Positions 1 through 64,000 of a stretch of 64,000 bases of DNA are shown piece after piece (the first letter of the stretch is position 1; every line of letters begins with the position of its first letter). A program made the position numbers and the translations under genes. This stretch comes from Herbiconiux sp. L3-i23. Its GTDB lineage: Bacteria > Actinomycetota > Actinomycetes > Actinomycetales > Microbacteriaceae. The stretch covers positions 1,240,001-1,304,000 of the forward strand of contig NZ_AP025737.1 of assembly GCF_023734115.1 (NCBI RefSeq), read 5' to 3'. Under the pieces are notes generated by a model. It saw only the letters and a list, made by a program, of their open reading frames with translations, was not told where the DNA came from and did not search any database.

Positions 1-187
1 ACCGGTCGCGGAACGCGGCGTCGTCGGCGAGGTGGCCGTGCATGACCTTGATCGCGACTCGGCGCTCGAGCCGCAGATCGGTCGCGAGATAGACGGTCGC
101 CATCCCTCCACGAGCGATGCGGGCGCGCACCTGATAGCGCCCGTCGAGGAGGTGACCGACCATCGGATCGGTCTGGCTCGTGTTCAC
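1..187 (-). CDS. pknL: Ser/Thr protein kinase, PknL-like (partial, N-terminus only)
   Basis: Only the first 62 codons lie in the window; the gene runs off the left edge. The translation shows the start of a eukaryotic-like kinase domain: a LDGRYQVRARIARGGMATVY glycine-rich loop, then VAIKVMH with the ATP-binding lysine. The family phosphorylates cytosolic targets in growth and division control. The start is GTG at 187, because a TAAACT -10 box lies six bases upstream. An Rv2175c-like protein and a polyprenyl synthase follow nearby; in Mycobacterium tuberculosis pknL lies beside Rv2175c, its known substrate. The PknL assignment rests on this context because the diagnostic C-terminus is missing. 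Confidence 0.8.
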   Translation of the reverse strand, partial: MNTSQTDPMVGHLLDGRYQVRARIARGGMATVYLATDLRLERRVAIKVMHGHLADDAAFRDR

Positions 188-199
188 CCGTCGAGTTTA
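188..199 (-). promoter_or_regulatory. Leaderless -10 element of the kinase gene
   Basis: On the minus strand TAAACT (199 to 194) is followed by six bases and the GTG start at 187. This is the spacing expected when transcription starts at the start codon. No ribosome binding site is visible. Confidence 0.5.
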
Positions 200-269
200 C
201 GAACGGGAGGGTGCGCCGACCGGTGCGGCCGTGCGGCGCGCCGGAGAATTCGTCGCGAGACGGTCCCGA

Positions 270-1400
270 TCAGAGGGTGGGGAGCCAGGCCCAGGCGTCC
301 GACTCCCACTTCGCGTAGGCGTCCGGGTAGGCCGAGATCTGCACGGCCTGCGCCGCCTCGGTCACCGTCATGCTCTGCCAGCCGTCGATGTCGAGCAGTC
401 CGAGGCTCGTCGTGTCGGTCGTGTGGATGCCGACGTAGAACGCGCGGATGGCGTAGTCGGTGTCGAGGATCTGGTCGGGGGTTCCCCAACCGGTGCTGGG
501 ACGCTGCTGGAACAGGCCGAGCGAGTCGAGGTGGCCCCAGTCGAGGTTGCGCAGCGTCGACTCCTGCATCGCCGCCGCGAGGGCGATGACGATGCCGCGG
601 TCGGGGACGCCGAGTTCGCGGCCGACGCGCACGATCTGCGCCGCGTTGGCGCGCATCTCGTCGGTGAGCCCGACGCTCGAGCCGATCGGCGTGACCGAGG
701 CGACGGGGGTCGCGTCGAGCACGGGCAGAGCCGGGGCGAGCGGGGCGACCGCGCTCGAGGTCTGCGGCAGCACGATGCTCTGGCCGGGGTAGATGATGCT
801 GTCGCGGCCGAGGCCGTTCGACGAGAGCACCGCTTCGGTGTCGAGTCCGTGCTGAGCGGCGATGCCGCTGATCGTGTCGCCCGAAGTCACCGTGTAGCGG
901 GTGAGGGGCACGTCGACGGGCAGCGACGGCGACGCCGACGCGTTGAGGCTCAGCACCTGGCCGGGGAAGATGAGCGACTTCCAGCTCAGGCCGTTGAGGG
1001 CGAGGACCGAGGCGGTCGAGAGCCCGTAGCGCCCCGCGATGTCGCTGATGGTGTCGCCTTCGACCACGGTGTATTCGAACGGCGCCATGGTCTGCGCCGG
1101 CGCCGTGGCGTGCGCCCTGTCGGTTGATGAGCTGTCGGCGAGCGGGGCAGCGACGGCGGGCGTGGCGGAGGAGAAGTCGAGGCGACCCGTGCCGGCGTCA
1201 TCGGGTGCGAGGTCGGGGCGCTCGCGGTCGCTCTTGCGCGCCGACGCGTCGGCGGGAGTCGCTCCGAGCGTGAGTGCGAGCGAGCCGACGAGCACGACGG
1301 GCACGGCACCGAAGAGTCCGCGGGCGAAGGATCCGCGCGCACGGTGAGCCGCGCGGCGGCCCCGGCGGCTCGGGCTGCTGATCCGGTCGACTGCGCTCAT
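270..1400 (-). CDS. LysM-domain secreted cell wall protein with transglycosylase-like C-terminus
   Basis: This is a 376-residue exported protein. A basic N-terminus and one hydrophobic segment (about residues 28-50) form a signal peptide or anchor. Two LysM peptidoglycan-binding repeats follow near 110-152 and 168-210, each with a (V/S)xGDTIS core and ending in PGQ. The C-terminal domain (about 245-370) contains ALAAAMQES and DSLGLFQQRPSTGWG, a lysozyme-like fold common in actinobacterial cell wall hydrolases; the Glu of MQES is the likely catalytic acid. The ATG at 1400 has GGGGAA just upstream. The 5' leader can form several hairpins, so expression may be controlled after transcription starts. 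Exact bond specificity cannot be read from the sequence. Confidence 0.85.
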   Translation of the reverse strand: MSAVDRISSPSRRGRRAAHRARGSFARGLFGAVPVVLVGSLALTLGATPADASARKSDRERPDLAPDDAGTGRLDFSSATPAVAAPLADSSSTDRAHATAPAQTMAPFEYTVVEGDTISDIAGRYGLSTASVLALNGLSWKSLIFPGQVLSLNASASPSLPVDVPLTRYTVTSGDTISGIAAQHGLDTEAVLSSNGLGRDSIIYPGQSIVLPQTSSAVAPLAPALPVLDATPVASVTPIGSSVGLTDEMRANAAQIVRVGRELGVPDRGIVIALAAAMQESTLRNLDWGHLDSLGLFQQRPSTGWGTPDQILDTDYAIRAFYVGIHTTDTTSLGLLDIDGWQSMTVTEAAQAVQISAYPDAYAKWESDAWAWLPTL

Positions 1401-1430
1401 GATTCCCCTGTGGTGCCTGACGGCGACGCT

Positions 1431-1503
1431 GCGCAGATGCTGCGCGTGGACCGGCTCCTGCTGCAGCCGGTGTTCCTTACCCCCGGAACACCTTCACGGT
1501 GTC
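1431..1503 (-). promoter_or_regulatory. Structured 5' leader of the LysM gene, possible cis-regulatory RNA
   Basis: The minus-strand leader holds a run of inverted repeats: 1431-1436/1440-1445, 1450-1456/1465-1471, 1469-1476/1485-1492 (8 bp, perfect) and 1488-1492/1498-1502. The last two share the segment 1488-1492, so they cannot form together, as in an attenuator or riboswitch. I could not match it to a known motif; the hallmark sequences of the c-di-AMP (ydaO) riboswitch, which often precedes such genes, are absent. Confidence 0.4.
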
Positions 1504-1629
1504 ACAGAAGGGTTAACGAGTCAATCAACGTGGCTGATGTTGTTTGAGTTAACACGGTTGTAACAAACGGCCGGGCCGACTGCGGCCGCGACGGGGCGGC
1601 CTTCCCGTGCGCGAAGCCGAGCGACCTGG

Positions 1630-1642
1630 CATCCTTGTTCCC
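1630..1642 (+). promoter_or_regulatory. Leaderless -10 element of the Rv2175c-like gene
   Basis: CATCCT (1630-1635) lies seven bases before the GTG start at 1643, much like the TATCCT before the carboxypeptidase gene at 46863. It supports GTG 1643 over the upstream in-frame ATG at 1607. Confidence 0.4.
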
Positions 1643-1981
1643 GTGAGTGCAACCGACGGCCGCGACTGGCTCTCGCTTCCCGAGCTCGCCGAACGATTCG
1701 GGCTTCCCCTCGGCAAGGTCCGACGGCTCATCGAAGACCGCCACCTGATCGCCCTCCGCGTGGACGGCGCGCTGCGGGTGCCGGGCGACTTCCTCGACGG
1801 CGACGCGCCCCTCCACGATCTGCGGGGCACCATCATGCTCCTCGGCGACAACGGCTTCTCCGACGACGAGGCCGTCGACTGGCTGCTCGCCGTCGACGAG
1901 AGCCTCGACGTCAGTCCGGTCGAGGCGCTCCGCGCCGGCCGCAAGGCCGAAGTGCGTCGGGTGGCTCAGGCTCTCGCCTGA
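1643..1981 (+). CDS. Rv2175c-like winged-helix DNA-binding protein
   Basis: This is a 112-residue protein. The N-terminal half (LSLPELAERFGLPLGKVRRLIEDR) is a helix-turn-helix, and the following basic strand and C-terminal helices match the Rv2175c family. The M. tuberculosis member binds DNA and is phosphorylated by PknL. Here it sits between a PknL-like kinase and a polyprenyl synthase, as in mycobacteria, so a role as kinase-controlled DNA-binding protein is inferred. The N-terminal extension carrying the phosphothreonine in Rv2175c seems short or absent with this start. The GTG start has a leaderless -10 box; an in-frame ATG at 1607 would add 12 residues. Confidence 0.75.
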   Translation: MSATDGRDWLSLPELAERFGLPLGKVRRLIEDRHLIALRVDGALRVPGDFLDGDAPLHDLRGTIMLLGDNGFSDDEAVDWLLAVDESLDVSPVEALRAGRKAEVRRVAQALA

Positions 1982-1993
1982 CCCGACCCAACG

Positions 1994-3106
1994 TCAGGAT
2001 CGGCGGTCGGTGACCGTCGCGACGAGGTGCGTCAGCTCGGTGCGGGCCGCCGCTGACAAGGGGGCGCCGTCGAGAGCGGCGCGTGCGGATCGGACGTTCT
2101 CGTCGATCATGCGCTCCACCCGCTCGACCGCACCGCTGCGCTGGATCGTCGCCTGCAGCAGTTCGATCTGCTGAGCCGAGAGCTCGGGATCGCCGAGCAG
2201 GTCGTCGACCAGTCGACGGGCGCCCGCGGGGAGCGTCGCCCGGGCGAGGATCACGAGTACCGTGCGCTTGCCCTCGACGAGGTCGTCGCCGCTCGGCTTG
2301 CCGGTGACCGACGGATCGCCGAACACGCCGAGGAGGTCGTCGCGGAGCTGGAAGGCGATGCCGAGCGGCACCCCGAAACCGCGCAGGGCATCGATCTGCC
2401 GCGGATCGGCGCCGCCGAGCGACGCTCCGATGACGAGCGGCGCCTCCACCGAGTACTTGGCCGACTTGTAGAGGATCACCCGCTTGGCGCGCTCGAGCGC
2501 CTCCGCGTCGCCGAGCGTCGTCCACGCCCGCTCCTCGACGAGGTCGAGGTATTGACCGGCGGTGACATCGAGTCGCATCCGCTCGAACTCCGCGCGGGCG
2601 GCGTCGGCGGCACGCTGATCGGGCAGCAGGCGGAGACCCTCGTGCATCAGGTCGTCGCTCCAGGTGAGCAGCAGGTCGCCGAGGAGGATGGCGGCCGAGC
2701 GGCCGAAGCCCTCGCCGTCGCCGATGTAGTTGCTCTCGGTGTGCTGGGCTTCGAACCGACGGTGGATCGACGGCTGTCCGCGGCGGGTGTCGGAGCTGTC
2801 GATCAGGTCGTCGTGGACGAGGGCTGCGGCATGGAAGAGCTCGAGTGCACTCGCGACGGCCACGACCGCGTCGAGAGCGCGTTCATGCTCGCCGAGCGGG
2901 GGGTCGAGGTCGAAGGTCTGGGTGCTCTGCCAGCCCCAGAAGCAGAACAGTGCGCGGAACCTCTTGCCACCACTGAGAAACCTCTTTGAAAACTCGCCGA
3001 ACGGAACGAGCTCCGGGGCGACCGACGAGAGAATTGCGGAGCGGTCGTCGATCAGAGAATCGATCTTCGACTGCACCAGATCGACAAGCTTCGAGCCAGG
3101 CACCAC
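1994..3106 (-). CDS. idsA: Polyprenyl diphosphate synthase (IdsA/geranylgeranyl type)
   Basis: This 370-residue all-helical isoprenyl chain-elongating enzyme condenses isopentenyl diphosphate with allylic diphosphates in the cytosol, supplying C15-C20 or longer precursors for menaquinone, carotenoids or lipid carriers. Both Mg-binding aspartate motifs are present: DDLID at residues 99-103 and DDLLGVFGD at 256-264. GGKRFR near 46-51 is the pyrophosphate-binding motif. Chain length cannot be fixed from the sequence alone. GTG at 3106 is preceded by TAGGCT six bases upstream, a leaderless arrangement. It converges with the Rv2175c-like gene, ending 12 bases from it, and diverges from the DUF3040 gene. 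Confidence 0.9.
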   Translation of the reverse strand: MVPGSKLVDLVQSKIDSLIDDRSAILSSVAPELVPFGEFSKRFLSGGKRFRALFCFWGWQSTQTFDLDPPLGEHERALDAVVAVASALELFHAAALVHDDLIDSSDTRRGQPSIHRRFEAQHTESNYIGDGEGFGRSAAILLGDLLLTWSDDLMHEGLRLLPDQRAADAARAEFERMRLDVTAGQYLDLVEERAWTTLGDAEALERAKRVILYKSAKYSVEAPLVIGASLGGADPRQIDALRGFGVPLGIAFQLRDDLLGVFGDPSVTGKPSGDDLVEGKRTVLVILARATLPAGARRLVDDLLGDPELSAQQIELLQATIQRSGAVERVERMIDENVRSARAALDGAPLSAAARTELTHLVATVTDRRS

Positions 3107-3118
3107 GGCGCTAGCCTA
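3107..3118 (-). promoter_or_regulatory. Leaderless -10 element of the polyprenyl synthase gene
   Basis: TAGGCT on the minus strand (3118 to 3113) is separated from GTG 3106 by exactly six bases. There is no Shine-Dalgarno sequence. Confidence 0.45.
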
Positions 3119-3244
3119 GCCTCGCTCCAGGCGACTACACTGTGGCTCCGGCGGGGCCGCACAGAAAAGCCCCCGACACCCTCTAGCGATAGGGGCCCGC
3201 GGCACAAGACGGTGGAGACATCGCCTGCGGGAAGGAGAATGGAC

Positions 3245-3622
3245 ATGCCGCTCTCTGAGCAAGAACAGCGCCTCCTCGATGAGATGGAGCGCAGCCTCTA
3301 TCAGAACGACGCCGAGTTCGTCGCGTCGGTCGCGCGTGCCCAGCAGGGCCGGCGCAGTTACACCTGGCTCGTCGCCGGTGTGGTCGTCGCCCTCGCGGGT
3401 ATCGCGGTGCTGGTGCTCGGAGTGGTCTTCCAGCAGCCGCTGATCGGCATCCTCGGCTTCGTCGTCATGTTCGGCGGGGTGCTCCTCGCGCTCGGTTCGC
3501 CGCGCAAGCCCCTCGCCGCGGGATCCGGATCGAAGTCCTCACGCAAGCGGTCCGGTTCGGGCTCGGGTTTCATGTCCCGCATGAACGATCGATGGGACCG
3601 CCGCCAGGGTGGCAACAGCTGA
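3245..3622 (+). CDS. DUF3040 small membrane protein
   Basis: This 125-residue protein of the DUF3040 family is common next to mraZ in actinobacteria; its function is unknown. The N-terminus (MPLSEQEQRLLDEMERSLYQ) is the family signature, an amphipathic cytosolic helix. Two adjacent hydrophobic segments (about residues 41-62 and 65-83) make a membrane hairpin, and the tail is basic and serine/glycine-rich. A strong ribosome binding site (GAAGGAGA, 3231-3238) is best spaced for ATG 3245; the ATG at 3239 touches it. A strong terminator follows, separating the gene from the dcw operon. Confidence 0.85.
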   Translation: MPLSEQEQRLLDEMERSLYQNDAEFVASVARAQQGRRSYTWLVAGVVVALAGIAVLVLGVVFQQPLIGILGFVVMFGGVLLALGSPRKPLAAGSGSKSSRKRSGSGSGFMSRMNDRWDRRQGGNS

Positions 3623-3654
3623 CCTTCCGACCTCCGCCGCAGCGCGGCGTGAAC

Positions 3655-3687
3655 GAGAACCGGCCTTCGGGCCGGTTCTCTTTTTTT
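3655..3687 (+). terminator. Rho-independent terminator after the DUF3040 gene
   Basis: A perfect 11-bp stem (3655-3665 with 3670-3680) closes on a TTCG tetraloop and is followed by seven T residues. It is the only classical T-tract terminator in the window and insulates the dcw cluster from upstream reading. Confidence 0.92.
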
Positions 3688-3861
3688 GTGCCTGCTGCCG
3701 TTCGCCCATCCCTCTGAGGGTGCTCCTCGGCAAAAACCGTGGGCAAGTCCTCCACTGCGCTCCCCGCTCCGCGGATACGGCGTGATTCCGCACCACTCGT
3801 GGGTTCACCGCTTCGCCGTCGACTCGACACGAGCCCCGATATCCGGCGGATTCTCGGCTAA

Positions 3862-3891
3862 GTGGTGCGCTGTGGAGTAAAGTGGAGGAAA
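3862..3891 (+). promoter_or_regulatory. MraZ operator: three GTGGNG repeats at 10-bp pitch
   Basis: GTGGTG, GTGGAG and GTGGAG begin at 3862, 3872 and 3882, exactly one helical turn apart, and lie 24 bases before the mraZ ATG. MraZ is known to repress its own operon through short direct repeats of this type (TGGGN in E. coli; GTGGNG-like in actinobacteria and mycoplasmas). The region 3688-3861 upstream holds no gene I can support. Confidence 0.85.
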
Positions 3892-3914
3892 TCGGCGGAG
3901 ACGGGGAGGGTGCC

Positions 3915-4355
3915 ATGGCGACCTTGCTCGGCACCTACACGCCCAAACTCGACGAGAAGGGGCGCATCATCCTTCCCGCCAAGTTCGCCGACGACTTCGA
4001 GGAGGGCATCGTGCTCACCCGTGGTCAGGACCGCTGCCTGTACGTGTACAGCTCCACCGAGTTCGACGCCGTCCACCAGCGCATGCGCGCCAGCGCCTCC
4101 GGCAACAACAAGCAGGCCCGCGACTTCATCCGCCTCCTGCTCTCGGCCGCGCACGCCGAGACCCCCGACCGTCAGCGTCGCGTCACGGTGCCGCCCGCCC
4201 TGCGCGCCTACGCCGGACTCGAACGCGACCTCGTCGTCATCGGGGCGGGCAACCACGCCGAGATCTGGGACGCCGCCGCCTGGAACGACTACGTCTCCGC
4301 CAATGAAGACGACTTCGCGAGTGCCGCGGGGGAGGTGATCCCGGACCTCTTCTGA
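3915..4355 (+). CDS. mraZ: MraZ transcriptional regulator
   Basis: This 146-residue protein has two AbrB-like SpoVT fold units. The first begins [19 protein letters not shown] (residues 6-24) and the second is around [17 protein letters not shown] (about 94-110). MraZ forms ring-shaped oligomers that bind repeats upstream of the dcw operon and repress it. The ATG at 3915 is preceded by GGGGAGGG. A GTG at 3882 is in frame but falls inside the operator. The gene heads the dcw cluster, and the triple GTGGNG operator just upstream indicates autoregulation. Confidence 0.95.
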
Positions 4356-4386
4356 CGCGCCGCGCGACTCCCAGCCGTATCCCCGC

Positions 4387-4411
4387 CCTGACTCACTTCC
4401 CCGGAGCCAGG
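4387..4411 (+). ncRNA. mraW RNA motif (hairpin with CUUCCCC loop)
   Basis: Between mraZ and rsmH, CCTGACTC (4387-4394) pairs with GAGCCAGG (4404-4411) with one A-C mismatch, exposing the loop ACTTCCCCG. As I recall it, the actinobacterial mraW RNA motif is a hairpin with a conserved CUUCCCC loop found in leaders of rsmH (mraW) operons. The position and loop sequence fit. Its mechanism is unknown. Confidence 0.7.
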
Positions 4412-4463
4412 TCGAGAGCGAGACGGATGGGGATCGGACGGCACGATCGGACCCCGGACCGCT

Positions 4464-5441
4464 ATGGACTTCTCCTCGATCCACACCCCGGTGCTCCTCG
4501 AGCGCTGCATCGAACTGCTCGCGCCCGCCGTCGACCACGACGGCGCCGTGCTCGTCGACGGCACGCTCGGTATGGGCGGCCACTCCGAGGCGCTGCTCGA
4601 GCGGTTCCCGCGCCTCCGCCTGATCGGCATCGACCGGGACAGCGACGCGCTCGCCATCGCCGGGGAGCGCCTCGCCCGGTTCGGCGACCGCTTCACGGTC
4701 GTGCACGCCGTCTACGACGAGATCGGCGACGTCGTCCGCGAGCACGCCCGCGGTGGCGTCGACGGCATCCTGCTCGACCTCGGCGTCTCCTCACTGCAAC
4801 TCGACCGTGCCGAGCGCGGCTTCGCCTATTCGAAGGACGCTCCGCTCGACATGCGGATGGACACGACGACCGGTGTCACGGCCGCCGAGATCATCGCCAC
4901 CTGGGACGAGTCGGAACTGCGCCGCATCTTCCACGAGTACGGGGAGGAGCGTCTCGCACCGCGCTTCGCCCGCAAGCTCGTCGAGGCGCGCGACCGCGCT
5001 CCCATCGAGCGTTCGTCCCAGCTGGTCGAGATCATCGCCGCCGCGACGCCCGCCGCCCTGCAGCGCACCGGCCACCCCGCCAAGCGCGTCTTCCAGGCGC
5101 TGCGCATCGCCGTGAACGGCGAGCTCGACGCGCTCGAGCGCGCCCTCCCCGACGCGATCGACGCTCTGACGCTCGGCGGCCGCATCGTCGTCATGTCCTA
5201 TCAGTCCCTCGAAGACCGTCTGGTCAAGCGCGAGCTGCAGCGCCGTTCGAGCTCGACCACGCCGCCCGGCCTTCCCATCGAACTCCCGGAGCACAGCCCC
5301 GAACTGCGTCTCCTGGTGAAAGGCGCCGGCCGCGCTTCCGACGACGAGATCGCCGCGAACCCGCGCGCGACCCCCGTCCGTCTGCGCGCCGCCGAGCGCA
5401 TCCGCGCCACCACCACTCCCGCCACCCGAAACGGCGCCTAA
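4464..5441 (+). CDS. rsmH: 16S rRNA (cytosine-1402-N4) methyltransferase RsmH
   Basis: This 325-residue AdoMet-dependent enzyme methylates N4 of C1402 in the 16S rRNA decoding centre. The start HTPVLLERCIELL and the AdoMet-binding loop VDGTLGMGGHSEALL (about 31-45) are typical, as are ILLDLGVSSLQLD, the RGFAYSKDAPLDMRMD segment and the GGRIVVMSYQSLEDRLVK motif. It follows mraZ by 108 bases, which hold the mraW-type hairpin. It is followed after eight bases by the ftsL-like gene, so all are likely cotranscribed. The length is normal. Confidence 0.95.
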   Translation: MDFSSIHTPVLLERCIELLAPAVDHDGAVLVDGTLGMGGHSEALLERFPRLRLIGIDRDSDALAIAGERLARFGDRFTVVHAVYDEIGDVVREHARGGVDGILLDLGVSSLQLDRAERGFAYSKDAPLDMRMDTTTGVTAAEIIATWDESELRRIFHEYGEERLAPRFARKLVEARDRAPIERSSQLVEIIAAATPAALQRTGHPAKRVFQALRIAVNGELDALERALPDAIDALTLGGRIVVMSYQSLEDRLVKRELQRRSSSTTPPGLPIELPEHSPELRLLVKGAGRASDDEIAANPRATPVRLRAAERIRATTTPATRNGA

Positions 5442-5449
5442 GGATCATC

Positions 5450-6094
5450 ATGAGCAACCTCGCCACCGCTCCACTGCTTCTGCCCGACACGATGGTCCTC
5501 CCCGGAGCCGGGCAGGAGCCCGCCCGCCGCATCGAGATCGTCGCCGATCGCGCTCAGCGCCGGGCGAGGCCCAAGGTCGCCTACGCGGTCATCGTCGTCG
5601 CGAGCCTCGGCGTGCTCATGCTCGCGCAGCTCGCGCTCAGCATCGCGCTGTCCGACGGTGCCTACACGATCGACCGGCTCGAGGTGACGCAGAAGGAGCA
5701 GGCGCGCACCGAGCAGCTGATCAGCGAGGACCTCGGCCGCCTCGCGTCCCCGCAGAACCTCGCCACCAATGCCGAAGCGCTCGGCATGGTGCAGAACGCG
5801 AACCCGGTGTGGCTGCGGATGTCGGACGGCGCCGTGATCGGCCAGCCGACCGCCGCGGGCGGGGGAGAGGGCGTCATGGGCGCCGCAGGCTCGAAGGTCG
5901 CGAACGAGCTCCTCGCCGGGGTTCCGCTCGTGACCCAGCAGGAGGCGGCCGCCGCCGCAGCGGCGGCAGCAGCGGCCGCGGCGGCGACGCCCGCCGTCGC
6001 CCCGGTCGCCGCAACGCCGACCGAGGATGCGCTCGAACAGGCCGAGGCGCCGTTAACGTCTGATGGCCGGGTGCCCGCACCCACCACCCGCTGA
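5450..6094 (+). CDS. ftsL: FtsL-like division protein with poly-alanine tail
   Basis: This is a 214-residue bitopic membrane protein in the usual ftsL position between rsmH and ftsI. A cytosolic N-terminus of about 40 residues is followed by one membrane segment (about 45-67) and a periplasmic coiled-coil-like stretch rich in Gln, Glu and Leu (about 75-110). FtsL works with FtsB and FtsQ to activate FtsW-FtsI. After the helix the protein becomes low-complexity, with 14 consecutive alanines (residues 166-179) and an Ala/Pro/Thr tail. Sequence similarity in this family is low, so the call rests on topology and position. ATG 5450 lies eight bases after the rsmH stop. Confidence 0.75.
   Translation: MSNLATAPLLLPDTMVLPGAGQEPARRIEIVADRAQRRARPKVAYAVIVVASLGVLMLAQLALSIALSDGAYTIDRLEVTQKEQARTEQLISEDLGRLASPQNLATNAEALGMVQNANPVWLRMSDGAVIGQPTAAGGGEGVMGAAGSKVANELLAGVPLVTQQEAAAAAAAAAAAAAATPAVAPVAATPTEDALEQAEAPLTSDGRVPAPTTR
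5945..5986 (+). repeat. GCN microsatellite encoding 14 alanines in the ftsL-like gene
   Basis: Fourteen GCN codons in a row (a mix of GCG, GCC and GCA) form an imprecise trinucleotide repeat in the tail of the ftsL-like gene. Slippage or unequal recombination could change its length in frame. Confidence 0.9.
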
Positions 6095-6132
6095 CGCAGC
6101 GCGAACGAACCAGGCGACCCGAGGAGAACCCC

Positions 6133-7908
6133 GTGCCCCGACGCATCGCCCGGCGGCGACTCGTGCTCGCCGCGCTCCTCGTCTTCGTCCTCGTCGCGGT
6201 CTTCGTGATCCGCCTCGTTGACATCCAGGTGGTGCGGGCCGAGACGCTCAACGAGCAGGCCGTCGACAAGCGCAGCATCCCCGAGACGATCCTCGGCACC
6301 CGCGGCGACATCTACGACTCGACGGGTGTCATGCTCGCCGACAGCGTCCTCCGCTACGACATCACCGCGTCGCCGAAGACGGCGGTCGCCTCCGAGGTGA
6401 CCCCCGAGATCGCCGCCGACCAGCTCGGACCGATCCTCGGCCAGAACCCCGCGGACATCGTGAAGGCACTGCGCGACGCGGTCGCCGCCGACCCCGACTC
6501 GGACTATCTCTACATCGCGAAGAAGGTCGACGTCGACGCCTTCGAGAAGATCCGCGAGCTCGAGATCCCGTGGCTGTACTTCCAGTCGCAGCCCTCCCGG
6601 ACGTACCCGAACGGGGCGGTCGCGGGCAACCTCGTCGGCTTCGTCGGGTCCGATAACGAGCCCCAGGCAGGCCTCGAGCTCTCCGAGGACGCGTGCCTCG
6701 CCGGCACCGACGGCAGCGAGGTCTACGAACGCAGTGAGGACGGCGTCCGGATCCCCGGCAGCACCGTCACCACCAAGCAGGCCGAGAACGGCGACGACCT
6801 CGTGCTCACCATCGAGAGCGACCTGCAGTGGTACGTGCAGCAGACCCTCGCGAAGTACGCGCAGCAGTACGGCGCCAAGTGGGGTGTCGTGGTCGTGCAG
6901 GAGGTCAAGACGGGCAAGCTCGTCGCGGTCGCCGACTACCCGACCGTCGACCCGAACAACGTCGACGCGGGTCTCCAGGAGGTCCCCGACGGATCGTCGC
7001 TCGGTTCCCGCGCCTTCACCGCCCCCTTCGAACCGGGGTCGACGTTCAAGACGATGACGACGGCCTCCCTCCTCGACGCCGGGCTCATCAGCCCGTCCAC
7101 GCACGTGACCGCGCCGTACCGGTACACGACTGCCGACGGCGCCGACGTGAACGACAGCGAGTTCCACGGCACCCTGAACCTCACGACCACCGGCATGCTC
7201 ATCGAGTCGAGCAACACGGGCATGTCGCAGCTCGGCCTGCTGATGAGCCCGGAGCAGCGCTACGACTACATGCTGAAGTTCGGACTCGGCGAGCGCACCG
7301 AGGTGGACTTCGGCGCGGAGGCGACCGGATACCTCGGCGAGGACTGGGACGAGGACGGCATCCCCGACTGGGATCCGCAGACGAACCTCGCCTCGATGTT
7401 CGGGCAGGGCATCACCCTGTCGGCCGTGCAGGTCGCCAGCATCTACCAGACCATCGCGAACGGCGGGGTCCGGATGCCGGTCTCCCTGGTCGCGGGCTGC
7501 CGACTGCCCGACGGCACCCTGACCGACGCGGCGCCGACGGAGGGCACCCGCGTGATCTCCGAATCGGCCGCTCGGACGACCGTCGACATGCTCGAGAACG
7601 TCGCCACCAAGGGCTGGCTCGCGAATCAGGTCGAGATCCCCGGATACCGGGTCGCCATCAAGACCGGAACCGCTCAGCAGCCCGACGGCAACGGCGGCTA
7701 CAGCAAGAGCTACCTCGTCTCGATGGCGGGCACGGCTCCGGCCGACGACCCCCAGTACGTCGTCTCGGTGAACCTCGCCGACCCGGTTAACATGAATACG
7801 TCGGGCGCCACCGCTCCGATCTTCCGCGACGTGATGACCCAGGTGCTGAAGGCGCACGAGGTCGTCCCGTCCGGATCGAGCTCGCCGGACCTGCCGGCCG
7901 AGTTCTGA
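6133..7908 (+). CDS. ftsI: Septal peptidoglycan transpeptidase FtsI (class B PBP3)
   Basis: This 591-residue class B penicillin-binding protein crosslinks peptidoglycan at the septum. It has an N-terminal membrane anchor (about 9-27), then the dimerisation domain with GTRGDIYDSTG (about 56-66), and the transpeptidase domain. The active-site motifs are S303-T-F-K306, S359-S-N361 and K510-T-G512. No PASTA domains follow. GTG at 6133 is 38 bases after the ftsL-like stop and has GAGGAGAA upstream. It is the cognate partner of FtsW, encoded six genes downstream, and a beta-lactam target. Confidence 0.95.
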   Translation: MPRRIARRRLVLAALLVFVLVAVFVIRLVDIQVVRAETLNEQAVDKRSIPETILGTRGDIYDSTGVMLADSVLRYDITASPKTAVASEVTPEIAADQLGPILGQNPADIVKALRDAVAADPDSDYLYIAKKVDVDAFEKIRELEIPWLYFQSQPSRTYPNGAVAGNLVGFVGSDNEPQAGLELSEDACLAGTDGSEVYERSEDGVRIPGSTVTTKQAENGDDLVLTIESDLQWYVQQTLAKYAQQYGAKWGVVVVQEVKTGKLVAVADYPTVDPNNVDAGLQEVPDGSSLGSRAFTAPFEPGSTFKTMTTASLLDAGLISPSTHVTAPYRYTTADGADVNDSEFHGTLNLTTTGMLIESSNTGMSQLGLLMSPEQRYDYMLKFGLGERTEVDFGAEATGYLGEDWDEDGIPDWDPQTNLASMFGQGITLSAVQVASIYQTIANGGVRMPVSLVAGCRLPDGTLTDAAPTEGTRVISESAARTTVDMLENVATKGWLANQVEIPGYRVAIKTGTAQQPDGNGGYSKSYLVSMAGTAPADDPQYVVSVNLADPVNMNTSGATAPIFRDVMTQVLKAHEVVPSGSSSPDLPAEF

Positions 7909-7980
7909 GCCGACAGGCGAGAGGTGGCAGCCCAGACGCGGACGGCCACCGTCGCCGCGACGACAGCGAGGATAGGAGAC

Positions 7981-9552
7981 GTGCTGACGCACTCGACCCT
8001 CCGGCCCGAGCATCCGATCCCGCGCTCGCTCGCGGAACTGGCTCGCGAGTTCCGGCTTGAGACGTGGAAGCGCGGATCGGCGACCCGCGGCGATCTCGAC
8101 CAGGTCGAGATCAGCGGGGTCTCACTCGACTCCCGCGACATCGCCGACGGCGACCTCTACGTCGGCCTCGCCGGCGCGCGCTCGCACGGCGCCGCCTTCG
8201 CCGCGCAGGCCCGCGACGCCGGCGCCGTCGCCGTCCTCACCGACGAGGCGGGCGCGCCCCTCGCCGAGGACAGCGGGCTCCCCGTCCTGATCACCGCCGA
8301 TCCGCGGGCCGCGCTCGGCGAGGTCTCGGCATGGGTGTACCGGTCGACCGAGGACCCGCCCGTGCTCTTCTCGGTGACGGGAACCAACGGCAAGACCAGC
8401 GTGGTGTACCTCATCGAGGCGGTGCTGCGTCAGCTGGGCGTGCGCACCGGTCTCAGCTCGACCGCCGAGCGCCGCGCGGGCGACGACACCGTCGTCGCCG
8501 GTCTCACGACTCCCGAGGCGAGCGAACTGCACGCCCTCCTCGCCCGCATGCGCGAGAACGCCGTCCGCGCCGCCGCGATCGAGGTGTCGGCCCAAGCGGT
8601 CAGCCGCGGACGGGTGGGCGGCGTCGTGTTCGACGTCGTCGGCTTCACCAACCTCAGCCACGACCACCTCGACGACTACCTCGACATGGACGAGTACTTC
8701 GAGGCGAAGCGCGCGCTCTTCGACCCCGACCGCGCCCGCCGGGCCGTCGTCACCGTCGACTCCGACTGGGGCAGGCGCCTCGCCGAGGAGAGCCGTGTGC
8801 CCGTGACGACCCTCGCGTCCGGCAGTGTCACCGAGGCCGACTGGCACGTGGTCGTGACCGAGGAGAACCGTCACTCGACCGCGTTCACCCTCTCGGGCCC
8901 CGGCGGCGAGAGCATCGCGACGAGCGTGCCGCTGTTCGGCTGGTACATGGCGGCGAACGCCGCCCTCGCGCTGCTGATGCTCGTCGAGGCCGGGTACGAG
9001 CCGGAAGAGATCCAGCACGTGCTCGACCGCGACGGCGGTATCGACGTCTACATCCCCGGACGCGCCGAACGGGTGTCGGGCGACGACGGCCCCACTGTCT
9101 ACATCGACTACGGGCACACTCCCGACGCGTTCCTCAACACCCTCGACGCGCTGCGCCCCCTCACCCCCGGCAAGGTGATCATGGTGTTCGGCGCCGACGG
9201 CGACCGCGACAAGACCAAACGCGACGACATGGGCGCGATCGCGGCTCGCGGCGCCGACGTCGTCGTCATCACCGACTTCCACCCGCGCTTCGAGGACCCG
9301 GCCGAGATCCGCGCTGCGCTGCTCGCCGGAGCGCGCCGCGCGGTGCCCGACCGCGAGATCCACGAGGTGCCCGACCCCCGTGAAGCGCTGCGCCTGGCCG
9401 TCGCGCTCAGCCGCCCCGGCGACACCATCCTGTACGCGGGACCGGGACACGAGGACTACCAGGAGATATCCGGAGTGAAGCACCCCTATTCCGCACGCGA
9501 CGACGCGAGGCTCGCCCTGCGCGAGGCCGGCTGGGACGGGGGAGACGCGTGA
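7981..9552 (+). CDS. murE: UDP-MurNAc-tripeptide synthetase MurE, non-meso-DAP motif
   Basis: This 523-residue cytosolic ligase adds the third, diamino acid to UDP-MurNAc-L-Ala(or Gly)-D-Glu. It shows the N-terminal uridine domain, the ATP loop TGTNGKT (133-139), the central domain with HDHLDDY, and the C-terminal ligase domain. The specificity motif that reads DNPR in meso-diaminopimelate enzymes is replaced here: T431-D-F-H-P-R436. This fits the ornithine, lysine or diaminobutyrate of Microbacteriaceae cell walls, but the substrate cannot be named from the sequence. The start is uncertain: GTG 7981 has AGGAG close upstream, while GTG 7924 would add 19 residues. The stop overlaps the murF start. 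Confidence 0.92.
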
Positions 9553-10970
9553 TCGCCCTCTCCCTGACCGAGATCGCCGCCGCGATCTCCGGGCGACTGC
9601 TGCTCGGCGACCGCGGAGACACGCCCGAGACCCTGATCGACGGCACCGTCGAGACGGACTCCCGCGAGATCGTGGACGGCGGCGTCTTCGTCGCCCGACG
9701 CGGCGAGAGCACCGACGGCCACCTCTTCGCCGAGAAGGCCGTCGAGCGCGGCGCCGTGCTGCTGATCGTCGAGCGCCCCCTCGAGGTCCCGGTCAGCCAG
9801 ATCGTCGTCGACGACGCCACGAGCGCGCTCGGCGCCCTCGCGACCGATGTGGTGGGGCGCGTCCGCGCGCTCGGCCGACTGAAGGTCGTCGCGGTCACCG
9901 GTTCGAACGGCAAGACGACCACCAAGAACCTGCTGCGCGAGATCCTCTCCCGGGCGGGCGAGACCATCGCGCCGCGCGAATCGTTCAACAACGAGGTCGG
10001 CGCCCCGCTCACCATGCTGAAGCTCACCGACCGCACCGACTTCCTCGTCGCCGAGATGGGCGCGAGCGGGATCGGCGAGATCCGTCGGCTGGTGCGCATG
10101 GCGCGCCCCGACGTCGGCATCGTGCTCACGGTCGGGCTCGCGCACGCCGGCGAGTTCGGCGGGATCGAGTCGACCGTCATCGCGAAGACCGAGATGGTCG
10201 AAGACCTGCTGCCGACCGACACCGCCGTGCTCAACGCCGACGACCCGCGGGTCGCCGGCATGGCCGCCTCGACGCGCGCCGCCGTGACCTGGTTCGGTCG
10301 CAGCGCCGACGCGGACGTGTGGGCGGGCGACGTGCGCCTCGACTCGACCGGCACCCACTTCACCCTGCACCTCCCCGGCGAGGAGCCCCGACCGGTGCGC
10401 TTCGCGGTGCTCGGCGAGCACCACGTGACCAACGCCCTCGCCGCGGCGACCGCGGCGACCGCCCTCGGGGTCGACGCGGACACCGTCGTCGCCGGCCTCG
10501 AGAGCGTGACGCGCGCCGAGCGCTGGCGCATGGAGGTCCTGCCGGGCCTCGACACCGTCGTCATCAACGACGCCTACAACGCGAGCCCCGACTCCATGGC
10601 CGCCGCGCTGAAGACCCTCGCCATCCTCGGCCGCGAGGCCACCCGCACCATCGCCGTCCTCGGCGAGATGACCGAGCTCGGCGAGCTCGCCGGCGAGGAG
10701 CACGACAGGATCGGTCTGCTCGCCGTTCGTCTCAACATCGGTCAGCTGGTCGTCGTCGGCGAGGGGGCCAAGCGCCTTCACCTGGCCGCCGAGAAGGAAG
10801 GCTCCTGGGACGGCGAGTCCGTCTGGGTCGAGACCGCGGACGAGGCGTACGCGCTTCTCGAGCAGCGTCTTCGCGCCGGAGACCTCGTTCTCGTGAAATC
10901 CTCGAACTCGGCGGGTCTCCGCCACCTGGGCGACCGACTCGGAGAGCTGGTGTCATGCAGGCGCTTCTGA
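9549..10970 (+). CDS. murF: UDP-MurNAc-pentapeptide synthetase MurF
   Basis: This 473-residue ATP-dependent ligase adds D-Ala-D-Ala to the UDP-MurNAc-tripeptide. It has the Mur ligase layout: an N-terminal substrate domain with TDSREI, the P-loop [11 protein letters not shown] (about 117-127), [10 protein letters not shown], and a C-terminal domain with [12 protein letters not shown] and LGEMTELG. The GTG start overlaps the murE stop by four bases (GTGA), and its 3' end overlaps mraY by 16 bases, so translation is likely coupled through murE, murF and mraY. The length is usual for the family. Confidence 0.95.
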
Positions 10971-12052
10971 CCGCGGGGGCGGTGTCGCTGGCGTTCACGC
11001 TGCTGCTGACGCCGGTCTTCATCCGACTCTTCAAACGCATCAACTGGGGCCAGTTCATCCGCGAGGACGGGCCGGTCAGCCACCACGCCAAGCACGGGAC
11101 GCCCACGATGGGCGGGCTCGTCGTCATCGCGGGAACCGTCGTCGGATACTTCACCGGCACGCTCACCGCGGCCGAACCGATCCAGATCTCGGCGCTGCTC
11201 GTGCTGTTCATGATGGTCGGCCTCGGTGCCGTCGGCTTCCTCGACGACTACCTGAAGACCCGCAACCAGCGCAGTCTCGGTCTCGGCGGCTGGGCGAAGA
11301 TCCTCGGCCAGGTCATCGTCGCCACCGCCTTCGCCCTGCTCGCCCTGCAGTTCCCGAACGAGGACGGGCTGACCCCCGCGACGACCGCGGTGTCGATCGT
11401 GCGCGACACGAGCTTCGATTTCGTCGTGCTGCTCGGCGGTGTCGCCGGCGTCATCGTCTACGTCATCTGGATCGCCGGCATCGTCACCAGCGCCTCGAAC
11501 GGCGTGAACGTCGCCGACGGTCTCGACGGGCTCGCGACCGGGGCGTCGATCTTCGCGATCGGCGCGTACATCATCATCGGCTTCTGGCAGAACAACCAGT
11601 ACCGTTTCGCCCCGTCGCTCGACCCCGACGTCGCCTACAAGGCGTACGAGGTGCGCGACCCGCTCGACCTCGCGATCGTCGCGACCGCCATCGTCGGAGC
11701 GCTCATCGGCTTCCTCTGGTGGAACACCTCGCCCGCGCAGATCTTCATGGGCGACACCGGCTCGCTCGGCATCGGCGGCGCTCTGGCCGCCCTCGCGGTG
11801 CTGAGCCGTACCGAGCTGCTGCTGGTCCTGATCGGCGGCCTCTTCGTCATCGTCGTCGGCTCGGTCATCCTGCAGCGCGTCTACTTCAAGCTCACCGGCG
11901 GCAAACGCATCTTCCGCATGTCGCCGCTGCATCACCACTTCGAGCTGAAGGGGTGGGCGGAAGTGACCGTCGTCGTGCGGTTCTGGATCATCGGCGGGCT
12001 GTTCGTCGCCGCGGGTGTCGGCGCGTTCTACCTCGAGTGGCTGAGCCGCTGA
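10955..12052 (+). CDS. mraY: Phospho-MurNAc-pentapeptide translocase MraY
   Basis: This 365-residue polytopic membrane enzyme transfers phospho-MurNAc-pentapeptide from UDP to undecaprenyl phosphate, making lipid I. About ten membrane helices are evident. The HGTPTMGG motif lies near residues 48-55, the catalytic aspartates are in FLDDYLK and [12 protein letters not shown], and the [12 protein letters not shown] loop and C-terminal [12 protein letters not shown] with its HHH cluster are present. It starts inside the murF 3' end and its stop shares one base with the murD ATG (TGATG), implying coupled translation. Confidence 0.96.
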
Positions 12053-13626
12053 TGGCGACCTCGCGACTCGACGCGCTCACCAGCTGGCACGCCGACTGGC
12101 GGAACCTGCGCGTCGTCGTCCTCGGCCTCGGCCTGACCGGGTTCTCGGTCGCCGACACCCTGGTCGAACTCGGTGCGGACGTGCTCGTCGTGGCCGATTC
12201 CGCCTCCGATGAGAGGGCGCAGCTGACTCAGGTCATCGGCGCCGCGCTGCACCTCGGCGGCACGGCGGACGAGCAACGCGAGAGGGTGGAGGCCTTCGAC
12301 CCCGAGCTCGTCGTCGTCTCGCCGGGATATCACCCCGACCACCCGTTGCTCGTCGCCGCCGCCGACGACGGGGTCGCGATCTGGGGCGACATCGAGCTCG
12401 CCTGGCGCGTGCGCGACAAGGTCGGCGAACCCGCCGAATGGATCGGCGTGACCGGCACGAACGGCAAGACCACCACCGTCGGGCTCACCGCCGCCATGCT
12501 CCGCGAGTCGGGGAAGCGGGTCGCGGCGGTCGGCAACATCGGGGCGCCGGTGCTCGACGCCGTGCGCTACCCGGAGGGCTTCGACGTGCTCGTCGTCGAA
12601 CTCTCGAGCTACCAGCTGCACTGGATGCGCGGTGTCTCGCCGCTCGCGAGCGCGGTCCTCAACATCGCCGACGATCACCTCGACTGGCACGGGTCCGCCG
12701 AGGCCTACGCCGCCGCCAAGGGCCGCGTGTACGAGAACACCCGCGTCGCCTGCGTCTACAACCTCGCCGATCCGGTGACCCGCCGCCTGGTCGAGGACGC
12801 CGAGGTGGTCGAGGGCGCGCGCGCCGTCGGCTTCGGACTCGGCATCCCGGGCCCCAGCGACTTCGGTGTCGTCGAGGGGATCCTCGTCGACCGGGCCTTC
12901 CTGGACGAGCGCCGCGACAGTGCGCTCGAGATCATCACCGTCGACGAGCTGCGCGTGCTCGGCCTCGACGCCCCGCACGTCGTCGCGAACATCCTCGCCG
13001 CCGCGGCGCTCGCCCGTGCTGCGGGCGCCCCGCTCGACGCGGTGCGCAGGGCCCTCGCCTCGTTCCGTCTCGACCCCCACCGCATCGAGGTCGTCGCCGA
13101 CCGGGGCGGCATCCGGTGGATCGACGACTCGAAGGCGACGAACCCGCACGCGGCCGACGCGTCGCTCGGCGCCTACGAGAACGTGGTGTGGGTCGTCGGA
13201 GGTCTGCTGAAAGGCGTCGACATCGGCGACCTCGTGAAGCGCCGTGCCGAGCGGCTGCGCGCGGCGATCGTCATCGGCGAGGACCGCCTGGACGTGCTCT
13301 CGGCGTTCGAGCGACACGCGCCCGATCTGCCTCTCTTCGAAGTGGTGTCGGGCGACACTGAGGAGGTCATGCAGGCCGTCGTGCGCATGGCCGCCGCGGC
13401 CGCCCGGCCCGGTGACGTGGTCCTGCTGGCGCCCGCAGCGGCGTCGATGGACCAGTTCAGGGACTACGCGCACCGCGGCGAGCGGTTCGCGGAGGCGGTC
13501 GCACAGCTGCTGGACGAGACCGCACCGGAACAGGCCACCGCACCGGAAGAGGAGGGACGAGATGACCGAGGCACCGCAGGTCCGCCGTCCGACGATCCTG
13601 GCCCCGCGGAGCGCCGAGAGCCGTAG
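12052..13626 (+). CDS. murD: UDP-MurNAc-L-alanine:D-glutamate ligase MurD
   Basis: This 524-residue cytosolic ligase adds D-Glu to the UDP-MurNAc-amino acid. An N-terminal Rossmann domain (VVVLGLGLTGFSVADTL) is followed by the ATP loop [11 protein letters not shown], the carbamylated-lysine region near HLDWHGS, and the C-terminal motif IDDSKATNPHAA. It is longer than E. coli MurD (about 440 residues), mostly because of an acidic, Pro/Glu-rich C-terminal tail. That tail coincides with a 65-base overlap in another frame with ftsW. It starts on the mraY stop. Confidence 0.94.
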   Translation: MATSRLDALTSWHADWRNLRVVVLGLGLTGFSVADTLVELGADVLVVADSASDERAQLTQVIGAALHLGGTADEQRERVEAFDPELVVVSPGYHPDHPLLVAAADDGVAIWGDIELAWRVRDKVGEPAEWIGVTGTNGKTTTVGLTAAMLRESGKRVAAVGNIGAPVLDAVRYPEGFDVLVVELSSYQLHWMRGVSPLASAVLNIADDHLDWHGSAEAYAAAKGRVYENTRVACVYNLADPVTRRLVEDAEVVEGARAVGFGLGIPGPSDFGVVEGILVDRAFLDERRDSALEIITVDELRVLGLDAPHVVANILAAAALARAAGAPLDAVRRALASFRLDPHRIEVVADRGGIRWIDDSKATNPHAADASLGAYENVVWVVGGLLKGVDIGDLVKRRAERLRAAIVIGEDRLDVLSAFERHAPDLPLFEVVSGDTEEVMQAVVRMAAAAARPGDVVLLAPAAASMDQFRDYAHRGERFAEAVAQLLDETAPEQATAPEEEGRDDRGTAGPPSDDPGPAERREP

Positions 13627-14890
13627 TTCGAGCCCAACCGCTCCGCGGGTGGCGACGCCGCCCCGTCCGCGCGCCACGACTACCGCGCCGCCCGCCTCTG
13701 AGCGAACGGTTCCAGATTCCTCACCACGCTCGATGCGCGGCATGGCCGCACGGGTGCGGCTGGGGCGTGCGTTCGTTTCGGAGGGAAGCAACTACTTCCT
13801 GCTGCTCGGCACCACGCTGTTCCTCGTCGTCTTCGGCCTGGTGATGGTGCTGTCGTCGTCATCGGTCGAATCGTTCGCCGCGGGACGGGATTTCTTCGCC
13901 GACTTCATGAAGCAAGGCGGTGCGGCGCTGCTCGCGGTGCCGGCCATGCTCGTGTTCTCGCTGGTGCCAGGGCGCTGGTGGCAGCGACTCGCGGTGCCCG
14001 CGCTCGTCGGCGCGATAGGACTCCAGCTCCTCGTGTTCACCGATCTTGGTTACGAGTACGGCGGAAACCGCAACTGGCTCGACCTTGGGTTCACCAACGT
14101 CCAGCCGTCGGAGTTTGCGAAACTGGCTCTCGCGCTGTGGCTCGGCAAGTTCCTTGCGGACCGGCGCGACCGCCTGGCCGACTGGAAGCAAGTCTTGGTT
14201 CCCGCCCTCGTGGTGTCGGCTGTACCCATGGCGTTGGTGCTCCGAGGCGGTGACCTTGGCACCGGCATCATCATCGCCTGCATCGTGCTCGGATCGCTGT
14301 TCTTCGCCGGAGTCCCACTACGCCAGCTGGGTGTCGTCGTCGGAATCGCCATTCCGGCCGCGCTCCTGTTCTCAACCACCAGTTCGTCCCGCGTCGATCG
14401 CATCCAATCGTGGCTGTCGGGCTGCGCCGACGACTATGCGAACAGCTGCTGGCAGATCACCCACGGCACGTGGGCCCTGGCTGCGGGGGGCGTCTTCGGC
14501 GTCGGGCTCGGCAACTCGAAGGCCAAGTGGTCTTGGCTTCCCGAGGCGGACAACGACTTCATTTTCGCGGTGATCGGCGAGGAGCTCGGACTCATCGGTG
14601 CCGTCACGGTGATCGTCCTCTTCGTGCTCGTGGCTGTCGTGTTCACGCGCATCGTCGGGGGAGCGGCGCCGGGAAGCATGGCTCGCATCACCGTGAGCGC
14701 GATCATGGTGTGGATCGTCACTCAGGCCATGGTTAACATCGGGGTCATCCTGGGGGTGTTCCCAGTCCTCGGTGTTCCACTTCCCCTCATATCGAACGGC
14801 GGAACGGCGCTGATCGTCTCCCTGCTCGCGATCGGCGTCGCCCTGTCGTTCGCCCGCAACGCGGCTCCCGAAGCAGGAGTGCGCTCGTGA
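13562..14890 (+). CDS. ftsW: Lipid II polymerase FtsW (SEDS family)
   Basis: This 442-residue SEDS glycosyltransferase polymerises lipid II at the septum with FtsI. A cytosolic, Pro/Ser/Arg-rich N-terminus of about 70 residues precedes roughly ten membrane helices. The family landmarks are present: NRNWLDLGFTNVQPSEFAKLAL, the large loop with QITHGTWALAAGGVFGVGLGNSKAKWSWLPEADNDFIFAVIGEE (split here only by domain) and GVPLPLISNGGTALI. ATG 13562 has GGAGGGACGAG upstream and starts inside murD. Codon use is visibly less GC-biased than in murD or murG, with codons such as TTT, AAA, CTT, GTT, CCA and ATA. Confidence 0.95.
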   Translation: MTEAPQVRRPTILAPRSAESRSSSPTAPRVATPPRPRATTTAPPASERTVPDSSPRSMRGMAARVRLGRAFVSEGSNYFLLLGTTLFLVVFGLVMVLSSSSVESFAAGRDFFADFMKQGGAALLAVPAMLVFSLVPGRWWQRLAVPALVGAIGLQLLVFTDLGYEYGGNRNWLDLGFTNVQPSEFAKLALALWLGKFLADRRDRLADWKQVLVPALVVSAVPMALVLRGGDLGTGIIIACIVLGSLFFAGVPLRQLGVVVGIAIPAALLFSTTSSSRVDRIQSWLSGCADDYANSCWQITHGTWALAAGGVFGVGLGNSKAKWSWLPEADNDFIFAVIGEELGLIGAVTVIVLFVLVAVVFTRIVGGAAPGSMARITVSAIMVWIVTQAMVNIGVILGVFPVLGVPLPLISNGGTALIVSLLAIGVALSFARNAAPEAGVRS

Positions 14891-15984
14891 CCGTCTGGCT
14901 GCTCGCCGGTGGGGGCACGGCGGGGCACGTGAACCCGCTGCTGTCGGTCGCCGACACGCTGCGGCGCCGCCACCCGGAGGACGAGGTCCTCGTGCTCGGC
15001 ACCCGCGAGGGGCTCGAGGCGCGGCTGGTGCCCGAGCGGGGCTACGAACTGGTCCCCATCGCCCGTCTCCCGTTCCCGCGCCGCCCCGATCTCGCGGCGC
15101 TGCGCTTCGGGCCGGCCTTCAGCGCCACGGTCCGCGACCTCGCCGGGGTGCTCACCGAGAGGGGAGTCGACCTCGTCGCCGGGTTCGGCGGCTACGCATC
15201 GGCGCCCGCCTACCTCGCCGCGCGGCGAGCCCGGCTTCCCCTCGTGATCCATGAGGCTAACGCCCGGCCGGGACTCGCGAACCGGCTCGGCGCCCGCCTC
15301 ACCGACTGGGTGGGGGTCGCCTTCGACGGCACCCCGCTCCGCGGTGCACGCACCGTCGGCATGCCGCTGCGCCGCGAGATCGAGACCCTCGACCGTGCCG
15401 CGGAGCGCGCGGACGCGCTGCGCTACTTCGACCTCGACCCGCAGCGGCCCGTGCTGCTCGTCACCGGCGGTTCGCTCGGCGCGCGGCGGATCAACGCGAC
15501 GGTCCTCGAGGCCTCTCCCGCGATCCTCGACGCCGGCTGGTCGATCCTGCACATCGTCGGCGGCAAGGCCGAGGTGAGCGACCCGCACGTCCCGCACTAC
15601 CGGATGCTCGAGTACTGCGACCGGATGGAGCTCGCCCTCTCCGCCGCCGACTTCGCGGTCTCGCGGGCGGGCGCGGCGACCGTGAGCGAACTCGCGGCCC
15701 TCGGGATCCCCGCCGTCTACGTCCCCTACCCGGTCGGCAACGGCGAGCAGCGCTTCAACGCCAAGGGCGTCGTGACCGCCGGCGGCGGGGTGCTCGTCGA
15801 CGACGCCGCCTTCGTGCCCCAGTGGGTGCGCGACACGCTCCTGCCCCTCCTGGCGGACTCCGAGGCGGTCACCGCGATGGCCTCCGCCGCGGCAGCGCAA
15901 GGGGTCCTCGACGGCGCCGACCGGACCGCCGATCTGCTCGAAGAAGCGCTCGGGGATCGTACCCCGATCAGAGACCTAGGGTAG
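14887..15984 (+). CDS. murG: Lipid II synthase MurG (GlcNAc transferase)
   Basis: This 365-residue peripheral membrane GT-B glycosyltransferase moves GlcNAc from UDP-GlcNAc to lipid I, forming lipid II on the inner face of the membrane. The N-terminal glycine loop [15 protein letters not shown] (about 5-19), [26 protein letters not shown] and the C-terminal nucleotide-binding region [14 protein letters not shown] and [24 protein letters not shown] are all intact. GTG 14887 overlaps the ftsW stop by four bases (GTGA). The length is normal. Confidence 0.95.
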
Positions 15985-15989
15985 AGCCC
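15977..15989 (+). promoter_or_regulatory. Possible internal leaderless promoter of murC
   Basis: TAGGGT (15977-15982) lies seven bases before the murC GTG at 15990. There is no clear ribosome binding site, and the -10 overlaps the murG stop. It suggests murC can also be transcribed on its own within the dcw cluster. Confidence 0.4.
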
Positions 15990-17420
15990 GTGCCGATCAA
16001 GCCCGACCTCACCCTCACCCTCCCCGACGACCCGGGAGCCCTGCACTTCGTGGGCATCGGCGGCTCCGGCATGAGCGGCATCGCGCGGATGTTCCTGCAG
16101 GAGGGGCACACCGTGTCCGGCTCCGACCGTGACGAGGGTCCCTACCTGCAGGCGCTGCGCGACCTCGGCGCCACCATCACCGTCGGTCACGACGCCGCGA
16201 ACGTGAAGGACGCCGACACCCTCGTCGTGACGAGCGCGCTGTGGGAGGACAACCCCGAGTACGTCGCCGCACGCGAACGCGGCATCCCGGTGCTGCACCG
16301 CTCGCAGGCGCTCAAGTGGCTCACCCTCGGCAAGCGGGTCGTCTCCGTGGCCGGCGCGCACGGCAAGACCACGTCGGCGGGCATGATCATCACCGCCCTC
16401 CTCGAACTCGACGCCGACCCCAACTTCGTGAACGGCGGCATCATCTCCAAGGTCGGCACGAGCGCCGCGCGCGGCGAGAGCGACCTGTTCGTGCTCGAGG
16501 CCGACGAGTCGGACGGATCCTTCCTGCTCTACGACACCGCGATCGCGCTGATCACGAACGTCGACTCCGACCACCTCGACCACTACGGCAGCATCGGCGC
16601 CTTCGACGCGGCGTTCGGCATCTTCGCCGACCGGGCGTCGGAGCTCGTCGTGCTGTCCTCCGACGACTCCGGCACGCAGCGCATCCGCGAGCTCATCGAG
16701 AACAAGAACCTCGTCACCTTCGGCGAGGCCGACGACGCCGATGTCCGCGTCACCGACATCGACGCGGGGGAGCGGGTCTCGTTCAGTGTGACCTGGAAGG
16801 GCGAGACCCACCCGGTCTCGCTCGGGGTGGCCGGACGGCACAACGCCATCAACGCGACCGGCGCGTTCGCCGTGCTCGTCGGCCTCGGCTACGCGCCCGC
16901 CGACGTCGCCCGTGCGCTCGGTGCCTTCGGCGGCACGAAGCGGCGCTTCGAATACAAGGGCGAACGGCGCGGCGTGCGGGTGTTCGACGACTACGCGCAC
17001 CACCCCTCCGAGGCCGCCGCCGCGCTCGCGACCGCGCGCAGCGTCGTCGGCGAGGGGCGCATCATCGCGGTGCACCAGCCCCATCTGTTCAGCCGCACCC
17101 GACTGATGTCGCCGCAGTTCGCGAGCGTCTACGAGGAGCTCGCCGACCACACCATCGTGCTCGACGTCGACGGGGCCCGCGAGGACCCGGTCCCCGGTGT
17201 CAGCGGCGAACTGGTGAGCGCCGAGTTCGACGACCAGAGCAAGGTCGACTTCCTGCCGGACTGGGCCGACGCCGCCTCCCGTGTCGCCGAGATCGCCCGT
17301 GAGGGCGACATCGTCATGACCCTCAGCTGCGGCAGCGTCTACCGCATCGTTCCGCAGCTGCTGGACGCGCTCGACGGCGAGCCCGCGGCCGACTCGGCAT
17401 CGGGCGGCGGAGCAGGGTGA
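15990..17420 (+). CDS. murC: UDP-MurNAc:amino acid ligase MurC
   Basis: This 476-residue cytosolic ligase attaches the first amino acid (L-Ala, or Gly in some Microbacteriaceae) to UDP-MurNAc. [14 protein letters not shown] begins the N-terminal Rossmann domain, and the P-loop reads [12 protein letters not shown] where most enzymes have [17 protein letters not shown] and the C-terminal [13 protein letters not shown] segment are present. GTG 15990 is chosen because the reading frame upstream overlaps murG and only this start gives the standard N-terminus. The stop overlaps the ftsQ start by four bases. Confidence 0.94.
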
Positions 17421-18343
17421 AGCGTCCCGCGGGATTCACGCCGCCGGCGCCTCCCGTTCCCCCGGAGGCGCCCTCGCGCGCGTCCGGACGGACGGCACCG
17501 CGCCCGGACCGCGCACGCCGCGATCAGGGTCCGACGGCTCCGACCCCGCGCGAAGCGGCCCGCGATGCGGCGGCCGCCGAACGGCGCGCCAAAGCGGACC
17601 TCCGCAGGGCGACTCGGCGCCGCCGACGCAGCGAACGCGCCGAGGTGCGCCGCTTCACCGAGCGCAGGCGCCGCGCCCGAGCCGCCTGGCTGGTGGCGCT
17701 CGCGATGGTCGGCTCGCTCGCCGGGGTGGTCGCTCTCGGCGCGTTCTCGCCGCTGTTCGCGCTGCGCGACATCCAGGTCGAGGGTGCATCGCGGGTCCCC
17801 GTCGAGCAGATCGTCGGGGTCGTGGACGACCAGGTCGGCACCCCGCTGCCGCTGCTCGACTTCTCCCGCATCGAGCAGGGCCTCGGTACCTTGCCGCTGA
17901 TCCAGAGTTACGTGACCGAGTCGCGACCGCCCGGGACGCTCGTCGTGCGCGTCGTCGAGCGCACTCCCGTCGGCGTCCTGCAGCGCGGCGGCGCCTTCGA
18001 GCTGGTCGATTCGGCCGGAGTCGTCGTGGAGTCCTCCGCCGAGCGCATCGCCGGGTACCCGATCATCGCGACGGCCGACGGGGACGTGACGGGCGTCCCG
18101 TTCACGGCCGCCGCTGCGGTGCTCGTCGCTCTGCCGGCCGAGCTGGTGGCGCAGGTCGATTCGGTGACCGCGTCGACGGTCGACGACGTGAGTCTCACCC
18201 TCGTCTCCGGTCAGCGGGTGGTCTGGGGCGGTGCCGACGATTCCGCGCAGAAGGCCGTGCATCTCGCCCGTCTGCTGGCGCAGGCGCCGACCGCGGTGAC
18301 CGAGTACGACGTGTCGTCGCCCGGCGTCGGCATCATCCGCTGA
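17417..18343 (+). CDS. ftsQ: Cell division protein FtsQ (DivIB)
   Basis: This is a 308-residue bitopic division protein. A cytosolic N-terminus of about 95 residues is very rich in Pro, Arg and Ala, then one membrane helix (about 95-117) leads into the extracytoplasmic POTRA domain ([22 protein letters not shown], from about residue 117) and the beta domain with [18 protein letters not shown]. It links FtsL and FtsB to the FtsW-FtsI synthase. GTG 17417 overlaps the murC stop. A 166-base gap separates it from ftsZ, long enough for a promoter. Confidence 0.93.
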
Positions 18344-18463
18344 ACCGCGCCCGCAAACCCTCAACCAACGCTTCACGTGCGTTAACCCGACACGCGGCGC
18401 GCCTGAGGAATTGCAGGGGCGTCGCGCGTACCGTCGCACGAGAAGAAATGCATACCCCGCATA

Positions 18464-18492
18464 ACTTTAACCTTCTACCCGAGCTTTAGAGT
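18464..18492 (+). promoter_or_regulatory. Probable ftsZ promoter
   Basis: The ftsQ-ftsZ gap is the most AT-rich stretch of the cluster (18441-18493). TAGAGT (18487-18492) can serve as a -10 box 17 bases before the ftsZ ATG, leaving a short leader with AGGAG at 18499-18503. The -35 is weak, so the assignment is tentative. Confidence 0.4.
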
Positions 18493-18509
18493 TTCCCAGG
18501 AGCAGGCCA

Positions 18510-19679
18510 ATGTCGAACAACCAGAACTACCTGGCCGTGATCAAGGTCGTCGGCGTCGGTGGTGGCGGCGTCAACGCCGTCAACCGCATGATCGAACTCG
18601 GCCTGCGCGGAGTCGAGTTCGTCGCCATCAACACCGACGCGCAGGCGCTGCTGCTCTCCGACGCCGACGTCAAGCTCGACGTCGGCCGCGAGCTGACCCG
18701 CGGACTCGGCGCCGGAGCCGACCCCGAGGTCGGGCGTCGCGCCGCAGAAGACCACGCCGAAGAGATCGAAGAGGCGCTCGCCGGCGCCGACATGGTCTTC
18801 GTCACCGCCGGTGAGGGCGGCGGCACCGGAACCGGTGGCGCTCCCGTCGTCGCACGGATCGCGAAGTCGATCGGCGCCCTCACCATCGGTGTCGTCACCA
18901 AGCCGTTCGCGTTCGAGGGCAAGCGTCGTCAGTCGCAGGCCGAGCGCGGCGTCGAGGCGCTGAAGAACGAGGTCGACACCCTCATCGTCGTCCCGAACGA
19001 CCGTCTGCTCGAAATCAGCGACCGCGGCATCAGCATCATGGAGGCGTTCCAGACCGCCGACCAGGTGCTCCTCGCCGGTGTCCAGGGCATCACCGACCTG
19101 ATCACCACCCCCGGCCTCATCAACCTCGACTTCGCCGACGTGAAAAGCGTCATGCAGGGCGCGGGCTCGGCCCTCATGGGCATCGGCTCGGCACGGGGAG
19201 CCGATCGCGCGATCAAGGCCGCCGAGCTCGCGGTCGCGTCGCCGCTGCTCGAAGCGAGCATCGACGGAGCGCACGGCGTGCTGCTCAGCATCCAGGGCGG
19301 ATCGAACCTCGGCATCTTCGAGATCAACGACGCGGCCAAGCTGGTCCAGGAGGCCGTCCACCCCGAGGCCAACATCATCTTCGGCGCCGTCATCGACGAC
19401 ACCCTCGGCGACGAGGTGCGCGTCACCGTCATCGCCGCAGGCTTCGACGGAGGAGAGCCGGACCCGGCCAAGCGCGACGGCCGTCGCAGCAACTTCGTCG
19501 ACGCGGGGGGAGCCCCCGCGGGCGTCGCGGCCGGCGGCGCGCACGCCGCCGCCGACGGTGCGACCGGATCGCAGGAGTGGGCCGTCGTCGCCGAGACGAC
19601 GACTCTCACCCAGACGACCGACATCGAGGCCGACTACGAGGATGACGACGACCTGGACATCCCCGACTTCCTGAAGTGA
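18510..19679 (+). CDS. ftsZ: Cell division GTPase FtsZ
   Basis: This 389-residue tubulin homologue polymerises into the Z-ring. The N-terminal [14 protein letters not shown], the tubulin signature GGGTGTG (104-110), the NTDAQAL loop and the synergy region are all intact. A variable Ala/Gly-rich linker ends in the conserved [10 protein letters not shown], the peptide that binds partners such as SepF and FtsW. ATG 18510 has AGGAG upstream and its own promoter region. The stop overlaps the start of the YggS-type gene. Confidence 0.98.
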
Positions 19680-20341
19680 GCCTCGACGAGCGGCTCTCCG
19701 GGGTCCGCGATCGGATCGCGGAGGCGTCGCGTCTCGCCGGGCGCGATCCGGGAGAACTCACCCTCGTCGTCGTCACCAAGTTCCAGCCGATCGAGCTGAT
19801 CCGCGATCTCCAGGCACTCGGGGTCCGCGACTTCGGCGAGAGCAGGCATCAGGAGGCGCGCGAGAAGGCGGACGCGCTCGGCGACGACGTGACCTGGCAC
19901 TTCGTCGGTCAGCTGCAGGGCAAGAAAGCCCGACAGGTGCGCGACTACGCCCATGTCATCCACTCGGTCGACCGCGAGTCGCTCGTGCAGGCGCTGGCGT
20001 CGGACGAGCTCGAAACCGACGTCTTCGCCCAGATCAACCTCACCGACGATCCGGCCCGCGGGGGTGTGGCGCCCGGTTCGCTGATGCCTCTGGTCGATCA
20101 GATCCTCGCCGCGCCGGGACTGCGGCTGCGCGGAGTGATGGCGGTGCCGCCGCTCGATGAGGAACCGCGACGGGCGTATGCGCGACTGCGCGGGATGTCC
20201 GAGGCGGTCAGAGGTCGGGCACCGGGCGCGGATGCGATCTCGGCCGGCATGTCCGGCGACTTCGCCGAGGCCATCGCCGAGGGTGCGACACACCTTCGCA
20301 TCGGTACGGCAATCACGGGCGAGCGCCCGCCCCGGGGATAA
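19676..20341 (+). CDS. YggS family pyridoxal-phosphate homeostasis protein
   Basis: This 221-residue TIM-barrel protein carries PLP on Lys35 (LVVVTKFQP). The family controls the free PLP pool and amino acid balance rather than catalysing a known reaction. [25 protein letters not shown] and the phosphate-binding end [25 protein letters not shown] are family hallmarks. GTG 19676 overlaps the ftsZ stop by four bases, the standard place for this gene between ftsZ and sepF. A pgeF-type laccase gene, often present here, is missing. Confidence 0.9.
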
Positions 20342-20375
20342 CGTGGAATTTCGAAGCCACCCCGGAGGTACCGAA

Positions 20376-20840
20376 ATGTCCAACCCCATCCGCAAGACGA
20401 TGGTCTACCTCGGCCTCGCCGACGAGGATTACGACGAGCAGCTCGACGCGCCCGCCGCTCCCGTCCAGCAGCAGCCGACGTCCGCTCCCGCCCAAGGCCG
20501 TGCCACGGTGACTGCTCTCCCGAAGCGTCAGCCCCGCATCGCCGCCGTCGCCCCGGCTGCAGAGATGAACGAGATCCTCACCGTCCACCCGCGTCAGTAC
20601 AAGGACGCCCAGGTCATCGCCGAGAGCTTCCGTGAGGGAGTCCCGGTGATCATCAACCTCTCCCAGATGAGCGAGACCGACGCCCGCCGCCTGATCGACT
20701 TCGCGAGCGGCCTGTCGCAGGGCCTCTACGGCAAGATCGAGCGCGTCACCAACAAGGTCTTCCTTCTCTCGCCCGCGCACGTCGCCGTGTCGGGCGAGGG
20801 TGCCGGCGAGACCGACGTCGAGGCCGCTTTCACCCAGTGA
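20376..20840 (+). CDS. sepF: Cell division protein SepF
   Basis: This 154-residue protein anchors and bundles FtsZ filaments at the membrane. The N-terminal [18 protein letters not shown] is the membrane-targeting region, a Pro/Gln/Ala-rich linker follows, and the C-terminal SepF domain (about 70-145) contains [19 protein letters not shown] and [26 protein letters not shown] 20376 has GGAGG eight bases upstream. It acts with FtsZ, encoded two genes upstream, through the IPDFL-type C-terminal peptide. Confidence 0.95.
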
Positions 20841-20853
20841 GGCCTCCCCGGTC

Positions 20854-20884
20854 GAGCGGGCCCTTCCCCCCACGGGCCCGCCTC
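20854..20884 (+). terminator. GC-rich hairpin after sepF
   Basis: GAGCGGGCCC (20854-20863) pairs with GGGCCCGCCTC (20874-20884) with one bulged G. No T-run follows, so it is a weak terminator or mRNA 3'-end stabiliser between sepF and yggT. Confidence 0.45.
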
Positions 20885-20979
20885 GTCCGTGTGCGCCGGG
20901 ACGCCGCCTCCGTGCTGACCGACGCCGTCGGTAAGAAGCACTGTCGGGCAAGCACGACGCGGGATGGTTGGATAGACGG

Positions 20980-21285
20980 GTGACCGCCCTTACTCCCTTG
21001 GCGATCGTCGGACTCGTCCTGTACTTCGCGCTGCTGCTCTACTTCTTCGTGATGTGGGCGCGCTTCGCTCTCGATCTCGTACAGTCGTTCTCGCGATCGT
21101 GGCGGCCCCGGGGGCCGCTGCTCGTCGTCGCCGAGGTGACCTACACCGTGACCGACCCGCCGATCCGCTTCTTCCGGCGCCTCATCCCGCCGCTGCGCAT
21201 CGGCGCCATCGCGCTCGACTTCGGGTGGAGCATCACGATGCTGCTCGTCATCGTCGCGATGTACATCGTCGCGCGCATCGGCTGA
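20980..21285 (+). CDS. YggT family membrane protein
   Basis: This is a 101-residue integral membrane protein. Two hydrophobic segments (about residues 5-29 and 76-99) flank a polar stretch with YTVTDPPIRFFRRLIPPLRIG, the YGGT family motif. The family sits between sepF and divIVA in actinobacteria and is linked genetically to division and envelope functions, with no proven biochemical role. GTG 20980 is used; a TTG four codons upstream is possible. No good ribosome binding site is visible. Confidence 0.88.
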   Translation: MTALTPLAIVGLVLYFALLLYFFVMWARFALDLVQSFSRSWRPRGPLLVVAEVTYTVTDPPIRFFRRLIPPLRIGAIALDFGWSITMLLVIVAMYIVARIG

Positions 21286-21309
21286 GCCGTCGCGGGCGGC
21301 CTTCGCGTC

Positions 21310-21338
21310 TTACCGCGCTCCGTGCGGCCCGGTATTGT
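21310..21338 (+). promoter_or_regulatory. Probable divIVA promoter
   Basis: TTACCG (21310-21315) and TATTGT (21333-21338) are separated by 17 bases, giving a plausible -35/-10 pair about 100 bases before the divIVA ATG. The implied leader of roughly 95 bases has no clear gene in it. Confidence 0.4.
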
Positions 21339-21440
21339 TGAATGCACGAAACGTGGCCCCTGTTCGGGTGTGAATCGCCTCCTGGGCGCTAGCGTTGAGC
21401 AGGTCCAAAACCCAAGAGTTCCTAGAAGGTGGCTAAAGAT

Positions 21441-22115
21441 ATGGCACTCACGCCGGAAGACGTCGTCAACAAGCGATTCCAGCCGACCAAATTCCGTGAG
21501 GGCTACGACCAGGACGAGGTCGACGACTTCCTCGACGAGGTCGTCGTCGAACTGCGCCGCCTCGGGCAGGAGAACGAGGACCTCCGCCAGCGTCTGATCG
21601 CCAGCGAGTCGCGCATCGCGGAGCTGCAGCGCTCCGGCAGCGCCGCGCCCGCTCCTGCGGCCGCCGCCGGTGCCGAGACGCCGCAGCCCGCGCCCGCTCA
21701 GCCGGCCGCGTCGCTGCCCTACCCGACGGCCGCCGTCGACGCCAGCGCGATCGATCCGTCGAACACCAACAACCTCCTGCAGCTCGCCCGCCGCCTCCAC
21801 GAGGAGCACGTGCGCGAGGGCATCGAGAAGCGCGACGCGCTCATCGCCGAGGGGCACGCCACCGCCGCTCGCGTGGTCGCCGAGGCCGAGGCCAAGCAGC
21901 GCTCGCAGATCAGCTCCCTCGACCAGGAGCGCGCGCTCCTCGAGCACCGCATCGACGAGCTGCGCACCTTCGAGCGCGAGTACCGCCAGAACCTCAAGGG
22001 CTACATCGAGGGTCAGCTGCGCGAGCTCGACTCGTCGAACATCGTGAACACCGGCAACTACGGCAACATGAACGTCAGCCAGCCGCCGAGCTTCCAGGCT
22101 TTTGGCCAGTCCTGA
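21441..22115 (+). CDS. divIVA: Polar growth protein DivIVA (Wag31)
   Basis: This is a 224-residue coiled-coil scaffold that marks curved membrane at the poles and recruits the elongation machinery in actinobacteria. The N-terminal membrane-binding domain begins MALTPEDVVNKRFQPTKF and contains the YDQDEVDDFLDEVV motif. An Ala/Pro-rich linker (about 70-105) precedes a second coiled coil (about 110-205). ATG 21441 is chosen because AGAAGGTGG is well spaced before it; GTG 21429 would add four residues. In mycobacteria the orthologue is essential and phosphorylated. Confidence 0.95.
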   Translation: MALTPEDVVNKRFQPTKFREGYDQDEVDDFLDEVVVELRRLGQENEDLRQRLIASESRIAELQRSGSAAPAPAAAAGAETPQPAPAQPAASLPYPTAAVDASAIDPSNTNNLLQLARRLHEEHVREGIEKRDALIAEGHATAARVVAEAEAKQRSQISSLDQERALLEHRIDELRTFEREYRQNLKGYIEGQLRELDSSNIVNTGNYGNMNVSQPPSFQAFGQS

Positions 22116-22749
22116 TCAGAGCGGTTCCGACCGCAACGCCGACGACCTCGCGACCCCCGGCGGCAGGAAAGCGGTGCGCGGCCTCGACGGCCGCGTGCTG
22201 ATCCTGCTCGCCGCGGTCGCGGTGGTCGTCTACGCGTTCGATCAGCTGAGCAAGATCTGGGTCGTCAGCACCCTCGAGCCGGGTGTCGCGGTGCCCGTCA
22301 TCGGCGAACTGCTCGAGTTCCGGTTCGTCCGCAACCCTGGCGCGGCCTTCTCGCTCGCGAGCGGGTCCACCTGGATCTTCTCGATCGTCGCCGCGTCGGT
22401 CGCCGTGTTCATCGTCTGGTTCGCCAGGCGCATCCGGTCGCTGGCGTGGGGCACCCTCTTCGGGCTGCTCCTCGGCGGAACGGTCGGCAACCTCACCGAC
22501 CGGCTGTTCCGCGAGCCGGGTTTCGGCACCGGCCACGTCGTCGACTTCCTCACCATCTGGGGTTTCCCGGCGATCTTCAACATCGCCGACGTCGCCATCG
22601 TGTCGAGCATGGGACTGTTCATCCTGCTCACGCTCCGCGGAGTGGGGCTCGACGGTAGCCGCTCGTCGGCCCGTCGCAAGGAGTCCCCGTCGGACAGCGG
22701 TCGTCCCGACGAGGGCACCGCGCCCCGCGTCACGCCCGACTCGGTCTGA
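22102..22749 (+). CDS. lspA: Lipoprotein signal peptidase LspA
   Basis: This 215-residue four-helix membrane aspartyl protease cleaves prolipoproteins after lipidation; the CtaC lipoprotein at 34685 is a likely substrate. The motifs DQLSKIW (47-53), RNPGAAFSL, GNLTDRLFREPG, VVDF with catalytic Asp148, and FNIAD with catalytic Asp163 are present. The Ser/Pro-rich tail is longer than in E. coli. TTG 22102 overlaps the end of divIVA; a GTG at 22174 is the main alternative, so the start is uncertain. Confidence 0.93.
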   Translation: MASPDQSGSDRNADDLATPGGRKAVRGLDGRVLILLAAVAVVVYAFDQLSKIWVVSTLEPGVAVPVIGELLEFRFVRNPGAAFSLASGSTWIFSIVAASVAVFIVWFARRIRSLAWGTLFGLLLGGTVGNLTDRLFREPGFGTGHVVDFLTIWGFPAIFNIADVAIVSSMGLFILLTLRGVGLDGSRSSARRKESPSDSGRPDEGTAPRVTPDSV

Positions 22750-22761
22750 TCCCACCCTCCG

Positions 22762-23682
22762 ATGGTCAGTAGCCGCAGCATGCCCGTCCCCGACGGGCTG
22801 AACGACTCGCGTGTCGATGCCGGGCTCGCGAAGCTCCTCGGCTTCTCGCGGACGCTCGCCGCCGAGGTCGCCGAACAGGGCGGAGTGCTCCTCGACGGTC
22901 GTCCGCTCGGCAAGTCCGACCGGCTCCGCGCCGGCGGCTGGCTCGAGGTGACCTGGACCGAGCGGTCGGCGCCGCAGATCGAGCCGATCCCCGTCCCCGA
23001 CCTGCGCATCGTCCACGACGACGACGACATCGTGGTGGTCGACAAGCCGGTCGGTGTGGCCGCGCATCCGTCACCCGGCTGGAGCGGACCGACCGTGGTC
23101 GGCGCCCTCGCCGCGGCGGGGTACCGCATCAGCACCTCGGGCGCCGCGGAGCGGGCAGGTGTCGTCCATCGCCTCGACGCCGGGACGAGCGGCCTGATGG
23201 TCGTCGCGAAGAGCGAGCACGCGTACACGGTGTTGAAACGGGCGTTCAAGGAGCGCGAGGTCGAGAAGATCTACCACGCCGTGGTGCAGGGGCACCCCGA
23301 TCCGTTCGAGGGCACCATCGACGCCCCGATCGGCCGGCACCCGCGCTCGGATTGGAAGTTCGCGGTGACCGCCGACGGCAAACCGTCGGTGACGCACTAC
23401 GAGACTCTCGAGGCGTACCCCTCGGCGACACTGCTCGAGATCCACCTCGAGACGGGGCGCACGCATCAGATCCGTGTGCACATGGCCGCGCAGCGGCACC
23501 CGTGCGTCGGCGACGCGATGTACGGCGCCGACCCGGTGCTCTCGGAGCGGCTCGGACTGACGAGGCAGTGGCTGCACGCGATGCGCCTCGGTTTCCGCCA
23601 CCCGTCGACGGGGGAGTGGGTGTCGTTCGAGAGCGTGTACCCGGCGGACCTGCAGCACGCCCTCGACATCCTCGACTCCTGA
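22762..23682 (+). CDS. rluD: RluA/RluD family 23S rRNA pseudouridine synthase
   Basis: This 306-residue enzyme isomerises uridine in 23S rRNA. An N-terminal S4 RNA-binding domain (about 16-72) is followed by the catalytic domain with [17 protein letters not shown], holding the catalytic Asp, and the [13 protein letters not shown] motif. RluD-type position specificity (helix 69) is inferred from its usual place after lspA. ATG 22762 lies 12 bases after the lspA stop, suggesting cotranscription. The length is normal. Confidence 0.9.
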
Positions 23683-23746
23683 CGCACCGGTAGACACTTA
23701 TTCGCGCCGCGAGCACGGCGTCGGTGGTGGGGAGCATGATGGCCGT

Positions 23747-24322
23747 ATGGTCATCGAGGTCCGGCCCGCCGACGTCTTCGACGACGTCGCCCAGGTGTTG
23801 GGGCCGAAACGGCCCGACGCGAACGTGTGCTGGTGTCTCAGTTATCGCGTCGACTCGCGCACCAACCGCGAGCTCGTCGGGCCGGCGCGGGGCGAGAGGG
23901 TGCGCGAGCTGTGCGCCGCCGTTCCCGCTCCGGGGGTGCTCGCCTACGACGGCGACGAGCCGGTCGGGTGGGCGGGGGTCGCGCCGCGTGCGGAGCTGAA
24001 CAGCTTCGCGAAGAGCAGGCGCATCCCGCACGTCGACGACCTGCCGGTGTGGACCGTGTGGTGCATCCGAGTGCGGCCCGGACACCGCGGCGAGGGCATC
24101 AGCCACGCGCTCCTCGAGGGGGCGACGGCCTTCGCCCGCGCGGGCGGGGCGCCGGCGATCGAGGGCTACCCGGTCGACAACGAGGGCGAGAAGGTCGACC
24201 TCACCATGGCGTACGTCGGAACCCGCGGCCTGTTCGAGAAGGCCGGTTTCCGCAAGGCGGCCGACACCGAATCGGTGCTCGCCGGCTTCCCGAGAGTGGT
24301 GATGCGACTCGACCTCCGATGA
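23747..24322 (+). CDS. GNAT family N-acetyltransferase
   Basis: This is a 191-residue acetyltransferase-like protein. The acetyl-CoA binding motif A appears as VWCIRVRPGHRGEGISHALL (about 103-122), and the fold ends with LFEKAGFRKAA. An N-terminal segment with CWCLSYR is typical of a poorly characterised GNAT branch often annotated only as acetyltransferase. The substrate is unknown. It stands alone between the rluD-type gene and dnaE1, with ATG 23747 supported by the position of motif A. No operon signal is visible. Confidence 0.8.
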   Translation: MVIEVRPADVFDDVAQVLGPKRPDANVCWCLSYRVDSRTNRELVGPARGERVRELCAAVPAPGVLAYDGDEPVGWAGVAPRAELNSFAKSRRIPHVDDLPVWTVWCIRVRPGHRGEGISHALLEGATAFARAGGAPAIEGYPVDNEGEKVDLTMAYVGTRGLFEKAGFRKAADTESVLAGFPRVVMRLDLR

Positions 24323-24451
24323 CGTATCGATGCCTCGCGGAGCGTCGCCTCGCCGACCCTCCCGGGCGCCGCTTAGACTTCTGCTCCACCCGGCATCCAC
24401 ACCCGCCGCGACACCCGCGCGGCCTGTCGTTCCCAGCTAGAAAGCGACCAG

Positions 24452-27400
24452 TTGGCTACCTCCGGCGATTCCTTCGTCCACCTCCACGTGCACAGCGAGT
24501 ACTCGATGCTCGACGGAGCCGCGCAGGTGAAACCCCTGATCGCGGCCGCAGTCGAGAAGGGAATGCCCGCCGTCGCGGTCACCGACCACGGCAACGTCTT
24601 CGGCGCCTACGACTTCTGGAAGAGCGCGACGGCTGCGGGCATCAAGCCCATCATCGGCACCGAGGCGTACCTCACCCCGGGCACCCACCGCAGCGACAAG
24701 ACCCGCATCCGATGGGGCGACGGCGGGGGCGACGACGTCTCCGGCTCGGGTGCCTACACGCACATGACCCTGCTCTCATCGACGAACGAGGGCATGCACA
24801 ACCTGTTCCGGTTGAGCTCCCGCGCGTCGATCGAGGGCTACTACTTCAAGCCGCGCATGGACCGCGAGCTGCTCGAGACCTACTCGAAGGGCCTCATCGC
24901 CACGACCGGCTGCCCGTCGGGCGAGGTGCAGACCCGGCTTCGGCTCGGGCAGTACGAGGAGGCGAAGAAGGCGGCGGCCGACTTCCGCGACATCTTCGGC
25001 AAGGAGAACTTCTTCGCCGAGATCATGGATCACGGGCTCGGCATCGAGCGGCGCATCATGAGCGACCTGATCCGGCTAGCCAAAGACCTCGACCTGCCGC
25101 TCGTCGCGACCAACGACCTGCACTACACGCACGCCCACGACGCGACCTCGCACGCCGCCCTGCTCTGCGTGCAGTCGGGCTCGACCCTCGACGACCCCAA
25201 CCGGTTCAAGTTCGACGCCGACGAGTTCTACCTGAAGTCCGCGTCGGAGATGCGGCAGATCTTCCGCGACCACCCCGAAGCGTGCGACAACACGCTGCTC
25301 ATCGCCGAGCGGTGCGACGTGCAGTTCAACGAAGCTGCGAACTACATGCCGCGCTACCCCTGCCCTCCCGGAGAGAACGAGGACAGCTGGCTGGTCAAGG
25401 AGATCGAGACCGGGCTGCACTACCGCTACCCGAACGGCATCCCCGATGACGTGCGCAAGCGCGCCGAGTACGAGACCGGCATCATCATCCAGATGGGCTT
25501 CAGCGGCTACTTCCTCGTCGTCGCCGACTTCATCAACTGGAGCAAGAACAACGGCATCCGCGTCGGCCCCGGCCGCGGCTCGGGCGCCGGCTCGATGGTT
25601 GCCTACGCGATGAAGATCACCGACCTCGACCCCATCCGCCACGGCCTCATCTTCGAGCGGTTCCTCAACCCCGACCGCGTCTCCATGCCCGACTTCGACG
25701 TCGACTTCGACGACCGTCGCCGCGGCGAGGTCATCAAGTACGTCACCGAGAAGTACGGCGACGACCGCGTCGCCCAGATCGTCACCTACGGCACCATCAA
25801 GGCCAAGCAGGCGCTGAAGGACAGCTCGCGCGTGCTCGGCTTCCCGTTCGGCATGGGCGACAAGCTCACCAAGGCGATGCCGCCCGCCATCATGGGCAAG
25901 GACATCCCGCTCTCCGGCATCTTCGACAAGAGCCACGAGCGCTACAAGGAGGCCGTCGACATCCGGGCGGTCATCGAGTCCGACCCCGAGGCGAAGACGG
26001 TGTTCGACACCGCGCTCGGCCTCGAGAACCTGAAGCGCCAGTGGGGCGTGCACGCGGCCGGCGTGATCATGTCGAGCGAGCCGCTGCTCGACATCATCCC
26101 CATCATGAAGCGCGAGCAGGACGGCCAGATCGTCACGCAGTTCGACTATCCGGCCTGCGAGTCGCTCGGCCTGATCAAGATGGACTTCCTCGGCCTGCGC
26201 AACCTCACGATCATCGACGACGCGCTCGACAACATCGAGGCGAACCGCGGTCACCGACCGGTGCTCGAACAGCTCGAACTCGACGACGTGCCCACCTACC
26301 AGCTGCTCGCCCGCGGCGACACGCTCGGGGTGTTCCAGTTCGACGGCGGGCCGATGCGCGCGCTGCTGCGCCTCATGCGCCCCGACAACTTCGAGGACAT
26401 CTCCGCCGTCGGCGCGCTCTACCGGCCCGGCCCGATGGGCGCGAACTCGCACACCAACTACGCGCTGCGCAAGAACGGTGCGCAGGAGATCGTGCCGATC
26501 CACCCCGAGCTGGCCGAGCCGCTCGAAGACATCCTCGGCACCACCTACGGCCTGATCGTGTATCAGGAGCAGGTCATGTCGATCGCGCAGAAGCTCGCCG
26601 GCTACTCGCTCGGACAGGCCGACCTGCTGCGCCGCGCGATGGGCAAGAAGAAGAAGTCCGAGCTGGACAAGCAGTTCGCCGGCTTCAAAGCGGGCATGAA
26701 CGAGCGCGGATACTCCGACGCGGCGGTCAAGACCCTCTGGGACATCCTGCTGCCGTTCTCCGACTACGCCTTCAACAAGGCGCACTCGGCCGCGTACGGG
26801 GTGGTCAGCTACTGGACCGCCTACCTCAAAGCGCACCACCCGGCCGAGTACATGGCGGCGCTGCTCACGAGCGTCGGCGACGCCCGCGACAAGCTCGCGG
26901 TGTACCTCAACGAGTGCCGCCGCATGAAGATCCAAGTGCTGCCGCCCGACGTCAACGAGTCGATCGGCTACTTCGCGGCCGTCGGCGACGACATCCGCTT
27001 CGGCCTCGGCGCCGTGCGCAACGTCGGCTTCAACGTCGTCGACCTCATCCGCAAGGCCCGCGAGGAGAAGGGACGCTTCACCTCGTTCCACGACTTCCTC
27101 CGCAAGGTGCCCATCGCGGTCGCCAACAAGCGCACCGTCGAGTCTCTGATCAAGGCGGGCGCCTTCGACACCTTCGGCGCGACGCGCCGGGCGCTGCTCG
27201 AGATCCACGAGTCGGCGGTCGAGGCGGCCGTGTCCATCAAGCGCAACGAGGCGAACGGCCAGGTCGACCTGTTCGGCGGCATGTTCGACTTCGAAGAGGA
27301 GCCCGACAAGGTCCCCGAACGCCCCGAGTGGCAGAAGCGCGAGAAGCTCGCCTTCGAACGCGAGATGCTCGGCCTCTACGTCTCCGACCACCCCCTCGCG

Positions 27401-27964
27401 GGTCTCGAGCTCGAACTCGCGAAGCACGCGTCGGCGAGCATCGCCGACCTGCTCGGCTCCGAGAGCCTCGAGGACGGCGAGACGGTCACCATCGCGGGCC
27501 TGCTCACCGAGGTGCAGCACCGTACGGCGAAGAACTCGGGCAACCAGTACGGCATGATCCAGGTCGAGGACTTCGGCGGCGAGATCACCGTCATGTTCAT
27601 GGGCAAGGCGTACCAGGAGTTCGCGCCCGCGCTCGAGACGGACACCGTGGTCGTCGTCCGCGGTCGGGTCAGTCAGCGCGAGGACAGCATCAACCTGCAC
27701 GCCTACAGCATCTTCACGCCCGACGTCGGACAGCGGGGGAGCGGCGGTCCACTCACCCTCACGCTGCCCGACAACCGGGCGACGACCGACACGGTCAAGG
27801 CGCTCGGCGACGTGCTCATCCGCCACGCGGGGGACACCGAGGTGCGCCTGCGGCTCACCAAGGCGCAGACGGCTCGCGTGTTCGAGATCCCGTACACGGT
27901 GTCGGTGACGGCCGACCTGTACGGCGAACTGAAGACGCTGCTCGGGCCCGGCTGCCTCGCCTGA
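24452..27964 (+). CDS. dnaE: DNA polymerase III alpha subunit DnaE1 (replicative)
   Basis: This 1170-residue replicative polymerase has an N-terminal PHP domain (FVHLHVHSEYSMLDGA, residues 8-23), the palm with catalytic PDFDVDFDD, fingers, and a tandem helix-hairpin-helix. Its OB domain contains TIAGLLTEVQHRTAKNSGNQYG. TTG 24452 is the start because the PHP strand begins only a few codons later and no ATG or GTG precedes it closely. A TAGACT hexamer at 24374-24379 may be its -10. This is the main polymerase, distinct from the SOS-induced DnaE2 at 55518. Confidence 0.96.
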   Translation: MATSGDSFVHLHVHSEYSMLDGAAQVKPLIAAAVEKGMPAVAVTDHGNVFGAYDFWKSATAAGIKPIIGTEAYLTPGTHRSDKTRIRWGDGGGDDVSGSGAYTHMTLLSSTNEGMHNLFRLSSRASIEGYYFKPRMDRELLETYSKGLIATTGCPSGEVQTRLRLGQYEEAKKAAADFRDIFGKENFFAEIMDHGLGIERRIMSDLIRLAKDLDLPLVATNDLHYTHAHDATSHAALLCVQSGSTLDDPNRFKFDADEFYLKSASEMRQIFRDHPEACDNTLLIAERCDVQFNEAANYMPRYPCPPGENEDSWLVKEIETGLHYRYPNGIPDDVRKRAEYETGIIIQMGFSGYFLVVADFINWSKNNGIRVGPGRGSGAGSMVAYAMKITDLDPIRHGLIFERFLNPDRVSMPDFDVDFDDRRRGEVIKYVTEKYGDDRVAQIVTYGTIKAKQALKDSSRVLGFPFGMGDKLTKAMPPAIMGKDIPLSGIFDKSHERYKEAVDIRAVIESDPEAKTVFDTALGLENLKRQWGVHAAGVIMSSEPLLDIIPIMKREQDGQIVTQFDYPACESLGLIKMDFLGLRNLTIIDDALDNIEANRGHRPVLEQLELDDVPTYQLLARGDTLGVFQFDGGPMRALLRLMRPDNFEDISAVGALYRPGPMGANSHTNYALRKNGAQEIVPIHPELAEPLEDILGTTYGLIVYQEQVMSIAQKLAGYSLGQADLLRRAMGKKKKSELDKQFAGFKAGMNERGYSDAAVKTLWDILLPFSDYAFNKAHSAAYGVVSYWTAYLKAHHPAEYMAALLTSVGDARDKLAVYLNECRRMKIQVLPPDVNESIGYFAAVGDDIRFGLGAVRNVGFNVVDLIRKAREEKGRFTSFHDFLRKVPIAVANKRTVESLIKAGAFDTFGATRRALLEIHESAVEAAVSIKRNEANGQVDLFGGMFDFEEEPDKVPERPEWQKREKLAFEREMLGLYVSDHPLAGLELELAKHASASIADLLGSESLEDGETVTIAGLLTEVQHRTAKNSGNQYGMIQVEDFGGEITVMFMGKAYQEFAPALETDTVVVVRGRVSQREDSINLHAYSIFTPDVGQRGSGGPLTLTLPDNRATTDTVKALGDVLIRHAGDTEVRLRLTKAQTARVFEIPYTVSVTADLYGELKTLLGPGCLA

Positions 27965-28016
27965 GGCACGGTCGGGCGGAGCCCGCGAGGGCTGGTACGG
28001 GTTCCGCGCGCGGGAG

Positions 28017-28029
28017 TAGCGTTCGCGCC
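28017..28029 (+). promoter_or_regulatory. Leaderless -10 element of the YtfJ-like gene
   Basis: TAGCGT (28017-28022) is seven bases before ATG 28030, with no Shine-Dalgarno sequence between. The gap after dnaE1 is only 65 bases. Confidence 0.4.
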
Positions 28030-28365
28030 ATGACGAACATCGTGGAGAAGATCGCCGACGGCCTGCGCGAGCGGGGCGTCACGCTCGCCTACGGCGAGAA
28101 GACCTCGGTCGACGGCAAAGAGCTCGTCCCCGTCGCGCTCGTCGTCGTCGGCTTCGGCGGCGGCAGCGGAGGCGGGGGAACGGGCGACGAATCCGGAGAA
28201 GGCGAAGGCGGCGGGGGAGGGTCGTGGACGATCCCCGTCGGCGCCTACGTCGCAGGACCTGATGGCGCGTGGTTCCAGCCCAACGTCGTCGCGCTGCTCG
28301 CCGTCAGCGTTCCCGTGATCTGGGCGCTCGGACACGCGATCTCGCGCATCGTCAAAGCCTTCTGA
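28030..28365 (+). CDS. YtfJ/GerW-like small protein
   Basis: This 111-residue protein resembles the YtfJ (GerW) family named from Bacillus spores, although this lineage does not make endospores. The N-terminus (IVEKIADGLRERGVTLAYGEKTSVDGKELVPVA) matches the family beta fold. A Gly/Glu-rich loop follows, and a hydrophobic C-terminal segment (about 88-108) could anchor it. The expected family core is interrupted by the glycine-rich insert. Function is unknown in actinobacteria. It lies between dnaE1 and the convergent flavin reductase. Confidence 0.7.
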   Translation: MTNIVEKIADGLRERGVTLAYGEKTSVDGKELVPVALVVVGFGGGSGGGGTGDESGEGEGGGGGSWTIPVGAYVAGPDGAWFQPNVVALLAVSVPVIWALGHAISRIVKAF

Positions 28366-28409
28366 CGTCCCGGCCCGACTCGTTCCGAATCGAGGCGATC
28401 GCGCCGACC

Positions 28410-28916
28410 TCAGTCGAGCGGCCGGGGCGCGTGGTAGCCGCGCTCGTGGTACAGCAACGGGGCATCCTCGTCGCCGAGGGCGCCCTGCTCGATCTGCACC
28501 GCGACGATCGCGTTGTCCTCGACGGGGATGCGACGCACGATGCGGCCGACCATCCACGCGGTCACCCCGTCGAGCACGGGCAAACCGTACGGGCCCTCGT
28601 GCCAGTGATCGCCCTCGAAGCGCTCCGACGCCTCGGCCGACAGCTTCTGCGCGAGGTGACGGTCGCGAGAACCGAGCATGTGGATGACGACGTGGTCGGT
28701 GTTCTCGATGGCGTGCCAGGCGCTCGCGACGCGCGCCATGTTGAAGGTCGCGAGGGGCGGGACGGCGGCGAGCGACGCGAGCGAGGTCGCGGTGAAGCCC
28801 ACCGGGGTGCCATCGGTGTCGCGGGCGGTCACGATCGCGACGCCCGCCGCGTGGCGGCGGAACGCCTGCCGGAAAGCCGCGACGTCGTCGGCGGCGAAGA
28901 TCTCGTCCATCTGCAC
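28410..28916 (-). CDS. Flavin reductase domain protein
   Basis: This is a 168-residue split-barrel protein of the flavin reductase-like FMN-binding family. FRRHAAGVAIVTARDTDGTPVGFTATSLASLAAVPPL is the canonical N-terminal flavin-binding region (named here only by its parts), and GRIVRRIPVEDNAIVAVQIE and PLLYHERGYH close the fold. Members reduce free FMN or FAD with NAD(P)H for partner monooxygenases, but no partner is encoded nearby. The start is GTG 28916 or ATG 28910. It converges with the YtfJ-like gene and diverges from hisD. Confidence 0.85.
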   Translation of the reverse strand: MQMDEIFAADDVAAFRQAFRRHAAGVAIVTARDTDGTPVGFTATSLASLAAVPPLATFNMARVASAWHAIENTDHVVIHMLGSRDRHLAQKLSAEASERFEGDHWHEGPYGLPVLDGVTAWMVGRIVRRIPVEDNAIVAVQIEQGALGDEDAPLLYHERGYHAPRPLD

Positions 28917-28987
28917 GGGTCAACATCGCGAGGTCCCCAGTATTCCGGGGATGCGGGGAATCCCCGGGTCGCACTGATTCGGCTCGG

Positions 28988-29002
28988 TAGACTGGCGCCG
29001 CC
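28988..29002 (+). promoter_or_regulatory. -10 element of hisD
   Basis: TAGACT (28988-28993) lies nine bases before ATG 29003, leaving a leader of at most a few bases. The same hexamer occurs before dnaE1 and ctaC. Confidence 0.4.
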
Positions 29003-30307
29003 ATGATGCAGCTCCTGGACCTCCGAGGCAGCACCCCGACCAAGGCGGAGCTCCTCGCCCTCGTTCCCCGTCCCGACCTCGACCCGTCGAGCGCCGCGGA
29101 CGCCGCCGCCGCCCTCATCGACGACGTCCGAGAGCGGGGCGCCGCAGCCCTCGCAGACCAGGCAGAACGGTTCGACCGGGTCCGCCCCTCCTCGATCCGC
29201 GTCCCGGCCGCCGACATCGCCGCCGCCGTCGAGGCGCTCGACCCCGCCGTGCGCGCGGCGCTCGAGGAGACGATCGACCGCGTCCGCCGTGCGAGCGCGG
29301 CGCAGGTCCCCGAGGGTCGGGTCACGGTGCTCGGCGACGGGGCGCAGGTCGTGCAGCGGTGGCTGCCGGTCGAGCGCGTCGGCCTGTACGTCCCCGGCGG
29401 CAAGGCCGTCTATCCCTCGAGCGTCGTCATGAGCGTCGTCCCCGCACAGGTGGCGGGCGTCGGGTCGCTCGCCATCGCGTCGCCCCCGCAGTCCGATCAC
29501 AGCGGATCCGTGCACCCCGTCATCCTCGGCGCGGCCGGGCTGCTCGGCGTCGACGAGGTCTACGCCATGGGGGGCGCCGGCGCCATCGGCGCGCTCGCCT
29601 ACGGCGTCGACGAGCTGGGCCTCGACCCGGTCGATCTCATCACCGGGCCGGGCAACGTCTTCGTCGCCTCCGCCAAGCGCCTCGTCTCGGGCGTGGTCGG
29701 GATCGACTCGGAAGCGGGCCCCACCGAGATCCTGGTCATCGCCGACGAGGGCGCCGATCCGGTCGTCGTCGCCAGCGACCTCGTCAGCCAGGCCGAGCAC
29801 GACGAGATGGCGGCCGCGGTGCTCGTCACGGACTCCGCCGACCTCGCCCAGGCCGTCGCCGTCGCGATCCCCGAGATCGCGAGCGCGACCAAGCGCTCCG
29901 AGCGGGTGCACGTCGCCCTGTCGGGCCCGCAGTCGGCGATCGTCCTCGTCGACGACCTCGCCCAGGCAGTCGCCTTCAGCAACGCCTACGGTCCCGAACA
30001 CCTCGAGATCATCACCACCACCCCGGAGGAGCAGGCCGAGCGCATCGTGAACGCCGGCGCCGTCTTCCTCGGCACCCACTCGCCCGTCAGCCTGGGCGAC
30101 TACCTCGCCGGCTCGAACCATGTCCTGCCCACCGGCGGAACCTCCCGGTTCAGCTCCGGTCTCGGCGCCCACACCTTCCTGCGCCCGCAACAGGTGATCC
30201 GCTACGACGCCGGGGCTCTCGCCGCCGTCCGCGGACACATCACGGCGCTCTCGAACGCCGAGGATCTGCCCGCCCACGGCGAGGCGGTCGACGCCCGATT
30301 CCGCTGA
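29003..30307 (+). CDS. hisD: Histidinol dehydrogenase HisD
   Basis: This 434-residue zinc enzyme oxidises L-histidinol to L-histidine with two NAD, the last step of histidine synthesis. The motifs GLYVPGGKAVYPSSVVM, AMGGAGAIGALAYG, ITGPGNVFVASAKR and SEAGPTEILVIAD are intact. The zinc and catalytic residues sit in DLVSQAEHDEMA and YGPEHLEI. No other his gene is in the window, though hisD often heads a his operon. Here nrdR follows with its own promoter-like box, so hisD may be a single-gene unit. ATG 29003 or the next ATG codon is possible. Confidence 0.96.
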   Translation: MMQLLDLRGSTPTKAELLALVPRPDLDPSSAADAAAALIDDVRERGAAALADQAERFDRVRPSSIRVPAADIAAAVEALDPAVRAALEETIDRVRRASAAQVPEGRVTVLGDGAQVVQRWLPVERVGLYVPGGKAVYPSSVVMSVVPAQVAGVGSLAIASPPQSDHSGSVHPVILGAAGLLGVDEVYAMGGAGAIGALAYGVDELGLDPVDLITGPGNVFVASAKRLVSGVVGIDSEAGPTEILVIADEGADPVVVASDLVSQAEHDEMAAAVLVTDSADLAQAVAVAIPEIASATKRSERVHVALSGPQSAIVLVDDLAQAVAFSNAYGPEHLEIITTTPEEQAERIVNAGAVFLGTHSPVSLGDYLAGSNHVLPTGGTSRFSSGLGAHTFLRPQQVIRYDAGALAAVRGHITALSNAEDLPAHGEAVDARFR

Positions 30308-30340
30308 CCCGGGTCGGGCGAGTCGCGGGCGTCGAACGCC

Positions 30341-30355
30341 TACACTCGTAGCGCC
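30341..30355 (+). promoter_or_regulatory. -10 element of nrdR
   Basis: TACACT (30341-30346) is nine bases before ATG 30356, with the same spacing as TAGACT before hisD. No ribosome binding site is visible. Confidence 0.4.
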
Positions 30356-30844
30356 ATGCATTGTCCGTTCTGCCGTAACCCCGACACTCGCGTCGTCGAC
30401 TCGCGCGTCAGCGACGACGGGCTCTCGATCAGACGTCGGCGGCAGTGCCCCAACTGCAACCGGCGCTTCAGCACCACCGAGACCGCCAGTCTCAACGTGA
30501 TCAAGCGCAACGGTGTACTCGAGCCGTTCAGCCGCGACAAGGTCGTCTCGGGTGTGCGCAAGGCGTGCCAGGGGCGGCCGGTCACCGACACCGACCTCGC
30601 CGTCCTCGCGCAGCGCGTCGAGGAGAGCATCCGCGCGACGGGCGCCTCGCAGATCGACGCGAACGAGATCGGCCTGTCGATCCTGCCGCCGCTGCGCGAA
30701 CTCGACGAGGTCGCCTATCTGCGCTTCGCGAGCGTGTACCAGGGCTTCGAATCGCTCGACGACTTCGAGGAGGCGATCACGCTGCTGCGGGTCGAGAACG
30801 CGGCCTCGCGCGAGGCGCGCCCCACCGACGAGCAGGCGCCCTGA
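30356..30844 (+). CDS. nrdR: Transcriptional repressor NrdR
   Basis: This 162-residue protein is the nucleotide-sensing repressor of ribonucleotide reductase genes. An N-terminal zinc ribbon uses Cys3, Cys6, Cys31 and Cys34 and binds NrdR boxes. The ATP-cone domain (about 46-136) begins [20 protein letters not shown] and binds ATP or dATP. No nrd gene or NrdR box was recognised nearby, so its targets lie elsewhere. Its stop codon overlaps the proposed CTG start of pyrD. Confidence 0.96.
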
Positions 30845-31902
30845 GCGCCGGGGCCGCGACCCGCGCCGAGCGCGGGCCGTACGCGCTGTTCTTCCGCACC
30901 GTCTTCGTGCGCATGGATCCCGAGAAGGCCCACCACTTCGCCTACGAGGTCATCCGTCTCCTCGGGCTTCCCGTCGTGAGCTCGGTGGTCGGTCGACTCT
31001 GCCGTCCGCACCGGTCGCTGCGCACCGAGGCGCTCGGTCAGGTCTTCCCCTCCCCGTTCGGCCTCGCCGCCGGATTCGACAAGGATGCGAGGGCCATCGC
31101 GGGCCTCGGCGCCCTCGGTTTCGGGCACGTCGAGGTCGGCACGGTCACCGCGATCGCCCAGGACGGCAACCCGGCGCCGCGGATGTTCCGCCTGCTGCCC
31201 GACCGTGCCGTCGTGAACCGGATGGGCTTCAACAACCGGGGCGCCGCCGCGGCGGCCCGCGAGATCACCCGCGCCCGTCGCCGCGCGCTGCCCGTCGTCG
31301 GTGTGAACATCGGCAAGAGCCGCGTGGTCGAGGTCGACGACGCCGTCGAGGACTACCGGGCCAGTGCCCGCACCGTCGCCCGGCTCGCCGACTACCTCGT
31401 CGTCAACGTCAGCTCGCCGAACACGCCGGGCCTCCGCGGGCTGCACGAGCACGACCGGCTCGAACCGATCCTCGACGCCGTCACCGCCGAGGCGAACGGC
31501 GTCCCGGTGCTCGTCAAGATCGCGCCCGACCTCACCGACGAGCAGGTCCGCGAGATCGGCCGCTTCTCCTTCGAGCGCGGCCTCGCCGGCATCGTCGCGA
31601 CGAACACGACCATCTCGCGGAACGGTCTCGCGACCGACCCTTCGGTCGTCGCCGCGGCGGGCGCCGGCGGGCTGTCCGGAGCGCCGCTGCGACAGCGTTC
31701 GCTCGAGGTGCTCCGCATCCTCCGCGCCGAGCTCCCGGCCGACTTCTGCATCGTCTCCGTCGGCGGGGTGACCACCGCCGAGGACGTCGCCGAGCGTCTC
31801 GACGCGGGCGCGACCCTCGTGCAGGGCTACACCGGCTTCCTCTTCCGCGGCCCGTTCTGGGCGCGAAGCATCAACCGGGGCCTGCGCCGCCTCCGCGGCT
31901 GA
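30841..31902 (+). CDS. pyrD: Dihydroorotate dehydrogenase (quinone), class 2, PyrD
   Basis: This is a membrane-associated flavoenzyme that oxidises dihydroorotate to orotate with quinone as acceptor in pyrimidine synthesis. The N-terminal amphipathic region ([25 protein letters not shown]) is typical of class 2 enzymes. [42 protein letters not shown] and the C-terminal [17 protein letters not shown] are intact, giving about 353 residues. No ATG, GTG or TTG precedes the conserved N-terminus in frame. CTG 30841, overlapping the nrdR stop as CTGA, is the likeliest start; GTG 30907 would truncate a conserved helix. Confidence 0.9.
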
Positions 31903-31959
31903 GACCCGCCCGATCCGTCGCTCGCGCGATCCGTTCGGGACTGATCAGTTGAGGACCGG

Positions 31960-32544
31960 TCAGTTGGGGTATTTGCCGCGCTTGACCTGCGGCTTCGGCA
32001 GGCGCAGCGGGCGCAGCTGGAGCGCGCGCATCGCCGCGTACCAGCGGAAGCCCCGCTCGACCCGGCCCTCGCCGAACTTCGCCGTGAGCTTGCGCTGCAG
32101 GATGAAGCCGAGGATCACGACGTCGAGCACCGCGAGCAGGAAGAAGCCCCACAATGCGAAGATCGAGTACGTCTGGACGTACGCGTCGGGGATGAAGGTG
32201 ACGATGATCACGAGGAACATGATCGGGATCAGGAACTCGCCGACGCTCCAACGCGCGTCCACCCAGTCGCGCACGAACTTGCGCTGAGCACCCTTGTCGC
32301 GGGTCGGCAGGTAACGGTCCTCACCGTTCGCCATGCCGACGCGGGCGCGCTCGCGGGCCTCCGCGGCCTTCGCGCGCGCCTGCTTCGACGCCTCACGGCG
32401 GTCGGTCGGAACGAGCGGGCGCTTGTTCGCGGCCTCGCGCTCACGGCGGGTGGGGGTCGAGCGACCCTTGCCGATCACGGACGCGTCACCGGTCTCGTTG
32501 ATCGGCTCGGACGGCGGGGTGGTGCTGGAGGGCTGCTTGGCCAC
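31960..32544 (-). CDS. DUF3043 membrane protein
   Basis: This 194-residue protein of unknown function is restricted to actinobacteria. A charged, Arg/Lys/Glu-rich cytosolic N-terminus (about 85 residues, containing GKGRSTPTRREREAANKRPL) precedes VRDWVDARWSVGEFLIPIM and two membrane helices (about 98-120 and 124-147), then a basic tail. GTG 32544 is chosen for the GAGG eight bases upstream. The gene is divergent from the M20 peptidase and converges with pyrD, so it forms its own transcription unit. Confidence 0.85.
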   Translation of the reverse strand: MAKQPSSTTPPSEPINETGDASVIGKGRSTPTRREREAANKRPLVPTDRREASKQARAKAAEARERARVGMANGEDRYLPTRDKGAQRKFVRDWVDARWSVGEFLIPIMFLVIIVTFIPDAYVQTYSIFALWGFFLLAVLDVVILGFILQRKLTAKFGEGRVERGFRWYAAMRALQLRPLRLPKPQVKRGKYPN

Positions 32545-32573
32545 GGTTCGAACCTCGTAAATCTCGTGACCAA

Positions 32574-32585
32574 TAGGATAAACCC
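32574..32585 (+). promoter_or_regulatory. Leaderless -10 element of the M20 dipeptidase gene
   Basis: TAGGAT (32574-32579) is six bases before ATG 32586. The context CCAATAGGAT is identical to that before trpD at 42970-42979. Confidence 0.5.
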
Positions 32586-34028
32586 ATGGCTTCGGAACCA
32601 CAGGGCCCTGCGCCGACCACTCCTGAATCGAACGGCTCGGACGGACGGGAGAGCGCACTCCGCGCCACCGTCGACGCGGCGTTCCCGGCAACGGTGAAGG
32701 ACCTGTCGGCCCTCGTGCGCATCCCCTCGGTCTCGTGGGACGGGTTCGACGGGGCGAACGTCCGCGCCAGCGCCGACGCCGTCGCCGAGCTCGCCCGCGG
32801 CATCGGCCTCTTCGACACCGTCGACGTCGTCTCGGTGCCGATCGCCCCCGGATCCGACGTCTCCGGCCAGCCCGCCGTGCTCGCGCACCGCGCCGCGAAG
32901 AACGGCGCGCCTACCGTGCTGCTCTACGCCCACCACGACGTGCAGCCCCCGGGAGACGAGTCGCTCTGGGAGTCGGCCCCGTACGAGCCCACCGTCCGCG
33001 GCGACCGCCTCTACGGGCGCGGCGCCTCCGACGACAAAGCCGGAGTGATCACCCACATCGCGGCTCTGCGCGCCCTCGCCGAGAACCGCGGCGACGACCT
33101 CGACCTCGGCATCGTGCTCTTCAACGAGGGCGAGGAGGAGTTCGGTTCCCGCTCGTTCGGCAACTTCCTCGACATCCACCGCGAGGTGCTCGACGCCGAC
33201 GTCATCGTCGTCGCCGACTCCGACAACTGGGACACCGCGACCCCCGCGCTCACCGTCAGCCTCCGCGGCAACGTCGCCTTCAACCTCACGGTCTCGACCC
33301 TCGACCACGCCTCCCACTCCGGCATGTTCGGGGGAGCGGCGCCCGACGCGATGCTCGCCGCCATCAAGCTCCTCGCCACCCTGTGGGACGAAGACGGAGT
33401 CGTCGCCGTCGACGGGCTCGAGTCCTACACCAGCACCGAGGCCCCCCAGTACGACTCCGCGCAGTTCCGCGATGAGGCCGCGCTGCTCGACGGCGTCACC
33501 CCCATCGGCGGCGACGCCGACATCTACTCCAAGATGTGGTTCCGCCCCTCCATCACGGTGACCGGCATCGACGCGCCCACCGTGCAGAACGCCTCCAACA
33601 CGCTCGTCCCGAGCGTCCGCGTGCGCATCAGCACCCGCATCGCCCCCGGTCAGAAGGCCGCCGACGCCTACGGGGCGCTGCGCCGCCACCTCGACGCCCG
33701 CGCGCCCCTCGGCGCTGTCCTCGACTACAGCGACCCCGACCTCGGCGAGCCCTTCCTCGTCGACACCACCGGCGACGCCTTCACCCTCGCCAGCCAGGCC
33801 CTCGCCGACGGTTGGGGCGCCGCCACCGTCGAGCAGGGAGTCGGGGGTTCCATCCCCTTCATCGCGCAGCTCGCCGAGACGTTCCCCGGCGCGCAGATCC
33901 TCGTCACCGGAGTCGAAGACCCCGACACCCGCGCCCATTCGCCCAACGAGTCGCAGCACCTCGGCGTGCTGAAGCGCGCCATCACCGGCGAGGCGCTCCT
34001 GCTCAGCCGACTCGCCGACAAGCGCTGA
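32586..34028 (+). CDS. M20 family dipeptidase
   Basis: This 480-residue zinc metallopeptidase belongs to the ArgE/DapE/PepV-like M20 clan and probably hydrolyses dipeptides in the cytosol. The metal ligands appear in LLYAHHDVQPPGD (the H-x-D pair), RGASDDKAG, and NEGEEEFGS with the catalytic acid, then DSDNWD; HASHSGMFGG belongs to the lid domain. It stands alone between a divergent DUF3043 gene and erpA. ATG 32586 fits a leaderless promoter. The substrate is not defined by the sequence. Confidence 0.9.
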   Translation: MASEPQGPAPTTPESNGSDGRESALRATVDAAFPATVKDLSALVRIPSVSWDGFDGANVRASADAVAELARGIGLFDTVDVVSVPIAPGSDVSGQPAVLAHRAAKNGAPTVLLYAHHDVQPPGDESLWESAPYEPTVRGDRLYGRGASDDKAGVITHIAALRALAENRGDDLDLGIVLFNEGEEEFGSRSFGNFLDIHREVLDADVIVVADSDNWDTATPALTVSLRGNVAFNLTVSTLDHASHSGMFGGAAPDAMLAAIKLLATLWDEDGVVAVDGLESYTSTEAPQYDSAQFRDEAALLDGVTPIGGDADIYSKMWFRPSITVTGIDAPTVQNASNTLVPSVRVRISTRIAPGQKAADAYGALRRHLDARAPLGAVLDYSDPDLGEPFLVDTTGDAFTLASQALADGWGAATVEQGVGGSIPFIAQLAETFPGAQILVTGVEDPDTRAHSPNESQHLGVLKRAITGEALLLSRLADKR

Positions 34029-34065
34029 TCTGCGCCGCACCCGCCGAGCACGCCCCCGCGCGTCG

Positions 34066-34071
34066 TAGAAT
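34066..34071 (+). promoter_or_regulatory. -10 element of erpA
   Basis: TAGAAT (34066-34071) matches five of six consensus bases and lies 58 bases before ATG 34130, implying a leader of about 50 bases. Confidence 0.4.
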
Positions 34072-34129
34072 CGACACGCGAACGCGGACCGCACGCCCGC
34101 GAGAAGCCCCGAGAACGGAAAAAGCCACG

Positions 34130-34495
34130 ATGACCGACGTGACACTCACGCAGAATCCCGAGGTCGAGACCCACGGCGTCGCCCTCAGCGACACCGCCGC
34201 GGTCAAGGTCAAGTCCCTCCTCGAACAGGAAGGACGCGACGACCTCCGCCTCCGCGTCGCAGTGCAGCCGGGCGGATGCTCGGGCCTCATCTACCAGCTC
34301 TACTTCGACGAGCGTCTCCTCGACGGCGACGTCACCCGCGACTTCGATGGGGTCGAGGTCGTCGTCGACCGCATGAGCGTCCCCTACCTCGACGGCGCCT
34401 CGATCGACTTCGAGGACACCATCCAGAAGCAGGGCTTCACCATCGACAACCCCAACGCGGCCGGCAGCTGCGCCTGCGGAGACTCGTTCCACTGA
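34130..34495 (+). CDS. erpA: Iron-sulfur cluster carrier ErpA (A-type)
   Basis: This 121-residue A-type carrier binds and delivers Fe-S clusters to apoproteins. The three ligand cysteines are present: one in VQPGGCSGLIYQ and two in the C-terminal SCACGDSFH. The YLDGASIDFEDTIQKQGFTIDNPNA segment is typical (described here by its parts). It lies just upstream of cytochrome oxidase genes, and the Rieske protein QcrA at 40224 is one plausible Fe-S client. It has its own promoter-like box and a downstream hairpin. Confidence 0.94.
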   Translation: MTDVTLTQNPEVETHGVALSDTAAVKVKSLLEQEGRDDLRLRVAVQPGGCSGLIYQLYFDERLLDGDVTRDFDGVEVVVDRMSVPYLDGASIDFEDTIQKQGFTIDNPNAAGSCACGDSFH

Positions 34496-34533
34496 TCCGC
34501 CGACCCACCGTCTTCGCACGAGCGACGGATCAG

Positions 34534-34570
34534 GAACGCGGGGTTCGGCATCATGCCGGGCCCCGCGTTC
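34534..34570 (+). terminator. Two-tier hairpin after erpA
   Basis: GAACGCGGGG (34534-34543) pairs perfectly with CCCCGCGTTC (34561-34570), and an inner CGGCA/TGCCG stem (34546-34550 with 34554-34558) stacks inside. There is no long T-run. It probably separates erpA from the ctaC operon. Confidence 0.6.
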
Positions 34571-34639
34571 TCCCGTTTCGCGGTGATCCCGATCCGCCCG
34601 GACGCGGCGAATGGACGAGGACGTTCGCCGAGGGCGATA

Positions 34640-34645
34640 TAGACT
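34640..34645 (+). promoter_or_regulatory. Possible -10 element of the cta operon
   Basis: TAGACT (34640-34645) lies within the AT-rich TATAGACT context 40 bases before GTG 34685. The -35 is not clear. Confidence 0.35.
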
Positions 34646-34684
34646 GAACACTCGTTCCAAGGTTGTTTTTGCGAGAGGTTCAGG

Positions 34685-35593
34685 GTGCGCAGCAGACGTC
34701 GAATCCGATGGGCGGCAGTTCCGCTCGCAGTGACGATGGCCGTCATCCTCGCCGGCTGCACCCCGGCGCAGCTGAACGGCTTCCTCCCCGGCTTCCAGGA
34801 GAATCAGTCGGCGGTCACCAGCAACACGTCACGGGTCTCCGACCTGTGGGTGGGATCGTGGATCGTGCTCCTCGCGGTCGGTGTGCTCACCTGGGCGCTC
34901 ATCATCTGGGCGGCCGTCGTCTACCGGCGTCGGCGCGGCCAGGTCGGATTGCCGGTGCAACTGCGCTACAACATGCCGATCGAGATCTTCTACACGGTCG
35001 TTCCGTTGATCCTCGTCCTCGGGTTCTTTGCATTCACCGCCCGTGATCAGGCCGTGATCGAGGCGCGCGCGGAGGAGCCCGACGTCACGATCGAGGCCTA
35101 CGGCAAGCAGTGGGCGTGGGACTTCAACTACCTCGACGAGGACGTGTACTCCGCCGGGATCCAGGCCCAGCCGGAGGCTCCGGGCGTCGCCGACACCGGT
35201 GTGGTGCAGGAAGACCTGCCGGTGCTCGTCCTTCCCGTCGACAAGACAGTCGAGATCCAGCTCAAGTCGCGTGACGTGATCCACTCGTTCTGGGTCGTGG
35301 ACTTCCTCTACAAGAAGGACATGATCCCGGGCAAGACGAACTACATGACCGTGACGACAACGCGCGAAGGAACCTACGCGGGCAAGTGCGCCGAGCTGTG
35401 CGGCGATTACCACTCTCAGATGCTCTTCACGGTGAAGGTCGTCTCCCAGACTGAGTACGACGCGTACACCGCATCGTTGCGCGAGCAGGGCTTCGAGGGC
35501 CGCCTCGGCGACGAATACAACCGCAATCTGAACGAGCCCGGCAACTCCGTGCCGAGCGAGGGATCCGACGACATCACGTCGCAGGTGGACTAG
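34685..35593 (+). CDS. ctaC: Cytochrome c oxidase subunit II CtaC (CuA lipoprotein)
   Basis: This 302-residue subunit accepts electrons from cytochrome c through a binuclear CuA site. A signal peptide ends in the lipobox LAGC with Cys25 as the lipidation site. Two membrane helices follow (about 55-78 and 98-118), then the cupredoxin domain. The CuA ligands are in [12 protein letters not shown], preceded by [21 protein letters not shown] 34685 has GAGAGG upstream. It heads ctaC-ctaD-ctaF and functions in the bc1-aa3 supercomplex with the qcr genes encoded opposite. Confidence 0.96.
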
Positions 35594-35598
35594 GAATC

Positions 35599-37344
35599 AT
35601 GACTTCGACTCTCAACCGGCCCACGACGGGTCTTCCCGCGGGTCAGGCCGCAGTATTCGAGACGAACACGGTCGCTCGCAAGGGCAACAGGATCGTCAGC
35701 TGGATCACGTCGACCGACCACAAGACGATCGGCTACCTCTACCTCATCACCTCGTTCATCTACTTCCTCATCGGGGGAGTCATGGCGCTGGTGATCCGGG
35801 CTCAGCTTTTCGCCCCCGGCCTCAACTTGGTGCCGACGGCGGAGCAGTACAACCAGCTGTTCACCATGCATGGCACGATCATGCTGCTCATGTTCGCGAC
35901 CCCCCTGTTCGCGGGCTTCGCCAACGTGCTGATGCCTCTGCAGATCGGAGCACCAGACGTCGCGTTCCCGCGGCTCAACGCCTTCGCCTACTGGCTCTAC
36001 TCCTTCGGCAGTTTCATCGCCGTCGCCGGATTCTTCACCCCCGCCGGCGCTGCGTCGTTCGGATGGTTCGCCTACGCCCCCCTGTCGAGCACGACGTTCT
36101 CGCCGGGGCTCGGAGGGAATCTCTGGGTGTTCGGGCTCGCGCTCAGCGGCTTCGGAACCATCCTCGGCGCGGTGAACTTCATCACCACCATCATCACGAT
36201 GCGGGCGCCGGGCATGACGATGTTCCGGATGTCCATCTTCACCTGGAACACGCTGATCACCTCCCTCCTCGTCCTGATGGCCTTCCCGGTGTTGGCGGCG
36301 GCGCTCTTCGCTCTCGGCGCGGACCGCGTTCTCGGCGCGCACGTCTACGATGCCGAGACCGGCGGACCGATCCTCTGGCAGCATCTGTTCTGGTTCTTCG
36401 GCCATCCCGAGGTCTACATCATCGCGTTGCCGTTCTTCGGCATCGTCTCCGAGATCCTTCCGGTGTTCAGCCGCAAACCGATCTTCGGTTACAAGACGTT
36501 GATCTACGCGACCATCGCGATCGCCGCCCTGTCGGTGACCGTATGGGCGCACCACATGTATGTGACCGGATCCGTCCTGCTGCCGTTCTTCTCACTGATG
36601 ACGATGCTCATCGCGGTCCCCACCGGTGTGAAGATCTTCAACTGGATCGGCACGATGTGGCGTGGATCGATCACATTCGAGACACCGATGCTGTGGACCA
36701 TCGGCTTCCTGATCACCTTCGTCTTCGGCGGACTCACCGGCGTGATCCTCGCCTCCCCACCGCTCGACTTCGCGGTCTCCGACACCTACTTCGTCGTCGC
36801 GCACTTCCACTACGTGGTGTTCGGCACGGTGGTCTTCGCCATGTTCGCCGGCTTCTACTTCTGGTGGCCGAAGTGGACCGGGAAAATGCTCAACGAGCGC
36901 CTGGGGAAGATCCACTTCTGGACGTTGTTCCTCGGGTTCCACACGACCTTCCTCGTTCAGCATTGGCTCGGTGCCGTCGGCATGCCCCGGCGCTACTACA
37001 CCTATCTCCCCGAAGACAACATCACGTGGATGAACCAGCTCTCGACCGTCGGGGCCATGCTGCTCGGCGCTTCGATGCTCCCGTTCCTCTACAACGTATG
37101 GATCACTGCTCGTAAGGCACCCAAGGTGACGGTCGACGACCCGTGGGGGTACGGGCGCTCGCTCGAATGGGCGACGTCGAGTCCGCCGCCGCGCCACAAC
37201 TTCACCTCGATCCCGCGCATCCGTTCCGAGTCCCCGGCATTCGATCTGCACCACCCCGAGGCCGGCATCCCGATCGGTATCGGGCCCGCGAAGGACGCCC
37301 CCGACGCTCCGACCTACGACGCCGCGTCCGGAAAGGTGAAGTAG
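35599..37344 (+). CDS. ctaD: Cytochrome c oxidase subunit I CtaD (aa3 type)
   Basis: This 581-residue catalytic subunit reduces oxygen to water and pumps protons. Twelve membrane helices carry the heme a and a3 ligands. [12 protein letters not shown] holds a heme a histidine, [18 protein letters not shown] the CuB histidine and cross-linked tyrosine of the D/K pathway region, AHHMY the CuB pair, and [13 protein letters not shown] the heme a3 and a ligands. It lies five bases after ctaC and four before ctaF. Confidence 0.97.
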
Positions 37345-37348
37345 TCAC

Positions 37349-37774
37349 GTGCGCGCCAACTACGTTCTCTTCTACGTCCTCGCCGTATTCTTCTTCCTCC
37401 TCGCCGCCGTCTACGCCTTCTGGTCGTGGCTCGACGCCGGGTGGGACCTCCACCCTGAGTGGGTCGGCACGGTCGGCATCACCCTGACCGGTGTCCTGTC
37501 GGTGTTCCTCGGCTTCTATGTCCAACGCAGCCACCGCGCGCAGGGCGGAGAACTCCCCGAAGACCGCCTCGACGCGGACATCGACGACGGCGACCCCGAG
37601 CTCGGCTTCTTCAGCCCCTGGAGCTGGTGGCCCCTCGTTCTCGCCGCCTCGGCCGCGCTCGCCTTCCTGGGCCTCGCGGTCGGCGTCTGGATCGTCTTCG
37701 GAGCCGTCGCCCTCTTCCTCGTCGCCATCGTCGGATGGGTGTACGAGTACTACCGGGGCTACTTCGCCCGCTGA
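37349..37774 (+). CDS. ctaF: Cytochrome c oxidase subunit IV CtaF (actinobacterial)
   Basis: This 141-residue small subunit is specific to actinobacterial aa3 oxidases. Four hydrophobic helices are seen (about 5-27, 35-55, 89-108 and 110-133), with the loop QRSHRAQGGELPEDRLDADIDDGDPELGFFSPWSWWPL (the conserved part is ELGFFSPWSWWPL). It stabilises the oxidase in the supercomplex. GTG 37349 starts four bases after the ctaD stop. Palindromic repeats begin 30 bases after its stop. Confidence 0.93.
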   Translation: MRANYVLFYVLAVFFFLLAAVYAFWSWLDAGWDLHPEWVGTVGITLTGVLSVFLGFYVQRSHRAQGGELPEDRLDADIDDGDPELGFFSPWSWWPLVLAASAALAFLGLAVGVWIVFGAVALFLVAIVGWVYEYYRGYFAR

Positions 37775-37803
37775 GACTCCCGCGCGCCCCGCGCAGGTCC
37801 GGC

Positions 37804-38037
37804 AACACCGACAGATCTGGGCACCTCACCGTGAGTGACTTGCCCACTTCACCCCGTCGGAGCGCCTCAAGACAGGGTGGAGTGGGCGAGTCGACGAGAG
37901 CGGCGTGCCGAGGTGCCCAGTTCTGCGGGTGTCGGCCGCCTAACACCGACAGATCTGGGCACCTCGAGGTGATCGTCTCGGTGACGTGCCCATCTCGTCC
38001 GTCCGAGCGTCTCAGGACGGGGTGAAGTGGGCGAGTC
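37804..38037. repeat. Nested and partly duplicated palindromic repeats between ctaF and the Nudix gene
   Basis: This gap between convergent genes is filled with repeats. A 24-base unit at 37804-37827 recurs exactly at 37942-37965 and, as an imperfect inverted copy, at 37910-37935. Between the inverted copies lies a second palindrome, arms 37837-37858 and 37871-37892 with a 12-base loop. A decayed copy of that palindrome is at 37982-38003/38016-38037. The arm at 38016-38037 is the exact reverse complement of 59132-59153. No coding potential is seen in 37775-38035. Confidence 0.85.
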
Positions 38038-38506
38038 AGCGGGCGAGGTGAGCTTCGAGTCGGTCGATGAACTCGGCCTGAGCCTTGACGATCAGTCTGC
38101 GCGCCTCGTCGGGGGAGAGCCACGCGGCGCGGTCGACCTCGGGGTAGGAGGCGACCTTGCCGCTTCTCGGCGGCCACTCCAGCTCGAACGTGTTCGAGAC
38201 GACCTCGGACACGTCGAGGTCGCCCTCGAACGCCCACGCGGTCACCGTCTTGCCCCCGGACTGCTGCACCGAGCCGAGGGGGATCTCGGGACCGACGGAG
38301 GGGATGGGCTGACCGATCTCCTCTTCGAATTCGCGGCGCGCGGTCGACTCGAGGTCTTCGACGCCGAGCGGCTCTCCCTTCGGAATCGACCACGCGCCCA
38401 CGTCCTTGCGAGCCCAGAACGGTCCGCCCATATGCCCGAGCAGCACCTCGATACCGTCTGCTCGGCGCCGGAAAAGCAGGACGCCCGCACTGCGCCTGGT
38501 CGGCAT
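38036..38506 (-). CDS. Nudix hydrolase
   Basis: This 156-residue Nudix protein hydrolyses a nucleoside diphosphate linked to another group. The Nudix box is complete: GEPLGVEDLESTARREFEEE followed by IG (about residues 44-65), with the metal-binding glutamates in REFEEEIG. The flanks SAGVLLFRRRADGIEVLLGHMGGPFW and EFIDRLEAHLAR resemble the NTP pyrophosphohydrolase/DR1025-like group. The substrate is unknown. It lies 36 bases downstream of qcrB on the same strand, so it may be the last gene of the ctaE-qcrCAB operon. Its stop lies in the repeat block. Confidence 0.88.
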   Translation of the reverse strand: MPTRRSAGVLLFRRRADGIEVLLGHMGGPFWARKDVGAWSIPKGEPLGVEDLESTARREFEEEIGQPIPSVGPEIPLGSVQQSGGKTVTAWAFEGDLDVSEVVSNTFELEWPPRSGKVASYPEVDRAAWLSPDEARRLIVKAQAEFIDRLEAHLAR

Positions 38507-38542
38507 GGCGCGGGCGTCTCTGTGACCTACTGGAGGACGGGC

Positions 38543-40234
38543 TCAGTGGCTGTGTGGAGCTCCGCCGATGGCCTGCTGGCTGTCGCCCTCGACCGCGGCG
38601 TGGCCGTGTGCCCCGTGCGCTGCGTCGAGCTCGGTCGCGCTGACCGGTTCGATGCGGTCCTCGAAGAACCAGCGGCTGACACCGGCGCGCACGCGCTGAG
38701 CGACCGAGATCTGACCCTTCGCGTTCGGGCGGATCATCAGCGGCTTGTAGTCGTTGTAGCTCAGCAGCTTCCAGCGCTCGTACTCGTCGAGCTGCTGGTG
38801 CACCTCGATGAACTCGCCACCAGGCATACGGACGATACGACCCGACTCGTAACCGTGCAGAGCGATCTCGCGGTCCTTCTTCTGCAGCGCGATGCAGACC
38901 CGCTTGGCGATGAAGAACGCGACGAACGGGCCGACGATGAGCAGGAACTGCAGGATGTGGATGACCGCTTCCATCGACATCTTGAAGTGCGTCGCGATGA
39001 TGTCGGAAGACGCCGCCGCCCACAGGACCGCGTAGAACGTGACACCGGCGGCACCGATCGCGGTGCGGGTCGGCGCGTTGCGCGGACGGTCGAGCAGGTG
39101 GTGCTCGCGCTTGTCACCGGTGACCCACGCCTCGATGAACGGGTAGAGCATCACGGTGACGATGAACAGGCCGAGGATGACGAGCGGCGCGATCACGTTG
39201 AACGACCAGGTGCGGTCGAACAGCACGAACTCCCAACCCGGCGGTACCAGTCGCAGGGCGCCGTCGGCGAAGCCGATGTACCAGTCGGGCTGAGTACCGG
39301 CCGACACGGGGGAGGGGTCGTAGGGTCCGTAGTTCCAGATCGGGTTGATCGTGAAGAACGCCGCCATGAGGGCGATGACACCGAAGACGATGAAGAAGAA
39401 GCCACCGGCCTTCGCCGCGTATACGGGGAGGATCGGGTAGCCGACGACGTTCTGATTGGTCTTGCCCGGGCCGGGGTACTGGGTGTGCTTGTGCACGACC
39501 ACGAACACCAGGTGCAGCGCGATGAGGGCGACGATGATGGCCGGCAGCAGCAGGATGTGCAGCGTGTACAGACGCCCGATGATCTGGGTGCCGGGGAACT
39601 CGCCGCCGAAGAGCAGATAGGAGATCCAGGTGCCGACCACCGGGATGCCCTTCACCATGCCGTCGATGATGCGCAGGCCGTTGCCCGAGAGCAGGTCGTC
39701 GGGGAGCGAGTAGCCGGTGAAGCCCTCACCCATGGCAAGGATGAACAGGACGAAGCCGATCACCCAGTTGAGCTCACGCGGCTTGCGGAACGCGCCGGTG
39801 AAGAAGATGCGCAGCATGTGCAGGCCGATGGAGGCGATGAACAGCAGGGCAGCCCAGTGGTGCACCTGACGCATGAGCAGACCGCCGCGGACGTCGAACG
39901 AGATGTTCAGCGCCGAGTCCATGGCGGCGGACATCGCGAGGCCCTTGAGGGGCACGTACGATCCGTCGTATTCGACCTCGGCCATCGAGGCCTGGAAGAA
40001 GAACGTCAGGAACGTCCCCGAGAGCAGGATGACGACGAAGCTGTAGAGCGCCACCTCGCCGAGCATGAACGACCAATGGTCGGGGAAGATCTTGCGGCCG
40101 AACTCTTTGACGACCGCCGAGACGGTGGTGCGCTCGTCGATGTAGTTGGAGATCGCTCCGGTGACGCTCGTTCTCTGCGCGCGTTCCGGGGCGGGTGCGG
40201 TACGGGGAGACTCCGTAGGGGTCTCAGCTGTCAT
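38543..40234 (-). CDS. qcrB: Menaquinol-cytochrome c reductase cytochrome b subunit QcrB
   Basis: This 563-residue cytochrome b of the bc1 complex oxidises menaquinol. Paired histidines for the two b hemes lie in RQVHHWAALLFIASIGLHML and in LHILLLPAIIVALIALHLVFVVVHKH. The quinol-site GYSLPDDLLSGNGLR and PDWYIGFADGALRL are present. A long C-terminal cytosolic tail ends in a His/Ala-rich stretch. ATG 40234 overlaps qcrA by 11 bases; an upstream in-frame start would only extend into qcrA. It is the target of Q203-type inhibitors in mycobacteria. Confidence 0.95.
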   Translation of the reverse strand: MTAETPTESPRTAPAPERAQRTSVTGAISNYIDERTTVSAVVKEFGRKIFPDHWSFMLGEVALYSFVVILLSGTFLTFFFQASMAEVEYDGSYVPLKGLAMSAAMDSALNISFDVRGGLLMRQVHHWAALLFIASIGLHMLRIFFTGAFRKPRELNWVIGFVLFILAMGEGFTGYSLPDDLLSGNGLRIIDGMVKGIPVVGTWISYLLFGGEFPGTQIIGRLYTLHILLLPAIIVALIALHLVFVVVHKHTQYPGPGKTNQNVVGYPILPVYAAKAGGFFFIVFGVIALMAAFFTINPIWNYGPYDPSPVSAGTQPDWYIGFADGALRLVPPGWEFVLFDRTWSFNVIAPLVILGLFIVTVMLYPFIEAWVTGDKREHHLLDRPRNAPTRTAIGAAGVTFYAVLWAAASSDIIATHFKMSMEAVIHILQFLLIVGPFVAFFIAKRVCIALQKKDREIALHGYESGRIVRMPGGEFIEVHQQLDEYERWKLLSYNDYKPLMIRPNAKGQISVAQRVRAGVSRWFFEDRIEPVSATELDAAHGAHGHAAVEGDSQQAIGGAPHSH

Positions 40235-41303
40235 TGTCGCCACGCTCCCAGAAGCTCGGTCCGACGGGTTCGGTGAAGTCGCTGCGGGCGACGAGGTAGC
40301 CATCGGCGTCGACGGTGATCGGCAGCTGGGGCAGCGGACGCTTGGCGGGTCCGAAGATGACCTCGGCTTCGTTCGTGATGTCGAACTGAGACTGATGGCA
40401 GGGGCACAGCAAGTGATGGGTCTGCTGCTCGTACAGGGCGACCGGGCATCCGACGTGGGTGCAGATCTTGGAGTAGGCGACGATGCCGTCGTAGTTCCAG
40501 TCCTCGCGGCCGGGCGAGACGTTCAGGTCCTCGGGCTTCAGGCGCATGAGCAGCACTGCAGCCTTCGCTTTCTCTTCGAGGTAGTGCTCCTCTCCGAGAA
40601 TGCCCTCTGGGATCACGTGGAACGCCGATCCGAGTGTCACGTCGGCAGCTTTGATAGGGGTTCCAGTGGGGTCGCGGACGAGTTTCACGCCCTCGTCCCA
40701 TGCCGTGTGGCGCAGCAGCTCGGCCGGGTTGTTGTCCCGTGGAGCGAGGTCGCGGAAGAAGAAGATCGCGGGCAGCGGGAATGCGACGAGGGCCCCGACC
40801 AGCGAGTTGCGGATGAGCGCGCGGCGGTTGAAGCCCGACTCGGTGTCTGCCTCGCGGAAGATCTCGACGGCGCGCGCACGGGTCTCCTCGCTCCCGCGCA
40901 CCGGGTGGCGCACGTCGATGCCCTCGCGGTCGTGCATGAGGGCCTTGCCCCAGTGCACGGCACCGATACCGATGGAAAGCAGAGCCAAGGCAATGCTGAC
41001 ACCAAGGAAGAGCGTGTTCAGTCGTACCGACGCCGGGTCGTCCTCGACGATCGGAAACGCGAAGTACGACACGATCGCGCCGATGCTGCCGACGATCGAC
41101 AGGGAGAAGAGCAGGGACACGCCTCGCTCGGAGCGCTTGTCGGCCTTCGGGTCGAGATCGGTGACGCGGGGACGGTGCGGGGGGAACCCGGGGTTCTCCA
41201 CGGCGTCGCGCTGCACGACCGCGGTACCCGCCGAGACCTGTCGCTCGTGCGAGCCCGAAGTGTCGGCGGGGACGAGACCCTTGCCGCCTTCTTCGTTCGC
41301 CAT
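40224..41303 (-). CDS. qcrA: Rieske iron-sulfur subunit QcrA
   Basis: This 359-residue actinobacterial Rieske protein has three N-terminal membrane helices (about 63-84, 94-116 and 169-188) instead of the usual one. A twin-arginine-like NRRALIRNS lies before the third. The 2Fe-2S ligands are in CTHVGC and CPCHQS (about 291-312). It passes electrons from menaquinol to the cytochrome c domains of QcrC. The 3' end overlaps qcrB. ATG 41303 has AAGGAGAAG upstream. ErpA, encoded 6 kb away, is a possible cluster donor. Confidence 0.95.
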   Translation of the reverse strand: MANEEGGKGLVPADTSGSHERQVSAGTAVVQRDAVENPGFPPHRPRVTDLDPKADKRSERGVSLLFSLSIVGSIGAIVSYFAFPIVEDDPASVRLNTLFLGVSIALALLSIGIGAVHWGKALMHDREGIDVRHPVRGSEETRARAVEIFREADTESGFNRRALIRNSLVGALVAFPLPAIFFFRDLAPRDNNPAELLRHTAWDEGVKLVRDPTGTPIKAADVTLGSAFHVIPEGILGEEHYLEEKAKAAVLLMRLKPEDLNVSPGREDWNYDGIVAYSKICTHVGCPVALYEQQTHHLLCPCHQSQFDITNEAEVIFGPAKRPLPQLPITVDADGYLVARSDFTEPVGPSFWERGDNDS

Positions 41304-41357
41304 GTGGATGCTTCTCCTTGTTTCGAAAGTGTACGTCTGACGCTGCCGCCGTGGGCG

Positions 41358-42206
41358 CTAATTGGAGCGGGCGGTCAGCCAGACGGCGAGCGCGATGATG
41401 GCACCCAGCCCGAAGATCCACGCGAACAGGCCTTCGGCCACCGGACCGAGCGAGCCGAGCTCGAAGCCGCCGGGCGACGGGTTGTTCTCGGTGAACTTCA
41501 ACGCGGTGATGATGTCGCGTTTGTCTTGTGGGGTGAGGTTCGCGTCGTTGAAGACCGGCATGTTCTGCGGGCCCGTGATCATGGCCTCGTAGATATGTTT
41601 CGCGGTCACTCCGGTGAGCTTTGGCGCGTACTTGCCTTCGGTCAGCGCACCGCCCGCACCGGCGACGTTGTGGCACATGGCGCAGTTGATGCGGAACAGC
41701 TCGGCACCGCGGGTGGCGTCACCCGCGGCGTCGAGGTACTCGGCGTCGGGAATGTCGGGCCCGGGGGCCAGCGATGAGACGTAGTCGGCGAGGGCTTGGA
41801 CGTCCTCGTCGGTGAACTGGACGGGCTTCACCGGTGCTTGCGGACCCTGGTTCTGCAGGGGCATGCGGCCGGTGCCGACCTGGAAGTCGACCGCCGCGGC
41901 GCCGACACCGAGCAGCGCAGGACCCGCATCGGAGCCCTGAAGGGCCATCCCATGGCAGGTGGCGCAGTTTGCGGCGAACAGCTTCTCGCCGCGGTCGACG
42001 GACTCCTGCGAGGCCGCCACGGCACCGTTGTCGGTCGGCGCGTTCAGCAGTGCGTAGGCGCCTCCGGTGAAGAGCAGGCCGATCGCTATCAGCGCGACGG
42101 TCGCGAGAGGCGAACGACGGGCGCTCCTCGGAGACCGCTTGATGCGGGCAGTGCGGCTGCCGAAGACTCTGCGCGGGCGTGCGGTGTTGTTACGTGCGGA
42201 GGGCAA
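41358..42206 (-). CDS. qcrC: Diheme cytochrome c subunit QcrC
   Basis: This 282-residue membrane-anchored diheme cytochrome c fuses the roles of cytochrome c1 and soluble cytochrome c in actinobacteria. Two heme-binding motifs are present, CATCH (about residue 81) and CAMCH (about 177). An N-terminal helix (about 35-53) and a C-terminal helix (about 258-277) anchor it. Two hemes let it bridge bc1 to the aa3 oxidase directly. It lies between ctaE and qcrA in a four-gene operon. A very basic N-terminus (about 30 residues) is unusual but common in this family. Confidence 0.95.
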   Translation of the reverse strand: MPSARNNTARPRRVFGSRTARIKRSPRSARRSPLATVALIAIGLLFTGGAYALLNAPTDNGAVAASQESVDRGEKLFAANCATCHGMALQGSDAGPALLGVGAAAVDFQVGTGRMPLQNQGPQAPVKPVQFTDEDVQALADYVSSLAPGPDIPDAEYLDAAGDATRGAELFRINCAMCHNVAGAGGALTEGKYAPKLTGVTAKHIYEAMITGPQNMPVFNDANLTPQDKRDIITALKFTENNPSPGGFELGSLGPVAEGLFAWIFGLGAIIALAVWLTARSN

Positions 42207-42219
42207 ACTGATCCGATCC

Positions 42220-42849
42220 CTATTTCAGAACGTAGATGACGAGGAACAGACCGATCCAGACCACGTCGACGAAATGCCAGTAGTAGGAGACGACGATGGC
42301 GCTGGTCGCCTCGCGGTGGCCGAACTTCTTGACGGCGAACGCACGTCCGATCACCAGCAGGAAGGCGATGAGCCCGCCTGTGACGTGCAGACCGTGGAAC
42401 CCGGTGGTGAGATAGAACGCCGAGCCGTAGGCGTTGCTGTTGATCGAGATGCCTTCGCTCACGAGGGTGGCGTACTCGAACACCTGGCCGGCGACGAAGA
42501 TCGCGCCGAGCGCATAGGTGAGCATGAACCACTCGACCATGCCCCATTGCGTCGGCTTCCACCCGGTGGCCCGCGCCTGCAGTCGCTCGGCAGCGAATAC
42601 GCCGAACTGGCAGGTGAACGAGCTCGACACCAGGATGATCGTGTTCACCAGGGAGAACGGGACGTTGAGTCGCCCCGCTTCGTAAGAGAAGAGATCGGGT
42701 GCGGCCGATCGCAGGGTGAAGTAGATCGCGAACAAGCCCGCGAAGAACATGACCTCGCTACCGAGCCAGACGATCGTTCCGACTGCAACGGAGTTGGGAC
42801 GATTGATGACCGGGGCGCTTGTCGACTGAAGGGCGGACGCGCTACTCAC
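42220..42849 (-). CDS. ctaE: Cytochrome c oxidase subunit III CtaE
   Basis: This 209-residue subunit III of aa3 oxidase has five membrane helices, as usual in actinobacteria. The family segments [31 protein letters not shown] and [15 protein letters not shown] hold the conserved Glu and His residues near the oxygen path. GTG 42849 follows CATAAT by five bases, fitting a leaderless transcript; more upstream starts lack support. It is the first gene of ctaE-qcrC-qcrA-qcrB and is divergent from trpD, a common actinobacterial order. Confidence 0.94.
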
Positions 42850-42860
42850 TCGACCATTAT
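42850..42860 (-). promoter_or_regulatory. Leaderless -10 element of ctaE-qcrCAB
   Basis: On the minus strand CATAAT (42860 to 42855) is five bases before GTG 42849. No Shine-Dalgarno sequence is present. The promoter faces away from that of trpD. Confidence 0.5.
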
Positions 42861-42973
42861 GGCTGATTCCGCTGACCGCGGATCGCATACCGGGCGCTCG
42901 GCATGTTCGGTTCGTCGGACGTGTCAGGGATCGAGCTGCCACGAGGGATGATTCCGGCTGTCGGCGGCCCCAA

Positions 42974-42985
42974 TAGGATGGCCGG
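42974..42985 (+). promoter_or_regulatory. Leaderless -10 element of trpD
   Basis: TAGGAT (42974-42979) lies six bases before ATG 42986, in the same CCAATAGGAT context as the M20 dipeptidase promoter. No trp attenuator or leader peptide can fit, because the leader would be absent. Confidence 0.5.
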
Positions 42986-44038
42986 ATGATGGTGAACCCG
43001 ACCTGGCCATCGCTGATCTCGGCCCTGCTCGACGGCGACGACATGTCGATCTCCGGCTCGACGTGGGCGATGGAGCAGGTCATGCGGGGCGAGGCGACGC
43101 CGGCCGCATTGGCCGGATTCCTCGTCGCGCTGAGGGCCAAGGGCGAGACGGTCGACGAGATCGTCGGCTTCCGCGACGCGATCCTCGACCACGCCGTCCC
43201 GCTCGAGATCGACCCGCAGGTGCTCGACATCGTCGGCACCGGGGGAGACCGGTTGAAGACGGTGAACATCTCGACGGCGGCGTCGATCATCGCCGCGGCG
43301 GCGGGCGCGAAGGTCGTGAAGCACGGCAACCGCGCCGCGAGCTCGGCGTCGGGATCGAGCGACGTTCTCAGCGCCCTCGGCGTCGACCTCGCACTGCCCG
43401 CCGACGCGGTGGCCCGCGTGCTCGACGAGGTGGGCATCACCTTCGTCTACGCCGCCGCGTTCCACCCCGGATTCCGTCACGCCGCCACCGCACGCGCCGA
43501 TGTGGGCGTTCCGACGGTGTTCAACTTCCTCGGACCCCTCTGCAACCCGGCGCGCCCCGAGGCGAGCGCCGTGGGCGTCGCACGGGCCGAGGTCGCGCCG
43601 CTGATCGCCGGCGTGTTCCAGACCCGAGGGGCGACCGCGCTCGTCTTCCGCGGCGACGACGGCCTCGACGAGCTGTCGACCACCGGGCACAGCCACATCT
43701 GGGAGGTGTCGGGGGGACGGATCATCGAGCACGATCTCGACCCGCGCGAGCTCGGCATCCGGCGCGCTTCGCTCGCCGACCTCGTCGGCGGCACGCCCGA
43801 CGAGAACGCCGCCGTGCTGCGACGCACCCTCGAGGGCGAGCAGGGCGCCGTGCGCGACATAGTGCTGCTCAACGCGGCGGCGGGTCTCGTGTCGTGGGAG
43901 CTCTCGCTCGACGCGACCTGTGCCGATACGCCGATCCTCGAACGGCTCTCCGCTGCGCTCGAGACCGCGGCCGCCGTCGTCGACGACGGTTCGGCCGCCG
44001 CGAAGCTCGCCGCCTGGGTGGACGCCACCCGCCGCTGA
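42986..44038 (+). CDS. trpD: Anthranilate phosphoribosyltransferase TrpD
   Basis: This 350-residue enzyme transfers the phosphoribosyl group of PRPP to anthranilate in tryptophan synthesis. The PRPP loop [17 protein letters not shown] (about 82-98), [15 protein letters not shown], and [12 protein letters not shown] are intact. The Mg-binding acidic pair lies in RGDDGLDE. It stands apart from other trp genes, as in many actinobacteria where it is next to ctaE. ATG 42986 or the adjacent ATG is the start. A perfect palindrome lies just beyond its stop. Confidence 0.95.
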
Positions 44039-44042
44039 ACGC

Positions 44043-44082
44043 CGAGACGCCCGCCCGATCCTCGGATCGGGCGGGCGTCTCG
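44043..44082. terminator. Bidirectional terminator between trpD and the class A PBP gene
   Basis: CGAGACGCCCGCCCGATC (44043-44060) pairs perfectly with its inverted copy at 44065-44082 around a CTCG loop. This 18-bp GC-rich hairpin is four bases after the trpD stop and 29 bases beyond the PBP stop at 44111. It has no T-run on either side. Confidence 0.7.
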
Positions 44083-44110
44083 ATGCCGCGACCGTGTCAG
44101 CCGGTGCGCG

Positions 44111-46705
44111 TCAGCAGGCGCGACGCGTGACGGTGACCGTGACGGCGACGTCGGGGCGTGCGGCGGTTCCGGGCGGCGGATCCTGGGCGGTGACGGTTCC
44201 CGGGCCCTCGGCGACGGCCGGGTTCGCCTGGCAGACGCCGCCGGGGACGCTGGTGAAGCCCGCGGCCGCCCACGCGGCGGGGACCGCGGCCGGAGCGAGG
44301 CCGCCGAGGTTCGGCACGGCGCGCAGCGACCCGTTGCTGGTGTACACCGACACGATCGCGCCCTTGCCGGCGGTGCCCGACGGGTTGGTGCCCGTCACGG
44401 TGCCGACCGGCAGCTCGGAGTCCTGCTGGCCGCCGTCCTCGAAGGTGAAGCCGGCTCCCTCGATGATGGCCTTCGCCTGGTCGATGCTGAGGCCGCGCAC
44501 GTCGGGCACCGACACCGTCTGCCCGCGCAGCAGCGCGCTGGACGGGTCGGGGAACGGATCCCCGCCCCACTTGGCGTTCGCGACCGACATCACGCGCGGC
44601 GCGATGCGGTGACGTGCCGTCGCCGCCTCGCCGCTGTCGAAGTCGTACTTGCGCTGGTTCACGAAGCCCGACACGTTGTAGACGCCGACCACCGTCGCGG
44701 CGCGGGTCGTCGCTCCGCTCATCCAGGTGGCGTACGCCTCGTCGGTCGTTCCCGTCTTGCCGAGCGTCGGCGCGTCCGTCGTCAGACGGTTCGCCGTCGA
44801 GGCTCCGGTGCCGCCTTCGAACGCCCGCTGCAGGGCGAATGCGGCCGCCGCGGCGACATCGGGCTCGAGCGCCTTCGTGCAGGTCACCGGAGGGACCGGC
44901 ACGTCACTGCCGTCGGGGGCGACGATCCGCTCGATCGCGATCGGCTCACAGTAGGTGCCGCCCGACGCGATCGTCGCGAAGGCTCCGGCCATCTGCAGCG
45001 GCGCGACCTCGTTGGTGCCGAGCACCGAGGAGGGGTTGCGGGCGAGTTCACCCGTGCCGAGCTCGCCGGTCTCGTAGTTGATGATGGCGTCCTTGTCGGC
45101 GCGGTACACGCCCATCGACGAGGCGGTGTCGCGGATGCCGCAGAGGTCGAGCTGCTTCGACATCGCGATGAAGCCGGTGTTCTTCGAGGTCATCGTGCTC
45201 TGCAGTGCGCTGATGTTGCCGGGGTTGTCGCCCTCGTCGTTGCGGGGGCGCCACGACTCGCCGAGCGTGTAGGTGCCGCCGGGCGAGCACGAGTCCTTCC
45301 AGGTCTGACCCTGGTAGTCGCGCAGCTGCCCGTTGACAGACTCGTTGATGCCGTGGCCCTCTTTCAGCCATTCGAGGAGCGTGAAGATCTTGTACGTCGA
45401 TCCCGGCTGGAAACCGGTCGAGGCGCCGTAGTCGAAGTCGGCGTTGAAGTTCACCGCGGTGCGGGTGTTGTCGACGGCGAGCACCTCGGGGTCGTCGGAG
45501 AAGATCTTGTTCTGCGCCATCGCGCGGATCTTGCCGGTGCCCGGCTCGACGGTGACGACGCTCGCGCCGACGTTGAAGTCGTCGAGGTGCATCGGCACGT
45601 TGTCGTTGATGGCCTGCTCCGCGGCGATCTGCAGGTCGACGTCGAGGGTCGTGTACACGTCGTACCCGGCGGTGACGAAGTTGCGCCACCGCTCGTTCTC
45701 GTCGGCGCCGAAGAACTCGTCGTTCTTGAACACGCGCGTCACGTAGTCGCAGAAGAAGCCGGAGCCGAGCGCGGCGGAGCAGCCGACCGTCGGGGCGTTG
45801 ATCGACGGCTCGACGGGGGCGGCCACCGCGTCGTCGTGCTCCTGCTGGGTGATCATGCCCTCGGAGAGCATGTTGCGCAGGATGTAGTCGCGTCGCTGCT
45901 TGTTGTCCGCGTACCCGTTGGCGGCGCCGTTGGTCTCGCTGTCCGGGTAGTCGAGGCGGAACTTCTCCGGGTTGTTCACGATCGCCATGAGGCTCGCCGC
46001 CTGCGGGAGGCTCGCGTTCGCGGCGGAGGTGCCGAAGTAGTAGTTCGCCGCCGCCTCGATGCCGTAGATGCGGCCGCCGAAGCCCGCGATGTTGAGGTAC
46101 CCCATGAGCACCTCGTCCTTCGAGTAGCGCTTCTCGAGACCGATCGCGTACTTCATCTCCTGGATCTTGCGCGACTCGGTGGTCTCGGTGGCCTTCTCGT
46201 ACGCGGCGGTGATCTCGGCCTGGTCGGTGAGGTCCTTGATCGCGTTCTGGATGTTGACGTTCTTCACGTACTGCTGGGTGATGCTCGACCCGCCCTGGAC
46301 GCTGCCGCCCAGGATGTACGTGTTGAGCACGGCGCGGATGGTGCCCTGCAGGTCGACGCCGCCGTGGTCGTAGTAGCGGGGGTCTTCACCGGCGACGGCG
46401 GCGTCCTTGACGAACCCGTTGACCTGGTCGGCGCTCACCTCGATGCGGTTCTGGTTGTAGAAGTACGCGAGCAGCAGGGGGGAGCCGTCGGAGTTCGTGG
46501 CGTAGATGTTGGTGCGCTGCGACAGCGGCTGGATCTCGAGGTAGTCGGGCAGGTCCTCGAAGATGCCGATGGTGTCGCTCGCGGCGACGCTCGTGAGGGC
46601 GATGGCGGGAGTCACGGCCACGGTCGCGAGGACACCGGCGGCAGCGCTCATGCCGATGAATCCGAGGAGTCCGCCGATGCGGCTGGGGGTACGCGGGAAC
46701 GACAA
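44111..46705 (-). CDS. ponA: Class A penicillin-binding protein with PASTA domains (PonA type)
   Basis: This bifunctional peptidoglycan synthase of 864 residues has a membrane helix near the N-terminus and a GT51 glycosyltransferase domain (GEDPRYYDHGGVD and GGSSITQQYVKN). The transpeptidase domain has GSTYK, SKNTGF and LGKTGTT. Two C-terminal PASTA repeats (from VSVPDVRGLSIDQAKAIIEG) sense or bind muropeptides and lipid II. TTG 46705 is preferred because AAGGGG is seven bases upstream and GFIGMSAAAGVLA follows closely; an in-frame GTG at 46780 would add 25 residues. The protein ends in Cys. Confidence 0.92.
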   Translation of the reverse strand: MSFPRTPSRIGGLLGFIGMSAAAGVLATVAVTPAIALTSVAASDTIGIFEDLPDYLEIQPLSQRTNIYATNSDGSPLLLAYFYNQNRIEVSADQVNGFVKDAAVAGEDPRYYDHGGVDLQGTIRAVLNTYILGGSVQGGSSITQQYVKNVNIQNAIKDLTDQAEITAAYEKATETTESRKIQEMKYAIGLEKRYSKDEVLMGYLNIAGFGGRIYGIEAAANYYFGTSAANASLPQAASLMAIVNNPEKFRLDYPDSETNGAANGYADNKQRRDYILRNMLSEGMITQQEHDDAVAAPVEPSINAPTVGCSAALGSGFFCDYVTRVFKNDEFFGADENERWRNFVTAGYDVYTTLDVDLQIAAEQAINDNVPMHLDDFNVGASVVTVEPGTGKIRAMAQNKIFSDDPEVLAVDNTRTAVNFNADFDYGASTGFQPGSTYKIFTLLEWLKEGHGINESVNGQLRDYQGQTWKDSCSPGGTYTLGESWRPRNDEGDNPGNISALQSTMTSKNTGFIAMSKQLDLCGIRDTASSMGVYRADKDAIINYETGELGTGELARNPSSVLGTNEVAPLQMAGAFATIASGGTYCEPIAIERIVAPDGSDVPVPPVTCTKALEPDVAAAAAFALQRAFEGGTGASTANRLTTDAPTLGKTGTTDEAYATWMSGATTRAATVVGVYNVSGFVNQRKYDFDSGEAATARHRIAPRVMSVANAKWGGDPFPDPSSALLRGQTVSVPDVRGLSIDQAKAIIEGAGFTFEDGGQQDSELPVGTVTGTNPSGTAGKGAIVSVYTSNGSLRAVPNLGGLAPAAVPAAWAAAGFTSVPGGVCQANPAVAEGPGTVTAQDPPPGTAARPDVAVTVTVTRRAC

Positions 46706-46727
46706 AGTAGGGCCCCTTTCGTCGGCA

Positions 46728-46733
46728 AGACTA
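46728..46733 (-). promoter_or_regulatory. Probable -10 element of the class A PBP gene
   Basis: TAGTCT on the minus strand lies 22 bases before TTG 46705. A start about seven bases downstream gives a short leader carrying the GAAAGGGG ribosome binding site, which supports TTG as the start. Confidence 0.4.
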
Positions 46734-46850
46734 GATGTGCGGACAGACGGTTCGGTTTGCGTTCCCGCAATCGTGACCAACCCGTTGCGCGGTGCCGGCG
46801 TCGAAGTCTACGACGCGCGCGTGGCGCCCTCCGCGGCGGCGCGCGGCGAA

Positions 46851-46862
46851 TATCCTGTCCGG
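46851..46862 (+). promoter_or_regulatory. Leaderless -10 element of the carboxypeptidase gene
   Basis: TATCCT (46851-46856) is six bases before GTG 46863, with no ribosome binding site. It decides the start, because the frame stays open about 300 bases upstream. Confidence 0.5.
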
Positions 46863-48110
46863 GTGCCGAGCCGCCCCCGACTGACCCGCGAGCAGATCTA
46901 TCGCCGGCGTCGGATCGCCGCGGTCGTCGCCCTCGTCCTCACCCTCGGCATCGTGTCGGTCGCCGTCTACGTACCGAGCGCGGCGTCGGCCGACGTCCCC
47001 GACGCGGTCGCCGAGGTGACGACTCCGGCGTTCGCGCCGGCGCCCGCCGTGCAGGCCGCGTTCCCCGGATACGGTCGCGGGGCGATCGGCGCCGTCGGCT
47101 TCGACGGCGTGCTCGCCTCGAGCGGCGAGCAGACGCGGTTCCCGATGGCGAGCATCACGAAGGTCGTCACCGCGCTCGTCGTACTGTCCGCGAAGCCGCT
47201 CGCCGAGGGGGAGCAGGGGCCCGAGATCGAGTTCGGACCGGCGGACGTCGACATCTACTACGACGTCCTCGCACAGAACGGCTCGCTGCAGCCGGTGAGC
47301 GACGGCATCGTGATGAGCCAGCGCCAGGTGCTCGAGACGATGCTGATCCCGTCGGCCAACAACTACGCCGAGTCGCTCGCGATCTGGGCGTTCGGCTCGG
47401 TGGACGCCTATCTGCAGGCGGCCCGAGCCTGGCTCGACTCGAAGGGGCTCACCGACACCGTCGTCGTCGACACCAACGGGCTGTCCGCGGGCGATGTCAG
47501 CACCCCCGCGAATCTCGTGGAACTCGGCAAGCTGGCCCTCGCCGATCCGGTGGTCGCGTCGATCGTGTCGACCCGCACCGCGACCGAGCCGTACGTCGGC
47601 GAGATCGACAACACCAACAAGCTGCTCGGCATCGCGGGCGTCGACGGCATCAAGACCGGCACCACCGACGAGGCCGGCGCCTGCCTGCTGTTCTCCACGG
47701 ATGTGCAGGTGGGGGCGAGCTCGGTCACGGTCGTCGGGGTGATCCTCGGCGCCGACACCCATCCCGAGCTGAACGAGTCGGTGCTCGCCCTGCTCGAGTC
47801 GGTGACGCCCGGGTTCCGTGAGGTGACGCTGACCACCGCCGGCCAGCAGTACGGCAGCTACACCACGGCCTGGGGTGAGACCGCCGTCGCCGTGGCGGGG
47901 GAGACCCGCACCGTGCTCACCTACTCGGACGAGCCCATCGTCGCGGCGGTCGCCGCGTCGCCGGTCGAATCCGGCGCGGCGGGCACCGATGTCGGATCCG
48001 TCACGTTCACCGTCGGCGACGAGCAGGTCACCGTGCCGCTGCTGCTCGACCAGGCCGTCGACGCCCCCGACTTCTGGTGGCGCATGTCGAACCCGCCGTG
48101 GAGCAGATAG
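46863..48110 (+). CDS. dacA: D-alanyl-D-alanine carboxypeptidase (PBP5/DacA family)
   Basis: This 415-residue exported serine peptidase trims the terminal D-Ala of peptidoglycan stem peptides. A basic start and one hydrophobic segment (about 20-43) form a signal or anchor. The penicillin-binding motifs are SITK (about 97-100), SANNYAESL and IKTGTTDEAGACLLF. The C-terminal half lacks the amphipathic anchor of E. coli PBP5 and continues into a beta-rich domain. It is divergent from the class A PBP gene, so both cell wall enzymes may respond to shared control at 46706-46862. Confidence 0.92.
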   Translation: MPSRPRLTREQIYRRRRIAAVVALVLTLGIVSVAVYVPSAASADVPDAVAEVTTPAFAPAPAVQAAFPGYGRGAIGAVGFDGVLASSGEQTRFPMASITKVVTALVVLSAKPLAEGEQGPEIEFGPADVDIYYDVLAQNGSLQPVSDGIVMSQRQVLETMLIPSANNYAESLAIWAFGSVDAYLQAARAWLDSKGLTDTVVVDTNGLSAGDVSTPANLVELGKLALADPVVASIVSTRTATEPYVGEIDNTNKLLGIAGVDGIKTGTTDEAGACLLFSTDVQVGASSVTVVGVILGADTHPELNESVLALLESVTPGFREVTLTTAGQQYGSYTTAWGETAVAVAGETRTVLTYSDEPIVAAVAASPVESGAAGTDVGSVTFTVGDEQVTVPLLLDQAVDAPDFWWRMSNPPWSR

Positions 48111-48162
48111 CGTCCCGCTCCTCCTGGGCTCACCCCTCCTGGGCTCGCTGCACTCGAGCCCT

Positions 48163-48957
48163 CTACTCCTGAGGGCCGTCCACGCGGAACGGCACCGCTT
48201 CGGGGCGCTTCGGCAGGATGTTGTCGCCCGACGACACGCGCCGGATACGGCGCATCACCCACGGGACGAAGTACTCGCGCGCCCAGACGAGGTCCTCGGT
48301 GCGGGCATGACGCCAGCTGGAGCGCGGCAGCGGCTCGGGGCGCATCGGCTCGAGGTCGTTCTCGACGTGCAGGGTGTCGAGCACCATGCGGGCGACCGTG
48401 TGGTGTCCGAGCGAGTTGAGGTGCAGGCGGTCGCGGTCCCACATCCGCGCGTCCTGCACCTCGGTGAGCGCCCACTGGTCGGCGACCAGTGCGTCGTACT
48501 TCTTGGCCTCGCGGCGCAGGTTCTCGTTGTAGATCGCGACCTTGCCGCGGATGCGCGAGAAGACGGGCGAGAATCCGACGTCGACGCCGGTGAAGATCAC
48601 GACGGTGGCGCCGGTCGCCGCGAGTCGTTCGAGCGCCGCCCCGAACTGGCGGGCGAGCGCGTCGGGCTCGGTGCCGGGCCGGATGACGTCGTTGCCACCC
48701 GCCGAGATGGTGATCAGGTCGGGTTTCAGCGCGATCGCCGGGTCGATCTGCTCGGCGACGATCTGCGCGAGCAGCTTGCCGCGCACGGCGAGGTTGGCGT
48801 AGGCGAAGTCGGGGGTGTCGCGGGCGAGGACCTCGGCGACGCGGTCGGCCCATCCGCGATGACCGCCGGGGCTTCCGGGCTCGGGGTCGCCGATGCCTTC
48901 GGTGAACGAATCGCCGATCGCGACGTATCGCTGCCACGGGTGAACCGTCGTCGTCAT
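48163..48957 (-). CDS. SGNH/GDSL family hydrolase
   Basis: This 264-residue esterase-like protein shows the four SGNH blocks: AIGDSFTEG with the catalytic Ser (block I), the glycine in ANLAVRGK (block II), SAGGNDVIRPG (block III), and DRDRLHLNSLGHH with catalytic Asp and His (block V). There is no signal peptide, so it is probably cytosolic. The substrate could be an acyl ester of a lipid, sugar or peptide and cannot be named. ATG 48957 has CGGAGG five bases upstream. It converges with the carboxypeptidase gene and diverges from the helicase gene. Confidence 0.9.
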   Translation of the reverse strand: MTTTVHPWQRYVAIGDSFTEGIGDPEPGSPGGHRGWADRVAEVLARDTPDFAYANLAVRGKLLAQIVAEQIDPAIALKPDLITISAGGNDVIRPGTEPDALARQFGAALERLAATGATVVIFTGVDVGFSPVFSRIRGKVAIYNENLRREAKKYDALVADQWALTEVQDARMWDRDRLHLNSLGHHTVARMVLDTLHVENDLEPMRPEPLPRSSWRHARTEDLVWAREYFVPWVMRRIRRVSSGDNILPKRPEAVPFRVDGPQE

Positions 48958-49121
48958 GACACCTCCGAGAGCCCCTCCGGCCGACACGCCGAAGTCGAAC
49001 TCCTCCATCTTGCTCCTCGCGCGCACGTTCCGGGCACGGGGGCCCGCCGGAACGTGCGTTCCCGCCCGGAACGCCCTCGTCGAGGGGGAGGAGGTCGGGG
49101 GCGCCGGTACTATTTGATCGA

Positions 49122-50993
49122 GTGAGCCAGCCCCAACTCTTCGACCCCGACTCGGGGTCGCGCGCAGGCTCACCGCCCTCCTCCGGCACGTCGACGGCCG
49201 CCGCGGACGGCACCCACGACACCACCACGCACGCGTGGACCGAGGGGCTCTCTCCGTCGTTCCCCGAGCGCGCCGCGTGGGGCACGGCAGGCAAGCTGCG
49301 GCAGTGGCAGCAGGAGGCGCTCACCGCCTACTTCGAGCGCGAGCCCCGCGACTTCCTCGCGGCGGCGACGCCCGGCGCCGGCAAGACGACCTTCGCCCTG
49401 CGCCTCGCGAAAGAGCTGCTGACCCGCGGCGACGTCGACCGGGTGACCGTCGTCGCCCCCACCGAGCACCTCAAGCGGCAGTGGGCCGACGCCGCCGAGC
49501 GCGTCGCCATCCACCTCGATCCCTCGTTCCGCAACAAGGACCGCTGGTACGGCCGGCACTTCCACGGCATCGCCGTCACCTACGCCCAGGTCGTCGCCGA
49601 CGCCGCGTTGCACCGCACCCTCACCGAGCAAGGGCGCTCGCTGGTCATCCTCGACGAGGTGCACCACGGCGGCGACGCGCTCAGCTGGGGCGACGCGATC
49701 CGCGAGGCGTTCGAACCCGCGACGCGGCGCCTGTCGCTGTCGGGGACCCCGTTCCGCTCGGACACCGCGTCCATCCCGTTCGTCGAGTACGCGCCCGACA
49801 AGCACGGCATCCGCGTCTCCCGCACCGACTACGCGTACGGCTACGACCGTGCGCTCAGCGACGGCGTCGTCCGCCCCGTCATCTTCATGGTCTACGCCGG
49901 TCACATGCGCTGGCGCACTTCGGCCGGTGAGGAGATGGAGGCGAAGCTCGGCGAGGGCAACACGAAGGACATCACCTCGCAGGCGTGGCGCACGGCGCTC
50001 GACCCGCAGGGGGAGTGGATCCCGTCGGTGCTGCGCGCCGCCGACATGCGCCTCACCGAGGTGCGCCGCGGCGTGCCCGACGCGGGCGGACTCATCATCG
50101 CCACCGACCAGTTCGTCGCCCGCGCCTACGCGCGCATCCTCGAGGAGATCTCGGGCGAGGAGGTCACGGTCGTGCTCTCGGACGACAAGGGAGCGTCCGC
50201 CCGCATCGCCGAGTACGCCGAGAACACGAAGCGTTGGATGGTCGCGGTGCGCATGGTGTCGGAAGGCGTCGACATCCCGCGCCTCGCCGTCGGCGTCTAC
50301 GCGACCTCGTCCTCGACCCCGCTGTTCTTCGCCCAGGCCATCGGACGGTTCGTCCGCGCCCGTCGTCGCGGCGAGACGGCGTCGGTCTTCCTGCCCAACG
50401 TGCCGAGCCTCATGGCGCTCGCGAACAGCATGGAGGTGCAGCGCGACCACGCGCTCGACCGCCGCGACTCCGATGAGAACCCGAACGGGCCCGGCCTCGA
50501 GGACGGCCTGCTCGAGGCGGCCAACCGCAGCGACAAGGCCTCCGACGCGCTCACCCAGGAGTTCGACTTCCAAGCGGTCAGCTCCGATGCGACCTTCGAC
50601 CGGGTGCTCTACGAGGGCGGCGAGTTCGGCTTCGAAGCCGAGAGCGGCAGCCTCGAGGAGCTCGACTTCATCGGCATCCCGGGACTGCTCGAACCGGAGC
50701 AGGTCCGCGACCTGTTGCGCCATCGACAGTCACGGCAGGAGCATCGGCGCTCCGAGAAGCCGCAGCGCGAGGCGGGATCGGCGGAGCCGGCGCCGATGTA
50801 CCGCAACCTGAAAGAGCAGCGCACGCTGCTCAACAGTCTCGTCGGCCTGTGGGCGAAGACGACGGGTGAGAGCCACGCGATGATCCACGGCGAGCTGCGC
50901 CGCATCTGCGGCGGCCCCGCCGTCGCCCAGGCGAGCGTGACTCAATTGCAGTCGCGGATCGAGCTGCTGCGCAAGCGGCTCGGCGGCCACTGA
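49122..50993 (+). CDS. DEAD/DEAH-type helicase (superfamily 2)
   Basis: This 623-residue SF2 helicase has motif I ATPGAGKTT (about 82-90), motif II DEVHH, motif III SGTPF, and motif VI QAIGRFVRARR. The layout resembles XPB/RAD25-like and type III restriction-type helicases. A C-terminal region of about 200 residues with no recognised domain (GLLEPEQVRDLLRHRQSRQEHRR) follows. A GTG at 49122 is used. It lies directly upstream of the Pyr_excise-like gene on the same strand (42-base gap), which hints at DNA repair, but no partner is proven. Confidence 0.88.
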   Translation: MSQPQLFDPDSGSRAGSPPSSGTSTAAADGTHDTTTHAWTEGLSPSFPERAAWGTAGKLRQWQQEALTAYFEREPRDFLAAATPGAGKTTFALRLAKELLTRGDVDRVTVVAPTEHLKRQWADAAERVAIHLDPSFRNKDRWYGRHFHGIAVTYAQVVADAALHRTLTEQGRSLVILDEVHHGGDALSWGDAIREAFEPATRRLSLSGTPFRSDTASIPFVEYAPDKHGIRVSRTDYAYGYDRALSDGVVRPVIFMVYAGHMRWRTSAGEEMEAKLGEGNTKDITSQAWRTALDPQGEWIPSVLRAADMRLTEVRRGVPDAGGLIIATDQFVARAYARILEEISGEEVTVVLSDDKGASARIAEYAENTKRWMVAVRMVSEGVDIPRLAVGVYATSSSTPLFFAQAIGRFVRARRRGETASVFLPNVPSLMALANSMEVQRDHALDRRDSDENPNGPGLEDGLLEAANRSDKASDALTQEFDFQAVSSDATFDRVLYEGGEFGFEAESGSLEELDFIGIPGLLEPEQVRDLLRHRQSRQEHRRSEKPQREAGSAEPAPMYRNLKEQRTLLNSLVGLWAKTTGESHAMIHGELRRICGGPAVAQASVTQLQSRIELLRKRLGGH

Positions 50994-51035
50994 CGCCTCA
51001 TCGGCACTGATCGGAAGCAGGGGAGACACTGGAGC

Positions 51036-51872
51036 ATGCAGACCTTCCTGCCGTACGCCGATCTCGACGCGAGCATGGCCGTCCTCGATCAGGCGAGGCT
51101 CGGCAAGCAGAGGGTGGAGACGCTGCAGGTGCTGCGCGCGTCGCTGCTGCCGACCTACGGGTGGCAGTCCCACCCGGTCACGCAGATGTGGCGGGGGTTC
51201 CTGCCGGGGCTCACCGCGTACGGGCTGGCGAACGTGCGGGAGTGGACGGCGCGAGGTCACGTCGACACGACGGCGGAGCTGATCCGCGAGTTCGCCCCCG
51301 AGGTCGACGGGCTCGACCAGGCGGAGCTCGAGCGGCGCGGCCTGCTGCCGCCGTGGTTCGGCGACGACGCCGTGCACCGCAGCCATCGGTCGAATCTGAT
51401 CCGCAAGGACGAGGCGTTCTATGCGCCGCAGTTCCCGGGCACCCCGGGGGATCTCGACTACTTCTGGCCCGGCGTCCCCGCGGGCGCCGACCGGGTCGCC
51501 GTCGAGGGCGACGATGTCCGGATCCTGCGCGCCGCGACTCTGCACGAGGTGGACCACTGGCGTGAGGACGGCCTCATCGCGATCGGCGAGCGGTCGCCGC
51601 GCGGCAAGGAGACGCCGGTCTGGCGGGCGCAGGTGCAGACCTTCCTCGAGGAACTGACTCCCGGGACCTCCGTCGGAGTGCTGGTCGGCAACGGGCAGTT
51701 CATCGCGCAGGCGGAAGTACTGGGCGAGCCCCAGGCCCTCGTCTCCGAAGGCGGGGACGCGTTCTTCGCCCGGGCCGCCGCCTTCGCGGGCGACTGGGTG
51801 CGCGCCGACTTCGCCGTGCCCGCGCAGCTGCAGGACCCGCGCTCGCTGTTCAGCGCGGCCCTGCGCCGCTGA
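51036..51872 (+). CDS. MSMEG_6728-like protein with pyrimidine-dimer glycosylase-like N-terminus
   Basis: This is a 278-residue protein. Its N-terminus (MQTFLPYADLDASMAVLDQ, RLGKQRVETLQVL, GWQSHPVTQMWRG) matches the family annotated as pyrimidine dimer DNA glycosylase/endonuclease V (Pyr_excise). The middle (HRSHRSNLIRKDEAFYAPQFPG) is typical of the actinobacterial MSMEG_6728 branch. The C-terminal 110 residues are not assigned to a domain. Repair activity is a family label rather than proven function here. It follows the helicase gene closely on the same strand, with GGAG before ATG 51036. Confidence 0.8.
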   Translation: MQTFLPYADLDASMAVLDQARLGKQRVETLQVLRASLLPTYGWQSHPVTQMWRGFLPGLTAYGLANVREWTARGHVDTTAELIREFAPEVDGLDQAELERRGLLPPWFGDDAVHRSHRSNLIRKDEAFYAPQFPGTPGDLDYFWPGVPAGADRVAVEGDDVRILRAATLHEVDHWREDGLIAIGERSPRGKETPVWRAQVQTFLEELTPGTSVGVLVGNGQFIAQAEVLGEPQALVSEGGDAFFARAAAFAGDWVRADFAVPAQLQDPRSLFSAALRR

Positions 51873-51913
51873 CCGCCGCGAGCTCGGTGTCGTTCTCGCT
51901 GCTCGGTGTCGTT

Positions 51914-52774
51914 CTAGCTGAGCGTCGCGAGCAGCGACGGGAGCTCGTCGAGCAGTTCGCGGGCGAGGAAGCCGAGCGGGCCCATGCGCTGCGCCAACCG
52001 GTCGCCCGCTTGCGCGTGCAGGTAGCTGGCCCACAACGCCGCCGTGGCGGGGTCGGCGCCGCGTCCGGTGAGACCGGCGAGCGCACCGGCGAGCACGTCG
52101 CCGCTGCCCGACGTCCCGAGGCCCGGCCCGCCGTCCTCGACCCGCCAGAGCCCGCCGTCCTGGTCGGCGATGACGCCGTGACAGGTGACGACCGCGCCGT
52201 ACCGCTCGGCGATCTCGGGGATGTCGCGCTCGAGGTCGTCGACGTCCCGATCGAGCAGTAGGGCGGCCTCCGTCTCGTTCGGGGTCAGCAGGATCCGGCC
52301 GCGCAGTCCGTCGACCACGCCCGGATCGCGGGCGAGGGCGCCGAGCGCGAAGGCGTCGAGCACCACGCGGGTCTCATCGCCGACCGCCGGCACGAGCGCC
52401 GCGAGCAGCGCCTGCGTCTCGTCGATGTCGTCGAGACCGGGGCCGAAGAGCACGCAGTCGGTGTCGGCGCTGTCGCGCAGCCGGTCAATCGACGAGGCGG
52501 ACACGGATCCGCCCTCCGTCTCCTCGAGGTCGATCACTCCGGCCTCGGGGAACGATACGGCGAGTGCGGGCGCGCTCGACACGGCGACGCCGATGGTGAG
52601 ACGGCCCGCGCCGACGCGGAGCGCGGCGAGGCCGGCGAGGGCGGCGGCGCCCGGCGTCTTACGGGCGCCGCCGACGATGAGGACGTCGCCGCGGTCGCGC
52701 TTCGATCCGCCGGGCTCGGGAAGCGGCCGGCCGCGCAGCAGCGCGGCGGTGACGGTCTCAGGGGTGCGTATCAT
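51914..52774 (-). CDS. nnrD: ADP-dependent NAD(P)H-hydrate dehydratase NnrD
   Basis: This 286-residue ribokinase-fold enzyme repairs hydrated NADH and NADPH using ADP or ATP. The motifs are GDVLIVGGARKTPGAAALAGLAALRVGAGRL (key parts GGARKTPGA and RVGAGRLT), ILLTPNETEA, and GLGTSGSGDVLAGALAGLTG, the phosphate-binding anion hole. The epimerase domain NnrE found fused in some bacteria is absent. ATG 52774 overlaps the end of the histidine phosphatase gene by 17 bases, so the two are probably cotranscribed, phosphatase first. Confidence 0.93.
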   Translation of the reverse strand: MIRTPETVTAALLRGRPLPEPGGSKRDRGDVLIVGGARKTPGAAALAGLAALRVGAGRLTIGVAVSSAPALAVSFPEAGVIDLEETEGGSVSASSIDRLRDSADTDCVLFGPGLDDIDETQALLAALVPAVGDETRVVLDAFALGALARDPGVVDGLRGRILLTPNETEAALLLDRDVDDLERDIPEIAERYGAVVTCHGVIADQDGGLWRVEDGGPGLGTSGSGDVLAGALAGLTGRGADPATAALWASYLHAQAGDRLAQRMGPLGFLARELLDELPSLLATLS

Positions 52775-53492
52775 CGGGTTCTCCGCTGTGTTCGGTGACG
52801 TCGGCGTCGTGCCGCGTCAGGTGCTCGACCTCGTTGACGGACTCCGCCCACCAGGCGCCGTCGCGGGGGAGGAGGCGGGTGAGCGCGGCGTTCGGCATCG
52901 GGTTTCGGCGTACCTCGTCGAGCAGATCCCTCTCCTCGATCCGCTCGGCGACGTAGCGGATGACCGAGGTGACCGCGTCGTGGCTGACCACGAGCACACG
53001 AAGCCCGGCGGCGTCGACGGTGATCTCGGAGAGCACCGACCGCACCCGCAGGGCGACGTCGGCCCACGACTCGCCGCCCGGCGGCCGGTAGTAGAACTTG
53101 CCGAGGAACGCTCGGCGCTCGGCCTCCTCGGGCAGCAGCACGTCGACGCCGTGAGAGGTGAGTCCGTCGAGGATGCCGAGCTCGCGGTCGCGCAGCCGCT
53201 CGTCCACCCGGACCGGCAGGTCGAGGCCCGCCGTCTCGAGGGCGATCGCGGCGGTCTCGCGGGCTCGCGCGTACGACGACACCCACACCGCCTGCGGTGC
53301 TCGGTCGGGGCCCAACTCGCGCAGGTGGTGGCCGATCGCCTCGGCCTGCTCGCGCCCCGTCGCGGTCAGCACGACGTCGGGGTCGCGGGCCGGGCGGTCG
53401 ATGCGCTCTGCGCCGGCCCGCTCGGCGTCGCCCGCGGCGACGTTCGCCTCGCTCTCGCCATGGCGGGTGAGGAGGAGTTCGACAGCGCCCAT
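52758..53492 (-). CDS. Histidine phosphatase family protein
   Basis: This 244-residue phosphoglycerate mutase-like phosphatase has the catalytic RHGESEAN near its N-terminus (about 10-17), a second arginine in SSYARARETAA, the acid in DRELGILDG, and the second histidine in VVSHDAV. Family members act on phosphosugars, nucleotides or phosphoproteins; the substrate is unknown. ATG 53492 is chosen because TATCGT lies six bases upstream, a leaderless arrangement. It overlaps nnrD, which suggests a two-gene unit. Confidence 0.88.
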   Translation of the reverse strand: MGAVELLLTRHGESEANVAAGDAERAGAERIDRPARDPDVVLTATGREQAEAIGHHLRELGPDRAPQAVWVSSYARARETAAIALETAGLDLPVRVDERLRDRELGILDGLTSHGVDVLLPEEAERRAFLGKFYYRPPGGESWADVALRVRSVLSEITVDAAGLRVLVVSHDAVTSVIRYVAERIEERDLLDEVRRNPMPNAALTRLLPRDGAWWAESVNEVEHLTRHDADVTEHSGEPDDTHP

Positions 53493-53504
53493 GCGGCGAC
53501 GATA
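53493..53504 (-). promoter_or_regulatory. Leaderless -10 element of the histidine phosphatase gene
   Basis: TATCGT on the minus strand (53504 to 53499) is exactly six bases before ATG 53492. Confidence 0.5.
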
Positions 53505-53577
53505 GTCGAGCACCCCGACGGCCGCTGGACGGTGGCCGGACGTCTGCTGAACGAGGTGCCGGTCGGTCGAAGTTTGC

Positions 53578-53589
53578 GAGAATCGAGCG
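53578..53589 (+). promoter_or_regulatory. Leaderless -10 element of the VIT1 gene
   Basis: GAGAAT (53578-53583) is six bases before GTG 53590. It matches four consensus -10 positions. Confidence 0.35.
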
Positions 53590-54672
53590 GTGACAGCGAC
53601 GGTGGACAGCAGGGGACCCTCCGCGGCGGACGTGCGACGGTGGCGTCGCTACCTCGCCGACGAACGAGCGGAGGCGCTGGTCTATCGCGACCTCGCCTCG
53701 CGGCGCTCGGGCGAGGAGCGCGCCATCCTGCTCGCCCTCGCCGACGCGGAAGGACGTCACGAACAGCACTGGCGCGACCTGCTCGGCGACCGGCTGCGCG
53801 CCGATCCGCCGATCGGCCTGCGCACTCGGGTGCTCGGCTTCTTCGCCCGCCGGTTCGGTTCGGTGTTCGTGCTGGCGCTCGCGCAGCGTGCCGAATCGCG
53901 CACGCCGTACGCCGACGACCGCGACGCCACCGAGCAGATGGCGGCCGACGAGCGGATCCACGAGGAGGTCGTCCGCGCTCTCGCCTCCCGTGGGCGGGAG
54001 CGGATCTCGGGCACCTTCCGCGCCGCGGTGTTCGGTGCGAACGACGGCCTGGTCAGCAACCTCGCGCTCGTGCTCGGCATCGGTGCCACCGGGGTGTCCC
54101 CGCAGACGGTGCTGTTCACCGGCATCGCGGGCCTCCTCGCCGGGGCGCTGTCCATGGGTGCCGGGGAGTACGTGTCGGTGCGGTCGCAGCGCGAACTGCT
54201 CTCGGGCACCGCGCCGAGCGCGGAGGTCAACAGCGCCGTCTCCGACCTCGACGTAGATGAGAACGAGCTCGCCCTCATCTACCGTGCGCGGGGCATGGAC
54301 GAGGTGCTCGCCCGTGCGAAGGCCACCGCGGTGCTCGCCGGGCACGAGAAGGTGCCGGGCGCACCGTCGGGCGAGGTCGACGAGCACGAAGCCGTCGGCA
54401 GCGGGTGGAGCGCCGCGATCTCGAGCTTCATCTTCTTCGCCTCCGGCGCGATCGTGCCCGTGCTGCCGTACCTGTTCGGCATGACGGGGTGGCCGGCGGT
54501 GGCGTTGGCGTCGGGCCTCGTGGGCATCGCACTGCTCGGCACCGGCACGATCGTGGGGCTGCTCTCCGGCACCTCGCTCGGCACCCGGGCTCTGCGGCAG
54601 CTGCTCATCGGGCTCGGCGCGGCCGCCGTGACCTACGTGCTCGGCCTGCTGTTCGGAACGACCCTGGGATGA
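53590..54672 (+). CDS. Ferritin-like domain fused to VIT1/CCC1 iron/manganese transporter
   Basis: This 360-residue membrane protein joins a ferritin-like N-terminus (about 15-140) to a VIT1-family transporter. The N-terminal helices carry Glu/His residues in LADERAEALVYRDLA, DAEGRHEQHWRDL and ADERIHEEVV, which fit a di-iron site. The transporter half starts FRAAVFGANDGLVSNLALVLG, includes GALSMGAGEYVSVRSQRELL, and has about five helices. MbfA-like fusions export iron or manganese. No Fur- or MntR-type box was recognised. The stop overlaps the acylphosphatase start. Confidence 0.9.
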   Translation: MTATVDSRGPSAADVRRWRRYLADERAEALVYRDLASRRSGEERAILLALADAEGRHEQHWRDLLGDRLRADPPIGLRTRVLGFFARRFGSVFVLALAQRAESRTPYADDRDATEQMAADERIHEEVVRALASRGRERISGTFRAAVFGANDGLVSNLALVLGIGATGVSPQTVLFTGIAGLLAGALSMGAGEYVSVRSQRELLSGTAPSAEVNSAVSDLDVDENELALIYRARGMDEVLARAKATAVLAGHEKVPGAPSGEVDEHEAVGSGWSAAISSFIFFASGAIVPVLPYLFGMTGWPAVALASGLVGIALLGTGTIVGLLSGTSLGTRALRQLLIGLGAAAVTYVLGLLFGTTLG

Positions 54673-54938
54673 GCATCGCGAGGCGGGTGATCGTGGTCGG
54701 TCGCGTGCAGGGCGTCGGCTTCCGCTACGCGGCCGTCGACGCGGCGGAGCGGATCGGCGTCGCCGGGTGGGTGCGCAACCTGCCCGACGGCCGCGTCGAG
54801 GCGTTCGTCGAGGGCGCCGACGACGCCGTCGAGGCGATGCTGCGCTGGCTCGGGGATGGGCCGCCGAGCGCCTCCGTCGACGACGTGACCGTCACCGAGG
54901 CCGACCCGGCGGGATCGATGGGGTTCCGCATCCGGTAG
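54669..54938 (+). CDS. acyP: Acylphosphatase
   Basis: This 89-residue enzyme hydrolyses acyl phosphates. The signature VVGRVQGVGFRYA (about 9-21) holds the catalytic Arg, and GWVRNLPDGRVEAFVEG contains the catalytic Asn. The length matches the standard single-domain enzyme. ATG 54669 overlaps the transporter stop by four bases (ATGA), so translation is coupled, though no functional link is obvious. Confidence 0.95.
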   Translation: MSIARRVIVVGRVQGVGFRYAAVDAAERIGVAGWVRNLPDGRVEAFVEGADDAVEAMLRWLGDGPPSASVDDVTVTEADPAGSMGFRIR

Positions 54939-54966
54939 GCGCCCCGCGCTCGCTCGGATCGAACGT

Positions 54967-55482
54967 CTACGGCGTCCGGAGCGGCTTCTCGAAGCAGAGC
55001 GAGTCGGGCATCGTCTCGATGTACGGCTCGTAGACGGGGATCGGGGTGTATCCGCTGCGGCGGTACAACTCGATCGCCTCGGGCTGCTTGTCGCCGGTCT
55101 GCAGGATGAGGCGCGGGGCTCCGTCCGCCGCGGCGCGCCGCTCGGCCTCGGCGAGCAGCGCCTTCGCGACGCCGAGTCCGCGGCCGTGGGGATGCACGAA
55201 GAGCCGCTTCAGCTCCCAGTCGTCGCGAAGACGCCGGAGGATCGCGTGGCCGATGGGCTCGCCGTCTGCGCCGAGCGCGAGCAGCGTCGCCACGACCTGC
55301 GCGGTGTCGACCGACAGTGCGCGGGATCGCTTCGCGGTGAGCTCCGCGGGCTCGACCCGCGAACTGTTCGGGTTGTAGCGGTGCTGACTGTCGACATCCA
55401 TCAGCCGGCGCAGTCCACGGGCCCGAGCATCGGAGTAATCGACGGCGGTGACGGAGAACGAGGTCGCAGGGCGGTCGAGCAC
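54967..55482 (-). CDS. GNAT family N-acetyltransferase
   Basis: This 171-residue acetyltransferase-like protein has motif A as LKRLFVHPHGRGLGVAKALL and a C-terminal AIELYRRSGYTPIPVYEPYIETMPDSLCFEK (recognised by RRSGYTPIP and SLCFEK). It resembles common actinobacterial GNATs with unknown small-molecule substrates. GTG 55482 is chosen because CAGAAT lies six bases upstream. It is downstream of dnaE2 on the same strand with a 35-base gap, but its own promoter-like element argues against dependence on SOS transcription. Confidence 0.83.
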   Translation of the reverse strand: MLDRPATSFSVTAVDYSDARARGLRRLMDVDSQHRYNPNSSRVEPAELTAKRSRALSVDTAQVVATLLALGADGEPIGHAILRRLRDDWELKRLFVHPHGRGLGVAKALLAEAERRAAADGAPRLILQTGDKQPEAIELYRRSGYTPIPVYEPYIETMPDSLCFEKPLRTP

Positions 55483-55494
55483 CAGATCATTCTG
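55483..55494 (-). promoter_or_regulatory. Leaderless -10 element of the second GNAT gene
   Basis: CAGAAT on the minus strand (55494 to 55489) is six bases before GTG 55482. Confidence 0.4.
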
Positions 55495-55517
55495 AGGCGC
55501 GTCCGTTGAGGATCCGC

Positions 55518-58500
55518 TCAGCGGAAGTCGCGGGACACGTGACGGATGCCGAGGGTGAGCGGTTCGAACCGGTCGGCGATCACGTTGATGACCCCCTCGG
55601 GTGTGCGCTCGAGCACCCCGCGGATGATCAGCGCGGGAGCCTCGCGGGCGACGCGGCGGTAGCGCTGCCAGACGCCGACGCCGCAGATGACGTTCACCAT
55701 GCCCGTCTCGTCCTCGAGATTGATGAAGGTCACCCCCGACGCGGTCGCCGGCCGCTGCCGGTGGATGACGACGCCGCCCACTTCGATGCGGCGTCCCGTC
55801 TCGGCGGTGCGCAGCTGCGTCGCCGAGAGCACGCCGCGCGCGCCGAGCGCGTCGCGGACGAACGACACGGGATGCTCGCCCGGCGAGATACCCGTCGCCC
55901 ACAGGTCGGAGGCGATCTGTTCGGCGTCGCTCAGCATCGGCAGCAGGGGCGGCTGCACCGCGACCGCGGTGCCGACGAGGTAGTCGGGGCGCTCCCGCGC
56001 CGCGGCGCCCGCACCCCACAGCGCCTCCCGCTGGGTCATTCCGAGCGAGTCGAACGCCCCCGCCGCGGCGAGGGTCTCGAGCTGGGCGGACGTGAGCCCT
56101 ACCCGGCGGGCGAGGTCGGTCTGGCTGGTGAAGTCGCCGCCGCTCTCGCGCTCGGCGACGATGCGCTGCGCGGTCTTCACGTCGAGCCCTGCGACTTCGA
56201 CGAGTCCGAGGCGCACCGCGTAGTTCGCGTCGCGGCGGTGCCGGGCGTCGTCGGCGGGCGCCGTCTTGTCGAACCGGGGCGTCACCGGCGGCTGTTCGCG
56301 CAGCAGACAGGTGTCCTCGCCGCTTGCCCCCACCCCCTGCATCCTGACCAAATCAAGGAGATTTCGCCCCTTCGTCCCACGTTCATGCCGATCGGAGCCC
56401 GTCGAGGCCCAGAATTCCTTGATTTGGTCAGCGGAGGGGGCGGTGAGGGGTTCGAGGTCGGCCCAGACGCCCGAGAGCAGGATGTCGGGGCGGCGGGTCT
56501 CGACGCCGTGGCGGCGGGCGTCGGCGGTCAGCGACTGCGGCGAGTAGAAGCCCATCGGCTGCGCGCGCAGCAGGGCGGCGAGGAAGACGCCCGGGTAGTG
56601 CAGGCGCATCCAGGCGCTCGCGTAGACGATGAGGGCGAAGCTGATGGCGTGGCTCTCGGCGAAGCCAAAGTCGGCGAACGCCTCGATCTGCCGGTAGATC
56701 ACATGGGCGGTGTCGTCGTCGATGTCGTTGCCGCGCATCCCGGCGTAGAGCTTCTCGCGCAGACTGTCGATCTTCTCGAGCCCGCGCTTCGACCCCATCG
56801 CGCGGCGCAGCAGGTCGGCGTCCTCGCCGTTGCAGTCGCCGACCGCCATGGCGATCTGCATCAGCTGCTCCTGGAAGATCGGCACCCCGAGCGTGCGTTC
56901 GAGTACCGGGATCAGCTTCGGATGCAGATAGCTCACCTGCTCCTCGCCGACCCGACGCCGCACGAACGGGTGCACCGCCTTGCCTTGGATCGGCCCGGGG
57001 CGGATCAGCGCGACCTCGACCACGAGGTCGTAGAACACCCGCGGCTGGAGGCGGGGGAGCGTCGCGATCTGCGCCCGACTCTCGACCTGGAACACCCCCA
57101 CCGAGTCGGCACGGCACAGCTGGTCGTAGACGCCCTGCTCCTCCTTCGGCATCGTCTCGAGGTCGAACCGCTCACCGAAGTGCAGGTCGGCGAGATCGAA
57201 CGCGTACTGCATCGCCGCGAGCATCCCGAGCCCCAGCAGGTCGAACTTCACGAGCCCCATGTAGGCGCAGTCGTCCTTGTCCCACTGCAGCACCGTGCGC
57301 TTCTCCATGCGGGCGTGCTCGATGGGCACCACCTCGCCGACGGGACGGTCGGTCATCACCATTCCGCCGGAGTGGATGCCGAGGTGCCGGGGGAACTTCA
57401 GCACCTGCTGGGCGAGGTCGACGACGGGGCCCGGGATGTCGTGATCCTCGGACTGCACGTCACCGCCCCACCGTTCGACCTGCCGCGACCACGCGTCCTG
57501 CTGCCCCGTCGAATGGCCGAGTGCCTTCGCCATGTCGCGCACCGCGTTCTTCGGCCGGTAGCTGACGACGTTCGCGACCTGCGCCGCGTTGTGCCTTCCG
57601 TACTTCTCGTAGACGTACTGGATGACCTCCTCGCGCCGGTCGGAGTCGAAGTCGACGTCGATGTCGGGCTCCTCCTCGCGCAGGCTCGAGAGGAACCGCT
57701 CGAACGGCAGCCCGTAGAAGATCGAGTCGACCGCCGTGATGCCGAGCAGATAGCAGACCGCCGAGTTGGCGGCCGACCCGCGCCCCTGGCAGAGGATGCC
57801 CCTGCTCTTCGCGAATCGGACGATGTCGTAAACGATCAGGAAGTAGCCGGGGAAGTCCTTCGCCTCGATCACGTCGAGCTCGCTCGCGATGCGGTCGAGG
57901 TGGCTCTGCGGCGCGTTCGGATACTTCACCGGCACGGCGTCGTTCACCAGTTTCCGCAGCCAGGTCATCGGCGTGTGACCGTCGGGCACCTTCTGCTTCG
58001 GCAGTCCCGGCCTCGCGGTGCGCAGCGAGAACGCGAGGTCGGCGGCGAGATCGACCGTGTTCTCGACCGCGCCGGGGTAGCGGGCGAACCGGGCGGCCAT
58101 CTCGGCGCCGGAGCGCAGGTGGGCGCCGCCGCTCGCGGGCAGCCAGCCGTCGAGCTCGTCGAGGCTGCGTCGCGCCCGCACCGCGGCGAGCGCGGCGGCG
58201 AGCCGGTGCCGGTCGGGGGTCGCGTAGTGCACGGCGCCGGTCGCGACGATCGGCATGCTCCGGCGGCGGGCGAGTTCGGCGAGGGCGTCGTTCACGAGGC
58301 TGTCGGCGGGGGAGCCGTGGTCGGTCAGCTCGATGACGACGTTGCCCGGGCCGAAGAGGGCGACGAGGCGGTCGAGTTCGCGGGCCGCCGCGTCGAGGTC
58401 GGGCGCGGCCGGGTCGCCGAGCGCGGTGCGGACGAGGCCCTTGCGGCATCCGGTGAGCACCATCCAGCCGCCGCCGGCGCGGTCGGCGAGGTCGGCGAGG

Positions 58501-59066
58501 TCGAAGCGCGGGCTGCCCTTCTCGGCTCGGGGGTCGAGCTGCGCGGCGGTGATCGCCCCCGCGAGCGCGTGGTAGCCGGCCTGCCCTCGGGCGAGGACGA
58601 CGAGATGCGACCCCTCGGGGTCGGGGACGCCGTTCTGGGGCTTGGTGAGGCCGAGGGTGAGCTCGGCGCCGAAGATCGTCTTGACGCTGTGCGCCTCCGC
58701 CCCGTTCCGGGAGGAGGCGTGCTGCTCGGCCGCTTCGGCGAAACGGGCGACGCCGTAGAAGCCGTTGTGATCAGTGAGCGCGAGCCCGTCGAGACGCAGT
58801 CGCATCGCCTCCTCGAGGAGCTGCTCGGGCGACGACGCGCCGTCGAGGAAGCTGAAGTTCGAGTGCGCGTGCAGCTCGGCGTAGGGGACGACGGGGCCGT
58901 CGATCGGGGGTGCCTTGGGCGGGGCAGGCCGGTAGGGTGCCCGTTTCACCGACCAGGCGGGGCTGTCGCCTCCGTCGGCGTCATGCGGGCGCGAGGTCGG
59001 CCGTGTCGCCTCGGTGAGGCGCTTCTCGAACTCCGACCAGGGGATCGGCGGATTGCTGTACGGCAC
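55518..59066 (-). CDS. dnaE2: Error-prone DNA polymerase DnaE2 with an in-frame palindrome insert
   Basis: This 1182-residue mutasome polymerase performs SOS-induced lesion bypass with ImuA' and ImuB. It begins [14 protein letters not shown], then the PHP domain ([17 protein letters not shown]), the palm with [30 protein letters not shown] and the C-terminal [22 protein letters not shown] 59066 is chosen because a LexA-controlled promoter lies directly upstream and an ATG at 59084 falls inside the LexA box. Residues 879-908 ([11 protein letters not shown] to NLLDLVR) are encoded by a palindromic insert, with AT-richer codons than the rest. Family relatives lack this segment as far as I recall. 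Confidence 0.93.
56344..56431. repeat. 88-bp palindromic element inside dnaE2
   Basis: CTGACCAAATCAAGGA (56344-56359) is repeated in perfect inverted orientation at 56416-56431. The 56 bases between them show weaker symmetry. The element keeps the dnaE2 frame open and encodes about 30 residues between the fingers and helix-hairpin-helix regions. Its base composition differs from the host gene. No transposase and no clear target duplication is present. Confidence 0.9.
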
Positions 59067-59072
59067 CGACCA

Positions 59073-59101
59073 ATCATCGAACATATGTTCGATCGGGTCA
59101 A
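59073..59101 (-). promoter_or_regulatory. SOS promoter of dnaE2
   Basis: On the minus strand TTGACC (59101 to 59096), a 17-base spacer and GATGAT (59078 to 59073) form a -35/-10 pair. GTG 59066 follows six bases later, so the transcript should be leaderless. The LexA box fills the spacer. Confidence 0.7.
59077..59092. promoter_or_regulatory. LexA (SOS) box of dnaE2
   Basis: TCGAACATATGTTCGA is a perfect 16-bp palindrome matching the actinobacterial LexA consensus TCGAAC-N4-GTTCGA. It lies between the -35 and -10 of dnaE2, where LexA binding would block RNA polymerase. Confidence 0.93.
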
Positions 59102-59131
59102 TCGAGTCGCGGCCGTCCGCTGACCAGCGCT

Positions 59132-59187
59132 GACTCGCCCACTTCACCCCGTCCGCGACGCCGGAGACGGGGCGAAGTGGGCGAGTC
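59132..59187. repeat. Dispersed palindromic repeat between dnaE2 and the POT gene
   Basis: Two 22-base arms (59132-59153 and 59166-59187) match in 21 positions around a 12-base loop. The left arm is the exact reverse complement of 38016-38037 and differs by one base from 37837-37858. It sits four bases beyond the stop of the POT gene and 30 bases upstream of the dnaE2 promoter, so it may also work as a terminator. Confidence 0.9.
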
Positions 59188-59190
59188 GGC

Positions 59191-60654
59191 TCAGCGGACT
59201 CCGCGCATCAGGCGCAGCACCGCCCGCGAACCCAGCCAGAGGGCGACGCCCAGGATGATGGCGATCGCGCCCGAGATTCCGAAGTACGGGGCCTCGTTCG
59301 TCTCGTCGTAGAAGCCGGCGAGGGTTCCGGCGATCGCCGTGCCGAGGCCGACCGAGAGGAAGTTCAGCGCCACCATCTGGGTGCGGAACAGCTCGGGTGC
59401 GAGCTTCGTCGACGCCGACAGTCCGACGGGCGAGAGCAGCAGTTCGGCGACGGTGAAGACGAACAGGATGCCGACGATCGCGAGCAGCGGCGTGCCGTGC
59501 GGGCCCGTGCCGACGAACGGCAGGAAGAGCAGGAATGCCGCACCCATCACGATGGTGCCGAGCGCGAACTTCACCGGCGTCGTCGGCTGCCGCGTGCCGA
59601 GCCTCGTCCAGAGTGCGGCGAAGACGCCGGAGAGCAGGATGATGAACACCGGGTTGATCGACTGCACCCACGAGATCGGCATCTCCCAGCCGAACAGTGA
59701 ACGGTCGAGTCGGTCGTCGGAGTAGATGGTCAGCACCGTGAACTGCTGCTGGTAGAGCGACCAGAACGCGGTGCTCGCGACGAACAACGGGATGAAGGAG
59801 ACCACCCTGCTGCGTTCGGTCGTGCTGATGCGCCTGCTCGAGAGCAGGGTGATGAAGTAGGCGACCGAGGCGGCGGCGATGAGCGCGGCGACCACCGTCG
59901 AGAGGTTCTCCTCGGTGACGAGCCGGGAGGCGACGAGGACGACGATGATCGCGATCCCCGCGACCGCGATCAGCGCGAACGGAAGGCGCCGTGCCCGAGG
60001 GAGCGGGTTCGGGATCTCGGCGGCCGCCGCGGGCAGCCGGCGGCGCCCGATCGCGTACTGGGTGAGCCCTACCGCCATCCCGACGGCGGCGAGACCGAAA
60101 CCGAAGTGGAAGCCGACCGTGCTCTGCAGCAGCCCGGTGAGCAGCGGTCCGACGAACGCGCCGAGGTTGATGCCGAGGTAGTAGAGCGAGAAGCCGGCCT
60201 CCCGGCGGATGTCGCCGGGCTCGTACAGGGTGCCGACGATCGAGGTCGCCGTCGCCTTCACCCCGCCGCTGCCGAGCGCGATGAGGATCAGCCCGACGAC
60301 CACGCCGAGACCGCCGGGAAGCAGGGCGAGCGCGATGTGCCCGAGCATCACCGTCACCGCGCTGGCGAACAGCATCCGCTCCGCGCCGACGACACGGTCG
60401 GCGAGCCATGCGCCGAGCACCGTCGCGAGATAGACGGCCCCGCCGTAGGCGCCGACGATGCTCGTGGCCGCGTCGCGGGGGACGCCGAGACCGCCGTCGG
60501 CGACGGAGAAGTACAGGTAGATGAGCAGGATGCCCTGCATGCCGTAGAAGGAGAACCGCTCCCACAGCTCGACTCCGAAGATGGTCGACAGCGACCACGG
60601 CTGCCCGAAGAAGGTGCGCTCGTGCCGTTCGGGCGCGGTCTGCTGCTCGCTCAC
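59191..60654 (-). CDS. POT family proton-dependent peptide transporter
   Basis: This 487-residue importer of di- and tripeptides in the major facilitator superfamily has 12-14 membrane helices. The family motif ExxERFxYY appears as ELWERFSFYGM (about 29-39), and FSLYYLGINLGAFVGPLLTG matches the PTR2 signature. It lies between imuB and dnaE2 on the same strand, 75 bases after imuB. A peptide carrier has no clear link to mutagenesis, so the placement is probably incidental. The start (60654) has no strong ribosome binding site. Confidence 0.92.
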   Translation of the reverse strand: MSEQQTAPERHERTFFGQPWSLSTIFGVELWERFSFYGMQGILLIYLYFSVADGGLGVPRDAATSIVGAYGGAVYLATVLGAWLADRVVGAERMLFASAVTVMLGHIALALLPGGLGVVVGLILIALGSGGVKATATSIVGTLYEPGDIRREAGFSLYYLGINLGAFVGPLLTGLLQSTVGFHFGFGLAAVGMAVGLTQYAIGRRRLPAAAAEIPNPLPRARRLPFALIAVAGIAIIVVLVASRLVTEENLSTVVAALIAAASVAYFITLLSSRRISTTERSRVVSFIPLFVASTAFWSLYQQQFTVLTIYSDDRLDRSLFGWEMPISWVQSINPVFIILLSGVFAALWTRLGTRQPTTPVKFALGTIVMGAAFLLFLPFVGTGPHGTPLLAIVGILFVFTVAELLLSPVGLSASTKLAPELFRTQMVALNFLSVGLGTAIAGTLAGFYDETNEAPYFGISGAIAIILGVALWLGSRAVLRLMRGVR

Positions 60655-60729
60655 GGGGAAATGGTCGCAGGCTCCGCCGGGGATGGCATCACCCCGCGCG
60701 CGTGTGTGTCGGTTCGGCGGGGCGGTTCG

Positions 60730-62280
60730 TCAGTCGTATCGGGCTTCCACGAAGCAGTCGCCGCCTTCGAGCAGCACGAGCCAGGCATCGCCGTCGGCGG
60801 TGATGATCTGGAAGCGGTTCAGCATGCGGGCGGCGTCGGCGTCCCACCAGCGCTCGTCGAGCGGCCAGGGGCCCGCCCAGGAGCGCACGGCCTGGGGGCG
60901 GCCGCTGCCGGGGGCGGCGAAGCGCGACGGGGGTCCGCTCAGTACACCGCGGGCGTCGACGGCGATGGCCGATCCGTCGGGGGTGAGGACCGTGCAGGGC
61001 AGACGCTTCGGGAACACCGTCGCGGGAGGCAGGCCGCTGATGGCGCCGGGCCATGGCCGGTCGGCGGGCCGCTCGGTCTGCTCGCGGTCGCCCCACGGCA
61101 CGAGCACCTGCCGGTCGGCGAGCAGGCGTCCGCCGCCGATGGCGAAGGTCGCCACCGCGGTGTGCCCGAGCATGCTCTGCACGCGGGAGAGCCCGTGGTG
61201 CAGTGCGGCGTCGGGACCGCCGCCCCACAGTCCCGGCTCGTGGTGGGCGGTCTCGTCGACGCTGTGCGGCACCACCCGGACCCGGTTCACGGCGGAGCGG
61301 AGCCCGCTGTCGATGCTGCCGATGCCCTGCAGCTGCCAGCGCACCCGGTCGACGACCTCGGAGGCCTGGAACGAGCGCGGATGCAGCCAGGTGCGGGCCG
61401 ACAGTTCGCCGGTCTCGCTCGTCACCTCGACGCGCAGGGCGGTGCAGACCAGCCGGTGGCCGGAGAGGCGCTCGATGAACCGGTCGGCGGCGGAACGGAA
61501 CCCGAAGGTCACCTGGTCGACCCGGTCGAGGGGCGGCTCGAAGTGCACCTCGACATCGAGCTCGTCGGGCGGGATGCGGGGGATCACCCGACGGCCGTCG
61601 AGCCCCGCCGCGAGACGGTGCGCCGCCGCTCCTTCTGCGCCGAAACGGTCGCGCACCTCGGTCTCGGGAAGAGAGGCGAACGCGCCGAGGGTCGGCAGGC
61701 CGAGGCGGCGCAGCAGCATGGCGAGCTGCGGCATGCCGAGCAAAGAGACGGGCATCGGCGCGAGGAACGCGGGGGAGCCGTCTGCCTCGACCACCGAGAC
61801 CCGCCCCGAGCCGCGGCGCGCGGCCTGCTCGGCGGCGAACGGACCGTCGGCGATGCCGATTCGCCCGCCGACGACGCCGAGGTCGTCGAGGTGCTCGAGC
61901 AGCGACTCGGCCGCGAGCTCCTCGCTGCCGTAGTAGCGGGCGGGTCCGCTCGCCTTCACCGCCGCGATGCCGGGGCGCACCAGCTGGACGCCCGGCATCC
62001 GCTCCTCGATCGCCTCGACGATCGGGTCGAAGCTGCGGGCGTCGAGTTCGGGGTCGAAGGGCAGCACCTCGAGGCTCGAACACCGCGACTGGGCTTCGCG
62101 CAGTCGGAGACCGCGTTTCACCCCTTCGGCTCGGGCGCTCGACGAGCAGGCGTGCACCTCGCCCTTGTCGATGAGCGCGAGAGGGGTGTCGAGGGGGATG
62201 CCGGCCGCCCGTGCGGCGGCGAACGCCGGCCAGTCGGGGCACCACAGCAGCATCGTGCGGGTCGTCTCGGCGAGCGTCAT
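60730..62280 (-). CDS. imuB: Mutasome protein ImuB (inactive Y-family polymerase-like)
   Basis: This 516-residue Y-family-like protein links DnaE2 to the sliding clamp. The catalytic acidic motif of Y-family polymerases near the N-terminus is replaced by LLWCPDWPAFAAARAAG, and the second motif region reads VRPGIAAVKASG, so it should lack polymerase activity, as in known ImuB. A clamp-binding-like E348-P-G-L-W-G353 replaces QLPLWG of mycobacteria. The C-terminal region has WPLDERWWD. ATG 62280 overlaps the imuA' stop by one base (TGATG), indicating coupled translation. Confidence 0.9.
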   Translation of the reverse strand: MTLAETTRTMLLWCPDWPAFAAARAAGIPLDTPLALIDKGEVHACSSSARAEGVKRGLRLREAQSRCSSLEVLPFDPELDARSFDPIVEAIEERMPGVQLVRPGIAAVKASGPARYYGSEELAAESLLEHLDDLGVVGGRIGIADGPFAAEQAARRGSGRVSVVEADGSPAFLAPMPVSLLGMPQLAMLLRRLGLPTLGAFASLPETEVRDRFGAEGAAAHRLAAGLDGRRVIPRIPPDELDVEVHFEPPLDRVDQVTFGFRSAADRFIERLSGHRLVCTALRVEVTSETGELSARTWLHPRSFQASEVVDRVRWQLQGIGSIDSGLRSAVNRVRVVPHSVDETAHHEPGLWGGGPDAALHHGLSRVQSMLGHTAVATFAIGGGRLLADRQVLVPWGDREQTERPADRPWPGAISGLPPATVFPKRLPCTVLTPDGSAIAVDARGVLSGPPSRFAAPGSGRPQAVRSWAGPWPLDERWWDADAARMLNRFQIITADGDAWLVLLEGGDCFVEARYD

Positions 62281-63038
62281 CAGATCGCCCTCGGGAACGA
62301 CGCCGGCTCCTCGTCGAGCGGTCCGGTCGCCGTGGAGAGGGGAAGGGGGATGTCGGCGCCCGGGTCGGAGCGGTATCGGGGAGCATCGGCGGGGACGGGA
62401 TCGATGCGCACCCATTTGCGTCGCGACGGGCGTCCGCGGAACTCGGCTTCGACCTGCATGCGCCGTCCGGTGATCATGCCGTGCCCGTCGCCGAGTCCGC
62501 TCCACTCGTTGGCGGTCACCGTGAGCCGGGCCTCACTGCCCGGCCACTCGCCGAGCGAGATGAGCGCGGCGTCGCGTTTGCGCAACCTCGCGGCGAGGCG
62601 TCCGGCGTCGGCGTCGGAGACGCGTCGGGGCGGGCGGACGACGACCACGGTGAGCACGTCGGCGAGCGCCGAGGCGACGGTCAGCCAGTGATCGCCGGGG
62701 TCGGGCACGAGCACGAGGCGGGAGAGGTCGATGCCGCGAGCGATGGCGGCCTGGGCGCCGAACTCGGGCACCCCGACGACTCCGCACCAGGCACCCGCCG
62801 CCGAGGGTGCCGCGAGCATGCTCATGGCGAGGGTGAGCGACCCGCCGATCGAGTAGGCCGCTCCCGCCCGCATCATGCCGTCGGGGAGGAGCCCTGCGAA
62901 CATGGGCGATGTCGCGAGCCCCTTGGTCTGCAGGGTGGTCGCCTGCATCTCCTTGATGCGCGACTGCAGCTCGCGGATGCGCTCCATCGCGTCCGCACCG
63001 GAGGGTGCGGCGAGGGACGAAGCGGTCACGGCAGCCAC
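62280..63038 (-). CDS. imuA': Mutasome accessory protein ImuA'
   Basis: This 252-residue RecA-fold-related protein is encoded upstream of imuB and needed for DnaE2-dependent mutagenesis in mycobacteria. GLLPDGMMRAGAAYSIGGSLTLAMSMLA occupies the Walker A region but lacks a clear GKT, so ATP binding is doubtful. WCGVVGVPEFGAQAAIARGIDLSRLVLVPDP is the family core (key parts GVPEFG and LVLVPDPGDHW). GTG 63038 lies five bases after a GAAACT -10 in a LexA-controlled promoter, fitting a leaderless message. It is cotranscribed with imuB. Confidence 0.88.
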   Translation of the reverse strand: MAAVTASSLAAPSGADAMERIRELQSRIKEMQATTLQTKGLATSPMFAGLLPDGMMRAGAAYSIGGSLTLAMSMLAAPSAAGAWCGVVGVPEFGAQAAIARGIDLSRLVLVPDPGDHWLTVASALADVLTVVVVRPPRRVSDADAGRLAARLRKRDAALISLGEWPGSEARLTVTANEWSGLGDGHGMITGRRMQVEAEFRGRPSRRKWVRIDPVPADAPRYRSDPGADIPLPLSTATGPLDEEPASFPRAI

Positions 63039-63043
63039 ATCCC

Positions 63044-63072
63044 AGTTTCGAACATGTGTTCGACGGTGTCAA
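63044..63072 (-). promoter_or_regulatory. SOS promoter of imuA'-imuB
   Basis: TTGACA (63072 to 63067), a 17-base spacer and GAAACT (63049 to 63044) lie five bases before GTG 63038. The layout copies that of dnaE2, with the LexA box in the spacer. Confidence 0.7.
63048..63063. promoter_or_regulatory. LexA (SOS) box of imuA'-imuB
   Basis: TCGAACATGTGTTCGA matches the actinobacterial SOS consensus in both half sites; only the centre differs from the dnaE2 box. It places the imuA'-imuB pair under LexA control. Confidence 0.93.
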
Positions 63073-63127
63073 ACGCCGCCGACACTGGGAAGTGGCTGCG
63101 CGACCGCTCAGCCCGAGCGGTCCGCTG

Positions 63128-63310
63128 TCACCGTTCGGAGGTCGCCTCGAGGTCGGGGCCGGTCTCGCCGGCTCCGTCGACGGTCAGCAGTCCGTCCGGG
63201 TCCTTCGGACCCCGCTTCCCCGTGAGTCGCTCGCCGACCGCGTCCGGGTCTCCGGCCGCAACCGGCTTGTCCACGTGGTCGGGAGGAGGGAGCTGGCCTT
63301 CGCGGGCCAT
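63128..63310 (-). CDS. Small hypothetical protein coupled to the upstream acidic protein
   Basis: This 60-residue, Pro/Gly/Asp-rich protein (MAREGQLPPPDHVDKPVAAG at the start) is predicted to be disordered and soluble, with no recognised domain. It is supported as a gene because its ATG shares one base with the stop of the upstream ORF (TGATG), a sign of coupled translation. Its GC-rich codon use fits the neighbours. Function is unknown; possible toxin-antitoxin or stress roles would be speculation. Confidence 0.55.
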   Translation of the reverse strand: MAREGQLPPPDHVDKPVAAGDPDAVGERLTGKRGPKDPDGLLTVDGAGETGPDLEATSER

Positions 63311-63558
63311 CAGCTCTGCTCGACGGGGCCGTTCGACCCGGAGTCGTCGAGCCCGACGATCTCCTCGCCGGCGAGCTCGTTCTCGTCGAGTACCGGCTCG
63401 CCCTCCGCGGGGGAACCGCCGGTCGGGCCGTTGTTGCCGTCGCCCGCGCCCGGGAGAACCGTCTCGCCGGCCACCGCGTCGTTCGTCACCGTCTGCTTCG
63501 ACTCCGCATCGATGCGCTCGTCGTCGTAGGCTCCGCCGTCGGGGATGCTGTCGCTCAT
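63310..63558 (-). CDS. Small acidic hypothetical protein
   Basis: This 82-residue, strongly acidic protein is rich in Gly, Glu, Asp and Asn, lacks aromatic-rich core segments, and looks intrinsically disordered (MSDSIPDGGAYDDERIDAES at the start). No signal peptide or membrane helix is seen. ATG 63558 has GAGAGGAA upstream, a good ribosome binding site. It is coupled by a TGATG overlap to the 60-residue gene. No family could be recognised. Confidence 0.6.
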   Translation of the reverse strand: MSDSIPDGGAYDDERIDAESKQTVTNDAVAGETVLPGAGDGNNGPTGGSPAEGEPVLDENELAGEEIVGLDDSGSNGPVEQS

Positions 63559-63695
63559 CGCGATTCCTCTCGTTCCTGCTCGTGGAAGGTGTCCACCCAC
63601 GCTACGAGCTCGTCCCTGGAAGCTCGGGGAGCGTCCTGCCGACTCCCAGGCGGAGTCGACCGGAGAGTCGGCGAGAACGATCGGACGCGGCGCTG

Positions 63696-64000
63696 TCAGG
63701 AGGCGAGCTCGAGGAGGTCGTTCTCCTCGATCAGTTCGAGCGAGAGCACCCGGTAGCCTTCGCTCTCGAAGAACACGGTCACCCGGTCGTCTTCGACCTT
63801 CGTCACCGTGCCGTCGCCCCACTCGCGGTGCCGCACCGCGGCGTCGAGGGGGAAGGGCACGTCGGCGTCGGCCGCCGGACGGTGCTCCTCGTACGCGGTG
63901 CCCGAGGTGCAGGTGTCGCAGTCGCCGCACGGCTCGCTGCGCGCCTCGCCGAAGTAGCCGAGCAGGAAGATCCTGCGGCACTCGAGGGTCTCGGAGTAGG
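63696..64000 (-). CDS. recQ: RecQ-type ATP-dependent DNA helicase (partial, C-terminus only)
   Basis: The last 101 codons of a gene that continues past the right edge. CRRIFLLGYFGE and PCGDCDTC give the cysteine set of the RecQ zinc-binding domain. The C-terminal part (AAVRHREWGDGTVTKVEDDRVTVFFESEGYRVL) matches the DUF3553 domain that often ends actinobacterial RecQ-like helicases. The helicase motifs lie outside the window. The stop is at 63696; the 137 bases between it and the acidic ORF show no feature I can support. Confidence 0.85.
   Translation of the reverse strand, partial: YSETLECRRIFLLGYFGEARSEPCGDCDTCTSGTAYEEHRPAADADVPFPLDAAVRHREWGDGTVTKVEDDRVTVFFESEGYRVLSLELIEENDLLELAS

Follow-up and report, generated by a model that had tools for sequence, protein, structure and literature searches.

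A palindromic element in frame within dnaE2

Why does a perfect palindrome lie in frame inside the gene of a repair polymerase? The question is raised by Herbiconiux sp. L3-i23 (genome G000, 3.18 Mb), in which a window of 64,000 nucleotides, meaning the whole stretch of DNA that was analysed, contains dnaE2 on the minus strand (55518..59147; a 1209-aa frame) with an 88-bp element at 56344-56431. The element opens with a 16-bp left arm, CTGACCAAATCAAGGA (56344..56359, + strand), continues through a 56-bp middle (56360..56415, + strand) that carries the conserved core of the type-A elements described below, around CACGTTCATGCCGATC, and closes with a 16-bp right arm, TCCTTGATTTGGTCAG (56416..56431, - strand), which is the exact reverse complement of the left arm. 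Across the window it alone combines perfect 16-bp inverted arms with a span between 60 and 130 bp, and 40 block-shuffles of the window produced no such repeat.

A first-pass annotation of this DNA had described a perfect 16-bp inverted repeat that bounds 88 bp of dnaE2 and leaves the frame open, and both descriptions are borne out. Its estimate of about 30 encoded residues also stands, while their numbering (879-908) does not; the element encodes approximately residues 906-935 of the 1209-aa frame, and a later start codon would shift these numbers. The codons are AT-richer than those of the host gene, as had been claimed (third-position A+T of 0.38 in the element vs 0.07 in dnaE2), and the proposed location between the polymerase core and the helix-hairpin-helix region agrees with the Pfam matches, with the finger domain (residues 642-807) before the element and HHH_6 (976-1041) after it. 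Alignment against two congeners without the insert gives a net gain of approximately 32-34 residues at this site; since 88 is not a multiple of three, other length changes must have accompanied the insertion.

A family of alternating, helically phased elements

The suggestion that further copies be sought in the genome proved fruitful. With up to two mismatches allowed, the arm pattern has 73 and 75 matches on the two strands of G000, compared to 5 and 2 for a reversed control pattern, and pairing the arms in 26 stretches around these matches yielded 67 elements, each 87-89 bp long, which are distributed over 25 loci. The elements start with CTGACC and fall into two arm types, A (CTGACCRAATCAAGGA, n=34) and B (CTGACCRAATGCAGGA, n=33), with both arms of the same type in all 67. 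Neighbours within arrays are almost always unlike in type (38 of 39 pairs), so that A and B alternate, and are separated by linkers of 6, 12-17, 25-27 or 36 bp, plus one of 91 bp. Leaving the 91-bp linker aside, the 38 remaining linkers share a best common period of 10.5 bp (R 0.87), a value that none of 20,000 sets of uniform draws from 6-36 bp equalled.

A helical period is also present inside the elements. The A/T positions of type-A middles repeat approximately every 10 bp, and type-B middles are periodic at 10.0-10.25 bp, far above within-sequence shuffles, even as their sequences diverge widely; across type A and the elements of Naasia aerilata and the uncultured Naasia SP80, the period is 9.75-10.25 bp. 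In each copy the arms are far better preserved than the middle; for type B the underlying alignment covers 32 of the 33 elements. Arm complementarity exceeds that of shuffles in G000, G006 (N. aerilata) and G008, and shows no excess over shuffles in G001 (N. lichenicola) and G003. Arm position 7 is paired in 61% of 123 elements and varies independently on the two sides, and the type-B middle, with 0.60 of A/T-A/T and 0.55 of G/C-G/C positions, is not self-complementary. Taken together, the pairing of the arms and the non-self-complementary middle are more easily reconciled with two inverted sites recognised in double-stranded form than with a hairpin.

Several other origins were considered for the elements and rejected. 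An RNA hairpin or terminator finds no Rfam match at the dnaE2 element or at the elements of 13 element loci (a tRNA and a TPP riboswitch lie elsewhere in these loci), and it also fits poorly with the unpaired middle and with position 7. Insertion into existing hairpin loops would require more structure in the flanks of 80 solo elements than was seen (complementarity of 5.65 vs 5.41 in shuffled pairs, sd 0.13), and viral carriage was set aside as the full pattern had no match in viral contigs.

An exact pattern scan of public genomes from 84,980 species, which may omit G000 itself, matched 25 stretches, all of them in N. aerilata, N. lichenicola, uncultured Naasia (SP80), a Microbacteriaceae MAG and Pseudolysinimonas yzui. 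Elements are also present in five congeners, where, among the matches listed, the arm types are genome-specific with both arms altered together: GAAGGA and CTTCCC..CACGGA in G008, CAAGGA and CACGGA in G006, while the outer bases in G003 are different again. In N. lichenicola, one element is present twice (L156, L157) with 1,138 identical neighbouring bases, which represents a segmental duplication.

According to a crude custom gene caller, the 97 clusters fetched from six genomes lie between convergent (33), tandem (50) or divergent (12) genes, with only 2 inside a gene, dnaE2 in both cases (the dnaE2 copies of G008 and G003 are outside these 97). Gaps without elements separate 34 convergent, 136 tandem and 65 divergent gene pairs; convergent pairs are over-represented among the gaps that hold elements (33/95 vs 34/235; p 7e-5). 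This excess, the A/T phasing near 10 bp and the 10.5-bp phasing of the linkers are what might be expected of immobile binding sites that serve the host, at which the nuclease-like protein described next, or another wrapper such as gyrase, organises DNA or buffers supercoiling between genes. A parallel exists in the E. coli gyrase motif, which is reported to be 130 bp long with a GC period of 10.75 bp; the same enzyme cuts within BIME-2 repeats (PMC6379681). Evidence against such a role is given below.

A predicted nuclease gene between paired elements

In G000, G006, G008 and G001, pairs of elements 960-1032 bp apart flank a homologous gene of approximately 290 codons. The G000 gene (C1:1039918-1040799, outside the window) is bracketed by two type-B elements, and the unit of approximately 1 kb has room for this single open reading frame only. 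The product is a predicted nuclease: it matches DUF559 at 38.9 bits, above the cut-off of 20.6, and its N-terminus resembles the winged-helix domain AbiEi_4 at 19.0 bits, which is below the Pfam cut-off of 25. E193, D220, E230, D232 and H237 are conserved in 10 aligned homologues, and the profile matches PDB 3hrl (E 7.9e-9) and 3r3p (E 4.6e-5), the latter deposited as 'Mobile intron protein' and taken by us to be I-Bth0305I. For the N. aerilata protein, single-sequence structure prediction reached a mean pLDDT of 35.5, too low for the model to be used. The profile and the conserved acidic residues thus indicate a catalytic domain like that of Vsr/DUF559-related homing endonucleases; unlike these, the protein has an additional winged-helix-like domain at its N-terminus, and its gene lies between two palindromes with dispersed solo copies and not, as far as could be seen, in an intron or intein. 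In the genus search, close members (54-60% identity) occurred only in G000, G006 and G001, and twice in G008, and the other matches were paralogues at 32-42%.

Type A has no bracketed nuclease of its own among the paired elements of G000. One type-A pair 2.0 kb apart (564862/566981) encloses two open reading frames that by eye resemble an ABC transporter, and no nuclease.

An AbiEi-like N-terminus joined to a nuclease domain, together with arms that are preserved where the nuclease is present, could also belong to a defence or addiction system, with a nuclease that attacks DNA and palindromes that either mark or shield the host chromosome or else titrate the enzyme. We regard this as improbable. 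Matches to defence models, AbiEi included, were weak (best E 0.0018), the space between the brackets holds one gene, and such a system would leave the paired bracketing and the alternation of types without a reason. In AbiE toxin-antitoxin systems an AbiEi antitoxin lies next to an AbiEii toxin gene; the unit here has a single open reading frame, with an AbiEi_4 match below the cut-off.

Bracketing of other DUF559 genes by unrelated palindromes

We scored a locus as bracketed when a palindrome lay on each side of the gene and all four 11-nt arms were alike, with at least 10 of 11 counted as a pass. Within the genus, 17 of 22 DUF559 loci passed; after removal of the four loci that gave rise to the idea and merging of two pieces of one broken gene, 17 new genes remained, of which 12 are bracketed by palindromes of other sequence and five fall below the threshold. 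No control passed in this test (0/32 window segments and 0/26 dnaE loci).

DUF559 genes are common beyond the genus, and a sample of 59 genomes of the order contained them in 44. Seventy order loci were fetched (31 that were either a genome's best match or the third DUF559 gene of G000, and 39 picked by hand), and three that were too short were dropped. Of the remaining 67, 26 passed, two of them from G000 (hence 24/65 elsewhere), and 41 fell below the threshold, six of these reaching 9. The passing loci come from 17 genomes and 11 families, and a simple pattern detected a DUF559-like motif between the brackets in 20 of the 26; two passes (L223 and L227) resemble long near-identical repeats and may be of a different nature. 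Controls again gave no passes, whether window segments (0/43, one reaching 9), shuffled loci (0/67) or segments from element-bearing loci (0/138, two reaching 9).

These results bear on the possibility that the elements are ordinary MITEs mobilised by a DDE-type transposase encoded at another site, with the DUF559 genes as passengers. Dispersal and terminal inverted repeats (the 16-bp arms) are MITE-like features, and the gene between such ends is here the DUF559 nuclease. We consider a MITE very unlikely. Against it stand the pairwise bracketing of DUF559 genes by palindromes of unrelated sequence, recorded across 11 families, the far better preservation of arms than of middles, and the fact that no target duplication was noticed. 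Neither by eye nor in pooled flanks was a target duplication obvious, in a set of genomes that includes no close strain with an empty site.

The window itself contains further palindromes. A 56-bp palindrome at 59132..59187 (GACTCGCCCACTTC...), overlapping the start of the dnaE2 frame, has the same arms (CGCCCACTTCRCCCC) as those bracketing the third DUF559 gene of G000 (C1:1551696, L222), making it one member of a second family tied to a nuclease. That family also contributes a single arm at 38019-38033, which lies next to a 58-bp palindrome at 37909..37966 (CGAGGTGCCCAG...), which shares its 17-nt arm sequence with a palindrome that adjoins a solo element at another locus (L079). Two further features of the window are a 40-bp hairpin resembling a bidirectional terminator (44043-44082, CGAGACGCCCGCCCGATCC...) and an Rfam mraW RNA (RF01746; 4349-4456, 59.3 bits).

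Arms track nuclease clades, and units differ in place

The arm family follows the nuclease clade. When 20 nucleases were placed in a tree, those bracketed by family I (that of the dnaE2 element) and by family III each lay on one side of a supported branch; family II requires two changes, since G007a has a bracket that did not pass and was given its own label, and the labels of G001b, G001d and G004c rest on sub-threshold brackets. Families II and III are also dispersed in the genomes. Pattern matches, in which nested arms may score twice, number 25 in G000, 14 in G004, 13 in G002, 9 in G001, 4 each in G006 and G003, 1 in G005 and 0 in G007 and G008 for family III, and 34 in G008, 23 in G007, 20 in G002, 15 in G006, 12 in G003, 11 in G004, 4 in G005 and 0 in G000 and G001 for family II; reversed controls for both families gave 0 in all genus genomes. 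Scored for three families in eight nearly complete genomes (G005, 68% complete, was excluded), with the family-I elements of the relatives taken from the matches listed, elements are present in 15 of 15 genome-family combinations with a matching nuclease and in 2 of 9 without (Fisher 1e-4), where the broken family-II gene of G008 was counted as present and a marginal match in G002 (E 9.4e-4) as absent. Both exceptions are in G003, which has family-I and family-III elements and no detected matching nuclease. A further family in another genus (G045) has six copies, two of them bracketing its nuclease, and was found in none of 20 congeners of that genome.

Sites were then compared between genomes. 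In G000, in G006 and on contig C17 of G008, the family-I unit has the same two genes as neighbours, while the units on G008 contig C6 and in G001 have no neighbour in common with that site. At the site of a complete unit of G008 (element, nuclease, element), one solo element is present in G000, and the genes on either side are homologous in the two genomes (56% and 80% identity). Among the matches listed, and with dnaE2 left unscored, the clusters sharing a neighbouring gene with a G000 site number 5/33 in G006, 4/16 in G008, 0/11 in G001, 0/8 in G003 and 0/1 in G005. The different places of the unit and the scarcity of shared sites support turnover and relocation.

Three observations speak against host-serving sites, which we consider unlikely: few positions are common to species, the families come and go with their nuclease clade in a manner that gyrase would not explain, and the nuclease residues are conserved. 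We favour instead, at a probability of roughly 0.6, that the elements are repeats of a REP-like kind, to which a homing-type wHTH-DUF559 nuclease binds and which it probably also spreads, in analogy to REP/RAYT systems with an unrelated enzyme. Several results count against this view: no insertion with a target duplication was seen, G003 has elements and no detected matching nuclease, type A in G000 lacks a bracketed one, 5 of 17 genus genes and 41 of 67 order loci fall below the bracketing threshold, the winged-helix match is under the Pfam cut-off, and arm complementarity in G001 and G003 is no higher than in shuffles. The family, its bracketing and the clade match are the most secure parts of this interpretation; binding, bending, cutting and spreading by the nuclease are what we infer from them. 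The N-terminal winged-helix domain would bind each arm as double-stranded DNA, placing two protomers on arms whose centres are separated by 72 bp, or approximately seven helical turns, and hence on one face of the helix. Such a pair could bend the A/T-phased middle, after which the homing-endonuclease-like domain would nick or cut, and repair would copy the element to new, mostly 3'-intergenic places. The element family is likely to be selfish.

The dnaE2 copy is an old one

dnaE2 matches were found in all nine genus genomes, and the proposed comparison among relatives revealed presence and absence at the same site. The element is present in G000, G008, G006 and G003, a decayed remnant persists in G004, G001 and G002 have a short linker only, and G005 and G007 have longer, unrelated linkers. 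The segment is thus neither conserved in all relatives nor, given the other copies in the genome, confined to this site. By this distribution the dnaE2 copy is old, being common to four congeners including the one with the remnant, and is no recent hop. It was probably inserted in an ancestor of several Naasia species and stayed in frame by chance in a permissive linker. In N. aerilata (L036, L038) dnaE2 is split into two adjoining matches (query 24-699 and 698-1208), which looks like a frameshift in the deposited sequence.

At positions where the amino acid is unchanged, codons ending in A or T are retained more often in the arms than in the rest of dnaE2 when G000 is compared to G006 (5/5 vs 3/64; p 5e-6), G008 (3/4 vs 10/60) and G003 (3/5 vs 5/62), and not when it is compared to G004 (0/3 vs 3/62); the counts are small, and G006 is the one comparison that is strong singly. 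Pattern and genus searches revealed no family-I element or nuclease in G004, among the matches listed. Given this retention, and its lack in G004, the dnaE2 arms seem to be maintained at the level of DNA wherever the family persists.

Comparison with known systems

The Rickettsia palindromic elements (RPE) are palindromes inserted in frame, and the family occurs in many protein genes. The first-pass annotation had likened the dnaE2 element to these, and the likeness holds insofar as the palindrome is repeated and open in frame within a protein gene (dnaE2 in four genomes, plus the G004 remnant). It is not, however, an isolated oddity: the family is nuclease-linked and almost wholly intergenic, dnaE2 accounting for both intragenic clusters among the 97. 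In E. coli BIMEs, different palindrome types alternate. The arrays described here share this alternation and intergenic location, and differ in their 88-bp units, helically phased linkers and enzyme; a link of BIMEs to gyrase is reported (PMC6379681). For some RPE, CGTC has been described (PMC3733652), whereas the arms here start with CTGACC.

The layout resembles that of the REP/RAYT 'REPtrons' (PMC3733652, PMC3116915): both have dispersed, mostly 3'-intergenic palindromes, a few copies inside genes (repair genes included), an enzyme gene flanked by its own repeats, with the DUF559 nuclease here in place of the RAYT, and multiple repeat families matched to multiple enzymes. In spite of this shared layout of dispersed palindromes and the enzyme gene that they bracket, a true REP/RAYT system is extremely improbable. 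The RAYT-type transposase (PF01797, Y1_Tnp) was detected in none of the nine genus genomes by a search that was positive in 5 of 14 control genomes, and we have not classified the system as REP/RAYT because this defining Y1 (HUH) tyrosine transposase is absent, a wHTH-DUF559 nuclease being present instead. REP sequences carry a GTAG or CGTC tag at one end and measure 20-40 bp (PMC3733652), whereas these elements measure 87-89 bp, begin with CTGACC in G000 in place of such a tag, and have long paired arms, seemingly recognised as double-stranded DNA, and helical phasing. As both the enzyme and the DNA architecture differ, we rate the system as a new kind, even though its way of life may be the same. 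No earlier description of DUF559-palindrome systems was found among the open-access papers searched, and this combination of repeat and nuclease is apparently of an undescribed kind.

Implications

Actinobacteria would, in our estimation, probably possess a second class of REP-like systems that evolved independently, in which palindrome families each have their own bracketed wHTH-DUF559 homing-type nuclease, with arms that co-evolve with it and several families per genome (at least three in G000). If true, the existence of this class would explain why 'AbiEi/DUF559' genes are so common in Actinobacteria, and the REP/RAYT way of life would have arisen again with an unrelated nuclease. DUF559, a common family with a function that is unknown, would gain a partner as well as a role that can be tested. 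Arrays of alternating elements with helical phasing would be a natural setting in which to study DNA bending directed by a protein, and the dnaE2 copy would represent an element that survives at the DNA level inside the gene of a repair polymerase.
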